DNA of 64,000 nt from an uncultured Cryomorphaceae bacterium (GTDB lineage: Bacteria; Bacteroidota; Bacteroidia; Flavobacteriales; Schleiferiaceae): contig CAJWFD010000003.1 in NCBI GenBank assembly GCA_913031435.1, forward strand, positions 36,528 through 100,527, given 5' to 3'. Below are positions 1 through 64,000 of this stretch, piece by piece. The translations under genes were made by a program, and so were the position numbers. Under the pieces are notes generated by a model. That model saw nothing but the letters and a program-made list of their open reading frames with translations. It searched no databases and had not been told where the DNA came from. Positions within the stretch are counted from its first letter, which is position 1. The number at the start of each line of letters is the position of its first letter.

Positions 1-1034
1 CTTTAGGTATGGGTGATAGTGTCATCGTTCAAGATCCTGTAAGCAGTATGTTTATTGTAGGTTTTAGCGGCTCAGTTTGGATGACTCGTGGTGCATTAGA
101 CTTCAGTATTACTCCGGATTGGTATAAACTAGCAAATGTCAATGGTACAGTTCAAGCTGTCGAGGTAAGTGCAGATGGAAATTATGCATGGATAGGGACG
201 GAGAGTGGTAGAATTTACCGTATTTCTGGACTTTCAAATGCACGCTCGTACACGTCTTCTGATCTAGATAGTGGTCAGGTAGATGTTCAGGTAGACTTGA
301 TTCAAAGTGTCGCAGGACGAAGGGTAACGAGCATCTCTGTTGATCCTAATAACAATGACCGTGTCTTATTTACTTTGGGTAATTACGGAAATCAGAATTT
401 TGTTTACTACAGTACGAATGCTACTTCGTCTAATGCAAACTTTATTGTTAAAGATGGAAACCTGGGTAACTTCCCCGTCTACTCTTCTACGTTTGATAAA
501 GGGGAAAGTGCAAACGTGATTATAGGAACGGAATTTGGTATTTTCTCTACTGATAATATCAATGTAACGAGTCCTTCATGGAGTACTGATAATTCAGGTC
601 TTGCGAGAGTGCCAGTATTTACGCTGAAACAATACAGAACAAACAAGAGCAGTACCAACGATATAGAGGTAAAAGAAGGTGATATATTCGCGGGTACTTT
701 CGGTCGTGGTACCTTCCAAACAACTAGTCTAATGACTTCGCGTCCAATCAGTGTTCCAGAGAATAGTGGGTTAGATCTTACGGTTGAGGGAATGAAACTT
801 TTCCCTAATCCAGCAGTAGATTATACAACGTTGGAATTGGAGTTGTCAGAAGGAAGTTATACTGCTGAGGTGGTAGACTTGAATGGCCGTACGGTTCGGA
901 CTAGTATAATAAATGCGAGCACTTCTGGTCGTCAAGAATTCAAATTGAATGTTACAGGCCTAAGCAATGGTCTATACATTATTGGGATTCAAGGCAAATC
1001 AGATTCATATTCAAGATTAATGATCGCTCATTAA
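1..1034 (+). CDS. T9SS-exported beta-propeller protein, C-terminal part (5' end outside window)
   Basis: The frame is open to the left edge, so the true start lies outside the window; the first internal Met codon is at 9. The visible 340 residues begin with repeats of the kind found in sortilin/VPS10-like or photosynthesis-factor-like beta-propellers (for example 'SADGNYAWIGTESGRIYRIS'). They end in an ~80-residue T9SS type A sorting domain containing FPNPAVDYTTLELEL, LNGRTVR and LSNGLYIIGI. Such domains direct export across the outer membrane by the type IX system and are then cleaved or used for surface anchoring. Function beyond being a secreted or surface protein cannot be told from this fragment. 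A strong terminator follows directly. Confidence 0.85.
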   Translation, partial: LGMGDSVIVQDPVSSMFIVGFSGSVWMTRGALDFSITPDWYKLANVNGTVQAVEVSADGNYAWIGTESGRIYRISGLSNARSYTSSDLDSGQVDVQVDLIQSVAGRRVTSISVDPNNNDRVLFTLGNYGNQNFVYYSTNATSSNANFIVKDGNLGNFPVYSSTFDKGESANVIIGTEFGIFSTDNINVTSPSWSTDNSGLARVPVFTLKQYRTNKSSTNDIEVKEGDIFAGTFGRGTFQTTSLMTSRPISVPENSGLDLTVEGMKLFPNPAVDYTTLELELSEGSYTAEVVDLNGRTVRTSIINASTSGRQEFKLNVTGLSNGLYIIGIQGKSDSYSRLMIAH

Positions 1035-1049
1035 TTAAACATAACAAGC

Positions 1050-1082
1050 AAAAAAGGCTCCGCAATAGCGGAGCCTTTTTTG
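1050..1082 (+). terminator. Rho-independent terminator of the T9SS gene
   Basis: An 8-bp perfect stem GGCTCCGC / GCGGAGCC (1056-1063 and 1068-1075) with an AATA loop. A run of T follows and a run of A precedes it, so it could also work leftward. Confidence 0.9.
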
Positions 1083-1125
1083 TTTGATACCATCTGAGGT
1101 TATAACTACGAAGTATATTTATCAC

Positions 1126-1665
1126 ATGGATATTGAATTCTTAAAATACCCTATAGGCAAGCCGTCTATTGACTCGGCTGCAGGGGAGGAGCGTATAGAA
1201 AGTAGTATTGCGGTGTTGGGTCGAATGCCAAACCAACTTATGGCTTTTGCCAAAGATATGTCAGTGGAGCAATGGGATGAGCCATATAGAGATGGAGGAT
1301 GGACTCCTAGGCAGTTGGTACACCATATGGCAGATTCCCATATGAATGGATTTAACAGACAGCGATTGGCGGTTACAGCGATTGCTACCCCCGAGGTCCC
1401 TGGCTATTCACAAGATACTTATGCGTTGTTACCTGATTACACCACCGATCCTTTCCTTAGCGTGATATTGCTCGCAAGTCTCCATGAAAGATGGGTGAGT
1501 TTTTTAAATGGAATAACGCCTGCAGGATGGGAGAAAAGTTATTTCCATATGGAGGAAAAGCGTGAATATACCATGAAGGAAAGCGTACAGATGTATGCGT
1601 GGCATGGGCAGCATCACTTGGCACACATTAGGTTAGTTATGGACAGAGCAGGAATATCTACATAG
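1126..1665 (+). CDS. YfiT-family DinB metal-dependent hydrolase / thiol transferase
   Basis: 179 residues from ATG 1126; an in-frame TTG at 1084 would add 14 residues but overlaps the upstream terminator region. DinB superfamily, YfiT branch (putative bacillithiol S-transferase or metal-dependent hydrolase). With the 1126 start the three expected metal ligands fall at His67 (in VHHMADSHMN), His160 and His164 (in AWHGQHHLAH). These are the positions I recall for Bacillus subtilis YfiT, which supports this start. A cytoplasmic four-helix protein, probably in thiol detoxification; the substrate is not known. It is a single gene facing the leftward TlpA/gatB unit. Confidence 0.85.
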   Translation: MDIEFLKYPIGKPSIDSAAGEERIESSIAVLGRMPNQLMAFAKDMSVEQWDEPYRDGGWTPRQLVHHMADSHMNGFNRQRLAVTAIATPEVPGYSQDTYALLPDYTTDPFLSVILLASLHERWVSFLNGITPAGWEKSYFHMEEKREYTMKESVQMYAWHGQHHLAHIRLVMDRAGIST

Positions 1666-1685
1666 GAACCTGTTCTGTTTAAGTA

Positions 1686-2813
1686 TCACAGTTTTAATTC
1701 TTTTAGTGAAGTCACCCTTTGCGTAATTATCCCATCAATTACTTTGAAATAAACCGGAAGCTCACGTAGACCTAAAGATTGGATGATGATACTTCTAGAC
1801 CCTCCGAGATCACTCAAATGTGTTCCTTTTAGTTCATCTACCACAATTGCTTCGTACCACTCACCTAGCGGACTGCGCTGTTGAGGAAGACCGTCTAGAG
1901 AAAGGAACATCCAGTTGTTGATATCATTTGATTTAGCGTATCCTTTCAACTCGGTTCTACAAGGTGCGCACCATGAGGCCCAGATGGCAATGACTTGATT
2001 GTCAAGGCTCATTTTCGGAATATTGGTCAATGCTCCTTGGGGCGTTTCCAAGGTCAATTCAGGAAATGGATGGCCAGGAATAAATTTCTCAGCTGCCTCT
2101 TCGACGATTAAAGTGAATTGATAGGTTTCTTCAAATTCATTGACCCAGAGTCTGAAGGCAGCGACGTCAGCACTTCCTGCGTAAGCGGAATCCAACGCGT
2201 CAGCCATGTTACTCAATGCATCTCTATCCACCATATAGTCGATCACAGGCTTGTTGCCAATTCTATGGTAGATGGCCATTAGATTAGATAGCAGTGCTGG
2301 CGCCTTCATGATGCTGTCAACAATACGACCACGATAGACATCCGCATAAGTAAAGAAGGCGCTATCTAATGCCTTTAGACCATTGAATGTGCTACTGTCA
2401 ATGTAGGTTTCTTTTATTACGTCTAAACTGTCTATAAACCTTAGAAGGTCAAGCTGCATTTTACGTTGAGTGGCAAGCCAATTATTTTCTCTGTCTCCGC
2501 GTATGTAACCCTGACGGTTAATATGTAAGTGTTTTGTTTGTGGTCCTACAATTGCGTGTACCACCGGCAGCTCGCCTTCGAGAGGAATGAAGCTTATCAT
2601 TCTCAAGGTATCGAAAGCAATCTCAAAAACATCATTGCCAGATATACCGAGCGTATCTACTGTATTAAAAGTGCCGTCGGGTTGACGCATCTGAACGGTA
2701 TAACTACCCTGCTGAGTTGAGTCAAAGTGAATAAGGGTATTGCCCTGTTTTGTACAAGAATGTAGGAACAGTAAAACCGTGATAAACCCAAGCGAAAAAA
2801 TGAGGTTACGCAT
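1686..2813 (-). CDS. TlpA-family thioredoxin-like lipoprotein
   Basis: 375 residues. The N-terminus is a lipoprotein signal with lipobox LHSC (Cys20), so the protein is probably anchored in a membrane and faces the periplasm. Residues ~25-120 resemble the DUF4369-type domain that often precedes thioredoxin folds in Bacteroidota. The C-terminal thioredoxin domain has the active site WCAPCR (Cys282, Cys285) and the cis-proline in ELPVYF (~352). Expected role: reduction or isomerisation of periplasmic disulfides, or cytochrome c maturation. Its start overlaps the end of gatB by 8 bp, so the two are probably co-transcribed although functionally unrelated. Confidence 0.85.
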   Translation of the reverse strand: MRNLIFSLGFITVLLFLHSCTKQGNTLIHFDSTQQGSYTVQMRQPDGTFNTVDTLGISGNDVFEIAFDTLRMISFIPLEGELPVVHAIVGPQTKHLHINRQGYIRGDRENNWLATQRKMQLDLLRFIDSLDVIKETYIDSSTFNGLKALDSAFFTYADVYRGRIVDSIMKAPALLSNLMAIYHRIGNKPVIDYMVDRDALSNMADALDSAYAGSADVAAFRLWVNEFEETYQFTLIVEEAAEKFIPGHPFPELTLETPQGALTNIPKMSLDNQVIAIWASWCAPCRTELKGYAKSNDINNWMFLSLDGLPQQRSPLGEWYEAIVVDELKGTHLSDLGGSRSIIIQSLGLRELPVYFKVIDGIITQRVTSLKELKL

Positions 2814-4260
2814 CTAATTTTTCCCTTAATAAGGCACTTGCTTTTTTAGGATCCGCACTTCCCTGACTGTATTTCATGACTTCACCCATGAACAGTCCAA
2901 TCAAGCCTTTTTTTCCTTCTTGGTACTCTTTTATTTTATCTGGATAGGCACCTAATGCTTGATCTACCCATTGGGACAATTGATCCGCATCGCCCTGTTG
3001 CAACCATCCATTTCTTTCACAAAGTAATTTTGGGTTCGCGTTGGGCTCAATTAATAGGGCAGGGAAAAGTTTTTGATTTGCAGTTGTTGTAGAAATTTGA
3101 CCTTCATCTACAAGGGCAATAACTGTTGCAAGCTGTGCGGGTGATACCGGAAAAAGAGCGATGTCCACACTTTGTTCGTTCATCCAACTTTTAATTGGAC
3201 CAATCATCATGTTTGTCGCTGCCTTATAGTTCGTGGTATGCATAATCATCTGCTCAAAAAATAAAGCAAACTCCTTATTATCGGTTAGGACAAAGGCATC
3301 GTATTCACTTAATTTAAGCTCTTGAGTATATTTTTTAAATAGCTCGTAAGGGAGCAGTGGCATTTGCGTTCGGACATCATTTACATAGCTCTTAGGAATA
3401 ACGACAGGCACAAGATCTGGCTCAGGGAAGTAACGATAGTCATGTGCGTCTTCTTTGATTCGTAAGCCAATAGTTTTATTCTTTGCTGCGTCATAAGTAC
3501 GTGTCTGCTGTTGTATACTCTCTCCAGACTCGATCATATCTATTTGACGAATTACCTCATAATCGATTGCCTTCTGAACGTTACGGAAGGAATTCATATT
3601 CTTCACTTCTACTTTAGTTCCAAACTTTTCTACTCCCTTTTTTCGGACTGATATATTAAGGTCACAACGAAGAGATCCTTCCTCCATATTGCCATCGGAG
3701 ATATCCAGGTAACGCACTAGTTTTCTGATTTCACTTAGATAACTGTAAGCTTCTTCGCCATCTTTAATTTCTGGTTCTGAGACCATTTCTAGCAATGGAA
3801 TCCCCGCACGATTTAAGTCAACTAGGGTGTTGAATGGGTCAATATCGTGTATACTTTTCCCTGAATCCTCTTCCATATGGATTCTGGTCAGGTTGATGTT
3901 CTTGTCAGTACCCTTTGCAGTTTTAATACGAATGAAACCACCGGTACAGATGGGAGTAGTATCCTGGGTGATTTGATAGCCCTTTGGAAGATCTGCATAA
4001 AAGTAATTTTTACGCGCAAATTGATTCCGTTCTCTAATGTCACAGTCACAAGCGATCCCCAATTTAACGGCGTAATTGACTACGTCTTTATTGAACATTG
4101 GCAATGTACCTGGGTGACCTAGGCTAATGGGGCTTACTTGCGAATTGGGTGAAGCACCATAAGAGGTAGCATCGCCACAATAAGCCTTGCTTTTTGTGCT
4201 TAACTGAACATGAACTTCAAGACCAATTACGGGTTCGTAAGTGTCGTAAATACTAGGCAT
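2806..4260 (-). CDS. gatB: Aspartyl/glutamyl-tRNA(Asn/Gln) amidotransferase subunit B
   Basis: 484 residues, the usual length for GatB. It is the kinase/tRNA-binding subunit of GatCAB, which converts Glu-tRNA(Gln) or Asp-tRNA(Asn) to the correct amide. Signature stretches are visible: VIGLEVHVQL at the N-terminus, LVDLNRAGIPLLEMVSEPEI, MEEGSLRCDLNISVR, KVEVKNMNSFRNV and DYRYFPEPDLVP. The C-terminal ~100 residues form the YqeY-like tail domain (MGEVMKYSQGSADPKKASAL). gatA and gatC are not in the window. It is the first gene of a two-gene leftward unit with the TlpA lipoprotein. Confidence 0.97.
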   Translation of the reverse strand: MPSIYDTYEPVIGLEVHVQLSTKSKAYCGDATSYGASPNSQVSPISLGHPGTLPMFNKDVVNYAVKLGIACDCDIRERNQFARKNYFYADLPKGYQITQDTTPICTGGFIRIKTAKGTDKNINLTRIHMEEDSGKSIHDIDPFNTLVDLNRAGIPLLEMVSEPEIKDGEEAYSYLSEIRKLVRYLDISDGNMEEGSLRCDLNISVRKKGVEKFGTKVEVKNMNSFRNVQKAIDYEVIRQIDMIESGESIQQQTRTYDAAKNKTIGLRIKEDAHDYRYFPEPDLVPVVIPKSYVNDVRTQMPLLPYELFKKYTQELKLSEYDAFVLTDNKEFALFFEQMIMHTTNYKAATNMMIGPIKSWMNEQSVDIALFPVSPAQLATVIALVDEGQISTTTANQKLFPALLIEPNANPKLLCERNGWLQQGDADQLSQWVDQALGAYPDKIKEYQEGKKGLIGLFMGEVMKYSQGSADPKKASALLREKLDA

Positions 4261-4283
4261 AGCATGATGGTTAGTCGGCTAAT

Positions 4284-5312
4284 TTACGCTTTTCGACTTG
4301 ATTTTTTAAGTCGATTATTAGAGACATACTCAATCCTTTCTACCATTGCTTCAAGCAGGGTAGAATTGTCATAGCTTGAGACAGGTTCTGTGTCCCAAAC
4401 ACTTAGTGTTATTGGCGAATTTGATTGGGAAATAAGTGCTTCAATTTTAGAGACATCTTTCGTGGTGCAATGCACATGATAGTTGTAAGAAGCACTTCTT
4501 TTCTCCATGATTTTCAGGTCTTTAGAGCTGTAGTTGTAATGGTCTTTATAACTTAACATATCGACGCTGGATAGCCCTATTTCATTTTTAAGATGGTCAG
4601 AAAATTCATCATTATTAGCCAACCCACTCACCAGGAGTCCGGGAAGACGTGTTCCTCGTATTAATTTGATTTTTAATTTAAAATGAAATAAATCCGTTTC
4701 CATGGAATATCCATTCGGTATGGCGTTTCCAAGTACTACAATCGCATCACATTTCGAATGAGGGACCTGTCTTAACCTACCTGTGGGCAATAATGTATCC
4801 ATCCAAAAGGGAGAAGAACTTTTTGTACAAACGACCTTGAAATCAATATGTAACGGGTAATGTTGTAATCCATCATCTAAAACCAGTATAGGTTTATTCA
4901 GTTTCTGCAAAGCACAATATTGCGCAGCGAGAGTACATGCTTTTATTCGATCTTTTCCAATGACCACTGGAAAGAATTCCGAATGAAATTTAGCTTCGTC
5001 ACCTACGGCTTTTGCGGTATGTTCCGTATGTACCAGGGTCGCAACTTTATTCAGCTCGCCTCTATAACCTCTACTTACAATAACAGGTGAATAGCCTGCG
5101 CTAGACAGCGCCTTAGCAGTCCATTGAACCATGGGTGTTTTTCCAGTTCCGCCTGCTTGGAAATTACCGATGCAAATTGAAGGCACTAGGGTAGACGTTG
5201 TTTTCTTCCCGCGCCACAACTGATCAAGTTGCTGTAAGGCAAAATAAACAGATTGAAATGGCCACGAAAAACGACCCAGGTAATTCCTTCTATTTGAATC
5301 TATCTGGATCAC
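4284..5312 (-). CDS. lpxK: Tetraacyldisaccharide 4'-kinase (lipid A)
   Basis: 342 residues from GTG 5312. LpxK phosphorylates the 4' position of the lipid A disaccharide at the inner membrane. Walker A is GNFQAGGTGKTP near residue 50; GDEAKFHSEFFPVVIGKDR and LDDGLQH are also typical. An earlier in-frame Met (5375) would overlap miaA by 67 bp. The GTG at 5312 overlaps the miaA stop in a GTGA arrangement and gives the short N-terminus normal for Bacteroidota LpxK (SWPFQSVYFALQQL), so I prefer it. Translation is probably coupled to miaA. Confidence 0.93.
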   Translation of the reverse strand: MIQIDSNRRNYLGRFSWPFQSVYFALQQLDQLWRGKKTTSTLVPSICIGNFQAGGTGKTPMVQWTAKALSSAGYSPVIVSRGYRGELNKVATLVHTEHTAKAVGDEAKFHSEFFPVVIGKDRIKACTLAAQYCALQKLNKPILVLDDGLQHYPLHIDFKVVCTKSSSPFWMDTLLPTGRLRQVPHSKCDAIVVLGNAIPNGYSMETDLFHFKLKIKLIRGTRLPGLLVSGLANNDEFSDHLKNEIGLSSVDMLSYKDHYNYSSKDLKIMEKRSASYNYHVHCTTKDVSKIEALISQSNSPITLSVWDTEPVSSYDNSTLLEAMVERIEYVSNNRLKKSSRKA

Positions 5313-6214
5313 TTCACAAGACCAGCCTCGCGCAAGAGTTCCTCTTGCTTGTTTAGATCGGTTGGTTTTATCCAATGAGCACCCGTAAAACGTTTAAAAT
5401 AGGTCATCTGCCTTTTTGCATATCTACGGCCGAATTGCTGGATCAGCTCTGTGGTGCGGTCGATGTCATATTCACCTTTGAAATAAGGCCACCATTCTCT
5501 ATATCCTACGGTTTGAAGCGCGGGTAGTTCCTGATGTTCTGCTAAGCCGCGAGCTTCATCCTCAAGACCTTGGGTGATCATGCTGTGTACACGTTCGTTA
5601 ATTCGACCGTATAATTCTTCCCTATCCATTTCTAGTACCCAATTCACGATTTTAAACGGACGTTCTTTAGGTGTGTGGTGTAACTGTTCACTATATGTTT
5701 TTCCAGAAGCATAGATTACTTCAAGGGCACGAATTACTCTACGGGAGTTTCGCGCATCTACTTTAGCTGCATGTTTTGGATCTTTTTCACGAAGTTCTTT
5801 CATCAATTCCCACAAGCCTTCTGTTTCTGCACGTGCCTCTAGTTCGGCTTTGATAATGGCATCTGTAGGTAACGGATCTAAACCATGAAGTAACGCGTCA
5901 ATATACATTCCGGATCCACCGACAGCAATAACGACATCATGCTCTTTATAAAGCTCCTCTAACTTATCTAAGGCGAATTGTTCAAATTGACCCGCTGTTG
6001 TTCCTTCCACTACACTACGATCAGCTAAAAAGTAATGAGGTACGCTTGCGAGTTCTTCTTTAGAGGGAGGGGCAGAACCTATCGCCAGCTCACTGTAACA
6101 TTGACGACTGTCCGTGGAGATGATAGGGCAATTGAAATGGGCTGCCCAATGTAGTGCTGTTGCTGTCTTTCCTACTGCTGTAGGTCCACAGATGTTCAAT
6201 AAAGTTTTTGTCAT
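5309..6214 (-). CDS. miaA: tRNA dimethylallyltransferase
   Basis: 301 residues. MiaA adds a dimethylallyl group to A37 of tRNAs that read codons beginning with U. The P-loop is GPTAVGKT at the N-terminus, followed by STDSRQCYSEL (catalytic Asp and substrate contacts), VGGSGMYIDALLHG, RNSRRVIRALEV and the C-terminal QTVGYREWWPYFKGE and YAKRQMTYFKR motifs. Length is normal. It lies four bases downstream of the ion-channel gene and overlaps lpxK by four bases. Confidence 0.97.
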   Translation of the reverse strand: MTKTLLNICGPTAVGKTATALHWAAHFNCPIISTDSRQCYSELAIGSAPPSKEELASVPHYFLADRSVVEGTTAGQFEQFALDKLEELYKEHDVVIAVGGSGMYIDALLHGLDPLPTDAIIKAELEARAETEGLWELMKELREKDPKHAAKVDARNSRRVIRALEVIYASGKTYSEQLHHTPKERPFKIVNWVLEMDREELYGRINERVHSMITQGLEDEARGLAEHQELPALQTVGYREWWPYFKGEYDIDRTTELIQQFGRRYAKRQMTYFKRFTGAHWIKPTDLNKQEELLREAGLVK

Positions 6215-6218
6215 TTAG

Positions 6219-7025
6219 TTAAAGTTGAGTACCGCAGTTAGAACAAAATTTATGCTCAGCTGTGAGACTGTGGTTGCAAGAATTACAAAGTAAAGAATCA
6301 GTTTTTGTAACGTTGTTAGTGGTTAAATCTACGGTAACTATGCCTGTAGGTACTGCAATAATGGCATACCCTAAAATCATAATAACGGAAGCTAATAGTT
6401 GGCCAATCACCGTTGAGGGCGCAATATCGCCATAACCAACCGTAGTTAGTGTCACAATTGCCCAATATATACTCAATGGGATAGAAGTAAATCCATTTTC
6501 TGGTCCTTCAATAGCGTACATGAAGGTTCCCATGATTATACATAGCAGCACCACAGTGAAAAGAAATACTCCAATCTTCCTACTGGAACGCACGAGACTT
6601 TGTAGTAGTAAATTACTTTCAAGTAAGAATCTGCTGAGTTTAAGTACACGAAAAATACGGAGTAACCTCAGTGAACGAATAATAGTAAATGTTGCGGATC
6701 CTGGCAGCAGTACGCTTAAATAGAAGGGCAGTATGGAAAGTAGATCAATCACGCCGTAGAACGATCGTGTGTATAATTTCGTTGAAGGGCTAGACCACAA
6801 CCTTAACAAATATTCAATGGTAAAGATTAACGTTGTAGTAGATTCTATGATCCAAAATATTTTCAAGTACTCGGAGACTTGAAACCTTGGTATACTTTCG
6901 AGCATAATACTAAACACACTGAATCCGATAACCACGAATAATGCGATGTCAAAAGCCTTACCAGCTCTTGTATTGGCCTCGAAAATAATGCGGTAAATAG
7001 AATTACGCAGCGTAGATTTGATCAT
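6219..7025 (-). CDS. Voltage-gated-type potassium channel with C-terminal zinc ribbon
   Basis: 268 residues. Six hydrophobic segments are visible, with an arginine-rich S4-like helix (RSLRLLRIFRVLKL, 117-130), a pore helix and the K+ filter TVGYGD (195-200). The inner helix ends at ~230 and the last 22 residues hold a CxxC...CxxC zinc ribbon (Cys247, 250, 261, 264). Six-TM prokaryotic Kv-like channels (ion_trans family) are known; the short cytoplasmic zinc ribbon replaces the longer RCK or cNMP domains of other channels. The start codon abuts the divergent small gene (CATATG palindrome at 7023-7028). Confidence 0.88.
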   Translation of the reverse strand: MIKSTLRNSIYRIIFEANTRAGKAFDIALFVVIGFSVFSIMLESIPRFQVSEYLKIFWIIESTTTLIFTIEYLLRLWSSPSTKLYTRSFYGVIDLLSILPFYLSVLLPGSATFTIIRSLRLLRIFRVLKLSRFLLESNLLLQSLVRSSRKIGVFLFTVVLLCIIMGTFMYAIEGPENGFTSIPLSIYWAIVTLTTVGYGDIAPSTVIGQLLASVIMILGYAIIAVPTGIVTVDLTTNNVTKTDSLLCNSCNHSLTAEHKFCSNCGTQL

Positions 7026-7070
7026 ATGTGGATTAAAGTACGTAAATTTAAAAGGAACACTGTTACTACC

Positions 7071-7358
7071 ATGACTGCTTTACCCAAAGACATTTCAAGA
7101 TTGCAAACTGCGCTTCTCCGCTTTGAAAAAGGAGAGGTGTTGCAATCGTTAGGAGAGGTGTCTCAGCGTGCGGAAGCTATTCATAAGGCAACCTATTTGG
7201 GCAACCTTAAGCATACCAAAGTGTCCATCTTATTCTCTGCTCAGAACGAATTGTTTACGGTGAATACCACTATTTGGTTGCACTACAATGGCGAGATATT
7301 TCTGAAAGATGATGTGAAATTACCCGTAGAGAGAGTTTTAGCTATCTATTTTTATTAA
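7071..7358 (+). CDS. Conserved-looking small protein of unknown function
   Basis: 95 residues from ATG 7071. An in-frame ATG at 7026 would add 15 residues but lies base-to-base against the divergent channel gene and leaves no room for a promoter. TAAATTTA at about 7051-7058 could be the -7 element for the shorter start. The product is soluble and mixed alpha/beta, with a predicted N-terminal helix (ISRLQTALLRFEKGEVLQ) and a strand-rich C-terminal half (TKVSILFSAQ, NTTIWLHYNGEIFLK). I do not recognise the family. It converges with and overlaps by four bases the leftward acidic protein gene. Confidence 0.55.
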   Translation: MTALPKDISRLQTALLRFEKGEVLQSLGEVSQRAEAIHKATYLGNLKHTKVSILFSAQNELFTVNTTIWLHYNGEIFLKDDVKLPVERVLAIYFY

Positions 7359-7888
7359 TAGTAATCTTCATCACTTTGCGTGTCATCATCACTTTTTTCT
7401 GGTAAAGCACCTGAATCTAAATCATCCAAGCCATATAGCGCTGTAAGTTCTGCTTCAGACATTTCTGAAGGATCTGCCGTTGCTTGGGTTGTTTCAGTAG
7501 GCTTCTTCTCAGGTAACTCTCCCACACTGGATAGAATTACAAAATCTTCAAATCCTTCTTCCTCGTCTTCTTTGGTCTTTTCGATGTAGAAGATGTTCAT
7601 GTCTAAAAAATTATAGACATAAAGACCATGAGAGGTGGCTTTAAAGAAATCGCTTACCGTGATGGTTTCCATGCTTGAACCATTATCATCCATAGCAAAC
7701 ATCGGGAGTTCTTCGCCTTGATCCCATGTGGAGGTGCTGTAGAAAAAACTTCCCATTTCTCCTGATTCAAGTCCGAAGCAGGTAAATAGCTGTTCGTGAA
7801 GTGACCGCATTGTCGCACTTCCCTTAATACGCACTTCTTTTAAAATTGTTTCTTCTGTATCAGCAATGACCCTTAGAAATACTTCCAT
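7355..7888 (-). CDS. Acidic pRiA4b ORF-3-like protein
   Basis: 177 residues. The first ~120 resemble the plasmid pRiA4b ORF-3 family (MEVFLRVIADTEETILKEVRI; LHEQLFTCFGLESGEMGSFF; FLDMNIFYIEK), a small beta-grasp-like fold of unknown role common in Bacteroidota chromosomes. The C-terminal ~50 residues are very acidic and low in complexity (DDLDSGALPEKSDDDTQSDE), probably disordered. Two bases separate it from cca upstream, so it is likely expressed with it. The family resemblance is from pattern memory, not a search. Confidence 0.6.
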   Translation of the reverse strand: MEVFLRVIADTEETILKEVRIKGSATMRSLHEQLFTCFGLESGEMGSFFYSTSTWDQGEELPMFAMDDNGSSMETITVSDFFKATSHGLYVYNFLDMNIFYIEKTKEDEEEGFEDFVILSSVGELPEKKPTETTQATADPSEMSEAELTALYGLDDLDSGALPEKSDDDTQSDEDYY

Positions 7889-7890
7889 AA

Positions 7891-9306
7891 TTATATATTC
7901 AGTCCTAGTTTCTTTGCAGCGACATCCATTTTTTGGATGGCAGCGTCTTTTTCATTTGGAATTTCGCCTTCCAAAATGGCCTCTTTTATCAATTCTTTAA
8001 GCTGCCCAATTGCTCTACCAGGACCAATATTGTAACGTTTCATGATTTCCTCACCGCTTACGGGCGGTTGGAAATTTCTGAGATGATCGCGCTCTTCGAC
8101 TTCTTTGAACTTACGTCGTACCACCTTAAAGTTGTTCAAGTATCGACGTTTTTTTCGTTCATTTTTAGTGGTTAAATCTGCCTCACACAAGAGCATTAAA
8201 TCTTCTACATCATCACCGGCATCAAACAACAAGCGGCGTACAGCGCTGTCAGTAACATCTTGATCTACCAACGAGGCAGGCCTAGAACTCATTTGCACCA
8301 TTTTTATGACATATTTCATGCGAGCATCGGTAGGGAGGTGTAAACGCTTGAAGATTTTGGGGACCATTCTTCCTCCAAGAAATTCATGACCTCTAAACGT
8401 CCAACCATTTGGTTTAATGAATTTTTTAGTCTTAGGTTTTCCTATATCGTGTAGTAAGGCAGCCCAACGCAACCACAGATTCGGTGAAGTCTTAGCTAAG
8501 TTATCTACCACCTCTAGGGTATGGTAGAAATTGTCTTTATGAAGGTGCCCTTCAATTTCTTCTACACCCTGTAACGCTTGTATCTCAGGTAGAATATGTG
8601 GTAATATACCCGTAGTGTATAGCAAGCCTAGTCCATAGCTTGGTTTACTAACTTCCATGATTTTATTCAACTCTTGACTTACGCGTTCCGGCGCAACGAT
8701 ACTCACTCTATTTCCTAGTTTACGTATGCTTATAAGAGAGGCACTGTCGATTTTGAAATTTAGTTGAGCGGCAAATCGAACAGCTCTCATCATCCTTAGC
8801 GGATCATCATCAAAAGTTTTATCGGGGTTTAATGGAGTGCGAAGTAGCTTTTTCGCTAGATCAGCTATGCCGTCGAAAGGATCTATTAATTCGCCCCAAA
8901 GATTGGCATTAAGACTAATAGCCATTGCATTTATTGTGAAGTCCCTTCTATTTTGATCGTCTGCTAATGTTCCGTCTTCAACGATGGGATTCCGACTGTC
9001 TCTCTGATAACTCTCTTTACGGGCACCTACGAATTCAAGATCTACACCCTTGTGGTTCATATGTGCGGTTCCAAAACTTTTGAATACACTCAGTTTTGGT
9101 CGAGGCGATAACTTTTTTTGTACTGCTTTAGCCAATTCAATTCCACTACCTACAGTGACAAAGTCAAGATCCATTTTAATAGGACGGTCTAAAAACTTAT
9201 CCCTTACAAACCCACCAACCACATAACAGGGCATGCCTAACTCATCCGCTGTTTGTCCTACAGTTGAGAAAACATCTCTATCCAAAAAGTCAGCATATGA
9301 AGTCAT
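7891..9306 (-). CDS. cca: CCA tRNA nucleotidyltransferase with HD domain
   Basis: 471 residues from ATG 9306, which overlaps the upstream stop as TAATG; a longer frame to 9411 is not credible. A class II nucleotidyltransferase head: VVGGFVRDKFL, catalytic DLDF, RRDFTINAMA and DDPLRMMRAVRFAAQL. A central HD phosphohydrolase-type domain follows (WAALLHDIGKP). The enzyme adds or repairs the 3' CCA of tRNAs. This matters here because the tRNA-His gene at 58120 does not encode CCA. Confidence 0.93.
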   Translation of the reverse strand: MTSYADFLDRDVFSTVGQTADELGMPCYVVGGFVRDKFLDRPIKMDLDFVTVGSGIELAKAVQKKLSPRPKLSVFKSFGTAHMNHKGVDLEFVGARKESYQRDSRNPIVEDGTLADDQNRRDFTINAMAISLNANLWGELIDPFDGIADLAKKLLRTPLNPDKTFDDDPLRMMRAVRFAAQLNFKIDSASLISIRKLGNRVSIVAPERVSQELNKIMEVSKPSYGLGLLYTTGILPHILPEIQALQGVEEIEGHLHKDNFYHTLEVVDNLAKTSPNLWLRWAALLHDIGKPKTKKFIKPNGWTFRGHEFLGGRMVPKIFKRLHLPTDARMKYVIKMVQMSSRPASLVDQDVTDSAVRRLLFDAGDDVEDLMLLCEADLTTKNERKKRRYLNNFKVVRRKFKEVEERDHLRNFQPPVSGEEIMKRYNIGPGRAIGQLKELIKEAILEGEIPNEKDAAIQKMDVAAKKLGLNI

Positions 9307-9656
9307 TAGGAGAGCGTTGAAGGAGATTTCGCAAAGTAAATACCAGTCAATAAGAGGATGATTAGTAGTACATATAAAACAATGTTTATTCTTTTTATTT
9401 TCGAAAGCCAAAAATCTTCTTTCTCGTTATCGGTAAGGATAACAGGGTACAGCAATGGGAATAAGAGTATGCTTTCATTCCACCACTGCTTGTCATTTTT
9501 ATGGTTAAAATTACGCTTGTAATAGTCCAACCAATGCCCTGGGTTCTTTTTGTTTTTCACCCGGAGGTACTGAAAATGTAGCGCCCATTTGTAGCTGTAT
9601 ATAGCGATAAGCAGTCCAGCGGTAAGTAAAAACTGTAAGGTGTTTCCAGTGCTCAT
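9306..9656 (-). CDS. Small membrane protein of unknown function
   Basis: 116 residues with two hydrophobic segments: residues ~6-30 (LQFLLTAGLLIAIYSYKWAL) and a C-terminal one (NIVLYVLLIILLLTGIYF). A basic, polar middle between them carries several Lys, Asn and Trp residues. It directly follows the glycosyltransferase stop with no gap and overlaps cca by one base, so it sits in a tight unit dapD - GT2 - this gene - cca. No family recognised. Confidence 0.7.
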   Translation of the reverse strand: MSTGNTLQFLLTAGLLIAIYSYKWALHFQYLRVKNKKNPGHWLDYYKRNFNHKNDKQWWNESILLFPLLYPVILTDNEKEDFWLSKIKRINIVLYVLLIILLLTGIYFAKSPSTLS

Positions 9657-10403
9657 TTAAGCGCGAAGTTTTTTGATTTCATCATAGCGCCATTTAACAG
9701 CGCGGAACATCCAAAGACTATATTCCAAGCCCAATACTCCGTCAAAAATACCGCCTTTTACCACGTAGTGCTTGAAAAATCTGTAGGAAGGTTTAATAGT
9801 AGTGTGCCAAGCTGTTATCTCTCCCGTTTTAGCGTCGTAGTCTATGGCTTGCCGTTTGGCATATTGTTGAAACTTATCACGCCAGTGCTCTTTACTCTTG
9901 TACGAGTAATGCTCCACAGAGCCCTCAATCAATACTGCTTGATCTAGTATTTTTTCATGAACCATTAGTTCATTAAACAGCATTCCAGTGGGCAACAATC
10001 GTGTTATTAGATCTCTTTGCAAGCCACTAAATTTCATTTTCTGGCCTTTGAAGTAATGAACTCGTTTGAAGGCCCTAGGCATTTGATCGGTTTCCGTTAC
10101 GTTTCGTTTGAAGTGCCTAATGCTTTGGATTAATTGATCAGTCAGTACCTCATCGCAATCAATGACTAATATCCAGTGGTATTGACATTTTCTCAATCCC
10201 CAGTTTCTCTGGTGCCCCCAATTCTCTAAGGACTTATAAAAGACTAATGCATCATATTTTTCTGCAATATCCACCGTGCTATCCTTTGATCCAGAGTCAA
10301 TTAATATGATTTCGTCTGCTATAGCTTGGACACTCGCTAAAGACTGTGCGATGATGTCGGCTTCATTGTAACTGAGGTATAGGACGGAGAGTTTAGTGGG
10401 CAT
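9657..10403 (-). CDS. Family 2 glycosyltransferase, LPS core type
   Basis: 248 residues, GT-A fold. The N-terminus LSVLYLSYNEADIIAQSLAS and ILIDSGSKDSTVDIAEKY are typical of the WaaE/KdtX-like branch of GT2, as are NWGHQRNWGL and the DxD-like metal site VIDCDEVLTDQ. The C-terminal part (HWRDKFQQYAKRQA; KPSYRFFKHYVVKGG) matches glucosyltransferases of lipopolysaccharide core. The exact sugar and acceptor cannot be told. Start ATG overlaps the dapD stop (TGATG). Confidence 0.88.
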   Translation of the reverse strand: MPTKLSVLYLSYNEADIIAQSLASVQAIADEIILIDSGSKDSTVDIAEKYDALVFYKSLENWGHQRNWGLRKCQYHWILVIDCDEVLTDQLIQSIRHFKRNVTETDQMPRAFKRVHYFKGQKMKFSGLQRDLITRLLPTGMLFNELMVHEKILDQAVLIEGSVEHYSYKSKEHWRDKFQQYAKRQAIDYDAKTGEITAWHTTIKPSYRFFKHYVVKGGIFDGVLGLEYSLWMFRAVKWRYDEIKKLRA

Positions 10404-11218
10404 CAGACCGCTACATTATGTGTTCTTAAAGCATCATTTAACGAAGTTTTCTTATCGGTACTTTCTTTGCGTTTACCTATGATTAGGGCACAAGGCACTT
10501 GGAAGATACCAGCAGGGAATTGTTTAGGAATAGTCCCTGGAATGACTACGCTTCTCGATGGAATACGTCCTTTATATTCTACAGGTTCATCACCGCTCAC
10601 GTCAATAATTTTGGTCGATGCAGTAAGCACAACATTCGCTCCTAAGACGGCTTCTTTTTCTACATGAACACCTTCAACTACAATACAACGAGAACCTACA
10701 AAACAATTATCTTCAATAACAACAGGAGCTGCTTGCAAGGGTTCTAATACACCGCCAATTCCAACACCGCCACTCAGGTGAACATTCTTGCCAATCTGAG
10801 CGCATGAGCCTACTGTAGTCCAAGTGTCCACCATAGTACCAGAATCTACGTAAGCTCCAATATTAATATAAGATGGCATCATGACTACTCCAGGTGCTAT
10901 AAAACTCCCATGCCTTGCGACAGCATGAGGAACTACACGAACTCCTTTTTCAGCATAGTTGCGTTTGAGAGGGATTTTATCATGAAATTCAAATGGACCC
11001 ACTTCGATGGTCTCCATTTGCTGTATTGGAAAATAAAGAACTACGGCTTTTTTGATCCATTCGTTCACTTGCCATGTACCATCTTTAGGCTCCGCAACCC
11101 TTATGGCGCCAACATCTAAAGCATTTACGACTTGGCGTATGGCATGTTGAATCTCTTTTTCTTGAAGTAAATCGCGGTTGCTCCAAGCTTGTTCTATGGT
11201 ACGTTGTAATTCTAGCAT
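10403..11218 (-). CDS. dapD: Tetrahydrodipicolinate N-succinyltransferase
   Basis: 271 residues. DapD makes N-succinyl-2-amino-6-oxopimelate in the lysine/diaminopimelate pathway. The N-terminal helical domain (WVNEWIKKAVVLYFP-like) precedes a left-handed parallel beta helix of hexapeptide repeats (GAYVDSGTMVDTWTTVGSC, GGVGIGGVLEP, DNCFVGSRCIVVEGV). Full length. It heads the leftward unit and is divergent from ruvX with a 60-bp intergenic region. Confidence 0.97.
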   Translation of the reverse strand: MLELQRTIEQAWSNRDLLQEKEIQHAIRQVVNALDVGAIRVAEPKDGTWQVNEWIKKAVVLYFPIQQMETIEVGPFEFHDKIPLKRNYAEKGVRVVPHAVARHGSFIAPGVVMMPSYINIGAYVDSGTMVDTWTTVGSCAQIGKNVHLSGGVGIGGVLEPLQAAPVVIEDNCFVGSRCIVVEGVHVEKEAVLGANVVLTASTKIIDVSGDEPVEYKGRIPSRSVVIPGTIPKQFPAGIFQVPCALIIGKRKESTDKKTSLNDALRTHNVAV

Positions 11219-11266
11219 GTCTTAATATCTCTATCTACAAACTTACGGCTTTCGTTAGGCTTAGGC

Positions 11267-11274
11267 TACCTTTG
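11267..11274 (+). promoter_or_regulatory. -7 promoter element of ruvX
   Basis: TACCTTTG matches the Bacteroidota consensus TAnnTTTG. It ends only four bases before the ruvX ATG, implying a leaderless or nearly leaderless transcript. No clear -33 TTTG is seen. Confidence 0.5.
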
Positions 11275-11278
11275 TAAC

Positions 11279-11689
11279 ATGGCTAAAATTGTTTCACTTG
11301 ATATCGGAGGAAAAAGAACAGGAATGGCGGAAACTGACGCCATGCAAATGATGGCTTTCCCCTTAAAGACAGTTCTAACGGAACATTTGTTAGAAGAGTT
11401 GACAACCTATATTACATCAGAGCTTCCTGAGGTTATCGTGATTGGTGATCCAGACGGTATCGAGGGCATGTCTACGGATAGTAGTGAGTTAGTTTCTGCA
11501 TGGGTGTCAAAAATCAAAATCAAATGGCCTTTGATTAATGTCGTAAAAGTGGACGAAACCTATTCTTCTCAATTGGCTTCAAGGATGCTCTATGAGGGAG
11601 GTATGAGAAAGTCAAAAAGAAGAGAAAAGGGAGCTGTGGATAAAGTTGCCGCTTCCATTATTTTGGAACGTTATTTAGAACAGCGATAA
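11279..11689 (+). CDS. ruvX: YqgF/RuvX-type RNase H-fold nuclease
   Basis: 136 residues. YqgF-family protein (putative Holliday junction resolvase, also linked to 16S rRNA 5'-end processing). Seen: the N-terminal acidic site SLDIGGKRTGMAETD, the central VIVIGDP (usually VVVGxP), VDETYSSQLASRML and the C-terminal KGAVDKVAASIILERYL with the second acidic residue. The family fold and the conserved Asp/Glu pattern are intact. It is followed by def, a pairing common in Bacteroidota. Confidence 0.93.
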   Translation: MAKIVSLDIGGKRTGMAETDAMQMMAFPLKTVLTEHLLEELTTYITSELPEVIVIGDPDGIEGMSTDSSELVSAWVSKIKIKWPLINVVKVDETYSSQLASRMLYEGGMRKSKRREKGAVDKVAASIILERYLEQR

Positions 11690-11690
11690 C

Positions 11691-11698
11691 TATCTTTG
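11691..11698 (+). promoter_or_regulatory. -7 promoter element of def
   Basis: TATCTTTG, a perfect TAnnTTTG, begins one base after the ruvX stop and lies 18 bases upstream of the def ATG. It suggests def can be transcribed independently of ruvX. Confidence 0.6.
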
Positions 11699-11716
11699 CC
11701 ATCATATATTATCCTC

Positions 11717-12289
11717 ATGATTCTACCCATAGTTGCATACGGCGACCCAATATTAACAAAAGTTGCTGAAGAAATAGATCAGGACTATCCAGGTCTTAAA
11801 GCTTTGATCACAAATATGTACGAGACCATGTACAATGCTCAAGGCGTTGGTTTGGCAGCACCTCAAATCGCGAGAGGAATACGCCTCTTTATAGTGGATG
11901 CCAGTCCTTTTGCAGATGAGGAAGAAGAGGATTTTGAGTTATTAAAGAGCTTTAAGAAGACTTTTATTAATCCAATTATTATTGAGGAATCTGGAGATGA
12001 GTGGGAGATGGAAGAAGGCTGTTTAAGTATTCCTGATGTACGAGAGATGGTTTACCGCCCAGAACAAGTAGTAATCGAATACTACACGGAGGATTGGAAG
12101 CTCGTTGAAGAAACTTACTCGGGATTAGCTGCTCGTGTTATTCAGCATGAATATGATCACATAGAGGGTGTGCTTTTTACGGATTATGTTAAGCCCCTTC
12201 GTAGAAGACTTATTAAGGGTAGGTTGGGATCTATAGAACGCGGCGATATTAAAGTCGAATATCCAATGAAATTCCCGAAACGTCGATGA
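11717..12289 (+). CDS. def: Peptide deformylase
   Basis: 190 residues from ATG 11717 (MILPIVAYGDPIL); an upstream TTG at 11696 lies inside the promoter element and is rejected. All three motifs are present: GVGLAAPQIA, EGCLSIP and QHEYDHIEG, giving the Cys and two His metal ligands plus the catalytic Glu. It removes the formyl group from nascent N-termini. A 9-residue acidic stretch (EEEEDFELL) lies between motifs I and II. The stop overlaps the next start (ATGA). Confidence 0.97.
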   Translation: MILPIVAYGDPILTKVAEEIDQDYPGLKALITNMYETMYNAQGVGLAAPQIARGIRLFIVDASPFADEEEEDFELLKSFKKTFINPIIIEESGDEWEMEEGCLSIPDVREMVYRPEQVVIEYYTEDWKLVEETYSGLAARVIQHEYDHIEGVLFTDYVKPLRRRLIKGRLGSIERGDIKVEYPMKFPKRR

Positions 12290-12816
12290 GGTGTATTTTT
12301 TTACTGAGTCTTTTTATAATGTCATGTGCAAATGGCGAGTCTAAAGAAGTTGAAGTTGTTTCGATAAAAGCCATGGATAGTCTGGGGCCAGATTCCACGT
12401 TATATTTTCTAGATAAGATAGATAACGGTACGGCGACGCTGGAAGAACTAGATCGCGCCAGGCCTTACTTTATTCAAAGTGATAGTTTGATAAAAACCGA
12501 AGCTAAGTATTTGATGCAGGCTGGCTTGGTTCTTATGTCAGGCGACAACGGACCATTATATGGTTTGAACTACTTGATTTTTTTAACTAAAAAATTTCCG
12601 ATGCATAAGTTTGCCCCTGAGGCGTTGATGCAATTGGCCTTATATTTTGACACAACGCTAGGAGATAAGGAGCGATCAACAGATTTTTTAAAGTCGTTGA
12701 TTGATCGATACCCGAAACACGAATTGCTGCCTAGTGCAAAATCTTTACTAGAATTAAACCAATCTGGTGAGCAACAAGAATTAGAAACTGTAAGAACTTG
12801 GTTAAATAATCAATAA
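12286..12816 (+). CDS. Small lipoprotein with TPR-like helices
   Basis: 176 residues. Short lipoprotein signal with lipobox IMSC (Cys14). The rest is helical and resembles a tetratricopeptide or BamD-like array (YGLNYLIFLTKKFPMHKFAPEALMQLALYFD; LKSLIDRYPKHELLPSAKSLLEL, split here by other residues). Genes of this kind sit between def and the DUF5606 gene in related Bacteroidota genomes, as I recall. Function unknown. Translationally coupled on both sides (ATGA with def, TAATG with the next gene). Confidence 0.7.
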   Translation: MRCIFLLSLFIMSCANGESKEVEVVSIKAMDSLGPDSTLYFLDKIDNGTATLEELDRARPYFIQSDSLIKTEAKYLMQAGLVLMSGDNGPLYGLNYLIFLTKKFPMHKFAPEALMQLALYFDTTLGDKERSTDFLKSLIDRYPKHELLPSAKSLLELNQSGEQQELETVRTWLNNQ

Positions 12817-13259
12817 TGGAATTAAGAACTGTATTATCTATCACAGGGAAACCTGGACTATTCAAATTAATTGCACACCGTAAGAACGGAGTAGTTGTAG
12901 AAAGCTTGTTGGATGGAGCTCGCGCTTCTATTCCTGCCAATGCTAATGTGAGCTCATTGGGCGATATAGCCATTTACACTTATGAAGAGGAGGTTCCCTT
13001 GAAGGATGTGTTTAAGGCAATGTCGAATGTTACAGAGGGTAAGGAAGCATTGTCACACAAGAGCTCTAAATCTGATTTAGAAGACTTTTTTGGTGAGGTA
13101 TTGCCCAAATTTGATCAAGAACGTGTGTACGCAAGTGATATTAAAAAGGTAATTCAATGGTTCAACATCATCGTTAAAAATAATCTTTTATCTATTCTAG
13201 ATACCGAGGATACTCCTGAAGATGATTCAATAACTCCTCAAGAAGCGGTTGCTAAATAA
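12816..13259 (+). CDS. DUF5606 domain protein
   Basis: 147 residues. The N-terminal ~70 residues (LRTVLSITGKPGLFKLIAHR; VVESLLDGARASIPANANV; LGDIAIYTYEEEVPLKDVF) match the DUF5606 family found almost only in Bacteroidota. The middle part is helical (DLEDFFGEVLPKFDQERVYA) and the tail acidic. Cytoplasmic, no known function. The fixed place next to mazG and def suggests a housekeeping role; this is inference. Confidence 0.85.
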   Translation: MELRTVLSITGKPGLFKLIAHRKNGVVVESLLDGARASIPANANVSSLGDIAIYTYEEEVPLKDVFKAMSNVTEGKEALSHKSSKSDLEDFFGEVLPKFDQERVYASDIKKVIQWFNIIVKNNLLSILDTEDTPEDDSITPQEAVAK

Positions 13260-13266
13260 GGCCATC

Positions 13267-14043
13267 ATGAATTCACGTCAAGATAAACTCGAGGCTTTTG
13301 GTAGATTATTGGACATTATGGATACGCTGCGCGCAGAATGTCCATGGGACCAGAAACAAACCTTTGAAAGTTTGCGACATTTGACGGTAGAGGAAACTTA
13401 CGAGCTAGCGGATGCTATTGAAGAGGGTAACCTTGAAGAGGTGAAGAAGGAGTTGGGAGATTTGATGCTACATCTCGTTTTTTATAGTAAAATGGGTAGC
13501 GAAAGTGGTGCTTTTGATGTTGCGGATGTATTGCACAGCGTTAGTGAGAAGCTCATTCATAGACATCCCCATATCTACGGTGATGTAGAAGCGTCCACTG
13601 AGGAGGAGGTTAAGGCCAACTGGGAAGCTATAAAATTGAAAGAAAAGGGTACATCGAGTGTGCTACAAGGTGTCCCTAAAGGTTTGCCGTCGCTTGTGAA
13701 AGCCATTAGAATTGGAGATAAAGCACGTGGTGCCGGCTTTGATTGGGAAAACCCAGCAGATGTGTGGTTGAAAATAAAAGAAGAGATCTCTGAATTTGAG
13801 GTAGCTCATATATCTGGTAATCAAGACGATACGGAAGGTGAGTTAGGTGATTTATTGTTTTCAATAGTGAATTTTGCACGATTGAATGATTTAGATCCGG
13901 AATTAGCTCTGGAACGGACCAATAAGAAATTTATTTTCAGATTTACATATTTAGAAAAAAAAGCCAAGGAGATTGGTAAGTCGTTGAAAAGCATGACATT
14001 AGAAGAGATGGATGTGTTCTGGAATGAAGCAAAGACCCTTTAA
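13267..14043 (+). CDS. mazG: Nucleoside triphosphate pyrophosphohydrolase
   Basis: 258 residues from ATG 13267; an upstream TTG at 13249 overlaps the DUF5606 gene and is less likely. Two MazG domains: the first has CPWDQKQTFESL and EETYELADAIEE...KKELGDLMLHLVF (EExxE...ExxD metal site); the second repeats the pattern (KEEISEFEVAH...EGELGDLLFSIVNFARL). It hydrolyses NTPs and dNTPs to the monophosphate and PPi, for housecleaning or stress adaptation. Last gene of the ruvX-def unit. Confidence 0.96.
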   Translation: MNSRQDKLEAFGRLLDIMDTLRAECPWDQKQTFESLRHLTVEETYELADAIEEGNLEEVKKELGDLMLHLVFYSKMGSESGAFDVADVLHSVSEKLIHRHPHIYGDVEASTEEEVKANWEAIKLKEKGTSSVLQGVPKGLPSLVKAIRIGDKARGAGFDWENPADVWLKIKEEISEFEVAHISGNQDDTEGELGDLLFSIVNFARLNDLDPELALERTNKKFIFRFTYLEKKAKEIGKSLKSMTLEEMDVFWNEAKTL

Positions 14044-14100
14044 GTACTTAAACTCGATAATTAAAGTTAAATCAAACTTTATCTGAACTAGTGGTGTAGG

Positions 14101-14132
14101 TTTTGTAAATACGTTGATAACATGTACTTTAG
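14101..14132 (+). promoter_or_regulatory. Bacteroidota-type promoter of the sixA-ppk1-ppx unit
   Basis: TTTTG (14101-14105), a 19-bp spacer, then TACTTTAG (14125-14132), one mismatch to TAnnTTTG. The spacing is the consensus one. The element ends four bases before ATG 14137. Confidence 0.6.
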
Positions 14133-14136
14133 AGAT

Positions 14137-14634
14137 ATGAAAACTTTGTATTTAGTACGTCACTCAAAAAGTTCTTGGTCTATTAATGGCATTTCGGACA
14201 GAGATCGTCCATTGAAAGGCAGAGGTATTAAGGATGCACACCTAGTGAGTGCGCTTATAAACCACCAGATCAAAGGGAATGCTTCTGTGCAGCTGTATTC
14301 TTCCCCCGCAACAAGGGCGCTACATACGGCTCTGATTTTCGCTAACAACTTTAACATAGATGTTTCTAAAGTAGATATTAAAGAATCTCTTTATGACTGC
14401 AACATGCAGGCATTCTTATCGTGCGTAAAGCGTAGTTCTACTTCTGCGGATATTGCATTTTACTTCGCCCATAACCCAGCCATCACTGAGTTTGTGAATA
14501 CAATGACCAATGCTGAAATCAGTAATGTTCCTACAACGGGGATAGTAAGTATACGTTTTGATGTTGATCACTGGTCAGAAATCCTTCCAGGCGCAGAACT
14601 TATCCAATTTGAATATCCAAAAAGACATAAATAG
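14137..14634 (+). CDS. SixA-like histidine phosphatase
   Basis: 165 residues from ATG 14137 (MKTLYLVRHSKSSW). Branch 1 histidine phosphatase with catalytic RHSKSSW (RHG motif), DRDRPLKGRGIKDA, SSPATRALHTALIF and the second histidine in FAHNPAITEFVN. E. coli SixA dephosphorylates phosphohistidine on ArcB or PTS proteins; here the target is unknown. An ATG at 14122 lies inside the -7 element and is unlikely. Four bases separate it from ppk1, so a link to phosphate or polyphosphate metabolism is plausible. Confidence 0.88.
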   Translation: MKTLYLVRHSKSSWSINGISDRDRPLKGRGIKDAHLVSALINHQIKGNASVQLYSSPATRALHTALIFANNFNIDVSKVDIKESLYDCNMQAFLSCVKRSSTSADIAFYFAHNPAITEFVNTMTNAEISNVPTTGIVSIRFDVDHWSEILPGAELIQFEYPKRHK

Positions 14635-14638
14635 ATCC

Positions 14639-16693
14639 ATGCAAGACGAGCCTCAGTTTTACAATAGGGATATCAGTTGGTTACAGTTTAACGAGAGAGT
14701 TCTCCAAGAAGCTGAAGACGAAAATGTTCCGTTGATTGAGAGAATCCGATTTTTAGGTATTCACTCTAATAATATGGATGAATTTTTCCGGGTACGTTAC
14801 TCCTTTATAAGAAGGCTGAAGTTATCGGGTGAGGAGCATATGGATGATTACTTTGAGGGATATAGTGCTGGTGAGCTGTTGCGTAAACTCAGTGAGATTG
14901 TGACCAATCAGCAGCGTAGATCCCAAGAGATCTACGATAGTTTAGAAAAGGAGTTGCGGGTCCACGGGATAGAAATGATCAATGAGACAGAACTTACCGC
15001 TAAGCAGTCCGAGTTCGTCAAGCACTTTTACAAGAATGTTGTCGCGCCTGCTTTGACGAACCTGATGGTAAGCCAAACAAGAAATTTCCCCGAATTAAAA
15101 GACAGGAGTATATATCTCGCCCTTCGCCTTATCAAGGGAGAGGACCAGCAGTTCTCGATTATTGAAATTCCTTACGGGGTCGGTGGTAGGTTCGTGGTAT
15201 TACCGAAATATGGCAAACAATATGTCATGTATTTAGATGACGTTTTGCGACACAACTTGGTCAGTATATTTCACGCTATTAATTACGATACTATTGAGGC
15301 TCATACGGTTAAAATCACTCGAGATGCGGAATTGTCTTTAGATGATGACGTCAGTAAGTCTTTTATGGAGCAGGTGCAAAAAGGTTTGATGAATAGAAAG
15401 GAAGGCGATTTAGTAAGATTTGTATATGATAAAGCAATCTCTGACCAAACATTACAAGCCTTTGTGAATGGATTGGAAGTTTCTGCCTTAGATACGCTGA
15501 TTCCTGGAGGGCGATATCATAATAAAAAAGATTTAATGCAGTTCCCAAATATGGGCGTAGAAGGTTTGGAATATAAGAGACTTCCACAGATATCTCATCC
15601 GGATTTGGATATTGATCGAAGTATTATCAACGTCCTCAAAAGGAAAGATGTTTTACTGTTCACACCTTATCATGAGTTTAGTCACGTTATTCGATTACTA
15701 AGAGAGGCCGCTATTGATCCTAATGTGAAAGAGGTTAAGGTAACCTTATACCGTTTAGCTGACGAGAGTAGGATTATTTCGGCATTAGTGAATGCTGCTA
15801 AAAACGGGAAATCCGTCACGGTCTTTATTGAGCTTCAGGCGAGTTTTGATGAATCTAATAACATTAAATGGACCAATAAGCTTAGAAGCGAAGGTATTAA
15901 AGTAGTCAGCGGTGTTCCTGGTTTAAAGGTTCATTCCAAATTGACTTTAATTCGTAGGGATGAGGGCGGAGAAAAGCTAGCTGATTATTGTGTGATAGGA
16001 ACAGGGAATTACCACGAGGGAACGGCTAAATCATATACGGATTATCATCTACTGACAAGTGATAAACGGATAGCAAAGGAAGCACGTAAGGTGTTCCAAT
16101 TCATAGAGTCCCCCTACAAACAATATAAATTTAAGCATCTACTGGTGAGCCCTAATGGAACTCGGGATGGGCTCTATGGACTTATAGATCGTGAGATAGC
16201 AAATGCTCAGGAGGGTAAAGTCGCGAAATTTTGGTTAAAAATCAATAGCGTTAGTGATCATGGAATGATACAGAAATTATATGAAGCGAGCGATGCTGGA
16301 GTTCATGTGCGCATGGTTGTAAGAGGGATAAATTGTATTGACTTTGCTGATCCGAAAGCTAAAAACATTCATGCTGTGAGTGTTATAGATCGTTTTCTTG
16401 AGCACACTCGTGCGTTTTGCTTTCACAACGACGGATCATCAGAATATTTTATTTCTTCGGCAGATTGGATGGGTAGAAATTTAAATCGTCGGGTTGAGGT
16501 AACTGTACCTATTTATGACCCATCCATTCAGCGCCAATTGCGAGACCATTTTGACATCCTCTGGAAGGATAATACAAAGTCTAGGGTATTTAATTCTGAC
16601 CAATCTAACGAATATCGTAAGATCAATGGACCTAAAACTCGTGCTCAACTGGAAATGCATGAGTATGTTAAGAAACAATTAATGAAGGGATAG
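14639..16693 (+). CDS. ppk1: Polyphosphate kinase 1
   Basis: 684 residues from ATG 14639 (MQDEPQFYNRDISWLQFNERVL), four bases after the sixA-like stop. PPK1 polymerises the gamma phosphate of ATP into polyphosphate at the inner membrane. Domains in order: N domain (FNERVLQEAEDENVPLIERI), head domain, then the two PLD-like catalytic domains. They carry VHSKLTLI with the autophosphorylated His, GTGNYHEGTAKSYTDYHL and AFCFHNDGSSEYFISSADWM. Length is normal. It forms an operon with ppx, giving both synthesis and degradation of polyphosphate. Confidence 0.96.
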   Translation: MQDEPQFYNRDISWLQFNERVLQEAEDENVPLIERIRFLGIHSNNMDEFFRVRYSFIRRLKLSGEEHMDDYFEGYSAGELLRKLSEIVTNQQRRSQEIYDSLEKELRVHGIEMINETELTAKQSEFVKHFYKNVVAPALTNLMVSQTRNFPELKDRSIYLALRLIKGEDQQFSIIEIPYGVGGRFVVLPKYGKQYVMYLDDVLRHNLVSIFHAINYDTIEAHTVKITRDAELSLDDDVSKSFMEQVQKGLMNRKEGDLVRFVYDKAISDQTLQAFVNGLEVSALDTLIPGGRYHNKKDLMQFPNMGVEGLEYKRLPQISHPDLDIDRSIINVLKRKDVLLFTPYHEFSHVIRLLREAAIDPNVKEVKVTLYRLADESRIISALVNAAKNGKSVTVFIELQASFDESNNIKWTNKLRSEGIKVVSGVPGLKVHSKLTLIRRDEGGEKLADYCVIGTGNYHEGTAKSYTDYHLLTSDKRIAKEARKVFQFIESPYKQYKFKHLLVSPNGTRDGLYGLIDREIANAQEGKVAKFWLKINSVSDHGMIQKLYEASDAGVHVRMVVRGINCIDFADPKAKNIHAVSVIDRFLEHTRAFCFHNDGSSEYFISSADWMGRNLNRRVEVTVPIYDPSIQRQLRDHFDILWKDNTKSRVFNSDQSNEYRKINGPKTRAQLEMHEYVKKQLMKG

Positions 16694-16694
16694 A

Positions 16695-17615
16695 ATGATT
16701 GTAACAAAGCTAGGTGCCATAGATATAGGGTCTAATTCTATAAAATGTTTACTGGTAAACGTTATCTATAAGGATGGTTACACGCATTATAAAAAAGTAA
16801 GTATAGTACGTTTGCCTATTCGATTAGGTGAAGATGTGTTTACCTATGGCAAGGTTCAAAAAGAATCTAAAAGACGCTTTATAGAAGGTATGCTGGCTTT
16901 TACTCATATATTAAACGTGCATGGCGTTGAGTCTGCTCGTGCAGTGGCCACTTCTGCTATGAGAGAGGCGAAAAACGGTGATAATATAGTTCGAAGGGTA
17001 CTACGGAAAACAGGGATAGCTATTGAAATAATTGATGGAGAAGAAGAGGCGCGTTTAGTGTTTTCCAGTAAGATTTATGACGTAATAAAGGCAAAGGAAG
17101 ATAACTTTGTTTATATCGATGTAGGAGGCGGTTCTACCGAAATTTCAATTATTGAAAACAAAAAAGTATTGGTTAGTCATAGTTTTAAAATAGGTGGAGT
17201 CCGATTGATGAACGATTTGGTAGATCAAGAAGAGTGGCAAGACATGGAGGCATGGCTTAAAATCCACGCAGCAAGAATAAAAAACAAAGTAGCTATCGGT
17301 GCGGGGGGTAATATCAATAAGCTTCATAAGCTTAGTAGAAAACCTGTTGAAGTGCCGTTGACTTCTAATTATTTGGAAAATCAACTGGAAATAATGTCTA
17401 AGTTATCTCTTGACGAACGTGTAACTGAACTTGGGTTAAATTTTGACAGAGCTGATGTTATCATTCATGCATTACCCATTTATTTAAAAGCCATGAAATG
17501 GGCAGGAACGGGTAAGATGTATGTACCTAAAATAGGGGTGTCTGATGGTCTGATCAGAGATTTATACCACAAAGAATTTAAGGCAGCAGTTGAAGATGGT
17601 TTCTCAATGATGTGA
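16695..17615 (+). CDS. Ppx/GppA family exopolyphosphatase
   Basis: 306 residues, starting one base after the ppk1 stop. ASKHA fold with phosphate-binding loops GAIDIGSNSIKCLLVNV near the N-terminus and FVYIDVGGGSTEISII at ~140, plus IDGEEEARLVF and AIGAGGNINKL. This is the short, two-domain form (no HD tail) common in Bacteroidota. It is expected to release Pi from polyphosphate or hydrolyse pppGpp; which of the two cannot be decided from sequence, but the operon with ppk1 favours polyphosphate. Confidence 0.92.
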   Translation: MIVTKLGAIDIGSNSIKCLLVNVIYKDGYTHYKKVSIVRLPIRLGEDVFTYGKVQKESKRRFIEGMLAFTHILNVHGVESARAVATSAMREAKNGDNIVRRVLRKTGIAIEIIDGEEEARLVFSSKIYDVIKAKEDNFVYIDVGGGSTEISIIENKKVLVSHSFKIGGVRLMNDLVDQEEWQDMEAWLKIHAARIKNKVAIGAGGNINKLHKLSRKPVEVPLTSNYLENQLEIMSKLSLDERVTELGLNFDRADVIIHALPIYLKAMKWAGTGKMYVPKIGVSDGLIRDLYHKEFKAAVEDGFSMM

Positions 17616-17661
17616 TAGACAACAACAATCATAAATGATATGATTAATGGTTCTCTACTCT

Positions 17662-17669
17662 TATTTTTG
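17662..17669 (+). promoter_or_regulatory. -7 promoter element of the thioredoxin gene
   Basis: TATTTTTG is a perfect TAnnTTTG located 23 bases upstream of ATG 17693. No convincing -33 element. Confidence 0.45.
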
Positions 17670-17692
17670 AATTTGACTTAAATAACATAACC

Positions 17693-18010
17693 ATGGCTGT
17701 AACAATTGCTACCGATCAAGATTTTGATCAACTTTTAAAGAATAATAATCGTGTCGTTGTGAAGTACTTCGCAGATTGGTGTGGTGCATGTAAAATGTTT
17801 TCTCCCAAGTACAAGAGGGTTTCTAACGAGGATGAAATGGTTAATGTACTTTTCCTAGAGGTTAATGCTGAGCACAATGAATTGGCGCGAAAAGCTGGTG
17901 GAGTAGACAACCTTCCCTTTTTAGCTTCCTTTAAGAATGGGATGTTGGTTGAAGGTTCGGCTGCGAGTAAAGAGGAGTATTTAAGAAAACTAATCGACCT
18001 TACAAATTGA
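17693..18010 (+). CDS. Thioredoxin-family protein with WCGAC active site
   Basis: 105 residues, a single thioredoxin fold without signal peptide, so cytoplasmic. The active site is ADWCGACKMF (Cys31 and Cys34), where canonical thioredoxin has WCGPC. The cis-proline is in NLPFLASF. The Pro-to-Ala change is expected to alter redox potential but should keep dithiol chemistry. It is next to the convergent 2-Cys peroxiredoxin gene, so it could be its reductant; this is inference from position only. Confidence 0.9.
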   Translation: MAVTIATDQDFDQLLKNNNRVVVKYFADWCGACKMFSPKYKRVSNEDEMVNVLFLEVNAEHNELARKAGGVDNLPFLASFKNGMLVEGSAASKEEYLRKLIDLTN

Positions 18011-18037
18011 TATGAAGTAATATTTGACAGTTTTATG

Positions 18038-18077
18038 AAAATCCCTTTAGCGCATTAGCTCAAGGGATTTTTTTGTT
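18038..18077 (+). terminator. Terminator of the thioredoxin gene
   Basis: Stem AAAATCCCTT / AAGGGATTTT around a loop of ~13 bases, followed by a T-rich tract. Confidence 0.8.
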
Positions 18078-18098
18078 TTATCCATTGCCTGGAAAACG

Positions 18099-18122
18099 AA
18101 AGGGGCCCGCCAAGACCCCTTT
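18099..18122. repeat. Isolated hairpin between convergent genes
   Basis: AAAGGGG / CCCCTTT inverted repeat with a 10-base GC-rich loop and no T-tract on either side. It lies between the two terminators of the convergent thioredoxin and peroxiredoxin genes. Role unknown. Confidence 0.5.
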
Positions 18123-18250
18123 CTACCTAAACCGCCATGAAAACCTGTTTGCACAGAAGCTTTCATAAAGTGATAACCGCATTTTATTAAAGTGGTTCAT
18201 TGTCCCACACCAAAAAAATAAAATGCTCAACGTTAAATGGAGATTGGCTC

Positions 18251-18292
18251 AAAAAAAAGCTGTGCGGTCTTTTAGGACCGCACAGCTTTATA
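18251..18292 (-). terminator. Terminator of the peroxiredoxin gene
   Basis: A 14-bp stem (arms at 18256-18269 and 18276-18289; core GCTGTGCGGTC) with a 6-base loop. Read leftward it is followed by eight T. Confidence 0.92.
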
Positions 18293-18307
18293 TGAGACGT
18301 AAAAAAA

Positions 18308-18937
18308 TTATTTTTTACTCATGTATTCAGCTACGCCTTCGTGACTTTCCTTCATGCCCTCTTGGCCTGGAGTCCAGTTTGCAGGACAAACTTCACCTTT
18401 TTCTTCGAAATATTGTAATGCATCAACCATACGCATTGCTTCATCTACCGATCTTCCTAATGGGAAGAAATTGACTAGTTGGTGCATGACAGTACCTTCT
18501 TTGTCAATCAAGAATAATCCACGGTAGGCAATCATCTCACCAGTGGCTTGAAGGTTACCATCATCATCATAAGACCACTCTCCGTTTAAAACATCGTAGT
18601 TGTGCGAGATTGTTTTATTGGTATCAGCAACGATAGGATAAGTGACTCCTTGGATGCCCCCTTGGTCTTTATCCATTTGCAACCAGCCCCAGTGGCTTTG
18701 CTCTGTATCTGTAGATACTGCAATAATTTCAACACCTTTAGAATTAAACTCCTCTTTACGCGCCTGAAAAGCATGTAATTCTGTAGGACAGACGAAAGTA
18801 AAATCTTTCGGATAGAATAATAACACTACGTATTTACCAGCGTAATCAGATAGTGTGAAGTTTTCAACGATTTCCTCGCCATTGATTACTGCTGATGCAG
18901 TAAAGTCAGGGGCTTTTTTTCCAACTAGTACAGCCAT
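18308..18937 (-). CDS. 2-Cys peroxiredoxin (AhpC/Prx1 type)
   Basis: 209 residues. Reduces H2O2 and organic peroxides in the cytoplasm. Peroxidatic Cys50 is in FYPKDFTFVCPTELHAFQ and resolving Cys184 in GEVCPANW, so it is a typical 2-Cys enzyme. The C-terminal YMSKK tail lacks a clear YF motif, suggesting a robust rather than easily over-oxidised form; this is inference. It has its own terminator and is convergent with a small thioredoxin gene. The start is unambiguous (MAVLVGKKAPDFTASAV). Confidence 0.95.
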   Translation of the reverse strand: MAVLVGKKAPDFTASAVINGEEIVENFTLSDYAGKYVVLLFYPKDFTFVCPTELHAFQARKEEFNSKGVEIIAVSTDTEQSHWGWLQMDKDQGGIQGVTYPIVADTNKTISHNYDVLNGEWSYDDDGNLQATGEMIAYRGLFLIDKEGTVMHQLVNFFPLGRSVDEAMRMVDALQYFEEKGEVCPANWTPGQEGMKESHEGVAEYMSKK

Positions 18938-19038
18938 TTTATTTTATCTTTTAATTGTGAGGTAAAAGTACAATAGACATCGTTTAGCTGGGTAATAAAG
19001 TTGTTAGGTTTTATCTATCTATGGTCCGATAAAATTGA

Positions 19039-19737
19039 TCAGAGCACAAACGCACTGAGTGTGATGCCTAAAGCAACGAACAAAAGTTTGATGGCGTTGA
19101 ATTGATGATTCGCAGCACTTTCAAACAAGATCGTAGTGCTAACATGTAATAATAAACCCGTGGCAATACCCAGAATCGGTATTGCGATACTCTTGAGCGC
19201 ACTAGTCTGCTCGGCAAAAAAAGCGCCTAATGGCGTACTGATAGCGAAGAGCACCAAACAGCTTATTACAGCAAGGTTTGATAGTTTTGCACTTCTTAGT
19301 GCGGAGGCTACAAGCAGCGCAATCGGCATTTTATGGAATGCGAGAGACCATAGAAAACCTTGTTGAAAGTCGGTATGATGCGCGTGGGAATGATCACTCT
19401 CTGCTCCCAGTGGCATACCTTCAATAAAGGAATGAATGAATAGACCGAGCAGTGGGAGTAAAGGCAGTCTGTGTTCATTTGAGTGAAAGTGGCCATGCTC
19501 TAAACCTTTACTCATGAAATCTAAGCAAAGTTGAATTCCAAATCCAAGTAATACCCACCAACCTGCCGTCGTTCCTGAACTGAAAACCTCAGGCATCATG
19601 TGAGTTACAATGGTTCCAAAAAGAAATGCGCCGGAAAATGCCAACAACATTTTAAAGGTGTTGCCATTCGTTTCTATTGCCCAGGAAGCGGCTCCTCCTA
19701 ATGCTACGCTGCCTAAAAGTACGATCCAAGTCATCAT
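19039..19737 (-). CDS. ZIP-family metal transporter
   Basis: 232 residues with about eight hydrophobic segments. Hallmarks: VTHMMPEVF in TM2, the His-rich loop SDHSHAHH, and metal-site helices HSFIEGMPLGAE and LAFHKMPIALLVASAL. Expected to import zinc or another divalent metal across the inner membrane. Its start overlaps the end of the upstream methyltransferase gene by four bases. It is followed by a 100-bp gap before the peroxiredoxin start. Confidence 0.92.
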   Translation of the reverse strand: MMTWIVLLGSVALGGAASWAIETNGNTFKMLLAFSGAFLFGTIVTHMMPEVFSSGTTAGWWVLLGFGIQLCLDFMSKGLEHGHFHSNEHRLPLLPLLGLFIHSFIEGMPLGAESDHSHAHHTDFQQGFLWSLAFHKMPIALLVASALRSAKLSNLAVISCLVLFAISTPLGAFFAEQTSALKSIAIPILGIATGLLLHVSTTILFESAANHQFNAIKLLFVALGITLSAFVL

Positions 19738-20474
19738 GATTCAATTGGTTTTTGAGCGATTATGATCATTCTATCACTGCTTTGTGGATCGTAATCACTT
19801 AAATAATAGTCTCCTTTGATGCCCACAACTTTTAAGCCTGCTTTAACCATTAACTGACTTAGTTCTACGGCTGAAAAAGCCTTCACACGCTCTTCAAAGT
19901 TAAATATTTCACAATCCTTTACGATACGGATGCTTTTTACTATCGTATCCTCCTCTAGGATTCTCGTAATAGAATAATGTGCCAATTCTGTTTGGACGCT
20001 ATTTTCTGGAACCAGATTCAACGCTATTTTAGCACTATTCATATAGTCTAATACCAGTTTACCGCCTGGACGCAATGAATTTGACATATTTGTGATGGCA
20101 GATTGATGCATGTCATCATTTTCGAAATAGCCAAAACTCGTAAAAAGATTGAAAATCCAGTCGCAAGAATCAACGGACAATGTCTCCAACATATTTCCTT
20201 TCTCAAAACGCAAATCCTTATGCTCAAACCTTCGAGCGTATTGTATACTTTCTTCACTCAGGTCAATTCCGACAGTTATTAATCCTTGCTCAGATAGTAC
20301 TTTTGCGTGTCTTCCTTTTCCACATGCCATGTCGAGTGCAGTCTGGCCAGGTATGACCTTCAAGTTGGAACACAGTTCTTCTATAAATCCGCGTGCTTCG
20401 TATTGATCCCGATGCTTATACAAATCGTGATAAAATTCCGTATTAAACCAAGTGGCATACCAAGGGTCAATCAT
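19734..20474 (-). CDS. Class I SAM-dependent methyltransferase
   Basis: 246 residues from ATG 20474; a TTG at 20483 would overlap the upstream gene. Motif I is TALDMACGKGRHAKVLSEQG, motif II region VGIDLSEESIQYA, and IFNLFTSFGYFENDDMH lies at the substrate side. The family is close to the small-molecule methyltransferases with an N-terminal PWYATWFNTEFYHDLYKHRD, common in Bacteroidota next to transport genes. Substrate unknown. Between TauE and ZIP genes in one unit. Confidence 0.88.
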   Translation of the reverse strand: MIDPWYATWFNTEFYHDLYKHRDQYEARGFIEELCSNLKVIPGQTALDMACGKGRHAKVLSEQGLITVGIDLSEESIQYARRFEHKDLRFEKGNMLETLSVDSCDWIFNLFTSFGYFENDDMHQSAITNMSNSLRPGGKLVLDYMNSAKIALNLVPENSVQTELAHYSITRILEEDTIVKSIRIVKDCEIFNFEERVKAFSAVELSQLMVKAGLKVVGIKGDYYLSDYDPQSSDRMIIIAQKPIES

Positions 20475-20475
20475 G

Positions 20476-21255
20476 TTATACAAGCTGTATTAGGTAGGGT
20501 TGAAACATTTTGATGATCGCGATTAAAATTACACCAATCAAAACTTTTCGTGTGATTGCGTTTGCTTTGGGATGTTGAATGATCTTTTTGGTACCAACCC
20601 ATGCTCCCATACTCGTCCCTAAAGCGAGTGAAAGTCCATAGGTCCATGCTATGGAACCACTCCAAGCGAAAATAATAAAAGCTGGAATAGTCATGATGAA
20701 GGCGGTAAACAGTTTCATGATGTTGCCATCTCTCAATGCGTATTTCGCCATCAAAACAGCTAACGATAAAAAGAAAATTCCAAAACCCATTTGAATAAAC
20801 CCTCCATAAAGACCTAAACCTAAAAAAGTCAACCAGGTTTTAATGTTTTTTCTATTCTTAGAACCGTCTGTCTGAATCAGCCATTTTTTTGGATTAAAGA
20901 GCATGGTAATCAGTAGGAAAATCATGATGATACCAATACTAATTCGCATCAGGTCTTCTGGTATATCCACGGCGAGCCATGCACCAGTGGCAGATCCTAT
21001 GATGATAGGAGGGAGAATAAAATAACTTTCTCTAAATAAGTATTTTACTCTTTTTGATTTTGGAAGGGAAGCCATAGCACTCGAGGTATGGAATATGGCT
21101 CCGACACGATTCGTAGCATTGGCAGTATTAGGGTCTAGTCCCACCCACATGAGCAGCGGTAAAGTTATGGCGGAGCCATTTCCTGCGACAGTATTTATTA
21201 TACCCGCAGCAAAGCCTCCAATGACTAATACAATTAATTGTGGCCATTCAATCAT
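20476..21255 (-). CDS. TauE/SafE family membrane permease
   Basis: 259 residues from ATG 21255 (MIEWPQLIVLVIGGFAAGI). ATG codons at 21285 and 21276 would add a short polar tail, and TAACTTTA just upstream of 21255 resembles a -7 element, so I prefer the shorter form. About eight TM helices in the two-fold TauE/SafE repeat; IINTVAGNGSAITLPLLMWVGL and GGFIQMGFGIFFL are the paired signature turns. Expected to move sulfonate, sulfite or a similar anion across the inner membrane. First gene of the TauE - methyltransferase - ZIP unit, one base before the methyltransferase. Confidence 0.9.
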   Translation of the reverse strand: MIEWPQLIVLVIGGFAAGIINTVAGNGSAITLPLLMWVGLDPNTANATNRVGAIFHTSSAMASLPKSKRVKYLFRESYFILPPIIIGSATGAWLAVDIPEDLMRISIGIIMIFLLITMLFNPKKWLIQTDGSKNRKNIKTWLTFLGLGLYGGFIQMGFGIFFLSLAVLMAKYALRDGNIMKLFTAFIMTIPAFIIFAWSGSIAWTYGLSLALGTSMGAWVGTKKIIQHPKANAITRKVLIGVILIAIIKMFQPYLIQLV

Positions 21256-21298
21256 GGCGCTAAAGTTAGCGTACATTTGTACCATAAACAGCTAAAGG

Positions 21299-22462
21299 GT
21301 GCCAGAAAACAAAGATTACCGCCTAGTAATAAAAACGCTCTTCGGGCTTGAGGATGTCCTCAGCAAAGAGTTACTCTCCTTAGGCGGAAGAGAGATTAAA
21401 ATATTAAATAGAGCAGTTTCTTGTGTGGGGGACCTTGGGTTCGTCTACAAGATCAACATAGGCCTGAGGACCGGATTGCGTGTTCTATTGCCTTTAGCAG
21501 AGTTTAAGATGGACTCTGTGGATGAATACTACGATAAATTAGTAGATATTCCTTGGGAGAAACACTTTGGTTTAGACAAGACCTTTGCCGTGGATGTGGT
21601 TGGAACGAATGAATTGCTCAACCACAGTAGTTTCGCGGGTTTAAAAGCTAAAGACGCCATTGTAGATAGGTTTAGATCCCAGACAGGCGATCGTCCATCT
21701 GTAGGAAGAGTCGGACCAGATGTACCTGTCCACATTCATATTTATTATGACACCATAAGAGTATATTTAGACTCTTCAGGAGAGTCCCTGCATAAACGTG
21801 GTTACAGATTAGCTGCAGCCCATGCTCCAATAAACGAAGTTCTAGCCGCCGGAATTATTCTTCACAGTAAGTGGAATGGGGGTATGCCAGTATTGGATCC
21901 AATGTGTGGTTCAGGAACTTTTCTTGTCGAAGCAGCCTTAATAGCACACAACATGCCGGCAAATGTTTATCGTGACTCATTTGGCTTTACCAAATGGCTA
22001 GACTACGATGCGGAGCTTTACGAGACCATTAAAAATGGGATGTTAAAACGTGCAAAAGAGTACGATGGAAAGATCTTTGGCAGAGACCTCGATACGTTTG
22101 CTCTTGACGCGGCCGCAGATAATATCGAACGTTCTCTTTTTGATGATGTTATTAGATTGAAGCGAGCGGATTTCTTCACAACGGAAGCTCCGGCAAGCAA
22201 AGGATTGATGTTGGTTAACCCACCCTACAATGTTAGAATTGCAGCAGATACCCATGAGTTTTATAAGCAAATGGGCGATACGTTAAAACAACATTATGCA
22301 GGTTGGGAAGTGTTTTGGATTACGTCCGACCTTGAAGCAATTAAAAGTATTGGTTTGCGTCCATCTAATAAATGGAGTTTATATAATGGCGAGCTAGAAT
22401 GCAAATTGTTAAGGTTTAGTATGTATGAAGGAACTAAAAAAGTTCATAAATTGAATCCTTAA
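21299..22462 (+). CDS. THUMP-domain 23S rRNA methyltransferase (RlmL/YpsC-like)
   Basis: 387 residues from GTG 21299 (MPENKDYRLVIKTLFGLEDVL). N-terminal THUMP-type RNA-binding part, then a Rossmann methyltransferase domain with motif I LDPMCGSGTFLVEAALIA and motif IV NPPYNVRI, typical of N2-guanine methylation. It corresponds to the N-terminal half of E. coli RlmL (m2G2445 of 23S rRNA), as in B. subtilis YpsC. No second RlmK-like half is fused. Divergent from the TauE gene. Confidence 0.9.
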   Translation: MPENKDYRLVIKTLFGLEDVLSKELLSLGGREIKILNRAVSCVGDLGFVYKINIGLRTGLRVLLPLAEFKMDSVDEYYDKLVDIPWEKHFGLDKTFAVDVVGTNELLNHSSFAGLKAKDAIVDRFRSQTGDRPSVGRVGPDVPVHIHIYYDTIRVYLDSSGESLHKRGYRLAAAHAPINEVLAAGIILHSKWNGGMPVLDPMCGSGTFLVEAALIAHNMPANVYRDSFGFTKWLDYDAELYETIKNGMLKRAKEYDGKIFGRDLDTFALDAAADNIERSLFDDVIRLKRADFFTTEAPASKGLMLVNPPYNVRIAADTHEFYKQMGDTLKQHYAGWEVFWITSDLEAIKSIGLRPSNKWSLYNGELECKLLRFSMYEGTKKVHKLNP

Positions 22463-22472
22463 AACCTTGATT

Positions 22473-23372
22473 ATGCGCCCATTTCTAGCTACGGTCCTCT
22501 TTCTATTCTGTTCTTCATTGTTTGCTCAAAATTACAGCAGCAACTACCGTAGGGTTAGTCGTGAAGTAGAGAAAGTAATGTCTATTTCGTCTGATATCAT
22601 GGATGGTGTCATGACTTATGACAAGAAGAAAAAAGTGAATGCTTTAGTTGCGTTACAGTTTGATATTTGGAGAAAAAGCAAACGATCCTTTGCGAGACTT
22701 GATGAGGATTCTGAAGCACAACTTCTTGCTGTGACAACGGAAAACATTCAGTCTATAGTAGAAATTAATGACGGACAATTGCAAGCGTGGTTAGAGGACG
22801 ACATACGATCTGATTACGGACATACTTATGTTGCCGTTTTAGGTCAACTCTACGGTGAGGTTCTTCATGAATTAGAAGTATATGCAACGCAAAATGAGGT
22901 AAATGTTAGGGCTTCAGATATTGTAGAAAGGTTCGAGGCTCAATTGAATCTATTGGCCTATACTACGGAGTTAAAAAAAGGAGCATCTTCCGTAGATAGC
23001 TTGATTGTAGTTTTAAAAAACGAAATTGGCCGTACGGATCTTTCGGTGATGTATAAGACCCAAAAAGAAATAGTAAAAGCCTTAAGTAAACACTTACGTG
23101 GTCGTGGAGAAGAGCTGTTTTACAACGGCCAAACGGATTTACATGAGGCGTATCAGAAATATTACTTTGGACTATTGGAATTGGCATCGGCTGATCTTTT
23201 AGCGGACCTGACCAAGATGAAATACGACTTGGTAGAGTCTAGCAGTATCGCTGCTTCCACGGAGTCAAGTACAAGAAGAACATTAAGTTTCTTCGATAAT
23301 GAAAGGAAATTACTCGCTAAAAGAGAGGCTCGCTTTGTGAATAGAAACCTTCCTAAGGCGCCGAAAAAATAG
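22473..23372 (+). CDS. Secreted helical protein of unknown function
   Basis: 299 residues from ATG 22473 (MRPFLATVLFLFCSSLFAQ), a clear Sec signal peptide cut after FAQ. The mature part is almost all helix with heptad-like stretches (VERFEAQLNLLAYTTELKKG; KTQKEIVKALSKHLRGRGEE) and a Lys-rich C-terminus (NLPKAPKK). No cysteine remains after the signal. Periplasmic and probably coiled-coil. I do not recognise the family. It is followed without a gap by priA (TAG then ATG), so the two are co-transcribed. Confidence 0.75.
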   Translation: MRPFLATVLFLFCSSLFAQNYSSNYRRVSREVEKVMSISSDIMDGVMTYDKKKKVNALVALQFDIWRKSKRSFARLDEDSEAQLLAVTTENIQSIVEINDGQLQAWLEDDIRSDYGHTYVAVLGQLYGEVLHELEVYATQNEVNVRASDIVERFEAQLNLLAYTTELKKGASSVDSLIVVLKNEIGRTDLSVMYKTQKEIVKALSKHLRGRGEELFYNGQTDLHEAYQKYYFGLLELASADLLADLTKMKYDLVESSSIAASTESSTRRTLSFFDNERKLLAKREARFVNRNLPKAPKK

Positions 23373-25802
23373 ATGCTTGTTGCTGAAGTCATTCTTCCAT
23401 TACCATTAGATAAACTATTCCATTATGCTATTCCAGCGGAGTGTGATCAGAAAGTAGCCTCTGGAATGAGGGTTCTTGTACAATTTGGTAAACGCAAGGA
23501 ATATTCAGCACTTGTGGTAAGGGTTCTAGAGGCTCCGGCAGATACCTCCTTGAAGTTTATCATCAATGTACTTGATGAGCAGCCTGTGGTGCTGGAAGAG
23601 CAGCTTCTTCAGTGGTCGTGGATGTCAAGTTATTATATGTCTCCTGTCGGGGATGTAATGAATGCAGCGCTTCCTCCAGGTTTGAAGTTGTCCTCCCAAA
23701 GTATTTTAGTTTTAGATCCAGAGGTGTTACCTGATGAGGGACGGATGACGGATCACCTCTATAGATTATATGGCGCCCTGCAATCTAATGATAAGCTCAC
23801 ATTAGAGCAGGTAGGAGATATTTGCGAAACTAAAAACCCAATGCCACTTGTTCAAAAAGCGTTAGAGCAGGGCTGGGCATTACTTGAAGAAGAGCTTAAA
23901 AAGGTTGCTAAAGCCAAGCGCAGGAAGCTTGTACGTATTCATTCTGATTACATAAATGACCTTGACGCTGCATTTGCAAAAACCCATAGATCGGAGCTAC
24001 AAACAACAGCATTGCTGACTCTAGTGGCAGCTTGTGGTAGTGATAACGTGTTTCAGGATAAAAGAGCCTTACAAGTAAAACATAATCTTGGAAGTGCATA
24101 CTTTTTAGCCTTGGCGAAAAAAGGGATTTCCGAGGAAATTGAAGAGATAGACGGAACTACAGCCGCTTCATCCCCTGATACAGAAATACAATTAAATGCT
24201 TCTCAAATCCAAGCTTTGGAGGAGGTGAAAGATGGTTTTGAAGCCTCCAAGCCGGTAGTTTTGCATGGTGTTACCGCTTCAGGTAAGACCGAGATTTATA
24301 TAGAACTCATCAAGGACGCGTTTAAAAATAATAAGCGAGTTTTATATTTATTACCGGAGATAGCCTTGACTACTCAGCTTATTTCACGTTTAAGAATTCA
24401 CTTTACCGTAGCGGTCAGTCATTCTAGGTTTACCCCAGCAGAGCGCCTTGCTGCATGGCGAGAGTCTCTTACCAGAGACGAGCCGTTGCTAGTCATAGGA
24501 GCAAGGTCGGCCTTGTTCATGCCCCTTCCTGATTTAGGTCTGATCATCGTTGATGAGGAGCATGAAAGTAGTTTTAAGCAATACGAACCTTCACCAAGGT
24601 ATCATGCTAGGGATACCGCGGTTTGGATGGCAAATCAACATAGGTGCCCAATTTTACTAGGATCAGCAACCCCAAGTCTTGATAGTATGTATAATGCCCA
24701 ACAGGGACGTTATCATTTAGTCCAGCTCTTCAAGCGTTTCTACACTGCTCCTTTGCCAGAATTAGAGGTAGTTGATATGCTAGGAGCTAAACAACGTAAA
24801 GAAGTCAAGGGAAATTTCTCCATAGAGCTTATTGATGCCATGCGCGAATCGTTAAGTAAGAAAGAGATTATCATTTTGTTTCAAAACCGACGCGGTTTCA
24901 GCACCTTCCAGCAATGCCAAACCTGCAGCCACGTAGAAGGATGTACGAGATGTGATGTGTCGTTAACCTATCACAAGGCCCCGCAACAATTAAAATGTCA
25001 TTATTGTGGATACCAAATACCTCCAGTGATGAAATGTAGCTCATGTGGCGGTGAGAGTGTATTACACAAAGGATTTGGAACGGAACAAATAGCAGAAGAA
25101 GCCGTGGAGTTGTTTCCTAAAGCTTCAGTGAAAAGAATGGACTTAGATACGACCAGGGGGAAGCATGCTTTTGGTGATTTAATACGTTCTGTAGAAAATG
25201 GTGAAGTTGATATTTTGGTTGGGACCCAGATGGTCACAAAAGGTTTAGATTTTGATCGGGTGGGCTTGGTTGGTATAATGAGCGCCGACAACTTGTTAAG
25301 CTATCCCGATTTCCGAGCAAATGAACGGGCGTTCCAGGTTATAGAGCAGGTAAGCGGGAGAACTGGAAGAAGAACCGCCAGGGGTAAGGTGGTCGTTCAG
25401 GCCATGAAGCCCAAGCACTCCATTATTCAAATGGCCATGAACCATGACTTTAATGGAATGATGGAAAAAGAATTGGCGGTAAGAAGAGAATTTGGATATC
25501 CGCCGTTTCTTAGATTGATTACCATTACTTTAAAACACAGAGATCAAAACTTATTACAACGTGCTTCAAAAGATTTTGCTCGTTCGTTACATAGTAAAAT
25601 AGGTGATCGTTTTTTAGGCCCTGAATTCGCACCTATTGCTCGGTTAAAAAACCTTTACCAGATGCAAATTATTGTCAAAGTAGAAAAGGGTACCGTCGGT
25701 GTGAAAGTTCGAGAGCGAATCAAGAAATGTCACCAGCAAATATTGCTAAGTCCAGATTATAATAGAGTGAGGGTACAATTCGATGTGGATCCTAATTCAT
25801 AG
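23373..25802 (+). CDS. priA: Primosomal replication restart helicase PriA
   Basis: 809 residues. PriA recognises stalled forks and loads the replicative helicase. Order seen: N-terminal DNA-binding domain (LFHYAIPAECDQKVASGMRV), Walker A LHGVTASGKTEIYIELI, Walker B IIVDEEHESSFKQYEPSPRY, LLGSATPSLDS, and the two zinc-binding cysteine clusters (CQTCSHVEGCTRC and CHYCGYQ...CSSCGG). Helicase motifs GFGTEQIAEE and VGTQMVTKGLDFDRV follow. Length and motifs complete. Confidence 0.97.
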   Translation: MLVAEVILPLPLDKLFHYAIPAECDQKVASGMRVLVQFGKRKEYSALVVRVLEAPADTSLKFIINVLDEQPVVLEEQLLQWSWMSSYYMSPVGDVMNAALPPGLKLSSQSILVLDPEVLPDEGRMTDHLYRLYGALQSNDKLTLEQVGDICETKNPMPLVQKALEQGWALLEEELKKVAKAKRRKLVRIHSDYINDLDAAFAKTHRSELQTTALLTLVAACGSDNVFQDKRALQVKHNLGSAYFLALAKKGISEEIEEIDGTTAASSPDTEIQLNASQIQALEEVKDGFEASKPVVLHGVTASGKTEIYIELIKDAFKNNKRVLYLLPEIALTTQLISRLRIHFTVAVSHSRFTPAERLAAWRESLTRDEPLLVIGARSALFMPLPDLGLIIVDEEHESSFKQYEPSPRYHARDTAVWMANQHRCPILLGSATPSLDSMYNAQQGRYHLVQLFKRFYTAPLPELEVVDMLGAKQRKEVKGNFSIELIDAMRESLSKKEIIILFQNRRGFSTFQQCQTCSHVEGCTRCDVSLTYHKAPQQLKCHYCGYQIPPVMKCSSCGGESVLHKGFGTEQIAEEAVELFPKASVKRMDLDTTRGKHAFGDLIRSVENGEVDILVGTQMVTKGLDFDRVGLVGIMSADNLLSYPDFRANERAFQVIEQVSGRTGRRTARGKVVVQAMKPKHSIIQMAMNHDFNGMMEKELAVRREFGYPPFLRLITITLKHRDQNLLQRASKDFARSLHSKIGDRFLGPEFAPIARLKNLYQMQIIVKVEKGTVGVKVRERIKKCHQQILLSPDYNRVRVQFDVDPNS

Positions 25803-25824
25803 CACCTCATGATCCTAACACATT

Positions 25825-26493
25825 TTATATAAAGGGATCGAAGGTACTCGGGGTTTTTGCAATAATGTTAACCAGCTCTTTTGTGGTTGGATGTTCAAAG
25901 GTCAAATTTCTAGAATGAAGGCATATGCTTTTGTCTCTTTCTCCTCTTCGTGCTCCGTATTTCACATCTCCTTTAACAGGATGTCCTATCGCACTGAATT
26001 GTGCTCTGATTTGGTGATGTCTTCCCGTATGCAGGTCAATTTCCACCAGCGAATATCGATCACCTGTGTTTAGTACTTTGAAAGATAATAGTGCTTCTTT
26101 GGCTTCTGGCTCAGGTCTTTTAAAGACAGTGGATTTATTGGTTTTACTATTTTTCTTAAGATAATGTTGTAGATCTCTGCCATCTTCAATTTTGCCTTCT
26201 ACCAGCGCCCAATACTGCTTTTTTGTTTCTCTATTTTTAAAGGCAGCGTTCATGCGTTCTAATCCTTTAGAGGTGCGCGCAAAAAGCACAATACCTGTAG
26301 TAGGTCGGTCAAGACGATGGATCACCCCACAGAATACGTTTCCAGGTTTGTTGTATTTATCTTTGATGTAGGTTTTGATCAGATCAGGGAGTGGTTTATC
26401 ACCGGTTTTATCACCTTGAACAAGGTCTCCAGCTCGCTTATTTAGAGCAATTAGGTGATTGTCCTCGTAAAGTATGTCTAATAGTTCCCCCAA
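25825..26493 (-). CDS. RluA-family pseudouridine synthase
   Basis: 222 residues, catalytic domain only with no S4 domain. Active-site HRLDRPTTGIVLFART contains the catalytic Asp; YWALVEGKIED, YSLVEIDLHTGRHHQIRAQF and GHPVKGDVKYG are the other family motifs. It modifies uridine in rRNA or tRNA; the exact site cannot be told from sequence. It lies two bases downstream of panB and converges with priA. Confidence 0.93.
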   Translation of the reverse strand: MGELLDILYEDNHLIALNKRAGDLVQGDKTGDKPLPDLIKTYIKDKYNKPGNVFCGVIHRLDRPTTGIVLFARTSKGLERMNAAFKNRETKKQYWALVEGKIEDGRDLQHYLKKNSKTNKSTVFKRPEPEAKEALLSFKVLNTGDRYSLVEIDLHTGRHHQIRAQFSAIGHPVKGDVKYGARRGERDKSICLHSRNLTFEHPTTKELVNIIAKTPSTFDPFI

Positions 26494-26495
26494 TT

Positions 26496-27320
26496 TTAAC
26501 TTGGATAGCTTTCGTTGTCATTCGGGAAATCAACTGATTTTACATCTCGCACGTATTGTCCAATGGCCCCTGTGATCTCCTCATAAAGGTTAAGGTAGCG
26601 TCTTAAGAATCTAGGGTGAAACTCATGTGTCATTCCAATGAGATCATGAAAAACCAGAACTTGACCATCAACTCCAGGACCAGCACCTATTCCAATGACA
26701 GGAATGGATAACATGTCTGCTACCTCCTTCGCTAATGGTGCAGGAACTTTCTCTAGAACTATGCCGAAGCAGCCTGCGGCTTGTAAAGCTAAAGCGTCCT
26801 CTTTTAATTTATTAGCTTCTTCTTCTTCCTTCGCTCGAACACTATAGGTGCCAAACTTATAAATGGACTGCGGAGTAAGTCCAAGATGGCCCATTACGGG
26901 TATTCCAGCCGTAAGAATACGCTCTATTCCTTCAATGATCTCTATACCACCTTCAAGTTTTATAGCATGTCCACCGCTCTCTTTCATTACACGAATGGCT
27001 GAAATAAGGGCCTCTTTTGAATTGCCTTGATAGGTTCCAAATGGCAAGTCGACGACGACTAGGGCACGATCAACTGCTTTAATTACGCTAGAGGCGTGGT
27101 ATATCATTTGATCCAAAGTAATAGGTAGGGTCGTTTCATGACCGGCCATCACATTGGATGCACTGTCTCCAACGAGTATGCAATCCACCCCAGCGGCATC
27201 CACCATTTTAGCCATGGTAAAGTCATAGGCGGTCAACATCGAGATTTTCTCGCCTTGATCTTTCATCTGCTGAAGGCTGTGGGTAGTAACCTTTTTAAAT
27301 TCTTTCATTGCAACGGACAT
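26496..27320 (-). CDS. panB: Ketopantoate hydroxymethyltransferase
   Basis: 274 residues. PanB makes 2-dehydropantoate from 3-methyl-2-oxobutanoate and methylene-THF in the pantothenate/CoA pathway. TIM barrel with [40 protein letters not shown] (metal-binding Asp), [15 protein letters not shown] and [21 protein letters not shown]. Full length. The start at 27320 gives [16 protein letters not shown]; an internal ATG at 27308 is also possible. Confidence 0.97.
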
Positions 27321-27377
27321 ACTGCACGGTTTTTGTTAAATAACGCTACAAAGAAAAGCAACTCAACCCATAGGTTG

Positions 27378-27385
27378 TATTTTTG
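27378..27385 (+). promoter_or_regulatory. -7 promoter element of the DUF4249 gene
   Basis: TATTTTTG, perfect TAnnTTTG, ending six bases before ATG 27392. Confidence 0.55.
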
Positions 27386-27391
27386 AGCGAT

Positions 27392-28420
27392 ATGAAAAAA
27401 ATATTAATTCCCTTTTTTGCTGTTTTCCTGGCAGTATCCTGTGATAACACTCTGGAAATCAACGCAGATTATGATGTCGAGAATGTAGTTTACGGTCTAC
27501 TTGATAAAGATCAAGATACCCAATGGGTGAGATTACATAGAACTTATTTAGGTCAAGATGGATTACTTGCAGGTGCAACACACAGTGATAGTTTATATTT
27601 TGACACTGCTGCGATCTATTTATCTCAGTTAAATAATGCAGATGCGGTGGTGAATACTTATGAATTTTATCGAAAAGACACCACGCTGCTAGATCCAGGT
27701 ACATTTACAACAGATAATTACAGATTATATTGGACCGATGCGCCTATAGATCCGGTCTATCGTTATAGAGTTCGGGGGTTTATCCCAGGTAATAATAATT
27801 TTGAGTCTACTACGCCAATTGTAGGATCGGTTGACATAATAAAGCCTAAGGGATTCCAGAAAATAACGTTTGGTATTAGTGATGCTGAATTCAAATGGGA
27901 TGCAGCGAAGAATGCTCGTTTATATCAAGGCTACATACACTTTAACTACAAAGAAGCTTACAGATCTAATCCAAGAGACAGTTTGATTAAAACTTTAACT
28001 TATACTCTGCCGGTGAGAACGGGAAGCAATATAAACGGCAGCGGTACATTTACTTCGGAGGTTAGTTATCAGGCCTATTTTCAGTTTTTAAGAAATAATA
28101 TAGGAACGAGTACTGAGCTAGTCCGAGTTTTTAAGTCTATCGATGTGGAAGTATTTGCTGCTGCGGATGATTACGCGACCTACATCAACGTATCTCAACC
28201 CTCTCAGGGTATTGTACAAGAGAAACCATTATTCACTAACGTAGATGGTGGAATTGGTTTGTTTTCTTCTCGTTCAAAGGGGACTAAAGACAATGTAAAG
28301 CTCAGCACTTCCTCGATGGATAGTTTATGGCGTGGCGTATTTACCTGTGATATGGGATGGTTGGATTTCCAGGGTATCGATACCTGTATATGTGTCGACG
28401 GAGAGAAAGTCTGTTTCTAG
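27392..28420 (+). CDS. DUF4249-like lipoprotein with cysteine-rich tail
   Basis: 342 residues from ATG 27392; an in-frame TTG at 27383 lies in the promoter element. Lipobox LAVSC (Cys17). The N-terminal beta domain (ENVVYGLLDKDQDTQWVRLHRTYLG) and late FTNVDGGIGLFSSRS fit the DUF4249 family, outer-membrane lipoproteins of Bacteroidota often found near TonB-dependent receptors. The last ~24 residues hold four cysteines (TCDMGWLD, DTCICVDGEKVCF), unusual for the family and possibly a disulfide knot. No TonB receptor is adjacent here. Confidence 0.7.
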   Translation: MKKILIPFFAVFLAVSCDNTLEINADYDVENVVYGLLDKDQDTQWVRLHRTYLGQDGLLAGATHSDSLYFDTAAIYLSQLNNADAVVNTYEFYRKDTTLLDPGTFTTDNYRLYWTDAPIDPVYRYRVRGFIPGNNNFESTTPIVGSVDIIKPKGFQKITFGISDAEFKWDAAKNARLYQGYIHFNYKEAYRSNPRDSLIKTLTYTLPVRTGSNINGSGTFTSEVSYQAYFQFLRNNIGTSTELVRVFKSIDVEVFAAADDYATYINVSQPSQGIVQEKPLFTNVDGGIGLFSSRSKGTKDNVKLSTSSMDSLWRGVFTCDMGWLDFQGIDTCICVDGEKVCF

Positions 28421-28447
28421 CACTGTTTACTCTTAGGACAATCTGTC

Positions 28448-28516
28448 ACATGAAGTATATCAATTACCATCATTTTGACATGAATTAAAGTGGTATTCTG
28501 CCATTTTGAACATGAA
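28448..28516 (+). repeat. Three phased ACATGAA repeats upstream of dnaK
   Basis: ACATGAA occurs at 28448-28454, 28478-28484 and 28510-28516, spaced 30 and 32 bp (about three helical turns). The second and third sit in a longer direct repeat CATTTTGA(A)CATGAATTA (28471-28487, 28502-28519). This layout suits multiple sites for one activator. Confidence 0.55.
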
Positions 28517-28534
28517 TTATTCGTAATTCAGCTG

Positions 28535-28550
28535 TGGCACAACCCTTGAT
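28535..28550 (+). promoter_or_regulatory. Candidate sigma-54 promoter of dnaK
   Basis: TGGCAC-N5-TTGAT, with the -24 GG and the -12 GA separated by exactly 10 bases as in sigma-54 promoters; the usual -12 GC is GA here. The predicted start is ~12 bp downstream, leaving a leader of ~38 bases before the dnaK ATG. Confidence 0.45.
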
Positions 28551-28597
28551 TATAAGCTCTTGTAACAAACAATTGACAAACAAAATAATTTAAGAAA

Positions 28598-30496
28598 ATG
28601 GGTAAAATCATAGGTATAGACCTTGGAACCACCAACTCTTGTGTTTCTGTAATGGAAGGAAATGAGCCAGTGGTTATTCCGAACAGTGAAGGAAAGAGAA
28701 CTACTCCGTCCATCGTTGCTTTTATAGAAGGTGGAGAGCGTAAAGTGGGGGATCCTGCAAAGCGTCAATCTATTACCAATCCAGAAAAGACGGTTTATTC
28801 TGTAAAGCGTTTCATGGGAGAGAAATTCTCTAACGTTAAAAAAGAAGCTAAAAGAGTTCCTTATAAAGTAGAAGCTGGCGATAATGACACACCACGTGTG
28901 AATATTGACGGTAGACTCTATACTCCACAGGAGATCAGTGCAATCATTCTTCAAAAAATGAAGAAAACTGCAGAAGACTACTTAGGTACGGATGTAACGG
29001 AGGCTGTTATTACTGTCCCTGCTTATTTTGATGATGCACAGCGTCAGGCAACAAAAGAAGCTGGGGAAATAGCAGGATTAAATGTACGTCGTATCATTAA
29101 TGAGCCTACTGCTGCTGCATTAGCTTATGGCCTTGATAAAAAGGGTATAGATCAAAAAATCGTAGTTTTTGACTGTGGTGGTGGTACCCATGATGTAAGT
29201 GTATTAGAGCTAGGTGATGGTGTATTTGAAGTTAAATCAACGGATGGTGATACACACTTAGGTGGTGACGATTTTGATCAGGTGATCATAGATTGGTTAG
29301 CGGAAGAGTTTATGGCTGAGGAGAGTATTGATCTTCGCGATGACAACATGGCGCTTCAACGCTTGAAAGACGCTGCTGAAAAAGCAAAGATTGAGTTGTC
29401 CTCAACGACTGCTACTGAAATCAATCTACCTTATATCACTGCAACAGCATCAGGACCTAAGCATTTAGTGCGTCCGTTGTCAAGAGCCAAGTTTGAGCAA
29501 TTGGCTGCAGAGCTTATCGAGAGAACTATTGCTCCAGCCCGTAATGCATTGAAAAGTGCAGGCTACAGTACTTCAGAGATTGACGAAGTCATATTAGTAG
29601 GAGGTACTACACGTATTCCTGCAATTCAAAATGCAGTACAAACTTTCTTTGGTAAAGAGCCTTCGAAAGGAGTAAACCCTGATGAGGTAGTTGCGATTGG
29701 AGCATCTATTCAAGGTGGTGTTCTTGCCGGTGATGTGAAAGATGTACTTCTCTTAGATGTTACGCCGCTTTCATTAGGAATTGAGACGATGGGTGGTGTA
29801 ATGACTAAATTGATCGAGTCTAACACTACGATACCCACGAAAAAGTCTGAAACGTTCTCTACTGCTGCGGATAATCAACCTTCAGTTGAGATTCATATTC
29901 TTCAAGGTGAACGTCCAATGGCTGGAGACAACAAGACTATCGGTAGATTCCATTTAGATGGTATTCCGCCGGCACAGCGAGGTGTTCCTCAAATTGAAGT
30001 CACTTTCGATATTGACTCTAATGGTATCCTTAATGTTAGTGCTAAGGATAAGAATACCGGTAAGGAGCAGAATATCCGTATTGAGGCTTCTTCAGGTTTA
30101 TCTCCTGAGGAAATCGACCGCATGAAGCAAGAGGCTGAAGCTAATGCTGATGCTGATAAAAAAGTGAAAGAGGATATTGACAAGCTTAATGCAGCGGACA
30201 GTATGATCTTTCAAGTAGAAAAGCAAATGAAGGATATTGAAGGTAAATTACCTGAAGATAAAAAAGGTCCTATTGACGCCGCTCTTTTGGAGCTTAAAGC
30301 TGCCCATGCTGCTAAAAACATCGCTGGTTGTGATGAAGCTCAAGAAAAACTAAATGCAGCATTACAAGCAGCCTCAGCGGAAATCCAAGCAGCAATGCAG
30401 GGAGCTCAAGCAGGTGATCAACCAGAGTCAGATTCTGATGCAGAAGAAGCAGGTGCTGATGATGTAACAGATGTCGACTTCGAAGAAGTAAAGTAA
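28598..30496 (+). CDS. dnaK: Chaperone DnaK (Hsp70)
   Basis: 632 residues. ATP-driven cytoplasmic chaperone. Nucleotide-binding domain starts [20 protein letters not shown]; the second phosphate loop reads [11 protein letters not shown] (192-) where most DnaK have DLGGGTFDVS, a variant I associate with flavobacterial DnaK. The linker [19 protein letters not shown] and substrate domain are complete, and the tail ends in acidic [12 protein letters not shown]. dnaJ and grpE are not adjacent. Upstream lie a sigma-54-like promoter and phased repeats; a strong terminator follows. Confidence 0.98.
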
Positions 30497-30521
30497 GTTT
30501 TCAAACTTCTTTTTAAGATAG

Positions 30522-30555
30522 AGCCTTCGCACTTAAAGTGCGGAGGCTTTTTTTT
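30522..30555 (+). terminator. dnaK terminator
   Basis: Stem AGCCTTCGCACTT / AAGTGCGGAGGCT with one G-T wobble, followed by a long T-run. Confidence 0.92.
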
Positions 30556-30591
30556 ATCTTCGAACTCTATCATTAAAAACTAAGCAATTTT

Positions 30592-32256
30592 ATGGATTTA
30601 GTTCGCCTCAACGATTTTTTAGCAACTATAGATGGATACATTGGCGGCTCAAGCTGGTTTGTGTTTGCTTTATTGGGCTCTGGAGTTTTTTTTACGATTT
30701 ATTTAAAATTCCCTCAGATAAGATATTTTTCACATGCAATAGCTGTCGTTAGGGGTAAATTCGATCGTAAAGGAGCGAAGGGTGATACTTCACATTTTCA
30801 ATCATTAACAACTGCCTTGTCCGGTACTGTCGGTACGGGAAATATAGCTGGAGTTGCCTTCGCTATTCATCTAGGTGGACCAGCTGCTTTATTTTGGATG
30901 CTCGTTACTGCGGCTCTAGGAATGACCACGAAATTTGTTGAGGTAACACTTTCTCACAAATACAGGGAGTTCGCTGCGGACGGAACAGTTTCTGGTGGGC
31001 CGATGTATTACATGAAAAATAAACTTGGGATGAAATGGATGGCAGGACTCTTCGCAGTTGCCGCCATCATCAGTTCTTTTGGAACGGGTAACATGCCGCA
31101 GGTAAATTCAATCGCGAGCTCGTTGAAAGCAACCTTTGGTATTGAAGAGATTGTTACGGGTGCTGTTTTATCGGTTCTATTAGGTTTAATTATTCTCGGA
31201 GGAATCAAGCGTATAGCTGCGGTAACTGAAAAATTAGTTCCAATGATGGCTGTGATCTATGTGGTAGGGGCTCTTTCTGTGATAATCATGAATTATGAGA
31301 ATATAATCCCCTCATTTATCAGCATTTTTGCAGACGTTTTCAGCGGATCTGCGGCTTCTGGTGGCTTCTTAGGAGCTACCATTGCATATGCCTTTAATAG
31401 AGGAGTTAATCGCGGATTGTTTTCTAATGAAGCTGGACAAGGTTCTGCGCCCATCGCCCATGCAGCAGCAAAAGCTGAACACCCTGTGAGTGAGGGAATG
31501 GTTGCGATTTTGGAGCCATTTATTGATACTATTGTGATATGTTCTATCACAGGATTAACCTTATTGAGTTCAGGTGTTTGGAACGAGAAACATGTCAACG
31601 ATTTTAGCTTTTCTGATATGTTATTGGTGGAAGGAGAGTTAAACGAGGAAACAGACGCCAGCGTGCTGTTTGATTATTTCAACTCCAATGGAGACATTAA
31701 TGAATTTTCAGGCGATCTGGTGGTAACTGATGGAATTCCTAGAGGTATTACAGTGTTGCACGCACGATCCATCGCAGAAGAGGTAACCATTTCAAATGGA
31801 GAAACACTTTTTACGGGGGTTTTAACTGTTGATAATGGGAGGCTACAAAATCCTTCGGGTTATTCTTTTCGTGGGAAATCTTTAGTGCATAGTGCGCCGT
31901 TAACCGCAATAGCATTTAATAAGGGACTTTTTGGGGATTACGGACAATATATCGTCGCGATTGGGTTACTGCTTTTTGCATTTTCCACAGCTATTTCATG
32001 GAGCTATTATGGGGGGAGAAGTGTGACTTATTTGTTTGGTGTTGAATATGTTAAATACTACAGAATACTCTATGTTATTGGTTTCTTTTTGGCAGCAATA
32101 ATCGATACTACGATCATTTGGACTTTTGCTGGCATAGCTATTGCTCTGATGACCATTCCGAACCTATTAGGGATCTTCTTGTTAAGAAAAGACATGAAGA
32201 AAAGCATAGAGGAATACAAGGAACATCTTGATAAAAACTTTCAGACTAAGATTTAA
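30592..32256 (+). CDS. AGCS-family sodium:amino-acid symporter with a large insert
   Basis: 554 residues. Alanine/glycine:cation symporter family, inner membrane. Signatures: [20 protein letters not shown] near the N-terminus, [38 protein letters not shown] and, near the end, [22 protein letters not shown]. Between residues ~328 and ~430 there are ~100 extra residues, polar and strand-rich ([20 protein letters not shown]), where usual AGCS proteins have a short loop; it probably forms an extra-membrane domain. Otherwise complete. Confidence 0.92.
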
Positions 32257-32346
32257 TACTCAATTGAGTGAACGCTCTTAAACCCTTGACGTGCGTGGCT
32301 ATCTTATAGACTGTACTTTATTATATTCGTTACATAATTTATTTTG

Positions 32347-35300
32347 ATGAAAAATTACATATTAACAGGATTGTTTTTATTGGCTTCATTATCATCGTTC
32401 GCTCAAAGTGATACGGCTACGTTTACTAGAGGTGCGTATGGTGTTCAAGCAGTTTTTCCTGTAAACATAAATTCCCAATCTTCGTGTGCAGATACGTTAG
32501 GAGTATCAATACCTACGGGTCATTGGATCTCTTCTATACAACTGTCTTATCAAGTTGAAACTACAGGTGGTTTCTTTGGTGGCAGTGCACCAAATGATGT
32601 TGGAACCTACGTAGAGCTTCAGAGTGAGAACTCAAAAGAGGCTGCCCTTACTTATGGTACATCTGGTACGAATGGTACTACTGAAATATTGACTCGTACC
32701 ATCACTGATTTTAACGGAGCAGTAACAGATACTTTCCTGGTCTTTAAGGTTCACGCATTACGTCAGGGCTTTAATACGGTTTGCGATACAAATTCAGCAA
32801 TGTTTACGGACAGTACGTTGACAATTATTGTTAATCATTATCCAGCTCCTACATGTTTCCAGCCTACAAATCTATCTGTGGATTGGACCATGAGCAATCA
32901 AGCTGAATTATCTTGGACTTCTGGCGGTGCGTCGTCTTGGGAAATTGAATATGGTGCACCTGGTTTTGTTTTAGGTAGTGGCAATAGAATCAGTGTGTTA
33001 ACAAATCCATTTATACTATCAGGTTTAACGGCATCAACTTCGTATGAGTTTTTTGTTCGTGACTCTTGCGCCGTGGGATCAACGAGTATATGGTCAATCT
33101 CAGCAGAGGATTCCACGCTGTGTGCTCCGGTTACTTTTACAACGTCGTACCTGGAAGAGTTTGATAATACAACGGATTGGGTTCCAGGTACCGGCTTTGA
33201 TAACGATGGATCAACTATAGCGTCTTGTTGGCAACGTAACCCGACCAGTCCTAACGGTGGACAGGGCTATGCCTTCGGGGTTGGAACAGATTCTACAGGA
33301 ACACCAGGTACGGGGCCTTCCTCTGACCGCAGTGGTACAGGCCAATATATCTACGCTGAAGCCTCAGGTGCTTCTAACCAGAGTGTAGCGACGATAACCT
33401 CGCCTCTTATGGATCTGACTGCTTTGTCTGTGCCAGAACTTAATTTCTACTACCACATGCGTGGTGCTCAAATTAATGAGCTCAAAACGGAGGTTTGGTC
33501 GAAAACATTAGGTTGGGTTGTGATGGGGAGTATTAATGGTCCTCAACAATTGGCTCTCTCTGATACTTTTCTATTGAAAACATATACGCTAAGTCAGTTT
33601 GCAAACGATACTGTTTTAGTTAGATTTTCGGCCGCTAGAGGGTTTGGAAATGATAATCAAGCAGATATAGCTATTGATGACTTTGGATTTCAGGAAGCTC
33701 CAACTTGCCCAGATCCATCTCAACTTTCCGTGGTTGCTAGAACTTTAACTTCTGTAACACTAGGATGGACCGCTGTAAATGCGACAACCTGGGACATTCA
33801 GTATGGCACTCCCACTGCAGCCTTAGGTGCTACGGCGAACACTACCACTAATGTAACCTCTAATCCTGGCACGATATCAGGTTTAATCTCAGGAGTAACC
33901 TATCAGTTTTGGTTAAGGGAAGTTTGCAGCCCATCGGATAAGTCAGGATGGATAGGACCTATTTTAGGAACGACCCATTGTTCTTCTGTTACTGCACCTT
34001 GGTCAGAAGATTTTGATTCAACTATATGGACTCCAGGCTCTGGTACATATAACGCAGGGGATACACTTGCGCCTTGTTGGTCACGTTCACCTGAAGCAGA
34101 TACGCTTCCATCTTCTGATTTTGCCTGGGGAATAAGAGGTTCTGCTACTTTTACTAATCAGACGGGGCCTAACTCAGATTTTAGTGGTTCTGGAAACTAT
34201 GCATATACAGAAGCAACAAGGGGTGCTCCAAATCAAGAAGCGTTTTTAGAATCTCCATTACTTGATCTTAGCTTACTATTAAAGCCAAAAGTTAGTTTCT
34301 ACTACCACATGCGCGGTTTCTACATTAATACATTGAAACTACAAGTTTGGGTAGATTCTACACAAACCTGGAATACATATTTTACCCAGCAAGGTAACCA
34401 AGGAAATCAATGGGTTTATACGGAGATTGATCTTGCGGGTTTTGCCGGAGATACAATTGCACTCAGATGGTCTGGGACAAAAGGAAATGGCGCGCAAGGA
34501 GATATCGCTATTGATGAAATTGTTGTTGACGACCAGCCTCTATGTCCTGATCCATCAGCATTTGCAATGACAGATGTCACTTCTTCCTCGGCTACATTCA
34601 CTTGGACTACAGGTGGTTCAACTACATGGAATCTCGTGGTAGGTACAGCAGGGTTCACACCGAGTGCAACAGGTTCTACCAACCTTACGGCTACAACGGG
34701 TGTTGCCACAGGGTTACTTTCGGGAACCAGTTATGATGCTTACGTGCGTGATACGTGTGGCGCGTTAGGAGCTTCTTTATGGATTGGCCCCATCACATTT
34801 AACACACTTTGCGACCCATATACGGCACCTTATACAGAGGACTTCGATAGCACAGCATGGGTCGAGGGAGGAAACTTTAACGCTGGTCTCATAGACGACT
34901 GTTGGCAAAGGGGGGATACCACGGAGTATTTCTTTAAAGCAGGTCAAGGAGCTACCCCAAGTAATAATACGGGGCCTTCAGGAGATCATACTTCCGGGTC
35001 AGCGGGGTACATTCATTCTGAGGCCAATACTGGTTTCGGAGGAAGTACAGTGTTCGATAATAGCATTACCTCACCATTGATTGATGTTAGTCCATTAACT
35101 ACTCCAGAACTTTCTTTCTGGTATCATATGTACGGATCACTCATTAATAAGCTTGTGATTCAAGGGCGCTCTACTGGCGGTAGTTGGACTACATTGTCTA
35201 CCATCACAGGACAGCAGCAGACGGCATCAACAGATGTATGGAAAGAAGCTGTAATTGATTTAGCTACTTATGCGGGAGATACTCTTCAAATTCGCTGGGT

Positions 35301-38300
35301 AGCCTACAGATATCAAGGTGGTCAAAACCGAGTAGACATAAGCATAGATGATGTGGATATTCATGAAAAACCTAACTGTCCTAAACCGACACTTTTTTCA
35401 GCATCTAATACCACCAGTACCGGGGTAGACTTGAGCTGGACAACTGGAGGTGCTTCGTCATGGCAAATTGAATATGGTACTCCTGGTCATTCTGTTGGTT
35501 CAGGAACCTTTATGGGTACGACAGTTAATCCATATACATTGACAGGTCTTCAAGCCAACACCACCTATGATGTTTATGTACGTGACTCATGTGCCGTTGG
35601 TGATGTTAGTCCATGGGTTGGGCCGATAACCTTAACCACGTTGTGTGGTATGGTGACAGCACCATGGATAGAGGATTTTGAAGGATTGGGTTTTGACGCC
35701 ACATCTGGAGATATCGACCAATGTTATACCACGAGTTCAAGTACAACCTACTTTTGGCAAACTGGTCAAGGAGCTACACCAACAGCAAATACAGGTCCAA
35801 GTGTTGACCATACTTCAGGTACTGGTAAATATGGATATATCGAGTCTAATTTTGGATTTGGAGGCGATGGCGATGCTGAAATGATTTCTGCTGAAATTGA
35901 TTTAGACACATTGAGTACTCCGGAACTTAGATTCTGGTGGCATGCTGCTGGAAGTAACCTAGATGAAATGGAAATTGATGTCTACAGCGGAGGTTCATGG
36001 TCGACAGAACTAACAATTAATACCACAAACTTTACCTTCCAATCCTCACCCTCAGATCCTTGGGAAGAAGCGGTAGTAGATTTAACATCCTATGTTGGTG
36101 ATACTATTAAAATTCGCTTTACGGGCTACAGAACATCCACTTTTGGATTCGCTGCTGTTCGGGCTGATTGGGGTATTGACGATATTAAAGTAGACAACGC
36201 ACCAACTTGTTTGAAACCAACGTTATTGTCAAGTACCGCTAACACTACGACGAGTGTAACCATAGGTTGGACTACTGGAGGTGCATCTAATTGGCAAGTG
36301 GAATATGGTCCAGCAGGATTTACAGCTGGTTCTGGAACGTTAGTTTCAACGAGTACTAATCCGTATACGATTACAGGATTAACCCCATCTACCTTTTACG
36401 ACTTCTGGGTTCGAGATTCTTGTAGTGCAACAGACTTGAGTGACTGGGCAGGCCCATTATCAGCAGCAACTGCATGTGGAAACGCCGTTGCGCCTTACTT
36501 TGAAAACTTTGATTATGGCTTTGACGGCGGCATAGACATTAATGGTGCAAATGGTGGACACAATATTGGAGCAACAATCAGCCCATGTTGGACCCGAACT
36601 GATACCGACACAAATTATCGATGGGGTGGAAGAGACGGAACAACTGCGACGGGTAATACTGGACCAAACGGAGATAACACCAGCGGCACAGGAAGTTATG
36701 TATATACTGAATCTAGCTATTCTTCAGGTACACCTACTGCGACGCTTACCTCGCCTAGTATCAATTTAACTGCGCTAACTGCTCCAGAGATGCATTTCTA
36801 TTATCATATCTATGCGAACACTGGATCTCAGGGAACGCTGGTGTGGAGTATAAGAGATATTGCTGCGGGTTCATGGGTCGCGTTAGACTCCATTTCAGGT
36901 AACCAAGGAAATCAGTGGATTGAGGTCGTCGAAGATTTAAGTGCTTATGTAAATAAGACGGTAGAAATCAAGTTCACAACAACGAAGTCTAGCGGGAACA
37001 CACCACAACAAGGAGATATTGCTTTAGATGATTTAAGCATTATAGAGGCTCCAACTTGTATTGATCCCACGGCGGTAATTGCAGTGGCTTCATCAGCAAC
37101 ATCTGCGGATGTTAGTTGGACTTCTGGTGGGGCAACGGCATGGCAAATAGAATATGGTTCTACAGGTTTTACTCCTGGTTCTGGAACTATCGTCAATGCG
37201 TTGACGAATCCTTATACGGTCAGCGGATTAACTCTTGGTGCTACCTACGATTTCTATGTTCGTGATTCATGTGGTGTAGGTGATGTCAGTGCATGGGTAG
37301 GCCCATCTTCAGCAACGTTATTTAGTTGTGTGGGTGGCTGTGCTTATACACTGGAGTTAACAGATGATTATGGTGACGGATGGACCGCAAACAATCAAAA
37401 CACGACGTTCCATCAATTGGCTATAACAGCTGGTACTGTGACCACGAACTTTACAATGAGTTCCACTTCTGGAGCTGCAGCTTCTTCGGAGACGTTTACG
37501 TTTAATGTTTGTGATGGTGACACCTTGTATCTTGATTTTATTGATAACGGTAATTGGGAGAGTGAATGTGGTTTCACACTTTCGGATCCTAATGGAGTAG
37601 TGGTAGCGACTGTTGCTGGAGCTGCCAATGCTGGAGACCCCGGAGCAATGGCCGCTGGTATACAGTATCAAGGAGCTGCGAATTGTAGCTCACCATGTCC
37701 AGCTCCAGTCCCAGCATTTACCTACACTGATACCTTCTTGAGTGTTGATTTCGATGCAACTACTTCTACAGGTGCAACGTTAACTTTTGCTTGGGATTTC
37801 GGTGATGGTAATAATGGCTCAGGTGATTTACCAACCCATATTTACAGCGCTGGTGGCACGTATATAGTAGAACTTACAGCTACTGATTCTTGTGGTCAAA
37901 GTGTGGCATTCTCAGATACCTTAACGATTTGCGATGAGTTGGTAGCTGTTGTGACTTATACCCAAAGTACTTTTAACATCACTTTTGATGCATCTGGTAC
38001 TACAGGAGCAACAGGCGCAACATGGGATTTTGGTGATGGAAATACTGGGACAGGATTAAATCCTACTCACACGTATAGTGGTTCAGGTAATTTTGCAGTT
38101 GATGTGACCATTACGAATACTTGTGGAGCTACTGTAGATACTACTATTTACGTTACTATGTGTGTTCAGCCAAACGCAACATTTAGTGCAAAGATACTCA
38201 GTGCCGGTGGTGGTGGAATGATCGTTCAGTTCGATGGAACTAATTCTACAGGAGGTAATAGCTTTGCTTGGAACTTTGGTGATGGGAATACCAATTATTT

Positions 38301-38676
38301 CTCGAATTATCCCCTTCACACGTATTCCGTGAACACAACCAGTTATGTAGTCTCTCTAACTGTTTATAATGCTTGTGGAGATGCAGATACCTACACGAGG
38401 GTGTTAGGTGATGTCTTAGGAGCTCCGGAGTTGGTGTTTACAGACCTTAAGGTTTATCCTAATCCAGCTACATCTGTACTGGTTTTAGAGAGCACTTCTG
38501 CTGTAAAAGGTAAAGTTACATTGACGGATGCTTTAGGACGTACTGTGATAGAACTGGATGCTAATGGCGATACTCAACAACATGTTGATGTTAGTGATCT
38601 TAGTGCAGGAATGTACGTCTTGCGTATTATTCATAATGGGCAATTCTTTCAAGATAGAATTCAAGTAGTGAAATAA
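32347..38676 (+). CDS. Giant modular T9SS adhesin (FnIII, MAM-like, PKD)
   Basis: 2,109 residues from ATG 32347 (TTG 32344 precedes it directly). Sec signal ending SLSSFAQ. After a ~150-residue N-terminal domain come alternating FnIII-like domains (six) and MAM/concanavalin-like domains (five, each with 'P(W/Y)xExFD' start and 'IDDxxxxxxP' end). Then come a Cys-containing beta domain (TLELTDDYGDGWTANN), three PKD domains with FGDGN motifs and a T9SS type A sorting domain (LKVYPNPATSVLVLES...GMYVLRI). Surface-exposed or secreted, probably an adhesin or matrix protein for binding glycans or particles; this role is inferred from domains. Ends at a bidirectional terminator. Confidence 0.92.
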   Translation: MKNYILTGLFLLASLSSFAQSDTATFTRGAYGVQAVFPVNINSQSSCADTLGVSIPTGHWISSIQLSYQVETTGGFFGGSAPNDVGTYVELQSENSKEAALTYGTSGTNGTTEILTRTITDFNGAVTDTFLVFKVHALRQGFNTVCDTNSAMFTDSTLTIIVNHYPAPTCFQPTNLSVDWTMSNQAELSWTSGGASSWEIEYGAPGFVLGSGNRISVLTNPFILSGLTASTSYEFFVRDSCAVGSTSIWSISAEDSTLCAPVTFTTSYLEEFDNTTDWVPGTGFDNDGSTIASCWQRNPTSPNGGQGYAFGVGTDSTGTPGTGPSSDRSGTGQYIYAEASGASNQSVATITSPLMDLTALSVPELNFYYHMRGAQINELKTEVWSKTLGWVVMGSINGPQQLALSDTFLLKTYTLSQFANDTVLVRFSAARGFGNDNQADIAIDDFGFQEAPTCPDPSQLSVVARTLTSVTLGWTAVNATTWDIQYGTPTAALGATANTTTNVTSNPGTISGLISGVTYQFWLREVCSPSDKSGWIGPILGTTHCSSVTAPWSEDFDSTIWTPGSGTYNAGDTLAPCWSRSPEADTLPSSDFAWGIRGSATFTNQTGPNSDFSGSGNYAYTEATRGAPNQEAFLESPLLDLSLLLKPKVSFYYHMRGFYINTLKLQVWVDSTQTWNTYFTQQGNQGNQWVYTEIDLAGFAGDTIALRWSGTKGNGAQGDIAIDEIVVDDQPLCPDPSAFAMTDVTSSSATFTWTTGGSTTWNLVVGTAGFTPSATGSTNLTATTGVATGLLSGTSYDAYVRDTCGALGASLWIGPITFNTLCDPYTAPYTEDFDSTAWVEGGNFNAGLIDDCWQRGDTTEYFFKAGQGATPSNNTGPSGDHTSGSAGYIHSEANTGFGGSTVFDNSITSPLIDVSPLTTPELSFWYHMYGSLINKLVIQGRSTGGSWTTLSTITGQQQTASTDVWKEAVIDLATYAGDTLQIRWVAYRYQGGQNRVDISIDDVDIHEKPNCPKPTLFSASNTTSTGVDLSWTTGGASSWQIEYGTPGHSVGSGTFMGTTVNPYTLTGLQANTTYDVYVRDSCAVGDVSPWVGPITLTTLCGMVTAPWIEDFEGLGFDATSGDIDQCYTTSSSTTYFWQTGQGATPTANTGPSVDHTSGTGKYGYIESNFGFGGDGDAEMISAEIDLDTLSTPELRFWWHAAGSNLDEMEIDVYSGGSWSTELTINTTNFTFQSSPSDPWEEAVVDLTSYVGDTIKIRFTGYRTSTFGFAAVRADWGIDDIKVDNAPTCLKPTLLSSTANTTTSVTIGWTTGGASNWQVEYGPAGFTAGSGTLVSTSTNPYTITGLTPSTFYDFWVRDSCSATDLSDWAGPLSAATACGNAVAPYFENFDYGFDGGIDINGANGGHNIGATISPCWTRTDTDTNYRWGGRDGTTATGNTGPNGDNTSGTGSYVYTESSYSSGTPTATLTSPSINLTALTAPEMHFYYHIYANTGSQGTLVWSIRDIAAGSWVALDSISGNQGNQWIEVVEDLSAYVNKTVEIKFTTTKSSGNTPQQGDIALDDLSIIEAPTCIDPTAVIAVASSATSADVSWTSGGATAWQIEYGSTGFTPGSGTIVNALTNPYTVSGLTLGATYDFYVRDSCGVGDVSAWVGPSSATLFSCVGGCAYTLELTDDYGDGWTANNQNTTFHQLAITAGTVTTNFTMSSTSGAAASSETFTFNVCDGDTLYLDFIDNGNWESECGFTLSDPNGVVVATVAGAANAGDPGAMAAGIQYQGAANCSSPCPAPVPAFTYTDTFLSVDFDATTSTGATLTFAWDFGDGNNGSGDLPTHIYSAGGTYIVELTATDSCGQSVAFSDTLTICDELVAVVTYTQSTFNITFDASGTTGATGATWDFGDGNTGTGLNPTHTYSGSGNFAVDVTITNTCGATVDTTIYVTMCVQPNATFSAKILSAGGGGMIVQFDGTNSTGGNSFAWNFGDGNTNYFSNYPLHTYSVNTTSYVVSLTVYNACGDADTYTRVLGDVLGAPELVFTDLKVYPNPATSVLVLESTSAVKGKVTLTDALGRTVIELDANGDTQQHVDVSDLSAGMYVLRIIHNGQFFQDRIQVVK
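32851..37320 (+). repeat. In-gene tandem array of ~0.84-kb FnIII+MAM modules
   Basis: FnIII units begin at 32851, 33703, 34540, 35374, 36205 and 37054, i.e. periods of 852, 837, 834, 831 and 849 bp. Shared landmarks are a Cys-x-x-Pro opening, 'W(T/S)(T/S)GG...W(Q/E)(I/V)EYG' and 'Y(D/E)F(W/F)VRDSC'. The copies are diverged at DNA level, so the array is old rather than recent amplification. Confidence 0.85.
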
Positions 38677-38697
38677 TAAGAGGCTACTTCTCGACAC

Positions 38698-38732
38698 AAA
38701 AAAAAGCCACCTCAAACGAGGTGGCTTTTTTT
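38698..38732. terminator. Bidirectional terminator
   Basis: Perfect stem GCCACCTC / GAGGTGGC with an AAAC loop, A8 before and T8 after. It serves the adhesin gene rightward and the PhnA-like gene leftward. Confidence 0.95.
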
Positions 38733-38748
38733 TGTGTGCTAAATGAGG

Positions 38749-39081
38749 TTATAGTTTTTTCACAAACTCACTTTTGAGCATCATTGCCCCGAAACCATCA
38801 ATTTTACAGCTGATGTTATGGTCACCGTCAACGAGTTTTATTTTAGAAACTTTAGTACCGGGTTTGATTGAACGTGGCGCACCTTTTACGGGTAGCGATT
38901 TTATTATAGAAACGGTATCCCCATTTTTCAGGACGTTACCATTAGCATCCTTAACTACGGAGCCTGACGAGTCGTCTTCTGGGTTCCATTCGTGTGAACA
39001 TTCGGGACAGACCAAGAGGGAGTCCATAGCATAGGCATAGGGACCTTTACATTCTGGGCATGGTGGCAGCGTTTCTGACAT
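38749..39081 (-). CDS. PhnA/YjdM-type zinc-ribbon protein
   Basis: 110 residues. N-terminal zinc ribbon (LPPCPECKGPYAYAMD, LLVCPECSHEWNPE) followed by an SH3-like beta barrel (VKDANGNVLKNGDTVSIIK, LPVKGAPRSIKPGTKV, NISCKIDGFGAMML). This is the PhnA (YjdM) family, historically named for alkylphosphonate use but without a proven role. Full length, cytoplasmic. Confidence 0.93.
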   Translation of the reverse strand: MSETLPPCPECKGPYAYAMDSLLVCPECSHEWNPEDDSSGSVVKDANGNVLKNGDTVSIIKSLPVKGAPRSIKPGTKVSKIKLVDGDHNISCKIDGFGAMMLKSEFVKKL

Positions 39082-39125
39082 AATAGCGTAGGTTAAGTTA
39101 TTCTACCAAGGTAGCTCATCAAAGA

Positions 39126-40322
39126 TTAGCGGTAACCCCTCCAGAAGATTCCCGCGGTAAGTAAAGTGAGTAGAGCAATACCGTAAAAGGCGGTATGGGC
39201 TTGCCCAAATTGGAGCGCTACGAAACCCAATAAAGCACCTACTACATACCCCATGTCTCGCCAAAATCTATAGGCTGACATGGCTTTTGGTCGCCAAGAA
39301 GGATGGCTGTTGTTACTGATGCCTACTAAAAAAGTAGGATAGACCATGGCTGTGCCAGCACCCAGGAGGATGTAAGGCAAAATTAAAACTGGATTATAGC
39401 CTATCGCGAGTAACGAGCATCCTTGTATAGCCATTCCGCTAATGATTAAAACTTTGAGATCTCCTTTATTCGATAATGGACCAGTAATTAGTTGTCCCAT
39501 ACCCCAAACAGATGCGTGGATTCCTGTGAGCCAACCTACTAACGTTAAGGGTGAACCTTGGGTAATCAGCAGAAAGGGAAGTATGGCCCAAAGAACACCA
39601 TCATTTGCATTGTTTACTAGGCCTGCCCAAGTGATATTCCTAAGCTTAGCTTCTTTGAAACTGGTATGTAGAAATATGTTGTCACTTTTAACAGGAGGAA
39701 TTACTGTATGCAATTTATGCTCTAGATCCACCCATGGTTGGGTATCGGGCACAAGGAATACAGCGAAAATTGTAGCAATCAATCCTATACCAAGTGCACC
39801 ATAGAGTACAGGAGCGAGTATTCCGTTCTCGTGCACATAGTATGCTCCAGCGAACGATGATGCACCGACAGCGAGGTATCCGGCACTTTCGTTAAGCCCC
39901 ATGGCAGTCCCTCTTTTTGCAAGCCCCACAATGTCAATCTTCATCATGACCGTGGTAGACCAAGTAAATCCCTGACTCAATCCTAGCGCTATATTGGCTA
40001 ATATGATAAGCCATCCGCTGCTAGCATGTAATAAAATAAGTGGTGCTTGAAGTGCAATGAGCCAACCCAGAATCAGCGTGCGCTTACGTCCCATGTCGCT
40101 GATTAGTTTACCGGTAAAGAGATTTGCGACTGCTTTGCTAGCTCCAAAAACAGCCACCATTAATAAGGACGCTTCTAGACTACTTAGTTCCCAATCCTTC
40201 GTTAATTCTGGTAATAGACTCCGTTCAAATCCTACCATAGTACCTACAAAGGCACTCATGAGTACTAAAAGTGAAAACAAGCCTGCATTTTCATTCAGGC
40301 CTAATGACTTGGTTCGCCCCAT
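39126..40322 (-). CDS. Major facilitator superfamily transporter
   Basis: 398 residues, 12 predicted TM helices. MFS loop motif KLISDMGRKRTLILGW after TM2 and a second half starting near FLLITQGSPLTLVGWLTGIHA. The substrate cannot be told; the pattern resembles uncharacterised drug or sugar-efflux MFS proteins. Separate from neighbours by ~25-45 bp and probably transcribed with the downstream PhnA-like gene or alone. Confidence 0.85.
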   Translation of the reverse strand: MGRTKSLGLNENAGLFSLLVLMSAFVGTMVGFERSLLPELTKDWELSSLEASLLMVAVFGASKAVANLFTGKLISDMGRKRTLILGWLIALQAPLILLHASSGWLIILANIALGLSQGFTWSTTVMMKIDIVGLAKRGTAMGLNESAGYLAVGASSFAGAYYVHENGILAPVLYGALGIGLIATIFAVFLVPDTQPWVDLEHKLHTVIPPVKSDNIFLHTSFKEAKLRNITWAGLVNNANDGVLWAILPFLLITQGSPLTLVGWLTGIHASVWGMGQLITGPLSNKGDLKVLIISGMAIQGCSLLAIGYNPVLILPYILLGAGTAMVYPTFLVGISNNSHPSWRPKAMSAYRFWRDMGYVVGALLGFVALQFGQAHTAFYGIALLTLLTAGIFWRGYR

Positions 40323-40345
40323 GATAGTGTGTCAAGTGTAACTCG

Positions 40346-41785
40346 TTATTTTGCCGTGGAAGTCTTACGTATTTTAATACCAAACCAAGCGTATATCAGA
40401 GTCATGATGGGAGATATTAAGTTAAAAAAGGCAAACATGAAATAATCTCCGGTTGCAACGCCTAAAACCGAGCTTTGATAGGCACCACAGGTGTTCCAAG
40501 GAATAAGAACTGAGGTGACAGTACCACTATCTTCTAACGTTCGACTCAAGTTTTCAGGAGCTAATCCTCGCTTAGCATAAACATCTTTAAACATTCTGCC
40601 AGGAATTACGATGGCCAAATATTGATCGGAAGCGGTTACATTTAAAATTCCACACGCCACGAGTGTACTGGTAATCAGAGAGGCACTATTCCTAGCGAGT
40701 CCTACTATGGCTGACGTAATAACGCTTAAAAAACCAACAGCCTCCATGGCGCCGCCAAAGGCCATGGCAGATAAGACCAACCAAACAGTACCCATCATAC
40801 CGGACATTCCCGAGCTGTTTAAGAGTTCCATTAGAATTGGATGTTCGGTAGGAATGTTTATGGATCCATACACGCTACGCATGGCGACTTCGTAGATAGG
40901 AAAGTCACCGGTACCTAGTGATCGGAGTAAGGGTTGTTGAAAAATAAAGGCAGCTATTAAGGCACCTATGATACCCATCGCAATGGCTACTAGTGCATCA
41001 ACTTTCCTTGAAATAAGAATAATAACGCCTAAGGGAACAGCAAATAACCACGGGTTGATGTTGTAACTATGGCTGATTAGGTTTTGAATTTCGTTGACTT
41101 GCGCAGGATCTAAAGCACCGTCTTTATAGCCAAGTCCGAGGATCGTAAAAAGTATTAATGAAATAATCATGCTCGGTACCGTGGTGTATAACATGTAACG
41201 GATATGTGTAAATAAATCCGTTCCTGCCATTGCAGGAGCAAGGTTAGTGGTATCGCTGAGTGGACTGAGTTTATCTCCAAAATAAGCTCCGGAAATAATG
41301 GCTCCGGCTACTACAGGCGAGGGAATCCCAATAGCCTGACCGATCCCCATTAAAGCGATTCCAACAGTGGCAGTTGTTGACCAAGAGGATCCTGTACTTA
41401 GGCTCACTAATGCGGAAATGATGGTAGCTGTAGGTAGAAAAAAACTTACGTTGATTAAATCTAGACCATAATAAATCATAGCTGGCACAATACCACTGAC
41501 CAGCCAAGTTCCTGCAAGTCCCCCTATGAGGATTAAGATGTATATGGCTTGTGAGGTGTCTTTGACATTAGATTTTATTTTATCGAAAACAACATCAACA
41601 CTAGAGCCATTAGCGACCCCAATAACAGCTGCAATGAGCGCAGCAAACATTAGAATAACTTGGTTAGATCCATCTAAGGCTCCGTCCCCAAAAACATATC
41701 CAACATTGAACCATAGCATCAGCATTAGCGCTACTAAAGGAGATAGCGCAATAAGAATTTGAGAGACAGTACTTTTTTGTTCCAT
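40346..41785 (-). CDS. Na+/H+ antiporter of the NhaC type
   Basis: 479 residues with about 12 TM helices. Typical NhaC-family stretches: ALVSLSTGSSWSTTATVGIA, GAIISGAYFGDKLSPLSDTT, ILNVTASDQYLAIVIPGRMF and LEDSGTVTSVLIPWNTCGAY. Exports Na+ (or exchanges malate/lactate in some members) at the inner membrane; fits a marine or saline habitat. Complete at both ends. Confidence 0.92.
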   Translation of the reverse strand: MEQKSTVSQILIALSPLVALMLMLWFNVGYVFGDGALDGSNQVILMFAALIAAVIGVANGSSVDVVFDKIKSNVKDTSQAIYILILIGGLAGTWLVSGIVPAMIYYGLDLINVSFFLPTATIISALVSLSTGSSWSTTATVGIALMGIGQAIGIPSPVVAGAIISGAYFGDKLSPLSDTTNLAPAMAGTDLFTHIRYMLYTTVPSMIISLILFTILGLGYKDGALDPAQVNEIQNLISHSYNINPWLFAVPLGVIILISRKVDALVAIAMGIIGALIAAFIFQQPLLRSLGTGDFPIYEVAMRSVYGSINIPTEHPILMELLNSSGMSGMMGTVWLVLSAMAFGGAMEAVGFLSVITSAIVGLARNSASLITSTLVACGILNVTASDQYLAIVIPGRMFKDVYAKRGLAPENLSRTLEDSGTVTSVLIPWNTCGAYQSSVLGVATGDYFMFAFFNLISPIMTLIYAWFGIKIRKTSTAK

Positions 41786-41818
41786 GGATTAGAATCTTTC
41801 CATCGCAAAGTAATGTAT

Positions 41819-43177
41819 TTAACTCAGCGCCGTAATGATATCTTGCTTGGTTATGATCTGATGTCCCTCATCAAATTTAACAAGAACTGCCCGATGTCCA
41901 TCTTTAACAATTTTAGCAATATCGTCTATACTCGCAGTCAAATCTACTATTGGATAAGGAGCGCCCATGATATCTCCAACTAAGGTGCTGTTCGATGGAT
42001 TATCTACCAAACTTGAAAGTATTCTATGGTCATCAATAGATCCTACAAGAGTACCATTTTGCATCACAGGAATTTGAGTAATATCATGTAGTTTCATCAA
42101 TAGAGCTGCATTACTAAGCGGCTCTGTGTCAGTAACGGTGAGCAACGGTAAGTGGCTGTGACCGTCAATAAGATCTTTAGCCACTTTATTTCCTCGCGAA
42201 AGAAAACCTCGGTCATGCATCCAATCGTCATTATAAACTTTACCAATATAGCGTGAGCCATGATCATGAAATAATACTACAACAACGTCATCTTTAGTCA
42301 GTTTATCTTTGATTTGACGTAAACCTTGAAAAGCTGATCCACAGCTGTATCCTATGAATAACCCTTCTTTTATAGCGAGTTCCCTGGTCGCTAAAGCACC
42401 GTCTTTATCGGTTACTTTTTCAAAGAAATCAATCACATCGAAGTCGACATTTTTAGGTAGGATATCTTCTCCTATCCCCTCTGTGATATAGCTGTAAATC
42501 TCTTTTTCATCAAATTCCTTGGTCTCGTGATACTTTTTAAATACCGATCCGTAGGTATCAATTCCCCAGATTTTAATCGCTGGATTTTGTTCTTTTAGAT
42601 ATTTACCTACTCCAGATATAGTTCCTCCAGTACCTACTCCAACTACAAAGTGAGTGACTTTCCCTTTGGTTTGCTCCCAGATTTCGGGACCCGTACTTTC
42701 ATAATGGGCTAGACGATTATTCAGATTGTCGTATTGAAACGGATAGAACGAATTCGGTATCTCGTTATTCAACCTAGTTGCAACGCTATAATAACTCTCA
42801 GGATGGTCTGGAGCCACGTTTGTGGGACAGACATAAACTTCGGCACCCATGGCGCGAAGGATATCTATTTTTTCTTTTGATTGTTTATCGGAAAGAGTAC
42901 AGATCAACTTGTATCCTTTGACAATTGCAGCTAAGGCAAGTCCCATACCGGTGTTACCTGAAGTACATTCGATGATGGTTCCTCCGGGTTTCAATTCACC
43001 TCTTGCTTCCGCATCCTCCACCATTTTCAAAGCCATACGGTCTTTGACACTGTGACCAGGATTGAAATACTCCACCTTCGCATATACAGGGCATGGAAAA
43101 TCTTCCACGATCTTATTGAGTTTGATCATTGGCGTATCGCCAATAGTTTGAAGGATGTTGTCGTAAATAGGGCGCAT
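41819..43177 (-). CDS. PLP-dependent cystathionine beta-synthase / cysteine synthase with CBS pair
   Basis: 452 residues. The N-terminal ~330 residues are a fold-type II PLP enzyme: HSVKDRMALKMVEDAE with the Schiff-base Lys, ECTSGNTGMGLALAAI, and the phosphate loop VGVGTGGTISGVGKYL. Two CBS domains follow (PLLTVTDTEPLSNAALLMKL and YPIVDLTASIDDIAKIVKDG), the layout of eukaryotic-type cystathionine beta-synthase. Acts in homocysteine-to-cysteine conversion or O-acetylserine sulfhydrylation; CBS domains may bind adenosyl ligands. No metB or metC neighbour is visible. Confidence 0.9.
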   Translation of the reverse strand: MRPIYDNILQTIGDTPMIKLNKIVEDFPCPVYAKVEYFNPGHSVKDRMALKMVEDAEARGELKPGGTIIECTSGNTGMGLALAAIVKGYKLICTLSDKQSKEKIDILRAMGAEVYVCPTNVAPDHPESYYSVATRLNNEIPNSFYPFQYDNLNNRLAHYESTGPEIWEQTKGKVTHFVVGVGTGGTISGVGKYLKEQNPAIKIWGIDTYGSVFKKYHETKEFDEKEIYSYITEGIGEDILPKNVDFDVIDFFEKVTDKDGALATRELAIKEGLFIGYSCGSAFQGLRQIKDKLTKDDVVVVLFHDHGSRYIGKVYNDDWMHDRGFLSRGNKVAKDLIDGHSHLPLLTVTDTEPLSNAALLMKLHDITQIPVMQNGTLVGSIDDHRILSSLVDNPSNSTLVGDIMGAPYPIVDLTASIDDIAKIVKDGHRAVLVKFDEGHQIITKQDIITALS

Positions 43178-43241
43178 AAAAAGCGAGTTATAATGAGATG
43201 GCTAAGATAAGCCAAGTCTACTTGGATAGGGTATCTAGTAG

Positions 43242-44471
43242 TTAAGAGAATCGCATACTTTTAATGGGATCAATTTTAGAGATCCACTTTACAGGGACTC
43301 TCAGAATGAAAAACGCGACGATAATGAACGTAAAATTGGCCCCAATGATCCACCACCAGTCCATTAGGATAGGTGCCGTAGAGATATAATACGTAGAAGG
43401 ATCAAGTTCAATGATACCAAAAGTTTGCTGCAAAAAACTTGCGCCAATTCCAATAAGGTTCCCCCAAAAAAGTCCTTGAAATAGAATTCGGAGACTTAGC
43501 AATTGAAAAACTTGGAGTATTAATCCGTCGCTAGCACCAAGTGACTTGAGTGTACCTATCATTCTAGTGCGGTCTATAATTAAAACGAGCAGTGCAGTAA
43601 TGAGGTTGCTTATCGCTACAATTAACACGATTCCCAGGACTAACAGGATATTCGTATCAAAGAGTTCTAGCCATCCAAAAATAGCCGGGTGTTTATGTTC
43701 GATGGACTGAACTTGTATGTCGTAGGGCACTATAGCGTTCCAATAGGCTGCCAATTCTGACCTTTGGTCGTCACTGTTGAGTAAGACTGAATACTGCGAA
43801 ACACTGTCATTTCTCCATCCCTGGAGTCGTCTTACATCATCAATGTTCATGAGGATATGTCCCCTGTTAAATTCATCGAGTGCTGTAGAATATAAACCTT
43901 CAATTCTACTCTTTCTGAGTCTAGGTATTTCACTTTTATTGTTGATAACAACCAGCATAGCTGTATCTCCAATGGACAATGAAAGCTCGGAGGCTAGCGT
44001 CGTGGAAATCATACAGCTATATCTGCCTTTAGGTCCTTTGCTCACGATCGTATCACCATTCGCATTCCATTTAGAAAAACTTAACCATTGGGCAGCTGAG
44101 TAGCCTAATATTTGTACGCCTTCAAAAGCGTCAATTTCTGGGTTAACAAGTAGGGCGGACTTCTCTACTTGAGGGTAAACGGCAGCCACATAAGGCGCAT
44201 TTTGAAGAACATTTAACAGGCTATCTTCAAGTAAAACAGGGCTCGTATCGGAGGTACGTTGCACAGAATAAGACTGCAGTGTTATGTCTCCTTCTAAACG
44301 ACTAAACTGCTGCATTATAGATTTTTGAAGTCCCTTACCTGAAGTGATAGATAGGACAACCAATGCCATTCCAAGGGCTGTGGCGGCAATACTGAGTTTA
44401 ATCAGTGGACCAACCACGGAGGGCCCCTGTGACTTTCGTATCTTTTGTGCTATGAAAAATGCTTCCTTCAC
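43242..44471 (-). CDS. LolC/LolE-like ABC transporter permease
   Basis: 409 residues from GTG 44471 (MKEAFFIAQKIRKSQG). TM1 lies near 25-50, a large periplasmic MacB_PCD-type domain follows to ~260, and then three TM helices of the FtsX type (LLVLGIVLIVAISNLITALL; LLSLRILFQGLFWGNLIGIG). The family exports lipoproteins or acts in envelope maintenance; the ATPase is not adjacent, as often in Bacteroidota. Its first seven codons overlap the start of the divergent NamZ gene. Confidence 0.9.
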   Translation of the reverse strand: MKEAFFIAQKIRKSQGPSVVGPLIKLSIAATALGMALVVLSITSGKGLQKSIMQQFSRLEGDITLQSYSVQRTSDTSPVLLEDSLLNVLQNAPYVAAVYPQVEKSALLVNPEIDAFEGVQILGYSAAQWLSFSKWNANGDTIVSKGPKGRYSCMISTTLASELSLSIGDTAMLVVINNKSEIPRLRKSRIEGLYSTALDEFNRGHILMNIDDVRRLQGWRNDSVSQYSVLLNSDDQRSELAAYWNAIVPYDIQVQSIEHKHPAIFGWLELFDTNILLVLGIVLIVAISNLITALLVLIIDRTRMIGTLKSLGASDGLILQVFQLLSLRILFQGLFWGNLIGIGASFLQQTFGIIELDPSTYYISTAPILMDWWWIIGANFTFIIVAFFILRVPVKWISKIDPIKSMRFS

Positions 44472-45696
44472 TATACCGCAAGTTAAGTCATCAGTCTCGT
44501 TGTTGTTGGCTTTTGTAGTGCTGTTTTCACCAGCATTGATGGCGCAATCTAATGTATACGCTTCCGGGGTTGCTCAAACGGGGTTGTACTATAACATGCT
44601 TTCGGGAAAAAGAATTGCAGTCGTGGCAAATGCAACATCACTGCTTCCAAACGGAACTCATACGGTAGATCACTTGATCTCAATAGGTGCGGAGGTTCAT
44701 GAAGTATGGGCGCCTGAACACGGATTTCGTGGTGATGCTGATGCTGGTGAATATGTCAAAGATGGTAGGGACCCTAAAACGGGTATTGTGATTAGAAGTT
44801 TATACGGGAAAACAAAACGACCAGAGTTAAGCTGGGTAAAGAGTGTGGATTTTGTGGTCTATGATATTCAAGATGTCGGCATCAGGTTCTATACCTATAG
44901 TACCACACTTAGTTATGTTCTTGACGCCTGTATTGAGGCTGGCGTTCCACTATTGGTTTTAGATCGGGGTAATCCAAATGGCCATTATGTGGATGGACCT
45001 GTTCTTCGTCGGGGATTCGAAAGTATGGTGGGATTACATCCTATACCTGTGGTACACGGACTCACTATGGGAGAATATGCTCTTATGGTTTATGGTGAAC
45101 GTTGGGTGCCTTTCGCAGAAAAAGAGGTATTACGCGCCAAATTTGATCGTTCTGGAGGACTTACCGTTATTCCATGTAAGGATTATTCGCACAATAAGGT
45201 TTTTAAAGAATTTCAAATCTCCCCATCCCCAAATTTACGAAGCATTGAGGCCATATGGCACTATCCATCATTATGCTATTTCGAGGGTACGCCAATCTCC
45301 TGCGGGAGAGGAACAGATGCCCCTTTTACTAAGTTTGGAGCTCCATGGTTAGACGGAGAACAATTCCCCGCAGTATTTACACCACTTCCAGATGGAGGTG
45401 CTAAGTATCCGAAGTTTGAGTCGCAAGAATGTCACGGGCAGCAGTTATTGCAAAAAATAGACGAGCCTGGTGATTTGATTAATTGGCAGCCACTTTTTAG
45501 TGCTTATAAGTTTTGGGAAACTCTATCCCCAACAGTCGAGGCTTTTTTTAATCCATTTTTCGCTAAACTATCCGGTTCTGAGAATCTCCAGCACGCATTA
45601 GAATCTGGTTTAACCATAGCACAATGGCAAGAATCGTATCAGGCGGAACTAGGGGCTTATATGGGGAAACGTCGTACTTACTTGCTTTACAAGTAG
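44452..45696 (+). CDS. NamZ-type exo-beta-N-acetylmuramidase (DUF1343)
   Basis: 414 residues from ATG 44452. Sec signal (SLLLAFVVLFSPALMAQ), so periplasmic. DUF1343 features: GKRIAVVANATSLLPNGTHTVD, WAPEHGFRGDADAGEYV, DIQDVGIRFYTYSTTL, VLDRGNPNGHYVDGPVL and a C-terminal lid with CYFEGTPISCGRGTDAPF. NamZ releases MurNAc from muropeptides in cell-wall recycling (known from Tannerella and Bacillus). A TATCTTTTG element at 44440-44448 just upstream lies inside the divergent permease gene. Confidence 0.9.
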   Translation: MKNASFTIPQVKSSVSLLLAFVVLFSPALMAQSNVYASGVAQTGLYYNMLSGKRIAVVANATSLLPNGTHTVDHLISIGAEVHEVWAPEHGFRGDADAGEYVKDGRDPKTGIVIRSLYGKTKRPELSWVKSVDFVVYDIQDVGIRFYTYSTTLSYVLDACIEAGVPLLVLDRGNPNGHYVDGPVLRRGFESMVGLHPIPVVHGLTMGEYALMVYGERWVPFAEKEVLRAKFDRSGGLTVIPCKDYSHNKVFKEFQISPSPNLRSIEAIWHYPSLCYFEGTPISCGRGTDAPFTKFGAPWLDGEQFPAVFTPLPDGGAKYPKFESQECHGQQLLQKIDEPGDLINWQPLFSAYKFWETLSPTVEAFFNPFFAKLSGSENLQHALESGLTIAQWQESYQAELGAYMGKRRTYLLYK

Positions 45697-45709
45697 ACGT
45701 ACGTAAAAT

Positions 45710-45741
45710 AAAAGGCCCAACATGAAAATGTTGGGCCTTTT
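45710..45741. terminator. Bidirectional terminator between NamZ and DUF2911 genes
   Basis: 14-bp perfect stem AAAAGGCCCAACAT / ATGTTGGGCCTTTT capped by a GAAA tetraloop. Confidence 0.95.
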
Positions 45742-45761
45742 GTTTTCTTAAAAAGAAGGTG

Positions 45762-46595
45762 TTACCACTTCTTCATGTTTTTTTCGAAGTCAGCTCTATA
45801 GTTAAAAGGCTTTCCAATAGAATCATAGTAACTCTGACCAATATCGATAGCCACATTTCCTTGTTTTTTAGCTTCTTTTGTTTTCCCTGCAGCCTGCAAG
45901 ATCTCTGCCTTTATCCAGTTCGTATACCAGCTTTTTCCATCCAACTCTATGGCTAAATCAATAGTTACCATGGCTTTATTATGGTCTCCAGTCTCGCTGT
46001 AATAACGTGCGGCATTTCTATAAGCACGATTCGCTGTTGATAAAGCTTGGGATACATTCTCAGCGCTTTGTCCTTCGCTATCTACTTCGATCGGGAGTGA
46101 AACAGCCACATTGGACCATTCTATCACGACTTTTCCTCCATCCTTAGACAAGTTTTTAAAACCTATTGAGAATGTTTCGTCAAAATCTGATTTTTCAGGA
46201 ACGATCGCTATTCTCATGATATCTTCCTTTTTATCATAGCCGTCAATTCCCCAAAGCGTACTTTGTTTACTCAGAATAAGTGTCCAGCTTTCTTTGTTGG
46301 GTATTGTAAATAAAGCATATTCTCCTGCATCTACATTTCTTCCTTCGATGATTACGGGGTTAGAAAACGAGATTTTAGTTGCGCCATTAGCACCGGTACG
46401 CCAAAGTTGGTCGTAGGGTACCAAATCACCAAAAATATCGCGTCCATTCACAGAAGGTCGTGAGTAGTTAACTGAAACATCAGTGAGTCCTATTCTTTGT
46501 TGGACGGTACTCGTAGGAGAGGGTTGTGGTAGTTCTTGTGCAAAACAGGGTGCAGTCATGCCTATAGCAAGTACACTTAAGATCCATTTTTTCAT
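45762..46595 (-). CDS. DUF2911 family secreted protein
   Basis: 277 residues. Sec signal MKKWILSVLAIGMTAPCFAQ. The ~160-residue DUF2911 core (GLTDVSVNYSRPSVNGRDIF, VPYDQLWRTGANGATKISFS, DAGEYALFTIP, WTLILSK) is followed by a helical TPR-like tail (ALSTANRAYRNAARYYSETG; KSWYTNWIKAEILQAAGKTK). Common in Bacteroidota, periplasmic, without a known function. Confidence 0.9.
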   Translation of the reverse strand: MKKWILSVLAIGMTAPCFAQELPQPSPTSTVQQRIGLTDVSVNYSRPSVNGRDIFGDLVPYDQLWRTGANGATKISFSNPVIIEGRNVDAGEYALFTIPNKESWTLILSKQSTLWGIDGYDKKEDIMRIAIVPEKSDFDETFSIGFKNLSKDGGKVVIEWSNVAVSLPIEVDSEGQSAENVSQALSTANRAYRNAARYYSETGDHNKAMVTIDLAIELDGKSWYTNWIKAEILQAAGKTKEAKKQGNVAIDIGQSYYDSIGKPFNYRADFEKNMKKW

Positions 46596-46646
46596 GATTG
46601 ATTCTACTTTTAGGGTGAACCTAAAAGTAGTACAAAAAGAGAATGC

Positions 46647-47129
46647 TTACTCAATAATAGCCATCATTTTCAACGCTGCGACAGCGGCTTCCGTTCCTTT
46701 GTTTCCATGGATGCCACCACTACGTGCTCTGCTTTGCTCGATGTTATTGTCAGTTAAGACGCAAAATATGGTAGGAGCATCATAGCTTAAGTTGAGTTCT
46801 GTGACACCATAGGTGATACTTTGGCATACATAATCAAAGTGTTTTGTCTCACCTTGAATGACGCAACCTATTACGATGACAGCGTCAGGATCTTCTTTTT
46901 CATGCAACTGCTTGGCAGCGTAGGTAAGTTCAACAGCTCCAGGAACGTCAATAATGATAATACCATCATCACTGACACCATGTTCTTTTAGTGTCGATAC
47001 CGCAGCCTGGGAAAGACTTGAGGTAATTTCTTTATTCCATTCTGCACGAACAATTACAACTACTTTGTCCGTTCCCGAAGGAACGTTTTTGTCGTTAGTA
47101 CTGTCCAAGTTATTGTGTGCGGTAGCCAT
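46647..47129 (-). CDS. ribH: 6,7-dimethyl-8-ribityllumazine synthase
   Basis: 160 residues. Penultimate step of riboflavin synthesis; forms icosahedral or pentameric shells. Motifs: VIVRAEWNKEITSSL, IDVPGAVELTYAAKQL, VIGCVIQGETKHFDYVCQSI (catalytic His) and FCVLTDNNIEQSRARSGG. An extra polar N-terminus of ~20 residues precedes the fold. Twelve bases downstream of the TPR membrane-protein gene. No FMN riboswitch is seen upstream. Confidence 0.96.
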   Translation of the reverse strand: MATAHNNLDSTNDKNVPSGTDKVVVIVRAEWNKEITSSLSQAAVSTLKEHGVSDDGIIIIDVPGAVELTYAAKQLHEKEDPDAVIVIGCVIQGETKHFDYVCQSITYGVTELNLSYDAPTIFCVLTDNNIEQSRARSGGIHGNKGTEAAVAALKMMAIIE

Positions 47130-47141
47130 GGTGTGGAAGGC

Positions 47142-47825
47142 CTATTTAAGTGCTGCAATTACACTTTCAATGCCAGCCGCTTGACGAGACTTTGGATAGT
47201 CATCTGCAATGCGTTGGTATAGTGGAACTGCTTTATTTGCATCGCCTTGAGCTTCTAGAGCTAGACCTGCTTTCCACAAAAAGAGTGGAGTTGTAAAATT
47301 GTTATCAGTGGCGTTTGCTGCTTTTTTGTAGTAGTCCGCGGCATCGTCCATTTGTCCTAATTCTGCAAAAGCATCTCCAATAACGCCTTTTGCCATTGCC
47401 GCAGTAGCAACGTCAGATGCGCTATAGCCATCTAGAACCTCTATAGCGTCTTGGAAACTTCCTTGAGAGAAATAAGCCAATCCGGCATAATAATGGGCAC
47501 TGTTACCTGCAGGAGTACCACTGTATTCGTCCATGATGTCTAAAAATCCAGCATGATCGCTGTTTCCGTTTAGTGCCAAAGCCATGGAATCCGTTTCAAA
47601 CCATTTTATCGCCTTTGACATCTCTTTACCAGCCTCAGCACTGTTTGGAGCAACAATATATGTGGTGTAGGCAAAAACTGCTAGAACGAGAAGAACTACT
47701 GCGCCTATGGCAATACCTACTTGTTTAGCATTTTTTTCTAAGAATTGTTCAGTCTTAGTCAAAGTTTGTTCTACGTTTTCAAATCCTAGGTTGTCTTGTT
47801 GATCAGACGCTTTCTTCTTGGCCAT
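47142..47825 (-). CDS. Membrane-anchored TPR protein (YfgM-like)
   Basis: 227 residues. Polar N-terminus (~33), one TM helix (VGIAIGAVVLLVLAVFAYTT) and then a periplasmic TPR region (HYYAGLAYFSQGSFQDAIEV; GDAFAELGQMDDAADYYKKA; LFLWKAGLALEAQGDANKAV). The layout matches YfgM, which cooperates with PpiD at the Sec translocon in proteobacteria; the same role here is inference. Probably first gene of the unit with ribH, divergent from recF. Confidence 0.85.
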   Translation of the reverse strand: MAKKKASDQQDNLGFENVEQTLTKTEQFLEKNAKQVGIAIGAVVLLVLAVFAYTTYIVAPNSAEAGKEMSKAIKWFETDSMALALNGNSDHAGFLDIMDEYSGTPAGNSAHYYAGLAYFSQGSFQDAIEVLDGYSASDVATAAMAKGVIGDAFAELGQMDDAADYYKKAANATDNNFTTPLFLWKAGLALEAQGDANKAVPLYQRIADDYPKSRQAAGIESVIAALK

Positions 47826-47893
47826 TGTGTAAATTTCTTCAGTCCGCCAAAAATAGTATAAATTTTGACTACTAGATGCCTATTTTCGTAGCT

Positions 47894-49009
47894 ATGAAAA
47901 ACCTTATTATCGAACAGCTTGAATTAACGCACTTCAAGAACCATAGGTCCTCGCATTGGGAGTTCAATAGTAAGGTGAATATTATTTCAGGAAATAATGG
48001 CAATGGCAAGACAAATGTGCTTGATGCATTGCACTATTTGAGCCTGACGAAGAGTTATTTGAACTCCTTAGACAGCCAGAACATAACCCATGGTGAGTCC
48101 ATGGCTTTACTCAAGGCTAGACTTAACAGAAAAGGAAAAAGTCATCTCATAGATTTAGGGCTAAAAAAAGGACAAAAAAAGAAAATTCGTATTGATGGAA
48201 AAGAGATTGACCGACTAGCGGATCATGTAGGCTACCTTCCTGTGGTGATGATAAGTCCTATGGATAGAGACTTAATATTAGATGCCGCGGAGACGAGGAG
48301 GAGATTGATAGATGCGACCATTTCTCAGAATAATCGTAGATACTTGGACGCTTTGATGACTTATAATAAGGCACTTACGCAGCGCAACACTACCTTGAAG
48401 TATTTCGCCTCTAACAGAGTTTTTGATCGAGACATGCTGTCCTTATATGACGATCAATTAATCACTCAAGCAGCTTTGATTTATGCAGAGCGCAATGCTT
48501 TTGTAGAAGAATTGACCCCGATTTTACAATCGTATTACGAAGTGCTCTCAGGGGGGAAAGAGCAAGTTGGAATAACTTATAAAACTGCACTTCATGAGGC
48601 CGATATGCGGACTTTGTTAGATCAAAAATTAGATAGAGATAAATTACTTCAATACACGTCAAGTGGCATACACAGGGATGACTTGGTCTTTCATCTTGGT
48701 GAACACCCCATAAAACGTGTGGGGTCCCAAGGACAACAAAAGAGTTTCTTAATTGCATTGAAATTGGCTCAATTTGAAGTGGGTAAACGCCATCTTGGAA
48801 TGGCACCAATTTTATTGCTTGACGATATTTTCGATAAATTAGATGAAGGAAGGGTAGCGAATCTTCTTACCTTAGTCAATACAGAGGATTTTGGTCAAAT
48901 TTTCATCACCGACACCCATCCTCAGCGCATGCAGATATTAAGTGAGACTCTTAGTCTACAACACACCACTTTTGAAATATTAGACAATGGCGAAATTCAG
49001 AGCCTCTAA
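47894..49009 (+). CDS. recF: DNA repair/recombination protein RecF
   Basis: 371 residues from ATG 47894 (MKNLIIEQLELTHFKNHRSS); ATG 47876 is in-frame but overlaps the probable -7 element TATTTTCG (47881-47888). SMC-like ATPase: Walker A ISGNNGNGKTNVLDALHYLS, signature VGSQGQQKSFLIALKLAQFE, Walker B ILLLDDIFDKLDEGRV. Loads RecA at gaps with RecOR. The 3' end overlaps the next gene by 23 bp. Confidence 0.96.
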   Translation: MKNLIIEQLELTHFKNHRSSHWEFNSKVNIISGNNGNGKTNVLDALHYLSLTKSYLNSLDSQNITHGESMALLKARLNRKGKSHLIDLGLKKGQKKKIRIDGKEIDRLADHVGYLPVVMISPMDRDLILDAAETRRRLIDATISQNNRRYLDALMTYNKALTQRNTTLKYFASNRVFDRDMLSLYDDQLITQAALIYAERNAFVEELTPILQSYYEVLSGGKEQVGITYKTALHEADMRTLLDQKLDRDKLLQYTSSGIHRDDLVFHLGEHPIKRVGSQGQQKSFLIALKLAQFEVGKRHLGMAPILLLDDIFDKLDEGRVANLLTLVNTEDFGQIFITDTHPQRMQILSETLSLQHTTFEILDNGEIQSL

Positions 49010-49286
49010 CGAGCAAAATATGGGAGATGCTTTGTCCATGTGGCTGGACCGTTATCGTTTGCGTAAGGGTACAGAAAATACGGAGGTATTACAGGCTTGG
49101 GACGCAATCTTAGGACCCTCTGTGACTAGGCAAACAACAAAGAAAAAAGTACAAAACCGAGTATTAGTGGTTCAGTTAGATAGTGCTGTAGTTAGAAAAG
49201 AACTTCTTATGGTGAAATCTAAAATCATTTCCTCAATCAATGATCATGTGGGAAGAAACGCTATTGACGATCTGCATATCTTTTAA
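48987..49286 (+). CDS. DUF721 (DciA-like) protein
   Basis: 99 residues. DUF721 core: GDALSMWLDRYRLRKGTENT, VLQAWDAILGPSVTRQTTKK, VLVVQLDSAVVRKELLMVK. The family includes DciA, the ancestral loader of DnaB helicase in bacteria without DnaC/DnaI. In Bacteroidota it commonly follows recF. The 23-bp overlap with recF suggests coupled translation. Confidence 0.9.
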   Translation: MAKFRASNEQNMGDALSMWLDRYRLRKGTENTEVLQAWDAILGPSVTRQTTKKKVQNRVLVVQLDSAVVRKELLMVKSKIISSINDHVGRNAIDDLHIF

Positions 49287-49288
49287 GG

Positions 49289-49969
49289 TTAAAAGTCCTC
49301 AAGCAGGTCAGGGCGTCTACTTTTTGTACGCTGGTAGGCTTGTTCCTCTCGCCAAAGTTCAATCGCTTTTAAATTTCCGGACAAGAGAATCTCAGGCACT
49401 TTATGTCCTCTAAAGTCTTCTGGCCTACTATATACAGGAGGTGCAAGCAGATTATCTTGAAAACTATCTGTTAGTGCAGAGGTTTCGTTGTTTAACACGC
49501 CTGGAAGTAATCTTATTATGGAGTCAGCAATCACCGCTGCAGCAAGTTCTCCACCACTCAACACGAAATCACCTATACTGTATTCGTGTGTTACCCAATG
49601 GTCTCTAACGCGCTGGTCAATCCCTTTATAATGTCCACAGATGATGATGAGATTTCCTAGAAGACTTAAGGCATTCGCATCACCTTGCTTGTATTGTTTG
49701 CCATCAGGGGTCATAAAAAGTACACCATCATAAGTACGTTGACTTTGTAGTTTCTCGATACACGCTACTAGTGGTTCACATTGCATGACCATTCCAGCTC
49801 CACCACCATATTGATAATCATCAACTTGCTGGTGCTTCCCTATGCCATATTCACGAAGATGATGCACGTGAATCTCCGCAAGTCCCTTATCCGCTGCACG
49901 TTGTAAAATGCTATGTGAAAAAGGGCCTTCAAGAAGTTCTGGAAGCACAGTTATGATATCTATACGCAC
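49289..49969 (-). CDS. trmD: tRNA (guanine37-N1)-methyltransferase
   Basis: 226 residues. SPOUT fold with the trefoil-knot motifs DDYQYGGGAGMVMQCEPLV, LIIICGHYKGIDQRVRDHWV and EYSIGDFVLSGGELAA, plus the C-terminal HKVPEILLSGNL. Makes m1G37 to prevent frameshifting. Usual neighbours rimM, rpsP or rplS are absent; instead it is convergent with the recF unit and three bases from the oxygenase gene. Confidence 0.97.
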   Translation of the reverse strand: MRIDIITVLPELLEGPFSHSILQRAADKGLAEIHVHHLREYGIGKHQQVDDYQYGGGAGMVMQCEPLVACIEKLQSQRTYDGVLFMTPDGKQYKQGDANALSLLGNLIIICGHYKGIDQRVRDHWVTHEYSIGDFVLSGGELAAAVIADSIIRLLPGVLNNETSALTDSFQDNLLAPPVYSRPEDFRGHKVPEILLSGNLKAIELWREEQAYQRTKSRRPDLLEDF

Positions 49970-49972
49970 AAT

Positions 49973-50914
49973 CTATTTTTTTAATCCGATTTCTATCAAC
50001 CGTTCTTCAAGATAGTCCCCCGCTGTGATATCATCAAATGCCTTTGGACGTTCGGCTGTTACGCTCATGGGCAAAGTGTTTAGCGGCATCTTACCAACCG
50101 GATGAAGGAAAAAAGGAATGCTGTAGCGTGAAGTACCCCATTTTTCTTTGGGTGGGTTAACGACACGGTGGGTAGTAGATTTTAACATACCATTAGTGAG
50201 CCTTTGTAGCATGTCACCCACGTTTACAACTAAAGACCCTGGAATAGCGGTAATACCGACCCATTCGCCTTTCTTGTTCAGCACTTCAAGTCCTTCCGCG
50301 CTGGCGCCCATTAATAGAGTTATGAGATTGATGTCTTCATGTTGTCCTGCACGCACACTGTCTCCAGGATCCATGGTAATAGGGGGATAATGAATTCCCC
50401 TGAGTATACTATTTCCTCCAGGTACCCAGTCTTGAAAGTAATCTTCATCTAACTTTAAGAAAATGGCAATAGCTTTGAGCATTTCAAGTCCAATAGCTTC
50501 TAATGCTTCATACGCAGTCTTAAAAGCTGGTGAAAATGTAGGAAGTTCATGAACAGCAACATTATCATGGTATTCAGGACTACTATACGCAGGATTGGGT
50601 TGTCCTACTTGCCAGAATTCCTTAAGGTCAGCAGCACTCATTCCTTTAGCGTGCTCCTTGCCAAAGCTCGTGTACCCGCGTTGTCCAGCTAATCCAGCTA
50701 TTTCGTACTGTCTTTTTAATTTAGACTCTAAAGCGAAAAAAGAAGCTACTTGAGCGTAGAGTAATGATTGTGTTTGTTCATCAAAACCATGATTTTTGAT
50801 GGTTACAAAACCAATATCAGTGTAGGCTTTCCCTAAAGCAGCTACAAATTCTTGACGGCTTTGATCTGACCCTGAAGACCATGCGCTAAAATCGAGGTTT
50901 GGAATAACAGACAT
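49973..50914 (-). CDS. 2-oxoglutarate/Fe(II) oxygenase, isopenicillin-N-synthase-like
   Basis: 313 residues from ATG 50914; an in-frame Met at 50962 lies upstream of the predicted promoter. N-terminal DIOX_N part (YTDIGFVTIKNHGFDEQTQS) and the jelly roll with the iron facial triad H-x-D in RAGQHEDINLITLLMGA and the distal His in MLKSTTHRVVNPP, plus RYSIPFF for 2-oxoglutarate binding. Members oxidise varied small molecules; substrate unknown. Confidence 0.9.
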   Translation of the reverse strand: MSVIPNLDFSAWSSGSDQSRQEFVAALGKAYTDIGFVTIKNHGFDEQTQSLLYAQVASFFALESKLKRQYEIAGLAGQRGYTSFGKEHAKGMSAADLKEFWQVGQPNPAYSSPEYHDNVAVHELPTFSPAFKTAYEALEAIGLEMLKAIAIFLKLDEDYFQDWVPGGNSILRGIHYPPITMDPGDSVRAGQHEDINLITLLMGASAEGLEVLNKKGEWVGITAIPGSLVVNVGDMLQRLTNGMLKSTTHRVVNPPKEKWGTSRYSIPFFLHPVGKMPLNTLPMSVTAERPKAFDDITAGDYLEERLIEIGLKK

Positions 50915-50939
50915 ATGAAGTTGATTACGATTAGTCTTA

Positions 50940-50947
50940 CAAAAATA
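50940..50947 (-). promoter_or_regulatory. -7 promoter element of the oxygenase gene
   Basis: TATTTTTG on the minus strand, perfect TAnnTTTG, 25 bases upstream of ATG 50914. Confidence 0.5.
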
Positions 50948-50997
50948 GCTACCTTTTTGCACCTTTTAGGAACCTACCCAGAGAACAACAAGAAGTT

Positions 50998-52956
50998 ATG
51001 AACGAAATGCACCGCGGAGCTCTATTAGAGCGCTTTTTAAAAGCTCGCGCGATCGAAGATAAAATGCTAATTTACTTGCGACAGGGCAAGATTTCAAAGT
51101 GGTTTTCCTCCTATGGGCAAGAAGCGCTCTCTGTGGCAGCAGCAATGTCTCTAGCAGAGGATGAGTATATATGTACTATGCATCGAAACCTTGGCGTATT
51201 TATCGCTCGCGACGTTCCTTTGCGTCGTCTTTTTGCTCAATTTCAGGGTAAATCAGAAGGTTTTACAAAAGGACGTGACCGTAGTTTTCACTTTGGTACT
51301 CAAGAATATCACATTGTGGGGATGATTTCTCATTTAGGTGCGCAATTGGGATTAGCCTGTGGCTTGGCATTAAGAGAAAAGCAACTAAAAACGGGTAAAT
51401 GTGTTTTAGCGTTTACTGGAGACGGAGCATCTTCTCAAGGAGATTTTCATGAAGCACTCAATGTAGCTGCAGTATGGGACTTACCGGTAGTTTTCGTTGT
51501 CGAGCGAAATTACTGGGGCTTGAGTACTCCTGAGCACCAGCAATTTGTGTTCGATAGTTTTTTACAAAAAGGTCCTTCTTATGGCATGGAAGCCAGGTCA
51601 TTCGATGCAAATGATCTCAAAGGTGCTGCAGATGAATTTGCGAGTGCTGCTGAATATGCCCGTGCGAATTCAAAACCTATTATTCTGGAAGCATGTACGT
51701 TTAGGGTACGTGGTCATGAGGAAGCGAGCGGTACAAAATATTATCCTGACGGAATGATTGACCAGGCGATGAAGAAAGAGCCATTGGCGATCATTAAAGG
51801 TCAATTACAAGATTGGGGTATTACCGAAGATGAATTAGTTGAAAAGATCAAAGGTTATAAAAAAGAAGTGGACGTAGCATTTCACGAGGCCTTAGCTCTG
51901 CCAGACCTTACTTACAATAAGCAAGAGTCTTTAGCGGATTTATTCGCTAAGGTACCTAGCCACCCTGAATCTAGTTTGAATCCTTCTACAAGTGAGCTTC
52001 GGCTAATTGATGCCATTCACGATGGCTTAAACGAAAGTATGAAGCTTTGGCCAGAACTCATTTTAATGGGACAGGACATTGCAGATTACGGAGGTGTTTT
52101 TAAAGCTACAGATGGTTTCTTAGCCAATTATGGTGCAGAACGCGTGAGAAACACTCCACTTTGTGAAAGTGCCATTGTAGGCACTTCATTAGGCTTAAGT
52201 ATTGGCGGTGGGAAATCCATGATGGAAATGCAATTTGCCGATTTTGTGACCACTGGTTTTAATCAAATTGTAAACAACCTTGCAAAGCTTCACTGGCGTT
52301 GGGGACAAAATGTAGATGTGGTAATCCGTATGCCTACAGGTGGAGGCGTTGCAGCCGGTCCGTTCCATAGCCAAAGCACGGAGGCTTGGTTCACACATGT
52401 CCCTGGGCTTAAAGTTGTTTATCCAGCTTATCCAGCTGAAGCGAAAGCACTTCTGATGTCAAGTCTTCACGATCCAAATCCAGTACTGTTTTTTGAGCAT
52501 AAGGCGTTGTACAGAACGTTGAAAGAGCAGGTTCCATCCGGACCTCAGTTTGAAGAACTTGGCAAGGCTAAAGTCGTCCACAAAGCGGACGATATAACCA
52601 TAGTTACCTACGGGATGGGTGTGCATTGGTCTTTAGAGACCATCAAGGAGAATAAATTAGAATCATCCGTGGAAGTGATCAACTTACGCACGTTAATACC
52701 TTTAGATTTTGATACCATTAAAAAAAGCATAGCCAAGACGGGTAAAGTGTTGATTCTTCAGGAGGATATAGAGATTGGTGGTTTTGGAGAACACATTAGC
52801 GCTAGAATAAGTCAGGAGTGTTTTGAACTCTTAGATGCACCGGTAAGACTTGTGGCTTCAGATGCCACTCCAGTGCCGTTCGCCAAAGAGTTAGAAGATG
52901 GTTTCTTGGCCAAGTTTAAATTAGAACAAGCGATAGTAGACCTTTTGGAATACTAA
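50998..52956 (+). CDS. Branched-chain 2-oxoacid dehydrogenase E1, alpha-beta fusion
   Basis: 652 residues. E1alpha spans ~1-320 with the thiamine-diphosphate motif AFTGDGASSQGDFHEALNVA and ERNYWGLSTP; E1beta spans ~330-652 with LMGQDIADYGGVFKATDGF, NTPLCESAIVGTSLGLSIGG and LQEDIEIGGFGEHISA. The two chains, separate in many bacteria, form one polypeptide here, as in other Bacteroidota. It decarboxylates branched 2-oxoacids and passes the acyl group to an E2 encoded elsewhere, for iso-fatty-acid synthesis or Val/Leu/Ile breakdown. Confidence 0.93.
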   Translation: MNEMHRGALLERFLKARAIEDKMLIYLRQGKISKWFSSYGQEALSVAAAMSLAEDEYICTMHRNLGVFIARDVPLRRLFAQFQGKSEGFTKGRDRSFHFGTQEYHIVGMISHLGAQLGLACGLALREKQLKTGKCVLAFTGDGASSQGDFHEALNVAAVWDLPVVFVVERNYWGLSTPEHQQFVFDSFLQKGPSYGMEARSFDANDLKGAADEFASAAEYARANSKPIILEACTFRVRGHEEASGTKYYPDGMIDQAMKKEPLAIIKGQLQDWGITEDELVEKIKGYKKEVDVAFHEALALPDLTYNKQESLADLFAKVPSHPESSLNPSTSELRLIDAIHDGLNESMKLWPELILMGQDIADYGGVFKATDGFLANYGAERVRNTPLCESAIVGTSLGLSIGGGKSMMEMQFADFVTTGFNQIVNNLAKLHWRWGQNVDVVIRMPTGGGVAAGPFHSQSTEAWFTHVPGLKVVYPAYPAEAKALLMSSLHDPNPVLFFEHKALYRTLKEQVPSGPQFEELGKAKVVHKADDITIVTYGMGVHWSLETIKENKLESSVEVINLRTLIPLDFDTIKKSIAKTGKVLILQEDIEIGGFGEHISARISQECFELLDAPVRLVASDATPVPFAKELEDGFLAKFKLEQAIVDLLEY

Positions 52957-52983
52957 ACATATTAGTCCAACGAAAGGATTGAG

Positions 52984-53032
52984 CAAAAAAACAAACCCCC
53001 ATGAGGCTAGCCTCATGGGGGTTTGTTTTTTC
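52984..53032. terminator. Bidirectional terminator
   Basis: Near-perfect stem of ~20 bp (arms from 52984 and up to 53032; core ACCCCCATGAGG) around a CTAG centre, with A and T runs on the outside. Confidence 0.93.
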
Positions 53033-53045
53033 TTGTTGATGTAGA

Positions 53046-54953
53046 TTACTCTACAATCAACTTCTTAGTATTTTTATGTCCAGCAGATTCTACGGTGTAG
53101 AAATATATTCCTGGAGCAAAACTGGTAGCGTCAATAGTGTAAACGTGACGTCCAACATCTAAACGACCTAGGTTCGTAACCTTAATAGTACGACCCGTAA
53201 TATCCACTATACTCAGTGTAAAGTTTGCAGCTTCAATACTCTCGATAGCAATCTTAGTCAAAGTGTTTGTTGGGTTAGGATAATTCTGTCCTACCGTAAA
53301 CGACTGTTCCTCTAATTCTTGAATACCGATGTTGTTCGGATAAGGAGCTCCTAAATAATAAAAGTCAATTGGATTTAGAACACTAAAAGTACCAAAGTCT
53401 TCGATAGGAGAGTAAGTCATGTGCAATTGATAAGTGCCGTCGGCGTTATCGAAAGCGTAATCAGCAACATTACCCCAAGTAGCATCTCCGTAAGTACCCA
53501 TAACTGTTGCAGGACCTTCTAATGAATCACCCTGAACGTTATATCCTTGACATCTCCAATCTGGGAAGTTATTTTCTGTACCAGTAACGAATGATGTATC
53601 AGACTCAAACCATGAGAAAAACATCATTTCACGGTCAGAACTCATAGAAATATGAGGACGGTTACACTCTGGTACAGGACCATTGGTTGGGTCAAACTCA
53701 TATTCAAAAGTAAATACTTGAGAAACAACATTACATTCCCATGTCAATCCACCATCAGCAGTAAAAACGTCTATCAATAGGTTTATAGCTGGATAATACA
53801 CAAAATCACCAGCGACAGTCCCTCCAGTTGGAGTCGTTCCGACACCTGGGAAAACATGGACAAACATATGCGGGTTGCCATTTGCATCAACCGCCAAATC
53901 ATGACCTCTAGTTGAAGAAGTAAGACTGCCAATACTCCATCCGCCAGTAATAGTAGAGAAAATAGTCTTCAAACTATCTCCAGAACCGTTGTCTATAAGG
54001 TTGTCCAAGTTAGGACCCATATTAGATCCCCAAGTCATACCACCATTTGTGGTTTTTACTAAATATGGATGAATCACTTTGCTTGGTGCTATGGTGCTGT
54101 CATAAGCCTCTATAGATATAAAACCAGTGGTTCCATTGTCTGCAAAGTAAATATTACCATCGCCCACAATCTTACCGTTCGTTGGGTCATTCGTTACAGG
54201 CATGTATGCCTTGTATTCAGTAAGAGCCATAGAATCTGTAGTGAAGTCCATTACTCCTTTCCAAACGATAGCAGTATCTGTATACTCATCTACGGTATAG
54301 TTTGGCTGATCGAAACTCAGTCCCCAGAAGTTACCATCTGCGGTGTATGAATTATCTAAAGTCAGGTGACCGCCTGTAGTATCCACAACAAAGTTGGAAA
54401 CAGTGTTGTCCATTTTTTGAGAACCTACAAGTGCACCACCCCAAGAGTCGTTTGTTCCAGCAAGGGTTGGAGCCCAAGCAGTCACAGAAGCGTTCAATGG
54501 ATTCGTATTATTTGCAGCATTCAAAATCCCAATCCGTGGGTAACGAGCAAAACCTGGGTAGACGTAACCACTTTGATTAGGATTCCAAAGTGGACCGGCA
54601 TTTGAAGTCCAAGTTGACCCGCCATCAGTAGAGTAGTCGAAACGAAGTGATCCAGAGCTGTAATCACCATTTGAATTATAATCTGAACGATGAATAAAGG
54701 CAATGGTATTTAAGTCTTCATTAGCGACTAAGTTTGATTTTGGTCCAAATCCTGCACCATAAACATTCGGAGCTGTGCCAATAGCGACAGCGGAAGCTTG
54801 TTTGTTCGTTGATGTATTTACGGGAATGCCATCAGCATGTGTAGCAGAATACATAGCAGCGTTGCGGCCAAGGTCAATACGTGCTTCCTGCGCGGTAGCA
54901 CTAGTTATACCAAGTCCAGCAAAGGCTAACATTAGTAGTAGAAGTTTTTTCAT
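53046..54953 (-). CDS. T9SS-secreted protein of unknown function
   Basis: 635 residues. Sec signal LLLLMLAFAGLGITSATAQ. The main part (~30-540) is rich in Asp/Asn/Gly/Thr with sialidase-like beta-propeller features (RFDYSTDGGSTWTSNAG, LVKTTNGGMTWGSN, TADGGLTWECN: Asp-box-like blades). A T9SS type A sorting domain closes the protein (VGQNYPNPTNTLTKIAIES, ITGRTIKV, FAPGIYFYTV). Surface or extracellular; no catalytic motif recognised. Confidence 0.85.
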   Translation of the reverse strand: MKKLLLLMLAFAGLGITSATAQEARIDLGRNAAMYSATHADGIPVNTSTNKQASAVAIGTAPNVYGAGFGPKSNLVANEDLNTIAFIHRSDYNSNGDYSSGSLRFDYSTDGGSTWTSNAGPLWNPNQSGYVYPGFARYPRIGILNAANNTNPLNASVTAWAPTLAGTNDSWGGALVGSQKMDNTVSNFVVDTTGGHLTLDNSYTADGNFWGLSFDQPNYTVDEYTDTAIVWKGVMDFTTDSMALTEYKAYMPVTNDPTNGKIVGDGNIYFADNGTTGFISIEAYDSTIAPSKVIHPYLVKTTNGGMTWGSNMGPNLDNLIDNGSGDSLKTIFSTITGGWSIGSLTSSTRGHDLAVDANGNPHMFVHVFPGVGTTPTGGTVAGDFVYYPAINLLIDVFTADGGLTWECNVVSQVFTFEYEFDPTNGPVPECNRPHISMSSDREMMFFSWFESDTSFVTGTENNFPDWRCQGYNVQGDSLEGPATVMGTYGDATWGNVADYAFDNADGTYQLHMTYSPIEDFGTFSVLNPIDFYYLGAPYPNNIGIQELEEQSFTVGQNYPNPTNTLTKIAIESIEAANFTLSIVDITGRTIKVTNLGRLDVGRHVYTIDATSFAPGIYFYTVESAGHKNTKKLIVE

Positions 54954-54999
54954 GGGATTTCGTGTTTTAATATGAGTTTGATAAATATAATGGGAATTT

Positions 55000-56046
55000 T
55001 CAAGAAAAGAGACCTTTATAAGCTTCGAATAATTGGATTGAGATAGGATGAGATTCTAAAAATGAGTAATCGGCAATAAAAGCATCATTTTCTTCCAAGA
55101 TTTGCTTGAAGGAATCAGTGAGTTCCTCTGTGTTATCCACCATGAGGGTACAGGAGTCCTTGAGTGCAGAAGCCCCGAAAACAGGACGAGATATGGCCCA
55201 AATACCAGCTTTTCTTGCCTCTATTGTGGTTATACCGAACGTTTCATACTCGCTAAACAATACATGAGCTTTGTGGCTTGGTAAAATGGCGAGCACCTGA
55301 TCATTACTGATCCGCCCATGAACGTAAACATTGGGTAGGCGAGATGCCATTGCCTCTAAAAGCCCTAGATCTGGTCCGCCACCATAGAAGTGCAATTCAG
55401 CTTTAACCTGTTCTAAGTTTTTAAAGGCTTCTAACACAACATTTTGACGTTTCACCTTAAAAACCACATCTGCAACCATGCAGAAACTAACACTTGGTCG
55501 TTCTTCATGATTGGATATCATTACTTCATGTTTTTCAACAATGTTTGGGATGACTTTTAGGTGTGCTTTGGGTGCTACAGTGTGAATACCTTCTTCGAGT
55601 ACTGCACTCACGGGTAGGACAAGATGAACATGTTCGAAAAACCACTTTGCTAGTTGTTTTTTCCAAGGTTCTAACTTCATCAAGTTGACCGGTAACAATC
55701 CAGACCAGTGCTCTGAATGGACCACTTTTATGCCTCTTAATCTTGCGTACCAAAGCATAGGAATGAGATCTGGAGCAAAGCAGTGAAAGTGTATGATGGC
55801 AGGCTTGACAGCGTTTACTGTGGAGATAAATGTACCGAATTTAGCTGCAAAGGTCATTTTCTTAGCGCCGAAGATGGTACTGTTGTTAGTTTGAATAGGA
55901 GGGAAGTGATCATTTATAAACCCTAAGATGTGTGGCTTATCACCCGTAGCATCGATGTGCTTTTTAACAAAAATGCCATGCTGGGTGTCCTTGTGATAAG
56001 GGTACCATTTAACCACATGTAAGATCAAAATATCGTTCTGTTCCAT
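55000..56046 (-). CDS. Family 4 glycosyltransferase
   Basis: 348 residues, GT-B fold. N-terminal ILHVVKWYPYHKDTQHGIFV, acceptor-side AIIHFHCFAPDLIPML and VVHSEHWSGLL. In the C-terminal domain, ELHFYGGGPDLGLLEAMAS and the nucleotide-sugar site VLFSEYETFGITTIEARKAG (E-x7-E). Probably polysaccharide, LPS or glycoprotein assembly at the inner membrane. Single gene with no neighbouring sugar genes. Confidence 0.9.
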   Translation of the reverse strand: MEQNDILILHVVKWYPYHKDTQHGIFVKKHIDATGDKPHILGFINDHFPPIQTNNSTIFGAKKMTFAAKFGTFISTVNAVKPAIIHFHCFAPDLIPMLWYARLRGIKVVHSEHWSGLLPVNLMKLEPWKKQLAKWFFEHVHLVLPVSAVLEEGIHTVAPKAHLKVIPNIVEKHEVMISNHEERPSVSFCMVADVVFKVKRQNVVLEAFKNLEQVKAELHFYGGGPDLGLLEAMASRLPNVYVHGRISNDQVLAILPSHKAHVLFSEYETFGITTIEARKAGIWAISRPVFGASALKDSCTLMVDNTEELTDSFKQILEENDAFIADYSFLESHPISIQLFEAYKGLFS

Positions 56047-56297
56047 GGGAACAAGTTAACTATCCTATGGAAGAGTAACAATGCTAAAACCGAGTGTGTT
56101 TTTTGATAAATAAAGTAGAGTAATAGGAGTTTAACTGCCCATATTTGAAATAATGACAACTTAATGTACATAGTACACTTATTCGCATTGTGCTAAATCT
56201 TACATTTAGGCTCAGGTTCTTCGGAAGAAAACCGCAAAGGACTAATTCACCGCTTTCTTTGTACTTAAGTGGTGTTCATACAAGAAAAACATTAACA

Positions 56298-57983
56298 ATG
56301 GATATATCTACTATTGATCTGGTAGTTTTCACCGTCTACGCACTGGTCATTCTTGGTATTGGCTTTTTCGTTTCACGCGGTAAAAAAGGAGTTGAAAAGA
56401 GTGCTGAAGATTACTTTTTAGCAGGTAAATCACTTCCGTGGTGGGCAATTGGAGCCTCACTTATCGCAGCAAACATATCTGCAGAGCAATTTATAGGAAT
56501 GTCAGGATCAGGTTTCGCGCTTGGTTTAGCCATTGCATCTTACGAATGGATGGCAGCCATTACGCTCCTCGTTGTAGGAAAGTATTTCTTACCCATTTTT
56601 ATTGAAAAGGGATTGTATACCATTCCTCAATTTGTGGAAAAGCGATTCTCTACCAATCTAAAGACAATTCTTGCAGTTTTCTGGATAGCACTGTTCGTCT
56701 TTGTTAACCTCACTACAGTACTGTTTTTAGGAGGTAAAGCATTGGATACTATCCTTGGTACAGGAGATGGTTCTATGTTGATTAATGCTATTATAGGCCT
56801 TGGGTTATTCGCAGCGGCCTATTCTCTGTGGGGAGGTTTAGCGGCAGTTGCCTGGACTGATGTTGTACAAGTTATTATTTTGATTTTTGGTGGCCTTTTG
56901 ATGACTTATTTTGCGTTGATCAATGTGACAGATTCAGGCAGTTTTATAGATGGAATGAAATACGTCTATCATGCTGCGCCTGAACGCTTCAGTATGATTC
57001 TGGATAAAGGAGAAATCATTACTCCAAATGGAAAAGATGCGTGGTTTGATTTACCTGGAATTGCGGTTCTTGTCGGGGGTATTTGGGTAGCCAATTTATA
57101 TTACTGGGGTTTTAATCAATACATTATTCAACGCACTTTAGCCGCGAAAAACTTGAAAGAAGGGCAAAAAGGAATTGCCTTTGCAGCCTTTTTAAAACTA
57201 ATCATACCGGTTATCGTAGTCTTGCCAGGTATCATAGCTTATGTAATGAACCTGGATGCTTCGGGGACTTTAGATATGGCCAAACTGGCAAATGAAGGAT
57301 TTATATCAGATTCAGGCCAGGTTGCAAACGACAACGCTGCACCGTGGTTGATTAAAAACTTCATTCCGTCCGGTCTGAAAGGCTTGATACTTGCAGCACT
57401 CGCCGCCGCCATTGTATCTTCCTTAGCCTCTATGTTAAATTCGACTTCGACCATATTCACAATGGATATCTACAAGTCACTGTTGAATAAGGATGCTTCG
57501 GATAGGACTATGGTTCGCGTAGGACGCCTTTCAGGTTTGGCAGCACTCATTATAGCGATGTTAATAGCGCCTAAATTAGGTTCACTAGGTCAAGTATTTC
57601 AATTTATTCAAGAATACACGGGTGTAGTTAGTCCAGGTATTTTAGCGGTATTCCTCACAGGATTGTTTTACAAGAGGGCAACGAACAACGCTGCAATATG
57701 GGGAGTGCTATTATCCATCCCAATGGCCATGTACTTTAAAGTAGGACCCAATGAGTGGTCAGACTCTGCTGTATTCGTCACCCTACCTTTCATGCATCAA
57801 ATGATGTTTACTGCTATTGGTAGTATTCTTGTAATCATGGGGATTAGTGCAATAGAAGGCAATAATACTGATGCGAAAGCCATTGTTCTTTCTAAAAAAC
57901 TATTTGCTACAGATCCTTCGTTTAATGTTGGCGCAGTGGTCGTAATGGTCATTACCGCTTTTCTGTACGCGTTCTTTTGGTAG
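56298..57983 (+). CDS. Sodium:solute symporter (SSS family, SGLT type)
   Basis: 561 residues from ATG 56298 (MDISTIDLVVFTVYALVILG); a longer frame from 56190 adds a basic, non-membrane leader and is unlikely. About 14 TM helices. SGLT-branch features: EDYFLAGKSLPWWAIGASLI, NISAEQFIGMSGSGFALGLA, IWVANLYYWGFNQYIIQRTL and AALAAAIVSSLASMLNSTST (Na+ site). Likely imports a sugar or related solute with Na+. The 250 bp upstream hold no gene. Confidence 0.93.
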   Translation: MDISTIDLVVFTVYALVILGIGFFVSRGKKGVEKSAEDYFLAGKSLPWWAIGASLIAANISAEQFIGMSGSGFALGLAIASYEWMAAITLLVVGKYFLPIFIEKGLYTIPQFVEKRFSTNLKTILAVFWIALFVFVNLTTVLFLGGKALDTILGTGDGSMLINAIIGLGLFAAAYSLWGGLAAVAWTDVVQVIILIFGGLLMTYFALINVTDSGSFIDGMKYVYHAAPERFSMILDKGEIITPNGKDAWFDLPGIAVLVGGIWVANLYYWGFNQYIIQRTLAAKNLKEGQKGIAFAAFLKLIIPVIVVLPGIIAYVMNLDASGTLDMAKLANEGFISDSGQVANDNAAPWLIKNFIPSGLKGLILAALAAAIVSSLASMLNSTSTIFTMDIYKSLLNKDASDRTMVRVGRLSGLAALIIAMLIAPKLGSLGQVFQFIQEYTGVVSPGILAVFLTGLFYKRATNNAAIWGVLLSIPMAMYFKVGPNEWSDSAVFVTLPFMHQMMFTAIGSILVIMGISAIEGNNTDAKAIVLSKKLFATDPSFNVGAVVVMVITAFLYAFFW

Positions 57984-58010
57984 ATAATCTTCGGAAAATC
58001 ACAATACTAG

Positions 58011-58042
58011 AACGGCAAGTCTTTTAGCTTGCCGTTTTTTTA
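58011..58042 (+). terminator. Terminator of the symporter gene
   Basis: AACGGCAAG / CTTGCCGTT stem with an 8-base loop and a T-run. Confidence 0.9.
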
Positions 58043-58073
58043 TACCATTAGTATAATTTTTATCACTTGTATA

Positions 58074-58105
58074 TTGCACAAATACGCGAAATGCGATTAT
58101 ATTTG
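58074..58105 (+). promoter_or_regulatory. Promoter of tRNA-His
   Basis: TTG (58074-58076), 21-bp spacer, TATATTTG (58098-58105): a good Bacteroidota promoter placed ~14 bases before the mature tRNA 5' end. Confidence 0.6.
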
Positions 58106-58119
58106 CCGCCCACCAGGAT

Positions 58120-58194
58120 GGTGATTGTAGCTCAGTTGGTTAGAGCGCCGGTTTGTGGTTCCGGAGGTCGTGGGTTCGAGACCCATCTTTCACC
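58120..58194 (+). tRNA. tRNA-His (GTG anticodon), with stem mismatches
   Basis: Cloverleaf read by eye: G-1 at 58120 opposite discriminator C73 (58194), the tRNA-His identity pair. D arm is GCTC/GAGC, anticodon loop TTGTGGT with GTG at 58155... (58155-58157), T arm GTGGG/CCCAT with TTCGAGA loop. CCA is not encoded. Three pairs do not form: 5:68 and 6:67 in the acceptor stem (both T-T) and 31:39 in the anticodon stem (T-T). Otherwise it looks functional and has its own promoter and terminator. Confidence 0.88.
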
Positions 58195-58200
58195 CTTTAG

Positions 58201-58230
58201 AAAAGCCTTGCAGTAATGCAGGGCTTTTTG
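58201..58230 (+). terminator. tRNA-His terminator
   Basis: AAAAGCCTTGCA / TGCAGGGCTTTT stem with one G-T pair and a GTAA loop, followed by T. Confidence 0.85.
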
Positions 58231-58274
58231 TTGTTGTACCCTATCTGTATTGGCTTCGCCAACATTCATTAACC

Positions 58275-58365
58275 AAAGTGACGGGCTAAACTTACTCTAA
58301 GTTAAAACTTATACGATACTTTAAAAATTCAATGTGTCACTTTATGGGTTCAATAGGTCACTTTA
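58275..58365. repeat. Tandem 21-bp repeat with an inverted half-copy beside tRNA-His
   Basis: TTCAATGTGTCACTTTA (58328-58344) and TTCAATAGGTCACTTTA (58349-58365) are 17-bp direct repeats with two differences, 21 bp apart. AAAGTGAC at 58275-58282 is the inverted core. The gene-free stretch 58231-58525 contains nothing else I can name. It could be protein-binding sites of a recombinase or regulator, or a relic transposon end. Confidence 0.55.
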
Positions 58366-58525
58366 CCACACCTTAATACTTACCGTAAGCTATATCTGAG
58401 GAGTATAAACTGATTTTATTGAGCGGGGGGAACTGAGTATATTGAAAGCTTTTATTTTTTTATATTGTTGTCAAATCAACATCCAACTGCCTCACTTCAG
58501 ATTAATTATCACAACTAAGCATACT

Positions 58526-59092
58526 ATGAAAAAGCTACAAATTGCTCTTGCCTTGTTGATTTCAGCAAATATGGCGTTCGCACAGGGTCTCGAAGTTAAA
58601 ACTAATCCTGTGGGTTTTGCATTCGGTGTAACCAATCTAGGGTTGGAATATGCCTTTGCCAAAGATCCCACTTTTTCTGTTTGCGTAGCGGGATGGCATA
58701 TTAACGATAACTTAAAAGAGTGGAATGAGATTGAATGGAATGCTGGTGCTTCGTTGGGTTTCAGGAAATACGTCTTATCTAAATCTGATGACCACGGTTT
58801 ATATATGGGAATAGCAGCGCGCTATATAGATAGCGACCTTTCCGAGTATAACAGCACTTACGACCAGAACGGAGAACCTGTCCGTGACGTTAATGGAGAC
58901 CGTGTTTTAACCTATCGCACTGAACCTAAAAGTTATTCTTCTGCAGGATTTACATTAGGCTACAAACAAGTATTCTCAGATAAATTTACAATTGATGCAC
59001 TGATTGGTATTGGTCGTATTCTTTGGAGAGAAGACGATGGTAATGTTCCAGCAGAATTTATTGGAGGATTTAATTTTGGCTATAGATTTTAA
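58526..59092 (+). CDS. Small outer-membrane beta-barrel protein
   Basis: 188 residues from ATG 58526. Sec signal MKKLQIALALLISANMAFAQ. The mature chain is a run of amphipathic strands (GFAFGVTNLGLEYAFA, WNAGASLGFRKYVL, LYMGIAARYIDSDL, SSAGFTLGYKQVF) ending FIGGFNFGYRF with a C-terminal Phe, typical of 8-stranded outer-membrane barrels (DUF3575-like). Function unknown. First cargo gene after tRNA-His; its stop lies six bases from repeat copy A. Confidence 0.8.
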   Translation: MKKLQIALALLISANMAFAQGLEVKTNPVGFAFGVTNLGLEYAFAKDPTFSVCVAGWHINDNLKEWNEIEWNAGASLGFRKYVLSKSDDHGLYMGIAARYIDSDLSEYNSTYDQNGEPVRDVNGDRVLTYRTEPKSYSSAGFTLGYKQVFSDKFTIDALIGIGRILWREDDGNVPAEFIGGFNFGYRF

Positions 59093-59098
59093 AAGACT

Positions 59099-59199
59099 TT
59101 ATTCCAAATCTGGCAAGTCCTCAAAATCTCGCTGAGGCACTTCTAATCCTCTAAGGTAAACTAACTTGTAGTTAGCTCTGAATGAGCAAGTAACTGCTG
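59099..59199 (-). pseudogene. Integrase 3'-end remnant, copy A
   Basis: Minus strand. One frame reads QLLAHSELTTS and, after a one-base loss, the next frame reads LVYLRGLEVPQRDFEDLPDL then TAA at 59099. This matches the last ~35 residues of a tyrosine recombinase, including the nucleophile Tyr in VYLRG and the upstream HS pair. There is no upstream catalytic Arg-Lys-His-Arg part. The most diverged clear copy, adjacent to the barrel-protein stop. Confidence 0.7.
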
Positions 59200-59313
59200 C
59201 TATTGTATCATCTGCTCTAATACTTAGTGCTATTAATCCCTTTTAGAGTATACATATTGGCGTTTCTGTCGGCAAATTTTACAACTTTCTTATTTAGAAC
59301 CAATCCAAATAGC

Positions 59314-59321
59314 TATATTTG
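59314..59321 (+). promoter_or_regulatory. -7 promoter element of the DoxX-like gene
   Basis: TATATTTG, perfect TAnnTTTG, 22 bases before ATG 59344. Confidence 0.55.
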
Positions 59322-59343
59322 TAAAATATAAATAACGAAAGAA

Positions 59344-59772
59344 ATGAAAGCTACAATTCACACTGTTTGTGCAATCTTATTGGGTTTATTCTTCATATAC
59401 AAGGGCATAGATAAAATACCGATTAAATTAAAAGAGGTCTCTTCTGAAGAAATAACTGCGACTATTATAGAGAGAAATTCATACGAAGCACCCGTTGGAT
59501 ACAAGATCACTATGAATACAATGCGTCAATCGGGGTTCATCAGGGTCATATCACTTTTTCAGATTTTCGCAGGTGTACTTATGATAATACCTAAAACGAG
59601 GCTGGCTGGTTTGTTGATTTTAGTACCGATAATATTAAATATATTCTTGATGCACTTGTTTTTTGACAATAGAATTGGTGAAAACATTCTGACAGGGACG
59701 ATTTTAACTTTAAACTTAGTCTTGTGCTCTTATTATTATAAAAGAATTCAACGGGTACTCATTGATAAATAA
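59344..59772 (+). CDS. DoxX-like small membrane protein
   Basis: 142 residues, four TM helices (VCAILLGLFFIYKGIDKI; RVISLFQIFAGVLMIIP; LAGLLILVPIILNIFLMHLF; GTILTLNLVLCSYYY). The pattern GxxxIYKGIDK in TM1 and a polar middle loop fits the DoxX/DoxD-like superfamily, often tied to redox or respiratory stress. The assignment is tentative. It lies between repeat copies A and B with its own promoter. Confidence 0.65.
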   Translation: MKATIHTVCAILLGLFFIYKGIDKIPIKLKEVSSEEITATIIERNSYEAPVGYKITMNTMRQSGFIRVISLFQIFAGVLMIIPKTRLAGLLILVPIILNIFLMHLFFDNRIGENILTGTILTLNLVLCSYYYKRIQRVLIDK

Positions 59773-59953
59773 ATTAGTTCTAACGACAACATTGAATAAT
59801 ACTAGAGCTGAGAGGAGAAAGGCCGAACGAGTTTGAGGAGGATGTGAGTAGAATACTAATGGTAATTGAATTGGTAAATCTATATTAGTGGCATTAAAAC
59901 TACTATTTATACTCAGCGTCGTAGTCAAGTAGAAGAAACAAATAAAATTTAAT

Positions 59954-60307
59954 ATGACTACAAAAGCTAAACAAGCAAAAAAACCGATCCAACTAAGGAT
60001 TATTTTTATTCTCAATGCTTTGATGATGTTTTTGCCTTTTTTGGTGCATTTCTTGGTTACGAACAATAAAATTGAAATGGACGTAGTTCCAATGTATGTT
60101 ATTTACACAGGAATAGCATATATTATTTCTTTTGGAGCATTAGTTTACTGCATCCTCATTAAGAAGTTTTTTGCATTTAGAACTATGTTTGTTATTAACC
60201 TTCTTATTGCACTTCCTGTGGGTGTAGATGGCGGAATGGTTGTGGCTATTGTGTCATTTATTTTATCACACACAAAGCAAGTGAAATCTTTTTTCAATGC
60301 CAGTTAA
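59954..60307 (+). CDS. Small membrane protein, unknown
   Basis: 117 residues with a basic N-terminus (TTKAKQAKKPIQLR) and three to four hydrophobic segments (IIFILNALMMFLPFLVHFLV; YVIYTGIAYIISFGALVYCI; MVVAIVSFILSH). No family recognised. Preceded by 180 bp of A+T-rich DNA without features; followed within 45 bp by repeat copy B. Confidence 0.6.
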   Translation: MTTKAKQAKKPIQLRIIFILNALMMFLPFLVHFLVTNNKIEMDVVPMYVIYTGIAYIISFGALVYCILIKKFFAFRTMFVINLLIALPVGVDGGMVVAIVSFILSHTKQVKSFFNAS

Positions 60308-60351
60308 GTATTGATAATAGCTTTTTCTTAGTTGGTAATATAGCTTTGAAA

Positions 60352-60442
60352 AAGTAAGATATATAACCTCCTTCAACTTTGTTAAGTCCTCAACATCCAT
60401 GATTTTCACTGCGCTGGCCCTTTCTTTAAGATTTAAAACTCT
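60352..60442 (-). pseudogene. Integrase 3'-end remnant, copy B (diverged)
   Basis: Minus strand reads LKERASAVKIMDVEDLTKL, aligning to VKQLDDEDLPEL of copy C. AAGTCCTCA is identical and is placed 17 bp from a shared 15-bp flank AAGTAAGATATATAA (60352-60366 here, 61073-61087 in copy C). The Tyr region is not recognisable. Protein similarity alone would be weak; the shared flank and spacing make homology with copy C convincing. Confidence 0.55.
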
Positions 60443-60601
60443 AATGGAAAAAGGGGCTATCCTAATCTGTGGATCACTTAAAAACGCAAAAGGGGGTATA
60501 GGAAATAATAGATGTACTTGCTAGAGAATAATTAAACTCAAATATTAAAAAACAGAAAGAAAACAATCAAATTAAAACAGATTGTTATTAATATATATAG
60601 T

Positions 60602-60955
60602 ATGTGTCAAGAATCTAAAATTATTGCTACCGTTAAAAACGGAGAATTATGTATGTGTAGAAGTTGCGAAAATTTTAGCCTTACTTTTAATAATATGCTT
60701 TTTCGATTTGATAAAAGTGAACTAATGCAATTTAGAGATTATGTTTCTAAAATTGATATAGACTACTGGTTAGCACACCCTGCATTTGAAATGCAAAAAA
60801 GGAAAATCCTTGTAGAAACCTTTAATCAAGATTTGTTTTTAATTTTTGATGAATATGAGATGGAACAGTTAAAAACACTCTTAGGTATCAATACGTACGA
60901 CAAGCAAGCGCCCTTGTCTGCGGGTGACATAGACTATCCTTTCTGTTTAAATTAA
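60602..60955 (+). CDS. DUF6686-like small protein
   Basis: 117 residues, soluble. N-terminal CQESKI and a CMCRSCENFSLTFNNMLF segment with clustered cysteines, then FRFDKSELMQFRDYVSKIDI. I recall this layout (Cys pair, strand, 'F...E...F' helix) from Bacteroidota DUF6686 proteins of unknown function; tentative. Cargo between copies B and C. The ATG follows 70 bp of very A-rich DNA. Confidence 0.65.
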   Translation: MCQESKIIATVKNGELCMCRSCENFSLTFNNMLFRFDKSELMQFRDYVSKIDIDYWLAHPAFEMQKRKILVETFNQDLFLIFDEYEMEQLKTLLGINTYDKQAPLSAGDIDYPFCLN

Positions 60956-61072
60956 ACTCTCTACTTTCTTAATAAGGATAAGTTTCCAGTTTTAAGGATT
61001 ATTTTTTTAACGGTATCAAAGGGTGCTAATTTAATGGATACCCAGTAATCGTTAGATGATATAGCTTAGTAC

Positions 61073-61205
61073 AAGTAAGATATATAATCGCCTTCATCTC
61101 AGGCAAGTCCTCATCATCCAACTGCTTCACTTCTAATCCTCTTAAATAGGTGAGTGATACTTTCATGTTACTATAACCCATTACTTGTTTTAGCTTGAGC
61201 AGAGA
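61073..61205 (-). pseudogene. Integrase 3'-end remnant, copy C
   Basis: Minus strand, open frame: SLLKLKQVMGYSNMKVSLTY then LRGLEVKQLDDEDLPEM, running on into the flank without the usual stop and ending at ~61033. Contains the nucleophile Tyr but no upstream catalytic residues. 61102-61162 is identical to 61742-61802 in copy D. The gene-free stretch 60956-61297 holds this copy and, near 61224-61247, an imperfect CAATTGA/TCAATTG inverted repeat. Confidence 0.75.
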
Positions 61206-61297
61206 GCCTGTTTGTATTAAGTTGACAATTGATTAACCTCTGTCAATTGATAAAGTAGTACCTTAACAATCAGCGAATTAGAAACGCTTTTAAGTTT

Positions 61298-61489
61298 ATG
61301 ATGAATTTTATCAATAAATGGTATCCAGTTATAATTGCTTTTATAGCTTTAATGTACTCGGTTGGCTTGGGTCTGACGGGAGATACTGAAGCCGCACAAT
61401 ATTCAGCACATTGGCCTGGAACAATTTTGCTTTTTGCCATAGCAATTCGCCAACGCAGGCTCACTAACCCTAAAAAATATTATCGATGA
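61298..61489 (+). CDS. Small two-TM protein, first of an overlapping pair
   Basis: 63 residues starting MMNFINKWYPVIIAFIALMY; two hydrophobic segments (YPVIIAFIALMYSVGLGL; GTILLFAIAI) and a basic tail (RQRRLTNPKKYYR). An ATG at 61301 is an alternative start. No family recognised. Stop overlaps the next start as ATGA, so the two probably form one functional unit between copies C and D. Confidence 0.55.
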   Translation: MMNFINKWYPVIIAFIALMYSVGLGLTGDTEAAQYSAHWPGTILLFAIAIRQRRLTNPKKYYR

Positions 61490-61677
61490 GTTTTGAAATG
61501 TTCGCAGTGGGCGCTGTATTATTTGCGGTCTATATCTATTTGACCATTTGGAATGTAACCCATAACAATAAGAAACAAGGTCAAGAATATGAATCAAATA
61601 AGGCTGACTTGCCTAGTGATGAATTAGATTCTGATGGTATGGGTAATTTTAGCCGTTTCCCAAAAGAGGAAAAGTAA
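61486..61677 (+). CDS. Small one-TM protein, second of the pair
   Basis: 63 residues: N-terminal TM (FAVGAVLFAVYIYLTIWNV) and a polar acidic tail (NKADLPSDELDSDGMGNF). The opposite charge of its tail to its partner's basic tail may reflect interaction; that is inference. Unknown function. Confidence 0.55.
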   Translation: MSFEMFAVGAVLFAVYIYLTIWNVTHNNKKQGQEYESNKADLPSDELDSDGMGNFSRFPKEEK

Positions 61678-61731
61678 TAACATTTCTAACGGAATAGTAT
61701 GATGGCCCTCGCTTCGGTGGTGGGAGGGGGG

Positions 61732-61824
61732 CTAAAGCTCGGGCAAGTCCTCATCATCCAACTGCTTCACTTCTAATCCTCTTAAATAGGTGAGTGATAC
61801 TTACATTTTACTGTAACCCATTAC
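61732..61824 (-). pseudogene. Integrase 3'-end remnant, copy D
   Basis: Minus strand: VMGYSKM then a TAA stop where copy C has Lys, then VSLTYLRGLEVKQLDDEDL PEL and TAG at 61732. 61 bases are identical to copy C. The left flank (61690-61730) is GC-rich and unrelated to the flank of C. Confidence 0.75.
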
Positions 61825-62270
61825 CTACTATTTATGGGGTTCCAAATAGTAACAATATTAGAATCATCATCTGCTGATTTAACGTGCACTAATTGCTCAT
61901 TTTTTTTATAAAAAGTATTAACTATAATATCGCTATTTCCAAAGTCATCACTACTTCCTTTTTCTATCCTTAAGGTATCTCTAGAGTTTTTCAAAATTGC
62001 TGTATAAGAGCACATACAACAATTCCTTACAACGATTCTCTCCTGTTTCAAGTCCTTGACACTGTAGTGGTTAATATTTAAATTTATATAAAATAGATAA
62101 GAAGTTTTTGAGAATGCTTTGTAAGTGTCTTTGTCATTCTCTGTCCTCTCTAGAAATGAAAGCTCATTAACCCCATTTGTCCATTTAGTATTATAATTCA
62201 TTTTAATAAAGTCTTGGCTATAAGCCGAGAGTGCAACCAATAATGCTGCAATGGTAGTTAGTAGTTTCAT
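61821..62270 (-). CDS. Small secreted protein, unknown
   Basis: 149 residues from ATG 62270 with Sec signal KLLTTIAALLVALSAYSQ; a frame to 62324 has only a polar leader and is rejected. The mature chain is beta-rich with a CCMC cluster (VVRNCCMCSYTAILKNSRDT). Unknown family. The final codons AGT AGG TAA run into copy D: the stop TAA is formed by the repeat's GTAATGGG. Confidence 0.65.
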   Translation of the reverse strand: MKLLTTIAALLVALSAYSQDFIKMNYNTKWTNGVNELSFLERTENDKDTYKAFSKTSYLFYINLNINHYSVKDLKQERIVVRNCCMCSYTAILKNSRDTLRIEKGSSDDFGNSDIIVNTFYKKNEQLVHVKSADDDSNIVTIWNPINSR

Positions 62271-62331
62271 AGTTGTATTGGGTTGTGATAAATCTAATGA
62301 ATATGAAGCTGTTTCCCGTTCCATTCTGACT

Positions 62332-62437
62332 TTACAACTCTAGTAATTCCGCAATATCCAACTGCTTCACTTCTATTCCCCTTAAAATAGGTCAAGGATA
62401 CTTTCATATCGCTATGTCCCATTACTTGCTGTAGGGA
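62332..62437 (-). pseudogene. Integrase 3'-end remnant, copy E
   Basis: Minus strand: SLQQVMGHSDMKVSLTY, then a one-base insertion (CTATTTTAAGG), after which the frame reads LRGIEVKQLDIAELLEL and TAA at 62332. Closest to a normal tyrosine recombinase C-terminus (VMGHSDMKVSLTYLRG with nucleophile Tyr). No upstream domain; the terminator of the SPFH gene begins right beyond it. Confidence 0.78.
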
Positions 62438-62445
62438 AACAAAAA

Positions 62446-62475
62446 AAAGCCCCTTGCAAAGAAGAGGCTCTGTAA
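62446..62475 (-). terminator. Terminator of the SPFH gene
   Basis: Read leftward: AGCCTCTT / AAGGGGCT with one wobble pair, followed by eight T. Confidence 0.75.
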
Positions 62476-62511
62476 AAAAATGATTTCACTTCCAGTATAA
62501 GAAAGTGCAAC

Positions 62512-63396
62512 CTACTGCTTCTTTTCGTTTGCGGCTTTTTTCATAGCCTCTCCTATTTGATTACTTGCACTAAAGCTAGCAACCATATTGTTTAGCATTT
62601 CACTACCAGCCTGTGGAGAGTTTGGCAAGAGAATCAAGTTAGAGTTTGTCTCGCTTCCAATTGACTGCAGCGTATCGTAATGTTGTGTAACAACTATTAG
62701 CGCTGAGGCTTCTTGGGAGTTTATTCCAACCTTGTTTAAAACCTCTACAGATTCTTCTAAGCCACGAGCAATCTCTCTTCTTTGGTCTGCAATTCCTTGA
62801 CCCTGCAACCGCTTGCTCTCTGCCTCAGCTTTTGCTTTCTCTACTATAAGAATCCTTGCAGCATCACCCTCAAACTGTGCTGCAACTTTTTCTCTTTCAG
62901 AAGCGTTAATTCTGTTCATTGCCTCCTTTACCTGAGCGTCTGGGTCGATGTCGGTCACCAGCGTTTTGATTATGTCATAACCATAATCCATCATCGCTAC
63001 GTTTAGTTCTGATTTAACTGCAATAGCAATATCGTCTTTTTTCAAAAACACATCATCTAAAATCATTTTAGGAACCTCCGCTCTAACGACATCAAAAACA
63101 TAGCTCGTTATTTGGTCGTGAGGAAAGTCTAGCTTGTAAAATGCGTCATAAACCTTTTCGTTGATTACTTTATATTGTACAGAAACCTTTAGCTTCACAA
63201 AAACATCATCTTTTGTTTTTGTTTCAATTATAACATCTAGCTGTTGAATTTTCAGACTCAGCTTACCGGCCAGCCTGTCAACGATAGGTATTTTTAGCTG
63301 TAATCCCGACTGCCTAACACTGTGAAATTTTCCAAATCTTTCAATTACTCCTGCCATTTGTTGTTTAACCGTAAAGAAAATTCCGAAAAGAATCAT
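62512..63396 (-). CDS. SPFH/band-7 protein with shortened membrane anchor
   Basis: 294 residues. SPFH core TVKQQMAGVIERFGKFHSVR, GLQLKIPIVDRLAGKLSLKI, DDVFVKLKVSVQYKV, then the stomatin/HflK-type helical arm (NRINASEREKVAAQFEGDAA; RILIVEKAKAEAESKRLQGQ) and an Ala/Ser-rich C-terminus. Such proteins scaffold inner-membrane microdomains. Relatives begin with a full TM helix; here only ILFGIFF precedes the core, and a stop lies in frame just upstream, so the anchor seems truncated. Confidence 0.88.
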   Translation of the reverse strand: MILFGIFFTVKQQMAGVIERFGKFHSVRQSGLQLKIPIVDRLAGKLSLKIQQLDVIIETKTKDDVFVKLKVSVQYKVINEKVYDAFYKLDFPHDQITSYVFDVVRAEVPKMILDDVFLKKDDIAIAVKSELNVAMMDYGYDIIKTLVTDIDPDAQVKEAMNRINASEREKVAAQFEGDAARILIVEKAKAEAESKRLQGQGIADQRREIARGLEESVEVLNKVGINSQEASALIVVTQHYDTLQSIGSETNSNLILLPNSPQAGSEMLNNMVASFSASNQIGEAMKKAANEKKQ

Positions 63397-63455
63397 AAGT
63401 TTTTATGTTTTATAGTTTATACTAAAGTAAGCTGTTTTTGATTTGTTAATCAAAA

Positions 63456-63500
63456 GTTGACTGGTTTTAACTTTTAATCCTCTCAAGTAGTTCTGGAATT
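63456..63500 (-). pseudogene. Integrase 3'-end remnant, copy F
   Basis: Minus strand reads NYLRGLKVKTSQLL, matching TYLRGIEVKQLDIAEL of copy E for about a dozen residues, then diverges. The TTAATCCTCT core is shared with copies A and C. Short and diverged; supported by its place in the array, directly after the stop of the next gene. Confidence 0.5.
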
Positions 63501-63505
63501 CTATT

Positions 63506-63991
63506 TCATCCCGAAACTATTGCACCTGCGTCTGATTGTAATTTATTAAATGCGAAAATTGAAAACAGAACTTTATCTAAGTCCTGTTCAGGAGAATCAT
63601 AATCAATAGTAATAATCTCTTTCCACTTTATTAAGTTATAATTAAGGACTAACTCAACTTCAGAGTTAATCGTATTTAATAACGCGTAAGAATGATTCGT
63701 TTTATACCATTTACCTCTGCGTTCTAAGTAGAACGATTTATTGTCTTCAGCTAATTTTAATGTATGGCCTTTACTCCAATGCCAAATTATTTCACCAAAT
63801 AGGATTCCGTTTTTAAAAATATTGCTTTTCGTACCCAAAAAGTTGGCTTTAATCACCTCGCATTTACAATCAGAATGTTCATATGATAAATCTGATTTAT
63901 ACCATTTGATGCCTTTAGCTGATAAAATAACAGAATCGCCTTCAATCACTTTAAATGCTGACTGTGATTTTTTGTCTTTAATGACCTCCAT
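63506..63991 (-). CDS. Hypothetical protein, possibly 5'-incomplete
   Basis: 161 residues from ATG 63991; the frame stays open to the right edge, so a start outside the window cannot be excluded. Strand-rich with repeated W-Y-K features (GIKWYKSDLSYEHSD; RRGKWYKTNHSYALLNT; NLIKWKEIITIDYD), perhaps a tubby-like or lipocalin-like beta fold; not recognised. The stop TGA lies a few bases from copy F. Confidence 0.55.
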   Translation of the reverse strand: MEVIKDKKSQSAFKVIEGDSVILSAKGIKWYKSDLSYEHSDCKCEVIKANFLGTKSNIFKNGILFGEIIWHWSKGHTLKLAEDNKSFYLERRGKWYKTNHSYALLNTINSEVELVLNYNLIKWKEIITIDYDSPEQDLDKVLFSIFAFNKLQSDAGAIVSG

Positions 63992-64000
63992 AAAATTATT

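Follow-up and report, generated by a model that had tools for sequence, protein, structure and literature searches.

To our knowledge, integrons are the only widely known collectors of single-gene cassettes into arrays. The system described here resembles them in its single tyrosine recombinase, its array of small mobile units of one or two genes with mostly uncharacterised functions, its single site orientation, and the occurrence of arrays both with and without an integrase. It differs from them in that the integrase is not of the IntI type, its own coding 3′ end serves as the site, a hairpin of the attC kind is absent, the array follows the integrase downstream in the same line, and the cassette genes face either way (31 versus 31).

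Attachment sites within integrase genes have been described. In Myxococcus phage Mx8, as is proposed here, att lies inside the int coding sequence and integration supplies int with a new 3′ end; the relevant sections of that source describe one prophage per event and no array of int-less cassettes (PMC6070905). The att site of archaeal suicidal integrases is also located in the integrase gene, which, in the sections concerned, is partitioned upon integration (PMC8371274), whereas here the integrase heading the row is whole and the repeats are of its 3′ tail only. Additive flexible genomic islands and tycheposons, the latter carrying a tyrosine recombinase, are likewise tRNA-associated islands with variable cassettes in aquatic bacteria, but the repeat given in the parts relevant here is a piece of a tRNA gene (tRNA-Lys in Methylopumilus fGI-2) and not an integrase 3′ end (PMC4119200, PMC10872708). 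At our locus the units are separated by integrase 3′ ends instead of tRNA-gene repeats, which led us to reject an additive tRNA island. A literature search found no description of an array whose sites come from an integrase 3′ end; the original prediction likewise knew of no named system laid out in this way.

The window is a stretch of 64,000 nucleotides from an uncultured Cryomorphaceae bacterium, and its end is the end of contig C3. In it, seven integrase 3′-end copies facing the same way delimit six small-gene units beside a tRNA-His gene (Table 1). The original prediction had placed six minus-strand copies (A–F) here, starting just after tRNA-His; these are present at about the expected positions, the tRNA adjoins the array end, and a seventh copy, G, lies between the tRNA and the DUF3575 gene. 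We propose that the window is an integron-like cassette array, whose units would be gained, lost and reordered by recombination within the last ~25 codons of the integrase, a reaction predicted to be catalysed by the integrase itself. We hold this reading to be somewhat probable; it is supported by the integrase-first, same-strand rows, the excess of 3′-only fragments, the recurrence and reordering of units and the divergence of integrase tails presented below.

Table 1. Positions of the sites, genes and flanking elements of the array in the window.
Feature	Position	Strand	Basis
tRNA-His; 3′ end toward array	58121..58195	+	ARAGORN
~200-bp segment between tRNA-His and array; possible island end	58231..58431	+	sequence comparison
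Site G, short integrase 3′-end copy, seventh	58475..58500	-	model search E=0.0019; 0/60 shuffles reach score
Cassette G-A gene, DUF3575 protein	58529..59092	+	PF12099
Site A, integrase 3′-end copy	59102..59199	-	model search; matrix scan
Cassette A-B gene 1, 142-aa protein	59344..59772	+	DoxX/MauE-like, below cut-off
Cassette A-B gene 2, 117-aa protein without a Pfam family	59954..60307	+	membrane protein by eye
Site B, degenerate copy (60374-60399) and flank common to site C	60338..60410	-	repeat, blastn, matrix scan
Cassette B-C gene, DUF6686 protein	60602..60955	+	PF20391
Site C, longest integrase 3′-end copy in window	61092..61215	-	model search; matrix scan
Cassette C-D gene 1, 63-aa protein	61298..61489	+	L198 unit homologue, 50% over 46 aa
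Cassette C-D gene 2, 63-aa protein, overlapping gene 1	61486..61677	+	ORF list
Site D, integrase 3′-end copy matching C at 95% over 87 nt	61732..61831	-	matrix scan
Cassette D-E gene, product judged secreted by eye, MKLLTTIAAxL signal-peptide group	61821..62267	-	ORF
Site E, integrase 3′-end copy	62332..62436	-	model search; matrix scan
Cassette E-F gene, SPFH/Band_7	62512..63396	-	HflK-like, below cut-off
Site F, truncated integrase 3′-end copy, weak	63468..63502	-	E=1.9; matrix scan
Gene of unit beyond F; unit reaches contig end	63506..63991	-	homologue in G001 array

The similarity of the copies is above chance. A matrix built from seven integrase 3′ ends, none of them in the window (one from contig C26 of the same genome and six from relatives), gave scores of 147.7, 108.1, 75.3 and 62.1 for C, D, E and A, and of 36.1, 32.0 and 25.6 for G, B and F. 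All seven exceeded every one of 60 dinucleotide shuffles (top score 24.2), F narrowly, and the best non-site place in the region scored 17.6. With a cut-off of E ≤ 1, the model search of the whole genome listed neither site B nor site F. Site B matches copy C by blastn (83% over 48 bases, E=5.6e-8), and the two have in common a 73-nt repeat (78%) that extends beyond the integrase stop; site F has no backing of this kind. By eye, site A is the copy closest to the genome's own integrase (SELTT).

That integrase is located on contig C26, which stops 13 bases past its stop codon. It is an intact ORF of 381 aa (369 aa from the first ATG) ending in ...VMGHSELTTSLIYLRGLEVKQLDVEDLPEL. The earlier statement that no intact integrase is present thus holds for the window and not for the genome, the array and the enzyme being on different contigs (C3 and C26). 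Among 11 aligned integrases, R224, K252, H343 and Y352 are invariant and R320 is nearly so, in what we take to be the tyrosine-recombinase catalytic motif, in which Tyr here takes the place of the customary first His. The only Pfam family found was Phage_integrase (PF00589, 30.8 bits against a cut-off of 27.1). With this domain and the conserved catalytic residues present, the parent enzyme of the array is assigned, on sequence grounds, to the tyrosine recombinases.

A canonical integron, or a CALIN (an attC array without integrase), would have the same layout, with one integrase, units of one gene each in a row and a single site orientation. This reading is very improbable, as the sites are integrase coding sequence and the TIGR02249 scores (22.9 bits for the own integrase and 46.6 for that of G001) are far under the cut-off of 265; with Phage_integrase as the only Pfam match, an IntI-family enzyme was rejected. 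Folding of the attC kind was rejected too, since an alignment of 22 sites had no conserved base pairs and none of the five sites tested for fold stability stood out (z from -1.4 to +2.1, both strands). By eye, many sites carry GTTGGAT and several GCTGGAT, and a GTTRRRY integron core was also rejected.

Repeats occurring just once per genome elsewhere would have spoken against an array. This does not hold: the site model matched 13 of 25 genus genomes, and in 10 of these it had matches other than the end of an integrase itself; the own genome also has copies at other places. Among 80 integrase loci (the best 80 of 197), 27 repeat their own 3′ end downstream on the same strand. Matches to the integrase's own end excluded, copies of the last 150 bases numbered 48 downstream on the same strand in these 27 loci (485 kb), nine upstream in seven loci (595 kb) and five on the opposite strand in a single locus. 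The 53 loci without a downstream copy at the threshold used include some that hold little downstream sequence. In 71 loci not chosen by site, with matches below 45% identity dropped, 31 integrase fragments were 3′-only, 30 of them facing as the integrase; the other rows were one 5′-only, three internal, one long 3′ and one contig-edge fragment.

One-way 3′ tails with an edge at the stop codon are also accounted for by serial integration, the alternative raised in the original prediction, in which whole elements with their own integrases, and att overlapping the int 3′ end, left footprints whose integrases later decayed. Three of the 74 inter-site units still hold an integrase, and L171 retains a long 3′ piece. 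However, decay should also leave 5′ and internal pieces, and the 31 3′-only fragments stand against five other rows and the contig-edge one; with an integrase in only those three units and few 5′ or internal fragments, this explanation is the weaker one and, in our judgement, quite unlikely. It is also at odds with int-less units that genomes share in differing order, which show that such units themselves moved.

This order was compared using an nhmmer site list with 11 sites added by hand, intervals outside 150–4500 bases being dropped. Two units, P and Q, are arranged as int-P-Q in L195 and as int-Q-x-P in L196 (where P is cut by the contig end), and the match of Q runs from the first base past the stop to within 3 bases of the next site end. 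L150 and L166 have in common a ~265-bp unit, with two differences in 176 body bases and unlike sequence on its left; its flanking tails are alike at only 63/73 and 66/73 bases, against 174/176 for the body, and the tails are therefore mosaic. A 207-aa unit, 95% identical, lies beside the integrase in G010 and in mid-array in G001; for this unit and a 168-aa one the leaders, outside the site, differ too. Cassette order is thus not identical in relatives, and recurrence and reordering between genomes identify the units, as far as sequence comparison goes, as mobile small-gene cassettes. At a SOUL/RecQ locus no clean empty site was found, the gene being present in 7 of 25 genomes, of which G020 alone was similar enough for a comparison.

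The integrase homology of 85 of 92 array sites covers the last 26–124 bases of the coding region. In a count that leaves out int heads and sites with less than 150 bases of left context, the left edge fell at -71 to -78 from the stop in 23/92 sites from 18 loci (23/91 without the L197 site at 10962, which lies inside its own integrase and is probably spurious), a cluster size reached by none of 5000 jittered sets. A second group is at -31 to -36 (11/92, L160 and L192 contributing eight) and a third at -111 to -120 (7/92). A single crossover position was rejected in view of these several groups and the mosaic tails.

The tails also differ between close integrases. In 18 independent pairs at least 97% identical over residues 1–300, mismatches rose from 0.7% there (37/5282) to 1.5% at residues 301–340 and 6.5% at residues 341–369 (34/522), in sequences that are mostly metagenome contigs, many of them short, where repeats can be mis-joined. 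The proteins were 120 of 1570, representatives of 90% clusters, among which near-identical proteins nevertheless appear separately and could bias the choice of pairs. In 3261 pairs at 70–85%, residues 341–369 diverge less than the body. At the 3′ boundary, the alignment ended within 8 bases of the stop in 11 of 15 pairs and continued 17 to 136 bases beyond it in the other four; two of the 15 lost similarity within int, on the 5′ side (11 pairs passed the identity cut, four were added by hand, and some share a member). The excess tail divergence and the replacement at the stop fit recombination in the int coding sequence that would replace its 3′ end.

Such exchange could also be of the RecA type, a serious though rather unlikely rival in which homologous recombination between passive tails shuffles tRNA-island cargo and the integrase acts at the tRNA only. 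The tails are mosaic with variable exchange points, some islands are bounded by tRNA repeats, and tails of 75–120 bases could act as homology. Yet this rival gives no account of why the repeat is mainly the int 3′ end, leaves the cluster at -71 to -78 unexplained, and meets nine of nine sites in L160 and L192 that begin just 26–36 bases before the stop, a length that is short for general homologous recombination. Chimaeric joins at the repeats in short-read assemblies might be suspected as well, given that the window contig and C26 both end at or near the repeat system. We find this scarcely credible: arrays of 4–5 sites lie within single contigs in L166, L192 and L201, three of the clearest arrays, which from their record names are presumably single-cell genomes, and other assemblies also have sites within long contigs, for instance L161 (2.3 Mb) and L173 (0.7 Mb).

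The units themselves may move as DNA that lacks the integrase, perhaps in circular form. A unit inserting at the integrase 3′ end would re-supply the last codons and the stop, and for sites starting 71–78 bases before the stop this part would include the codon of the active-site tyrosine. Where no integrase is linked to an array, the array would be moved in trans.

Counting against the proposed reading, these integrases also seem to insert at tRNA genes, as islands. A tRNA repeat lies upstream of int, no more than 200 bases away, in 8 of 14 loci, all picked for having a tRNA there. In some relatives tRNA repeats bound an island that contains the integrase and its row, so whole tRNA islands are probably what passes between cells, while cassettes are exchanged within the islands. 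The ~200-bp segment beside tRNA-His has an 81% copy beside tRNA-Asn at an array on contig C24 of the same genome; as just 2 of the 25 genus genomes have it, it was rejected as a general island end. A core common to the tRNA and the integrase tail was rejected as well, a by-eye comparison giving nothing convincing. In L194, two tRNA pieces lie within the int-containing interval.

More broadly, and tentatively, the arrays may represent a second, independently evolved gene-capture system, widespread in Flavobacteriales, whose insertion site is the int 3′ end and in which each cassette re-encodes the C-terminal tail, the newest completing the capturing enzyme; we regard this as possible, at slightly under an even chance. 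If true, cassette capture arose more than once, by a simpler route without an attC-like fold, and some of the turnover of genes next to tRNA genes would be explained in Flavobacteriales, an order abundant in seawater. The int 3′ tail would then be a readable tag for finding many uncharacterised small cassette genes. In viral contigs, two exact site patterns had no matches, and the site was rejected there; only four integrase relatives were found (24–31% identity).

Regarding the cargo, a PADLOC defence-gene search with the integrase and nine window proteins returned no matches, and defence-gene cargo was rejected. The D-E ORF has a possible start at 62324. The product of the gene beyond F has its homologue in an array unit on contig C1 of G001 (28% over 181 columns).

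The copies of a tyrosine-integrase (int) 3′ end predicted on the minus strand of the window are present, but there are seven of them (sites G and A–F) rather than six, and all seven outscored all 60 shuffles, site F narrowly (25.6 vs 24.2). They bound six units of small genes; a seventh lies beyond and is cut off at the contig end, the window being the terminal part of contig C3 in a draft genome of 1.83 Mb and 66 contigs. Homologues of two window genes are present within units of other arrays. The statement that no intact integrase is present holds for the window itself but not for the genome, since contig C26 encodes an intact one with the same tail, ending 13 bases from the contig end; array and integrase are on separate contigs in the assembly. 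This integrase is a PF00589 protein whose closest PDB sequence is 4a8e, named 'probable tyrosine recombinase XerC-like'; its identity as an integron integrase was rejected, the score being far under the cut-off. Further sites of the same genome are located on contigs C11 (two), C24 (two) and C33 (one), and weak sites on C26 (two) and C34 (one). On C11 (L015:1343-4329), two adjacent genes rich in repeats, encoding 440 and 521 aa, have in common a 359-bp stretch with 90% identity; one belongs to a unit and the other precedes it.

Features of the window array and of the tRNA-Ala/112-aa gene locus in related genomes
Feature	Position	Content	Remark
tRNA-His	58121-58195		array runs from here to contig end
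Window unit 1		DUF3575 protein
Window unit 2		DoxX-like protein and 117-aa protein
Window unit 3		DUF6686
Window unit 4		two 63-aa proteins
Window unit 5		protein starting like a signal peptide
Window unit 6		SPFH protein
Genome G001		5 sites	integrase absent nearby
Genome G013		6 sites and a weak seventh	integrase absent nearby
Genome G010		integrase and one unit
Genome G024		one unit and degenerate site	by eye

Among 25 genomes of the genus, the site model (E <= 0.001) was matched in 13, and copies beyond the integrase's own end occur in 10; in the other three (G005, G011 and G021) that end is the sole match. Content varies among species at the locus adjoining tRNA-Ala and a gene of 112 aa. 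For the 207-aa unit present in G010, a mid-array counterpart with 95% identity exists in G001, and a 168-aa unit is found in two G001 arrays and one G024 array (86–90%).

Arrays also occur outside the genus. A single scan of a one-genome-per-species collection turned up 197 confirmed integrase relatives, and in the best 80 of these 197 loci the last 150 bases of int are repeated downstream on the same strand in 27 (23 of 71 once loci already fetched from near relatives are excluded), with 48 downstream same-strand copies vs 9 upstream and 5 on the opposite strand. In Polaribacter AH-660-K13 (L166), the integrase is followed by five sites, all ending at the stop codon. Cassette order is not fixed, in agreement with the cassette array originally predicted: loci L195 and L196 hold the same two units after the integrase in differing order. 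The 74 inter-site units have a median length of 859 bases; the largest ORF runs with the integrase in 31 and against it in 31, and 12 lack any ORF of 50 aa. An integrase lies inside three of them, and one unit (L160) is a Peptidase_S24 and IMS-polymerase pair of the UmuD/UmuC type. Integrase loci L157, L165, L173 and L198 bear the labels Nitrospirae, Verrucomicrobia, Rhodobacteraceae and Euryarchaeota; our guess is that these contigs are possibly misbinned Flavobacteriales.

Simple decay of integrases is an unlikely account of these copies, given the excess of 3′-only fragments, the clustering of left edges and the alignments that end at the stop codon. Across 106 loci, full-length tblastn revealed 55 3′-only fragments; for the 71 not picked by site, the figures were 31 3′-only vs one 5′-only, three internal, one long 3′ and one contig-edge row, two of the non-3′-only rows being adjoining parts of a single gene (L181). 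The int homology begins 71–78 bases before the stop codon in 23 of 92 sites (18 loci), with smaller groups at −31 to −36 (11) and −111 to −120 (7). Between related int genes, the alignment stops within 8 bases of the stop codon in 11 of 15 pairs. On the 5′ side, it extends to or past the start codon in 13, mostly by 50–180 bases where that much sequence was available, and in the other two starts well within int.

The proteins also diverge at the tail. In 18 independent pairs at least 97% identical over residues 1–300, mismatch was 0.7% there (37/5282) vs 6.5% (34/522) over residues 341–369 (Fisher p = 9e-18, taking residues as independent, with many proteins from short metagenome contigs). The trend is reversed in 3261 pairs at 70–85% identity, with 23.5% mismatch in the body, about 6% at residues 341–360 and 14.7% in the last nine.

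When tested, the int-tail sites proved not to be attC-like, so that exchange between double-stranded sites is the simplest reading. Recombination would occur within the last ~25 int codons; the inserted unit would re-create the int reading frame and stop, its own 3′ end would form the left portion of the site that follows, and the integrase itself would be the recombining enzyme. On the other hand, the tails flanking a ~265-bp unit common to L150 and L166, whose left-hand sequence differs, match at only 63/73 and 66/73 bases vs 2/176 mismatches in its body. Tails less alike than the body are not explained by one fixed crossover, and the action of the integrase may be supplemented or replaced by homologous recombination between tails. 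Neither an empty site nor a circular form nor activity was seen.

In 8 of 14 loci, picked because ARAGORN detected a tRNA there, the 200 bases upstream of int contain a second copy of part of that tRNA; insertion of the whole island at tRNA genes is therefore probably also the work of this integrase. The integrase-driven exchange proposed here is weakest in requiring a single enzyme to act on two dissimilar sites; IntI, with attI and attC, provides a precedent. The restoration of int frame and stop by a unit, as proposed, resembles phage Mx8, in which integration supplies a new 3′ end to int (PMC6070905). PMC8371274, PMC10872708 and PMC4119200 were likewise compared. Literature searches in a library of open-access papers, with few subscription papers and no preprints, listed no account of arrays delimited by the 3′ ends of integrases.

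In the tRNA-side comparison (own arrays on C3, C11 and C24; relatives L052, L056, L057, L058, L065 and L060), arrays lie on the 3′ side of tRNA-His, -Arg, -Asn and -Leu and on the 5′ side of tRNA-Ala and -Met. A ~200-bp repeat (81%) stands between array and tRNA at window 58231-58431 (His) and at C24:17164-17345 (Asn), with a weaker, partial copy in G020. In contig C36 of G003 (L054:1-2167), two distinct integrases of the family are arranged head to head, the left one truncated by the contig end.

Of the 14 array sites shown for L146, L150, L166, L195 and L196, seven have CAAATATA immediately on their left, which we take to be the Bacteroidota −7 motif TAnnTTTG pointing to a gene that starts there; units may bring a promoter with them at the edge of the site. 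Many unit genes (L052, L053, L056, L058, L016 and window 61821-62267) begin with MKLLTTIAAVLISISAFSQDY or a close variant and often also have its upstream leader in common, while the mature protein differs, as if recombination or fusion had taken place at the leader. Upstream of the integrase of L161 (6580-9045), by tRNA-Met, four terminator-like direct repeats of ~50 bp (89–94%), spaced 600–920 bp apart, may form another type of repeat array within the same island.
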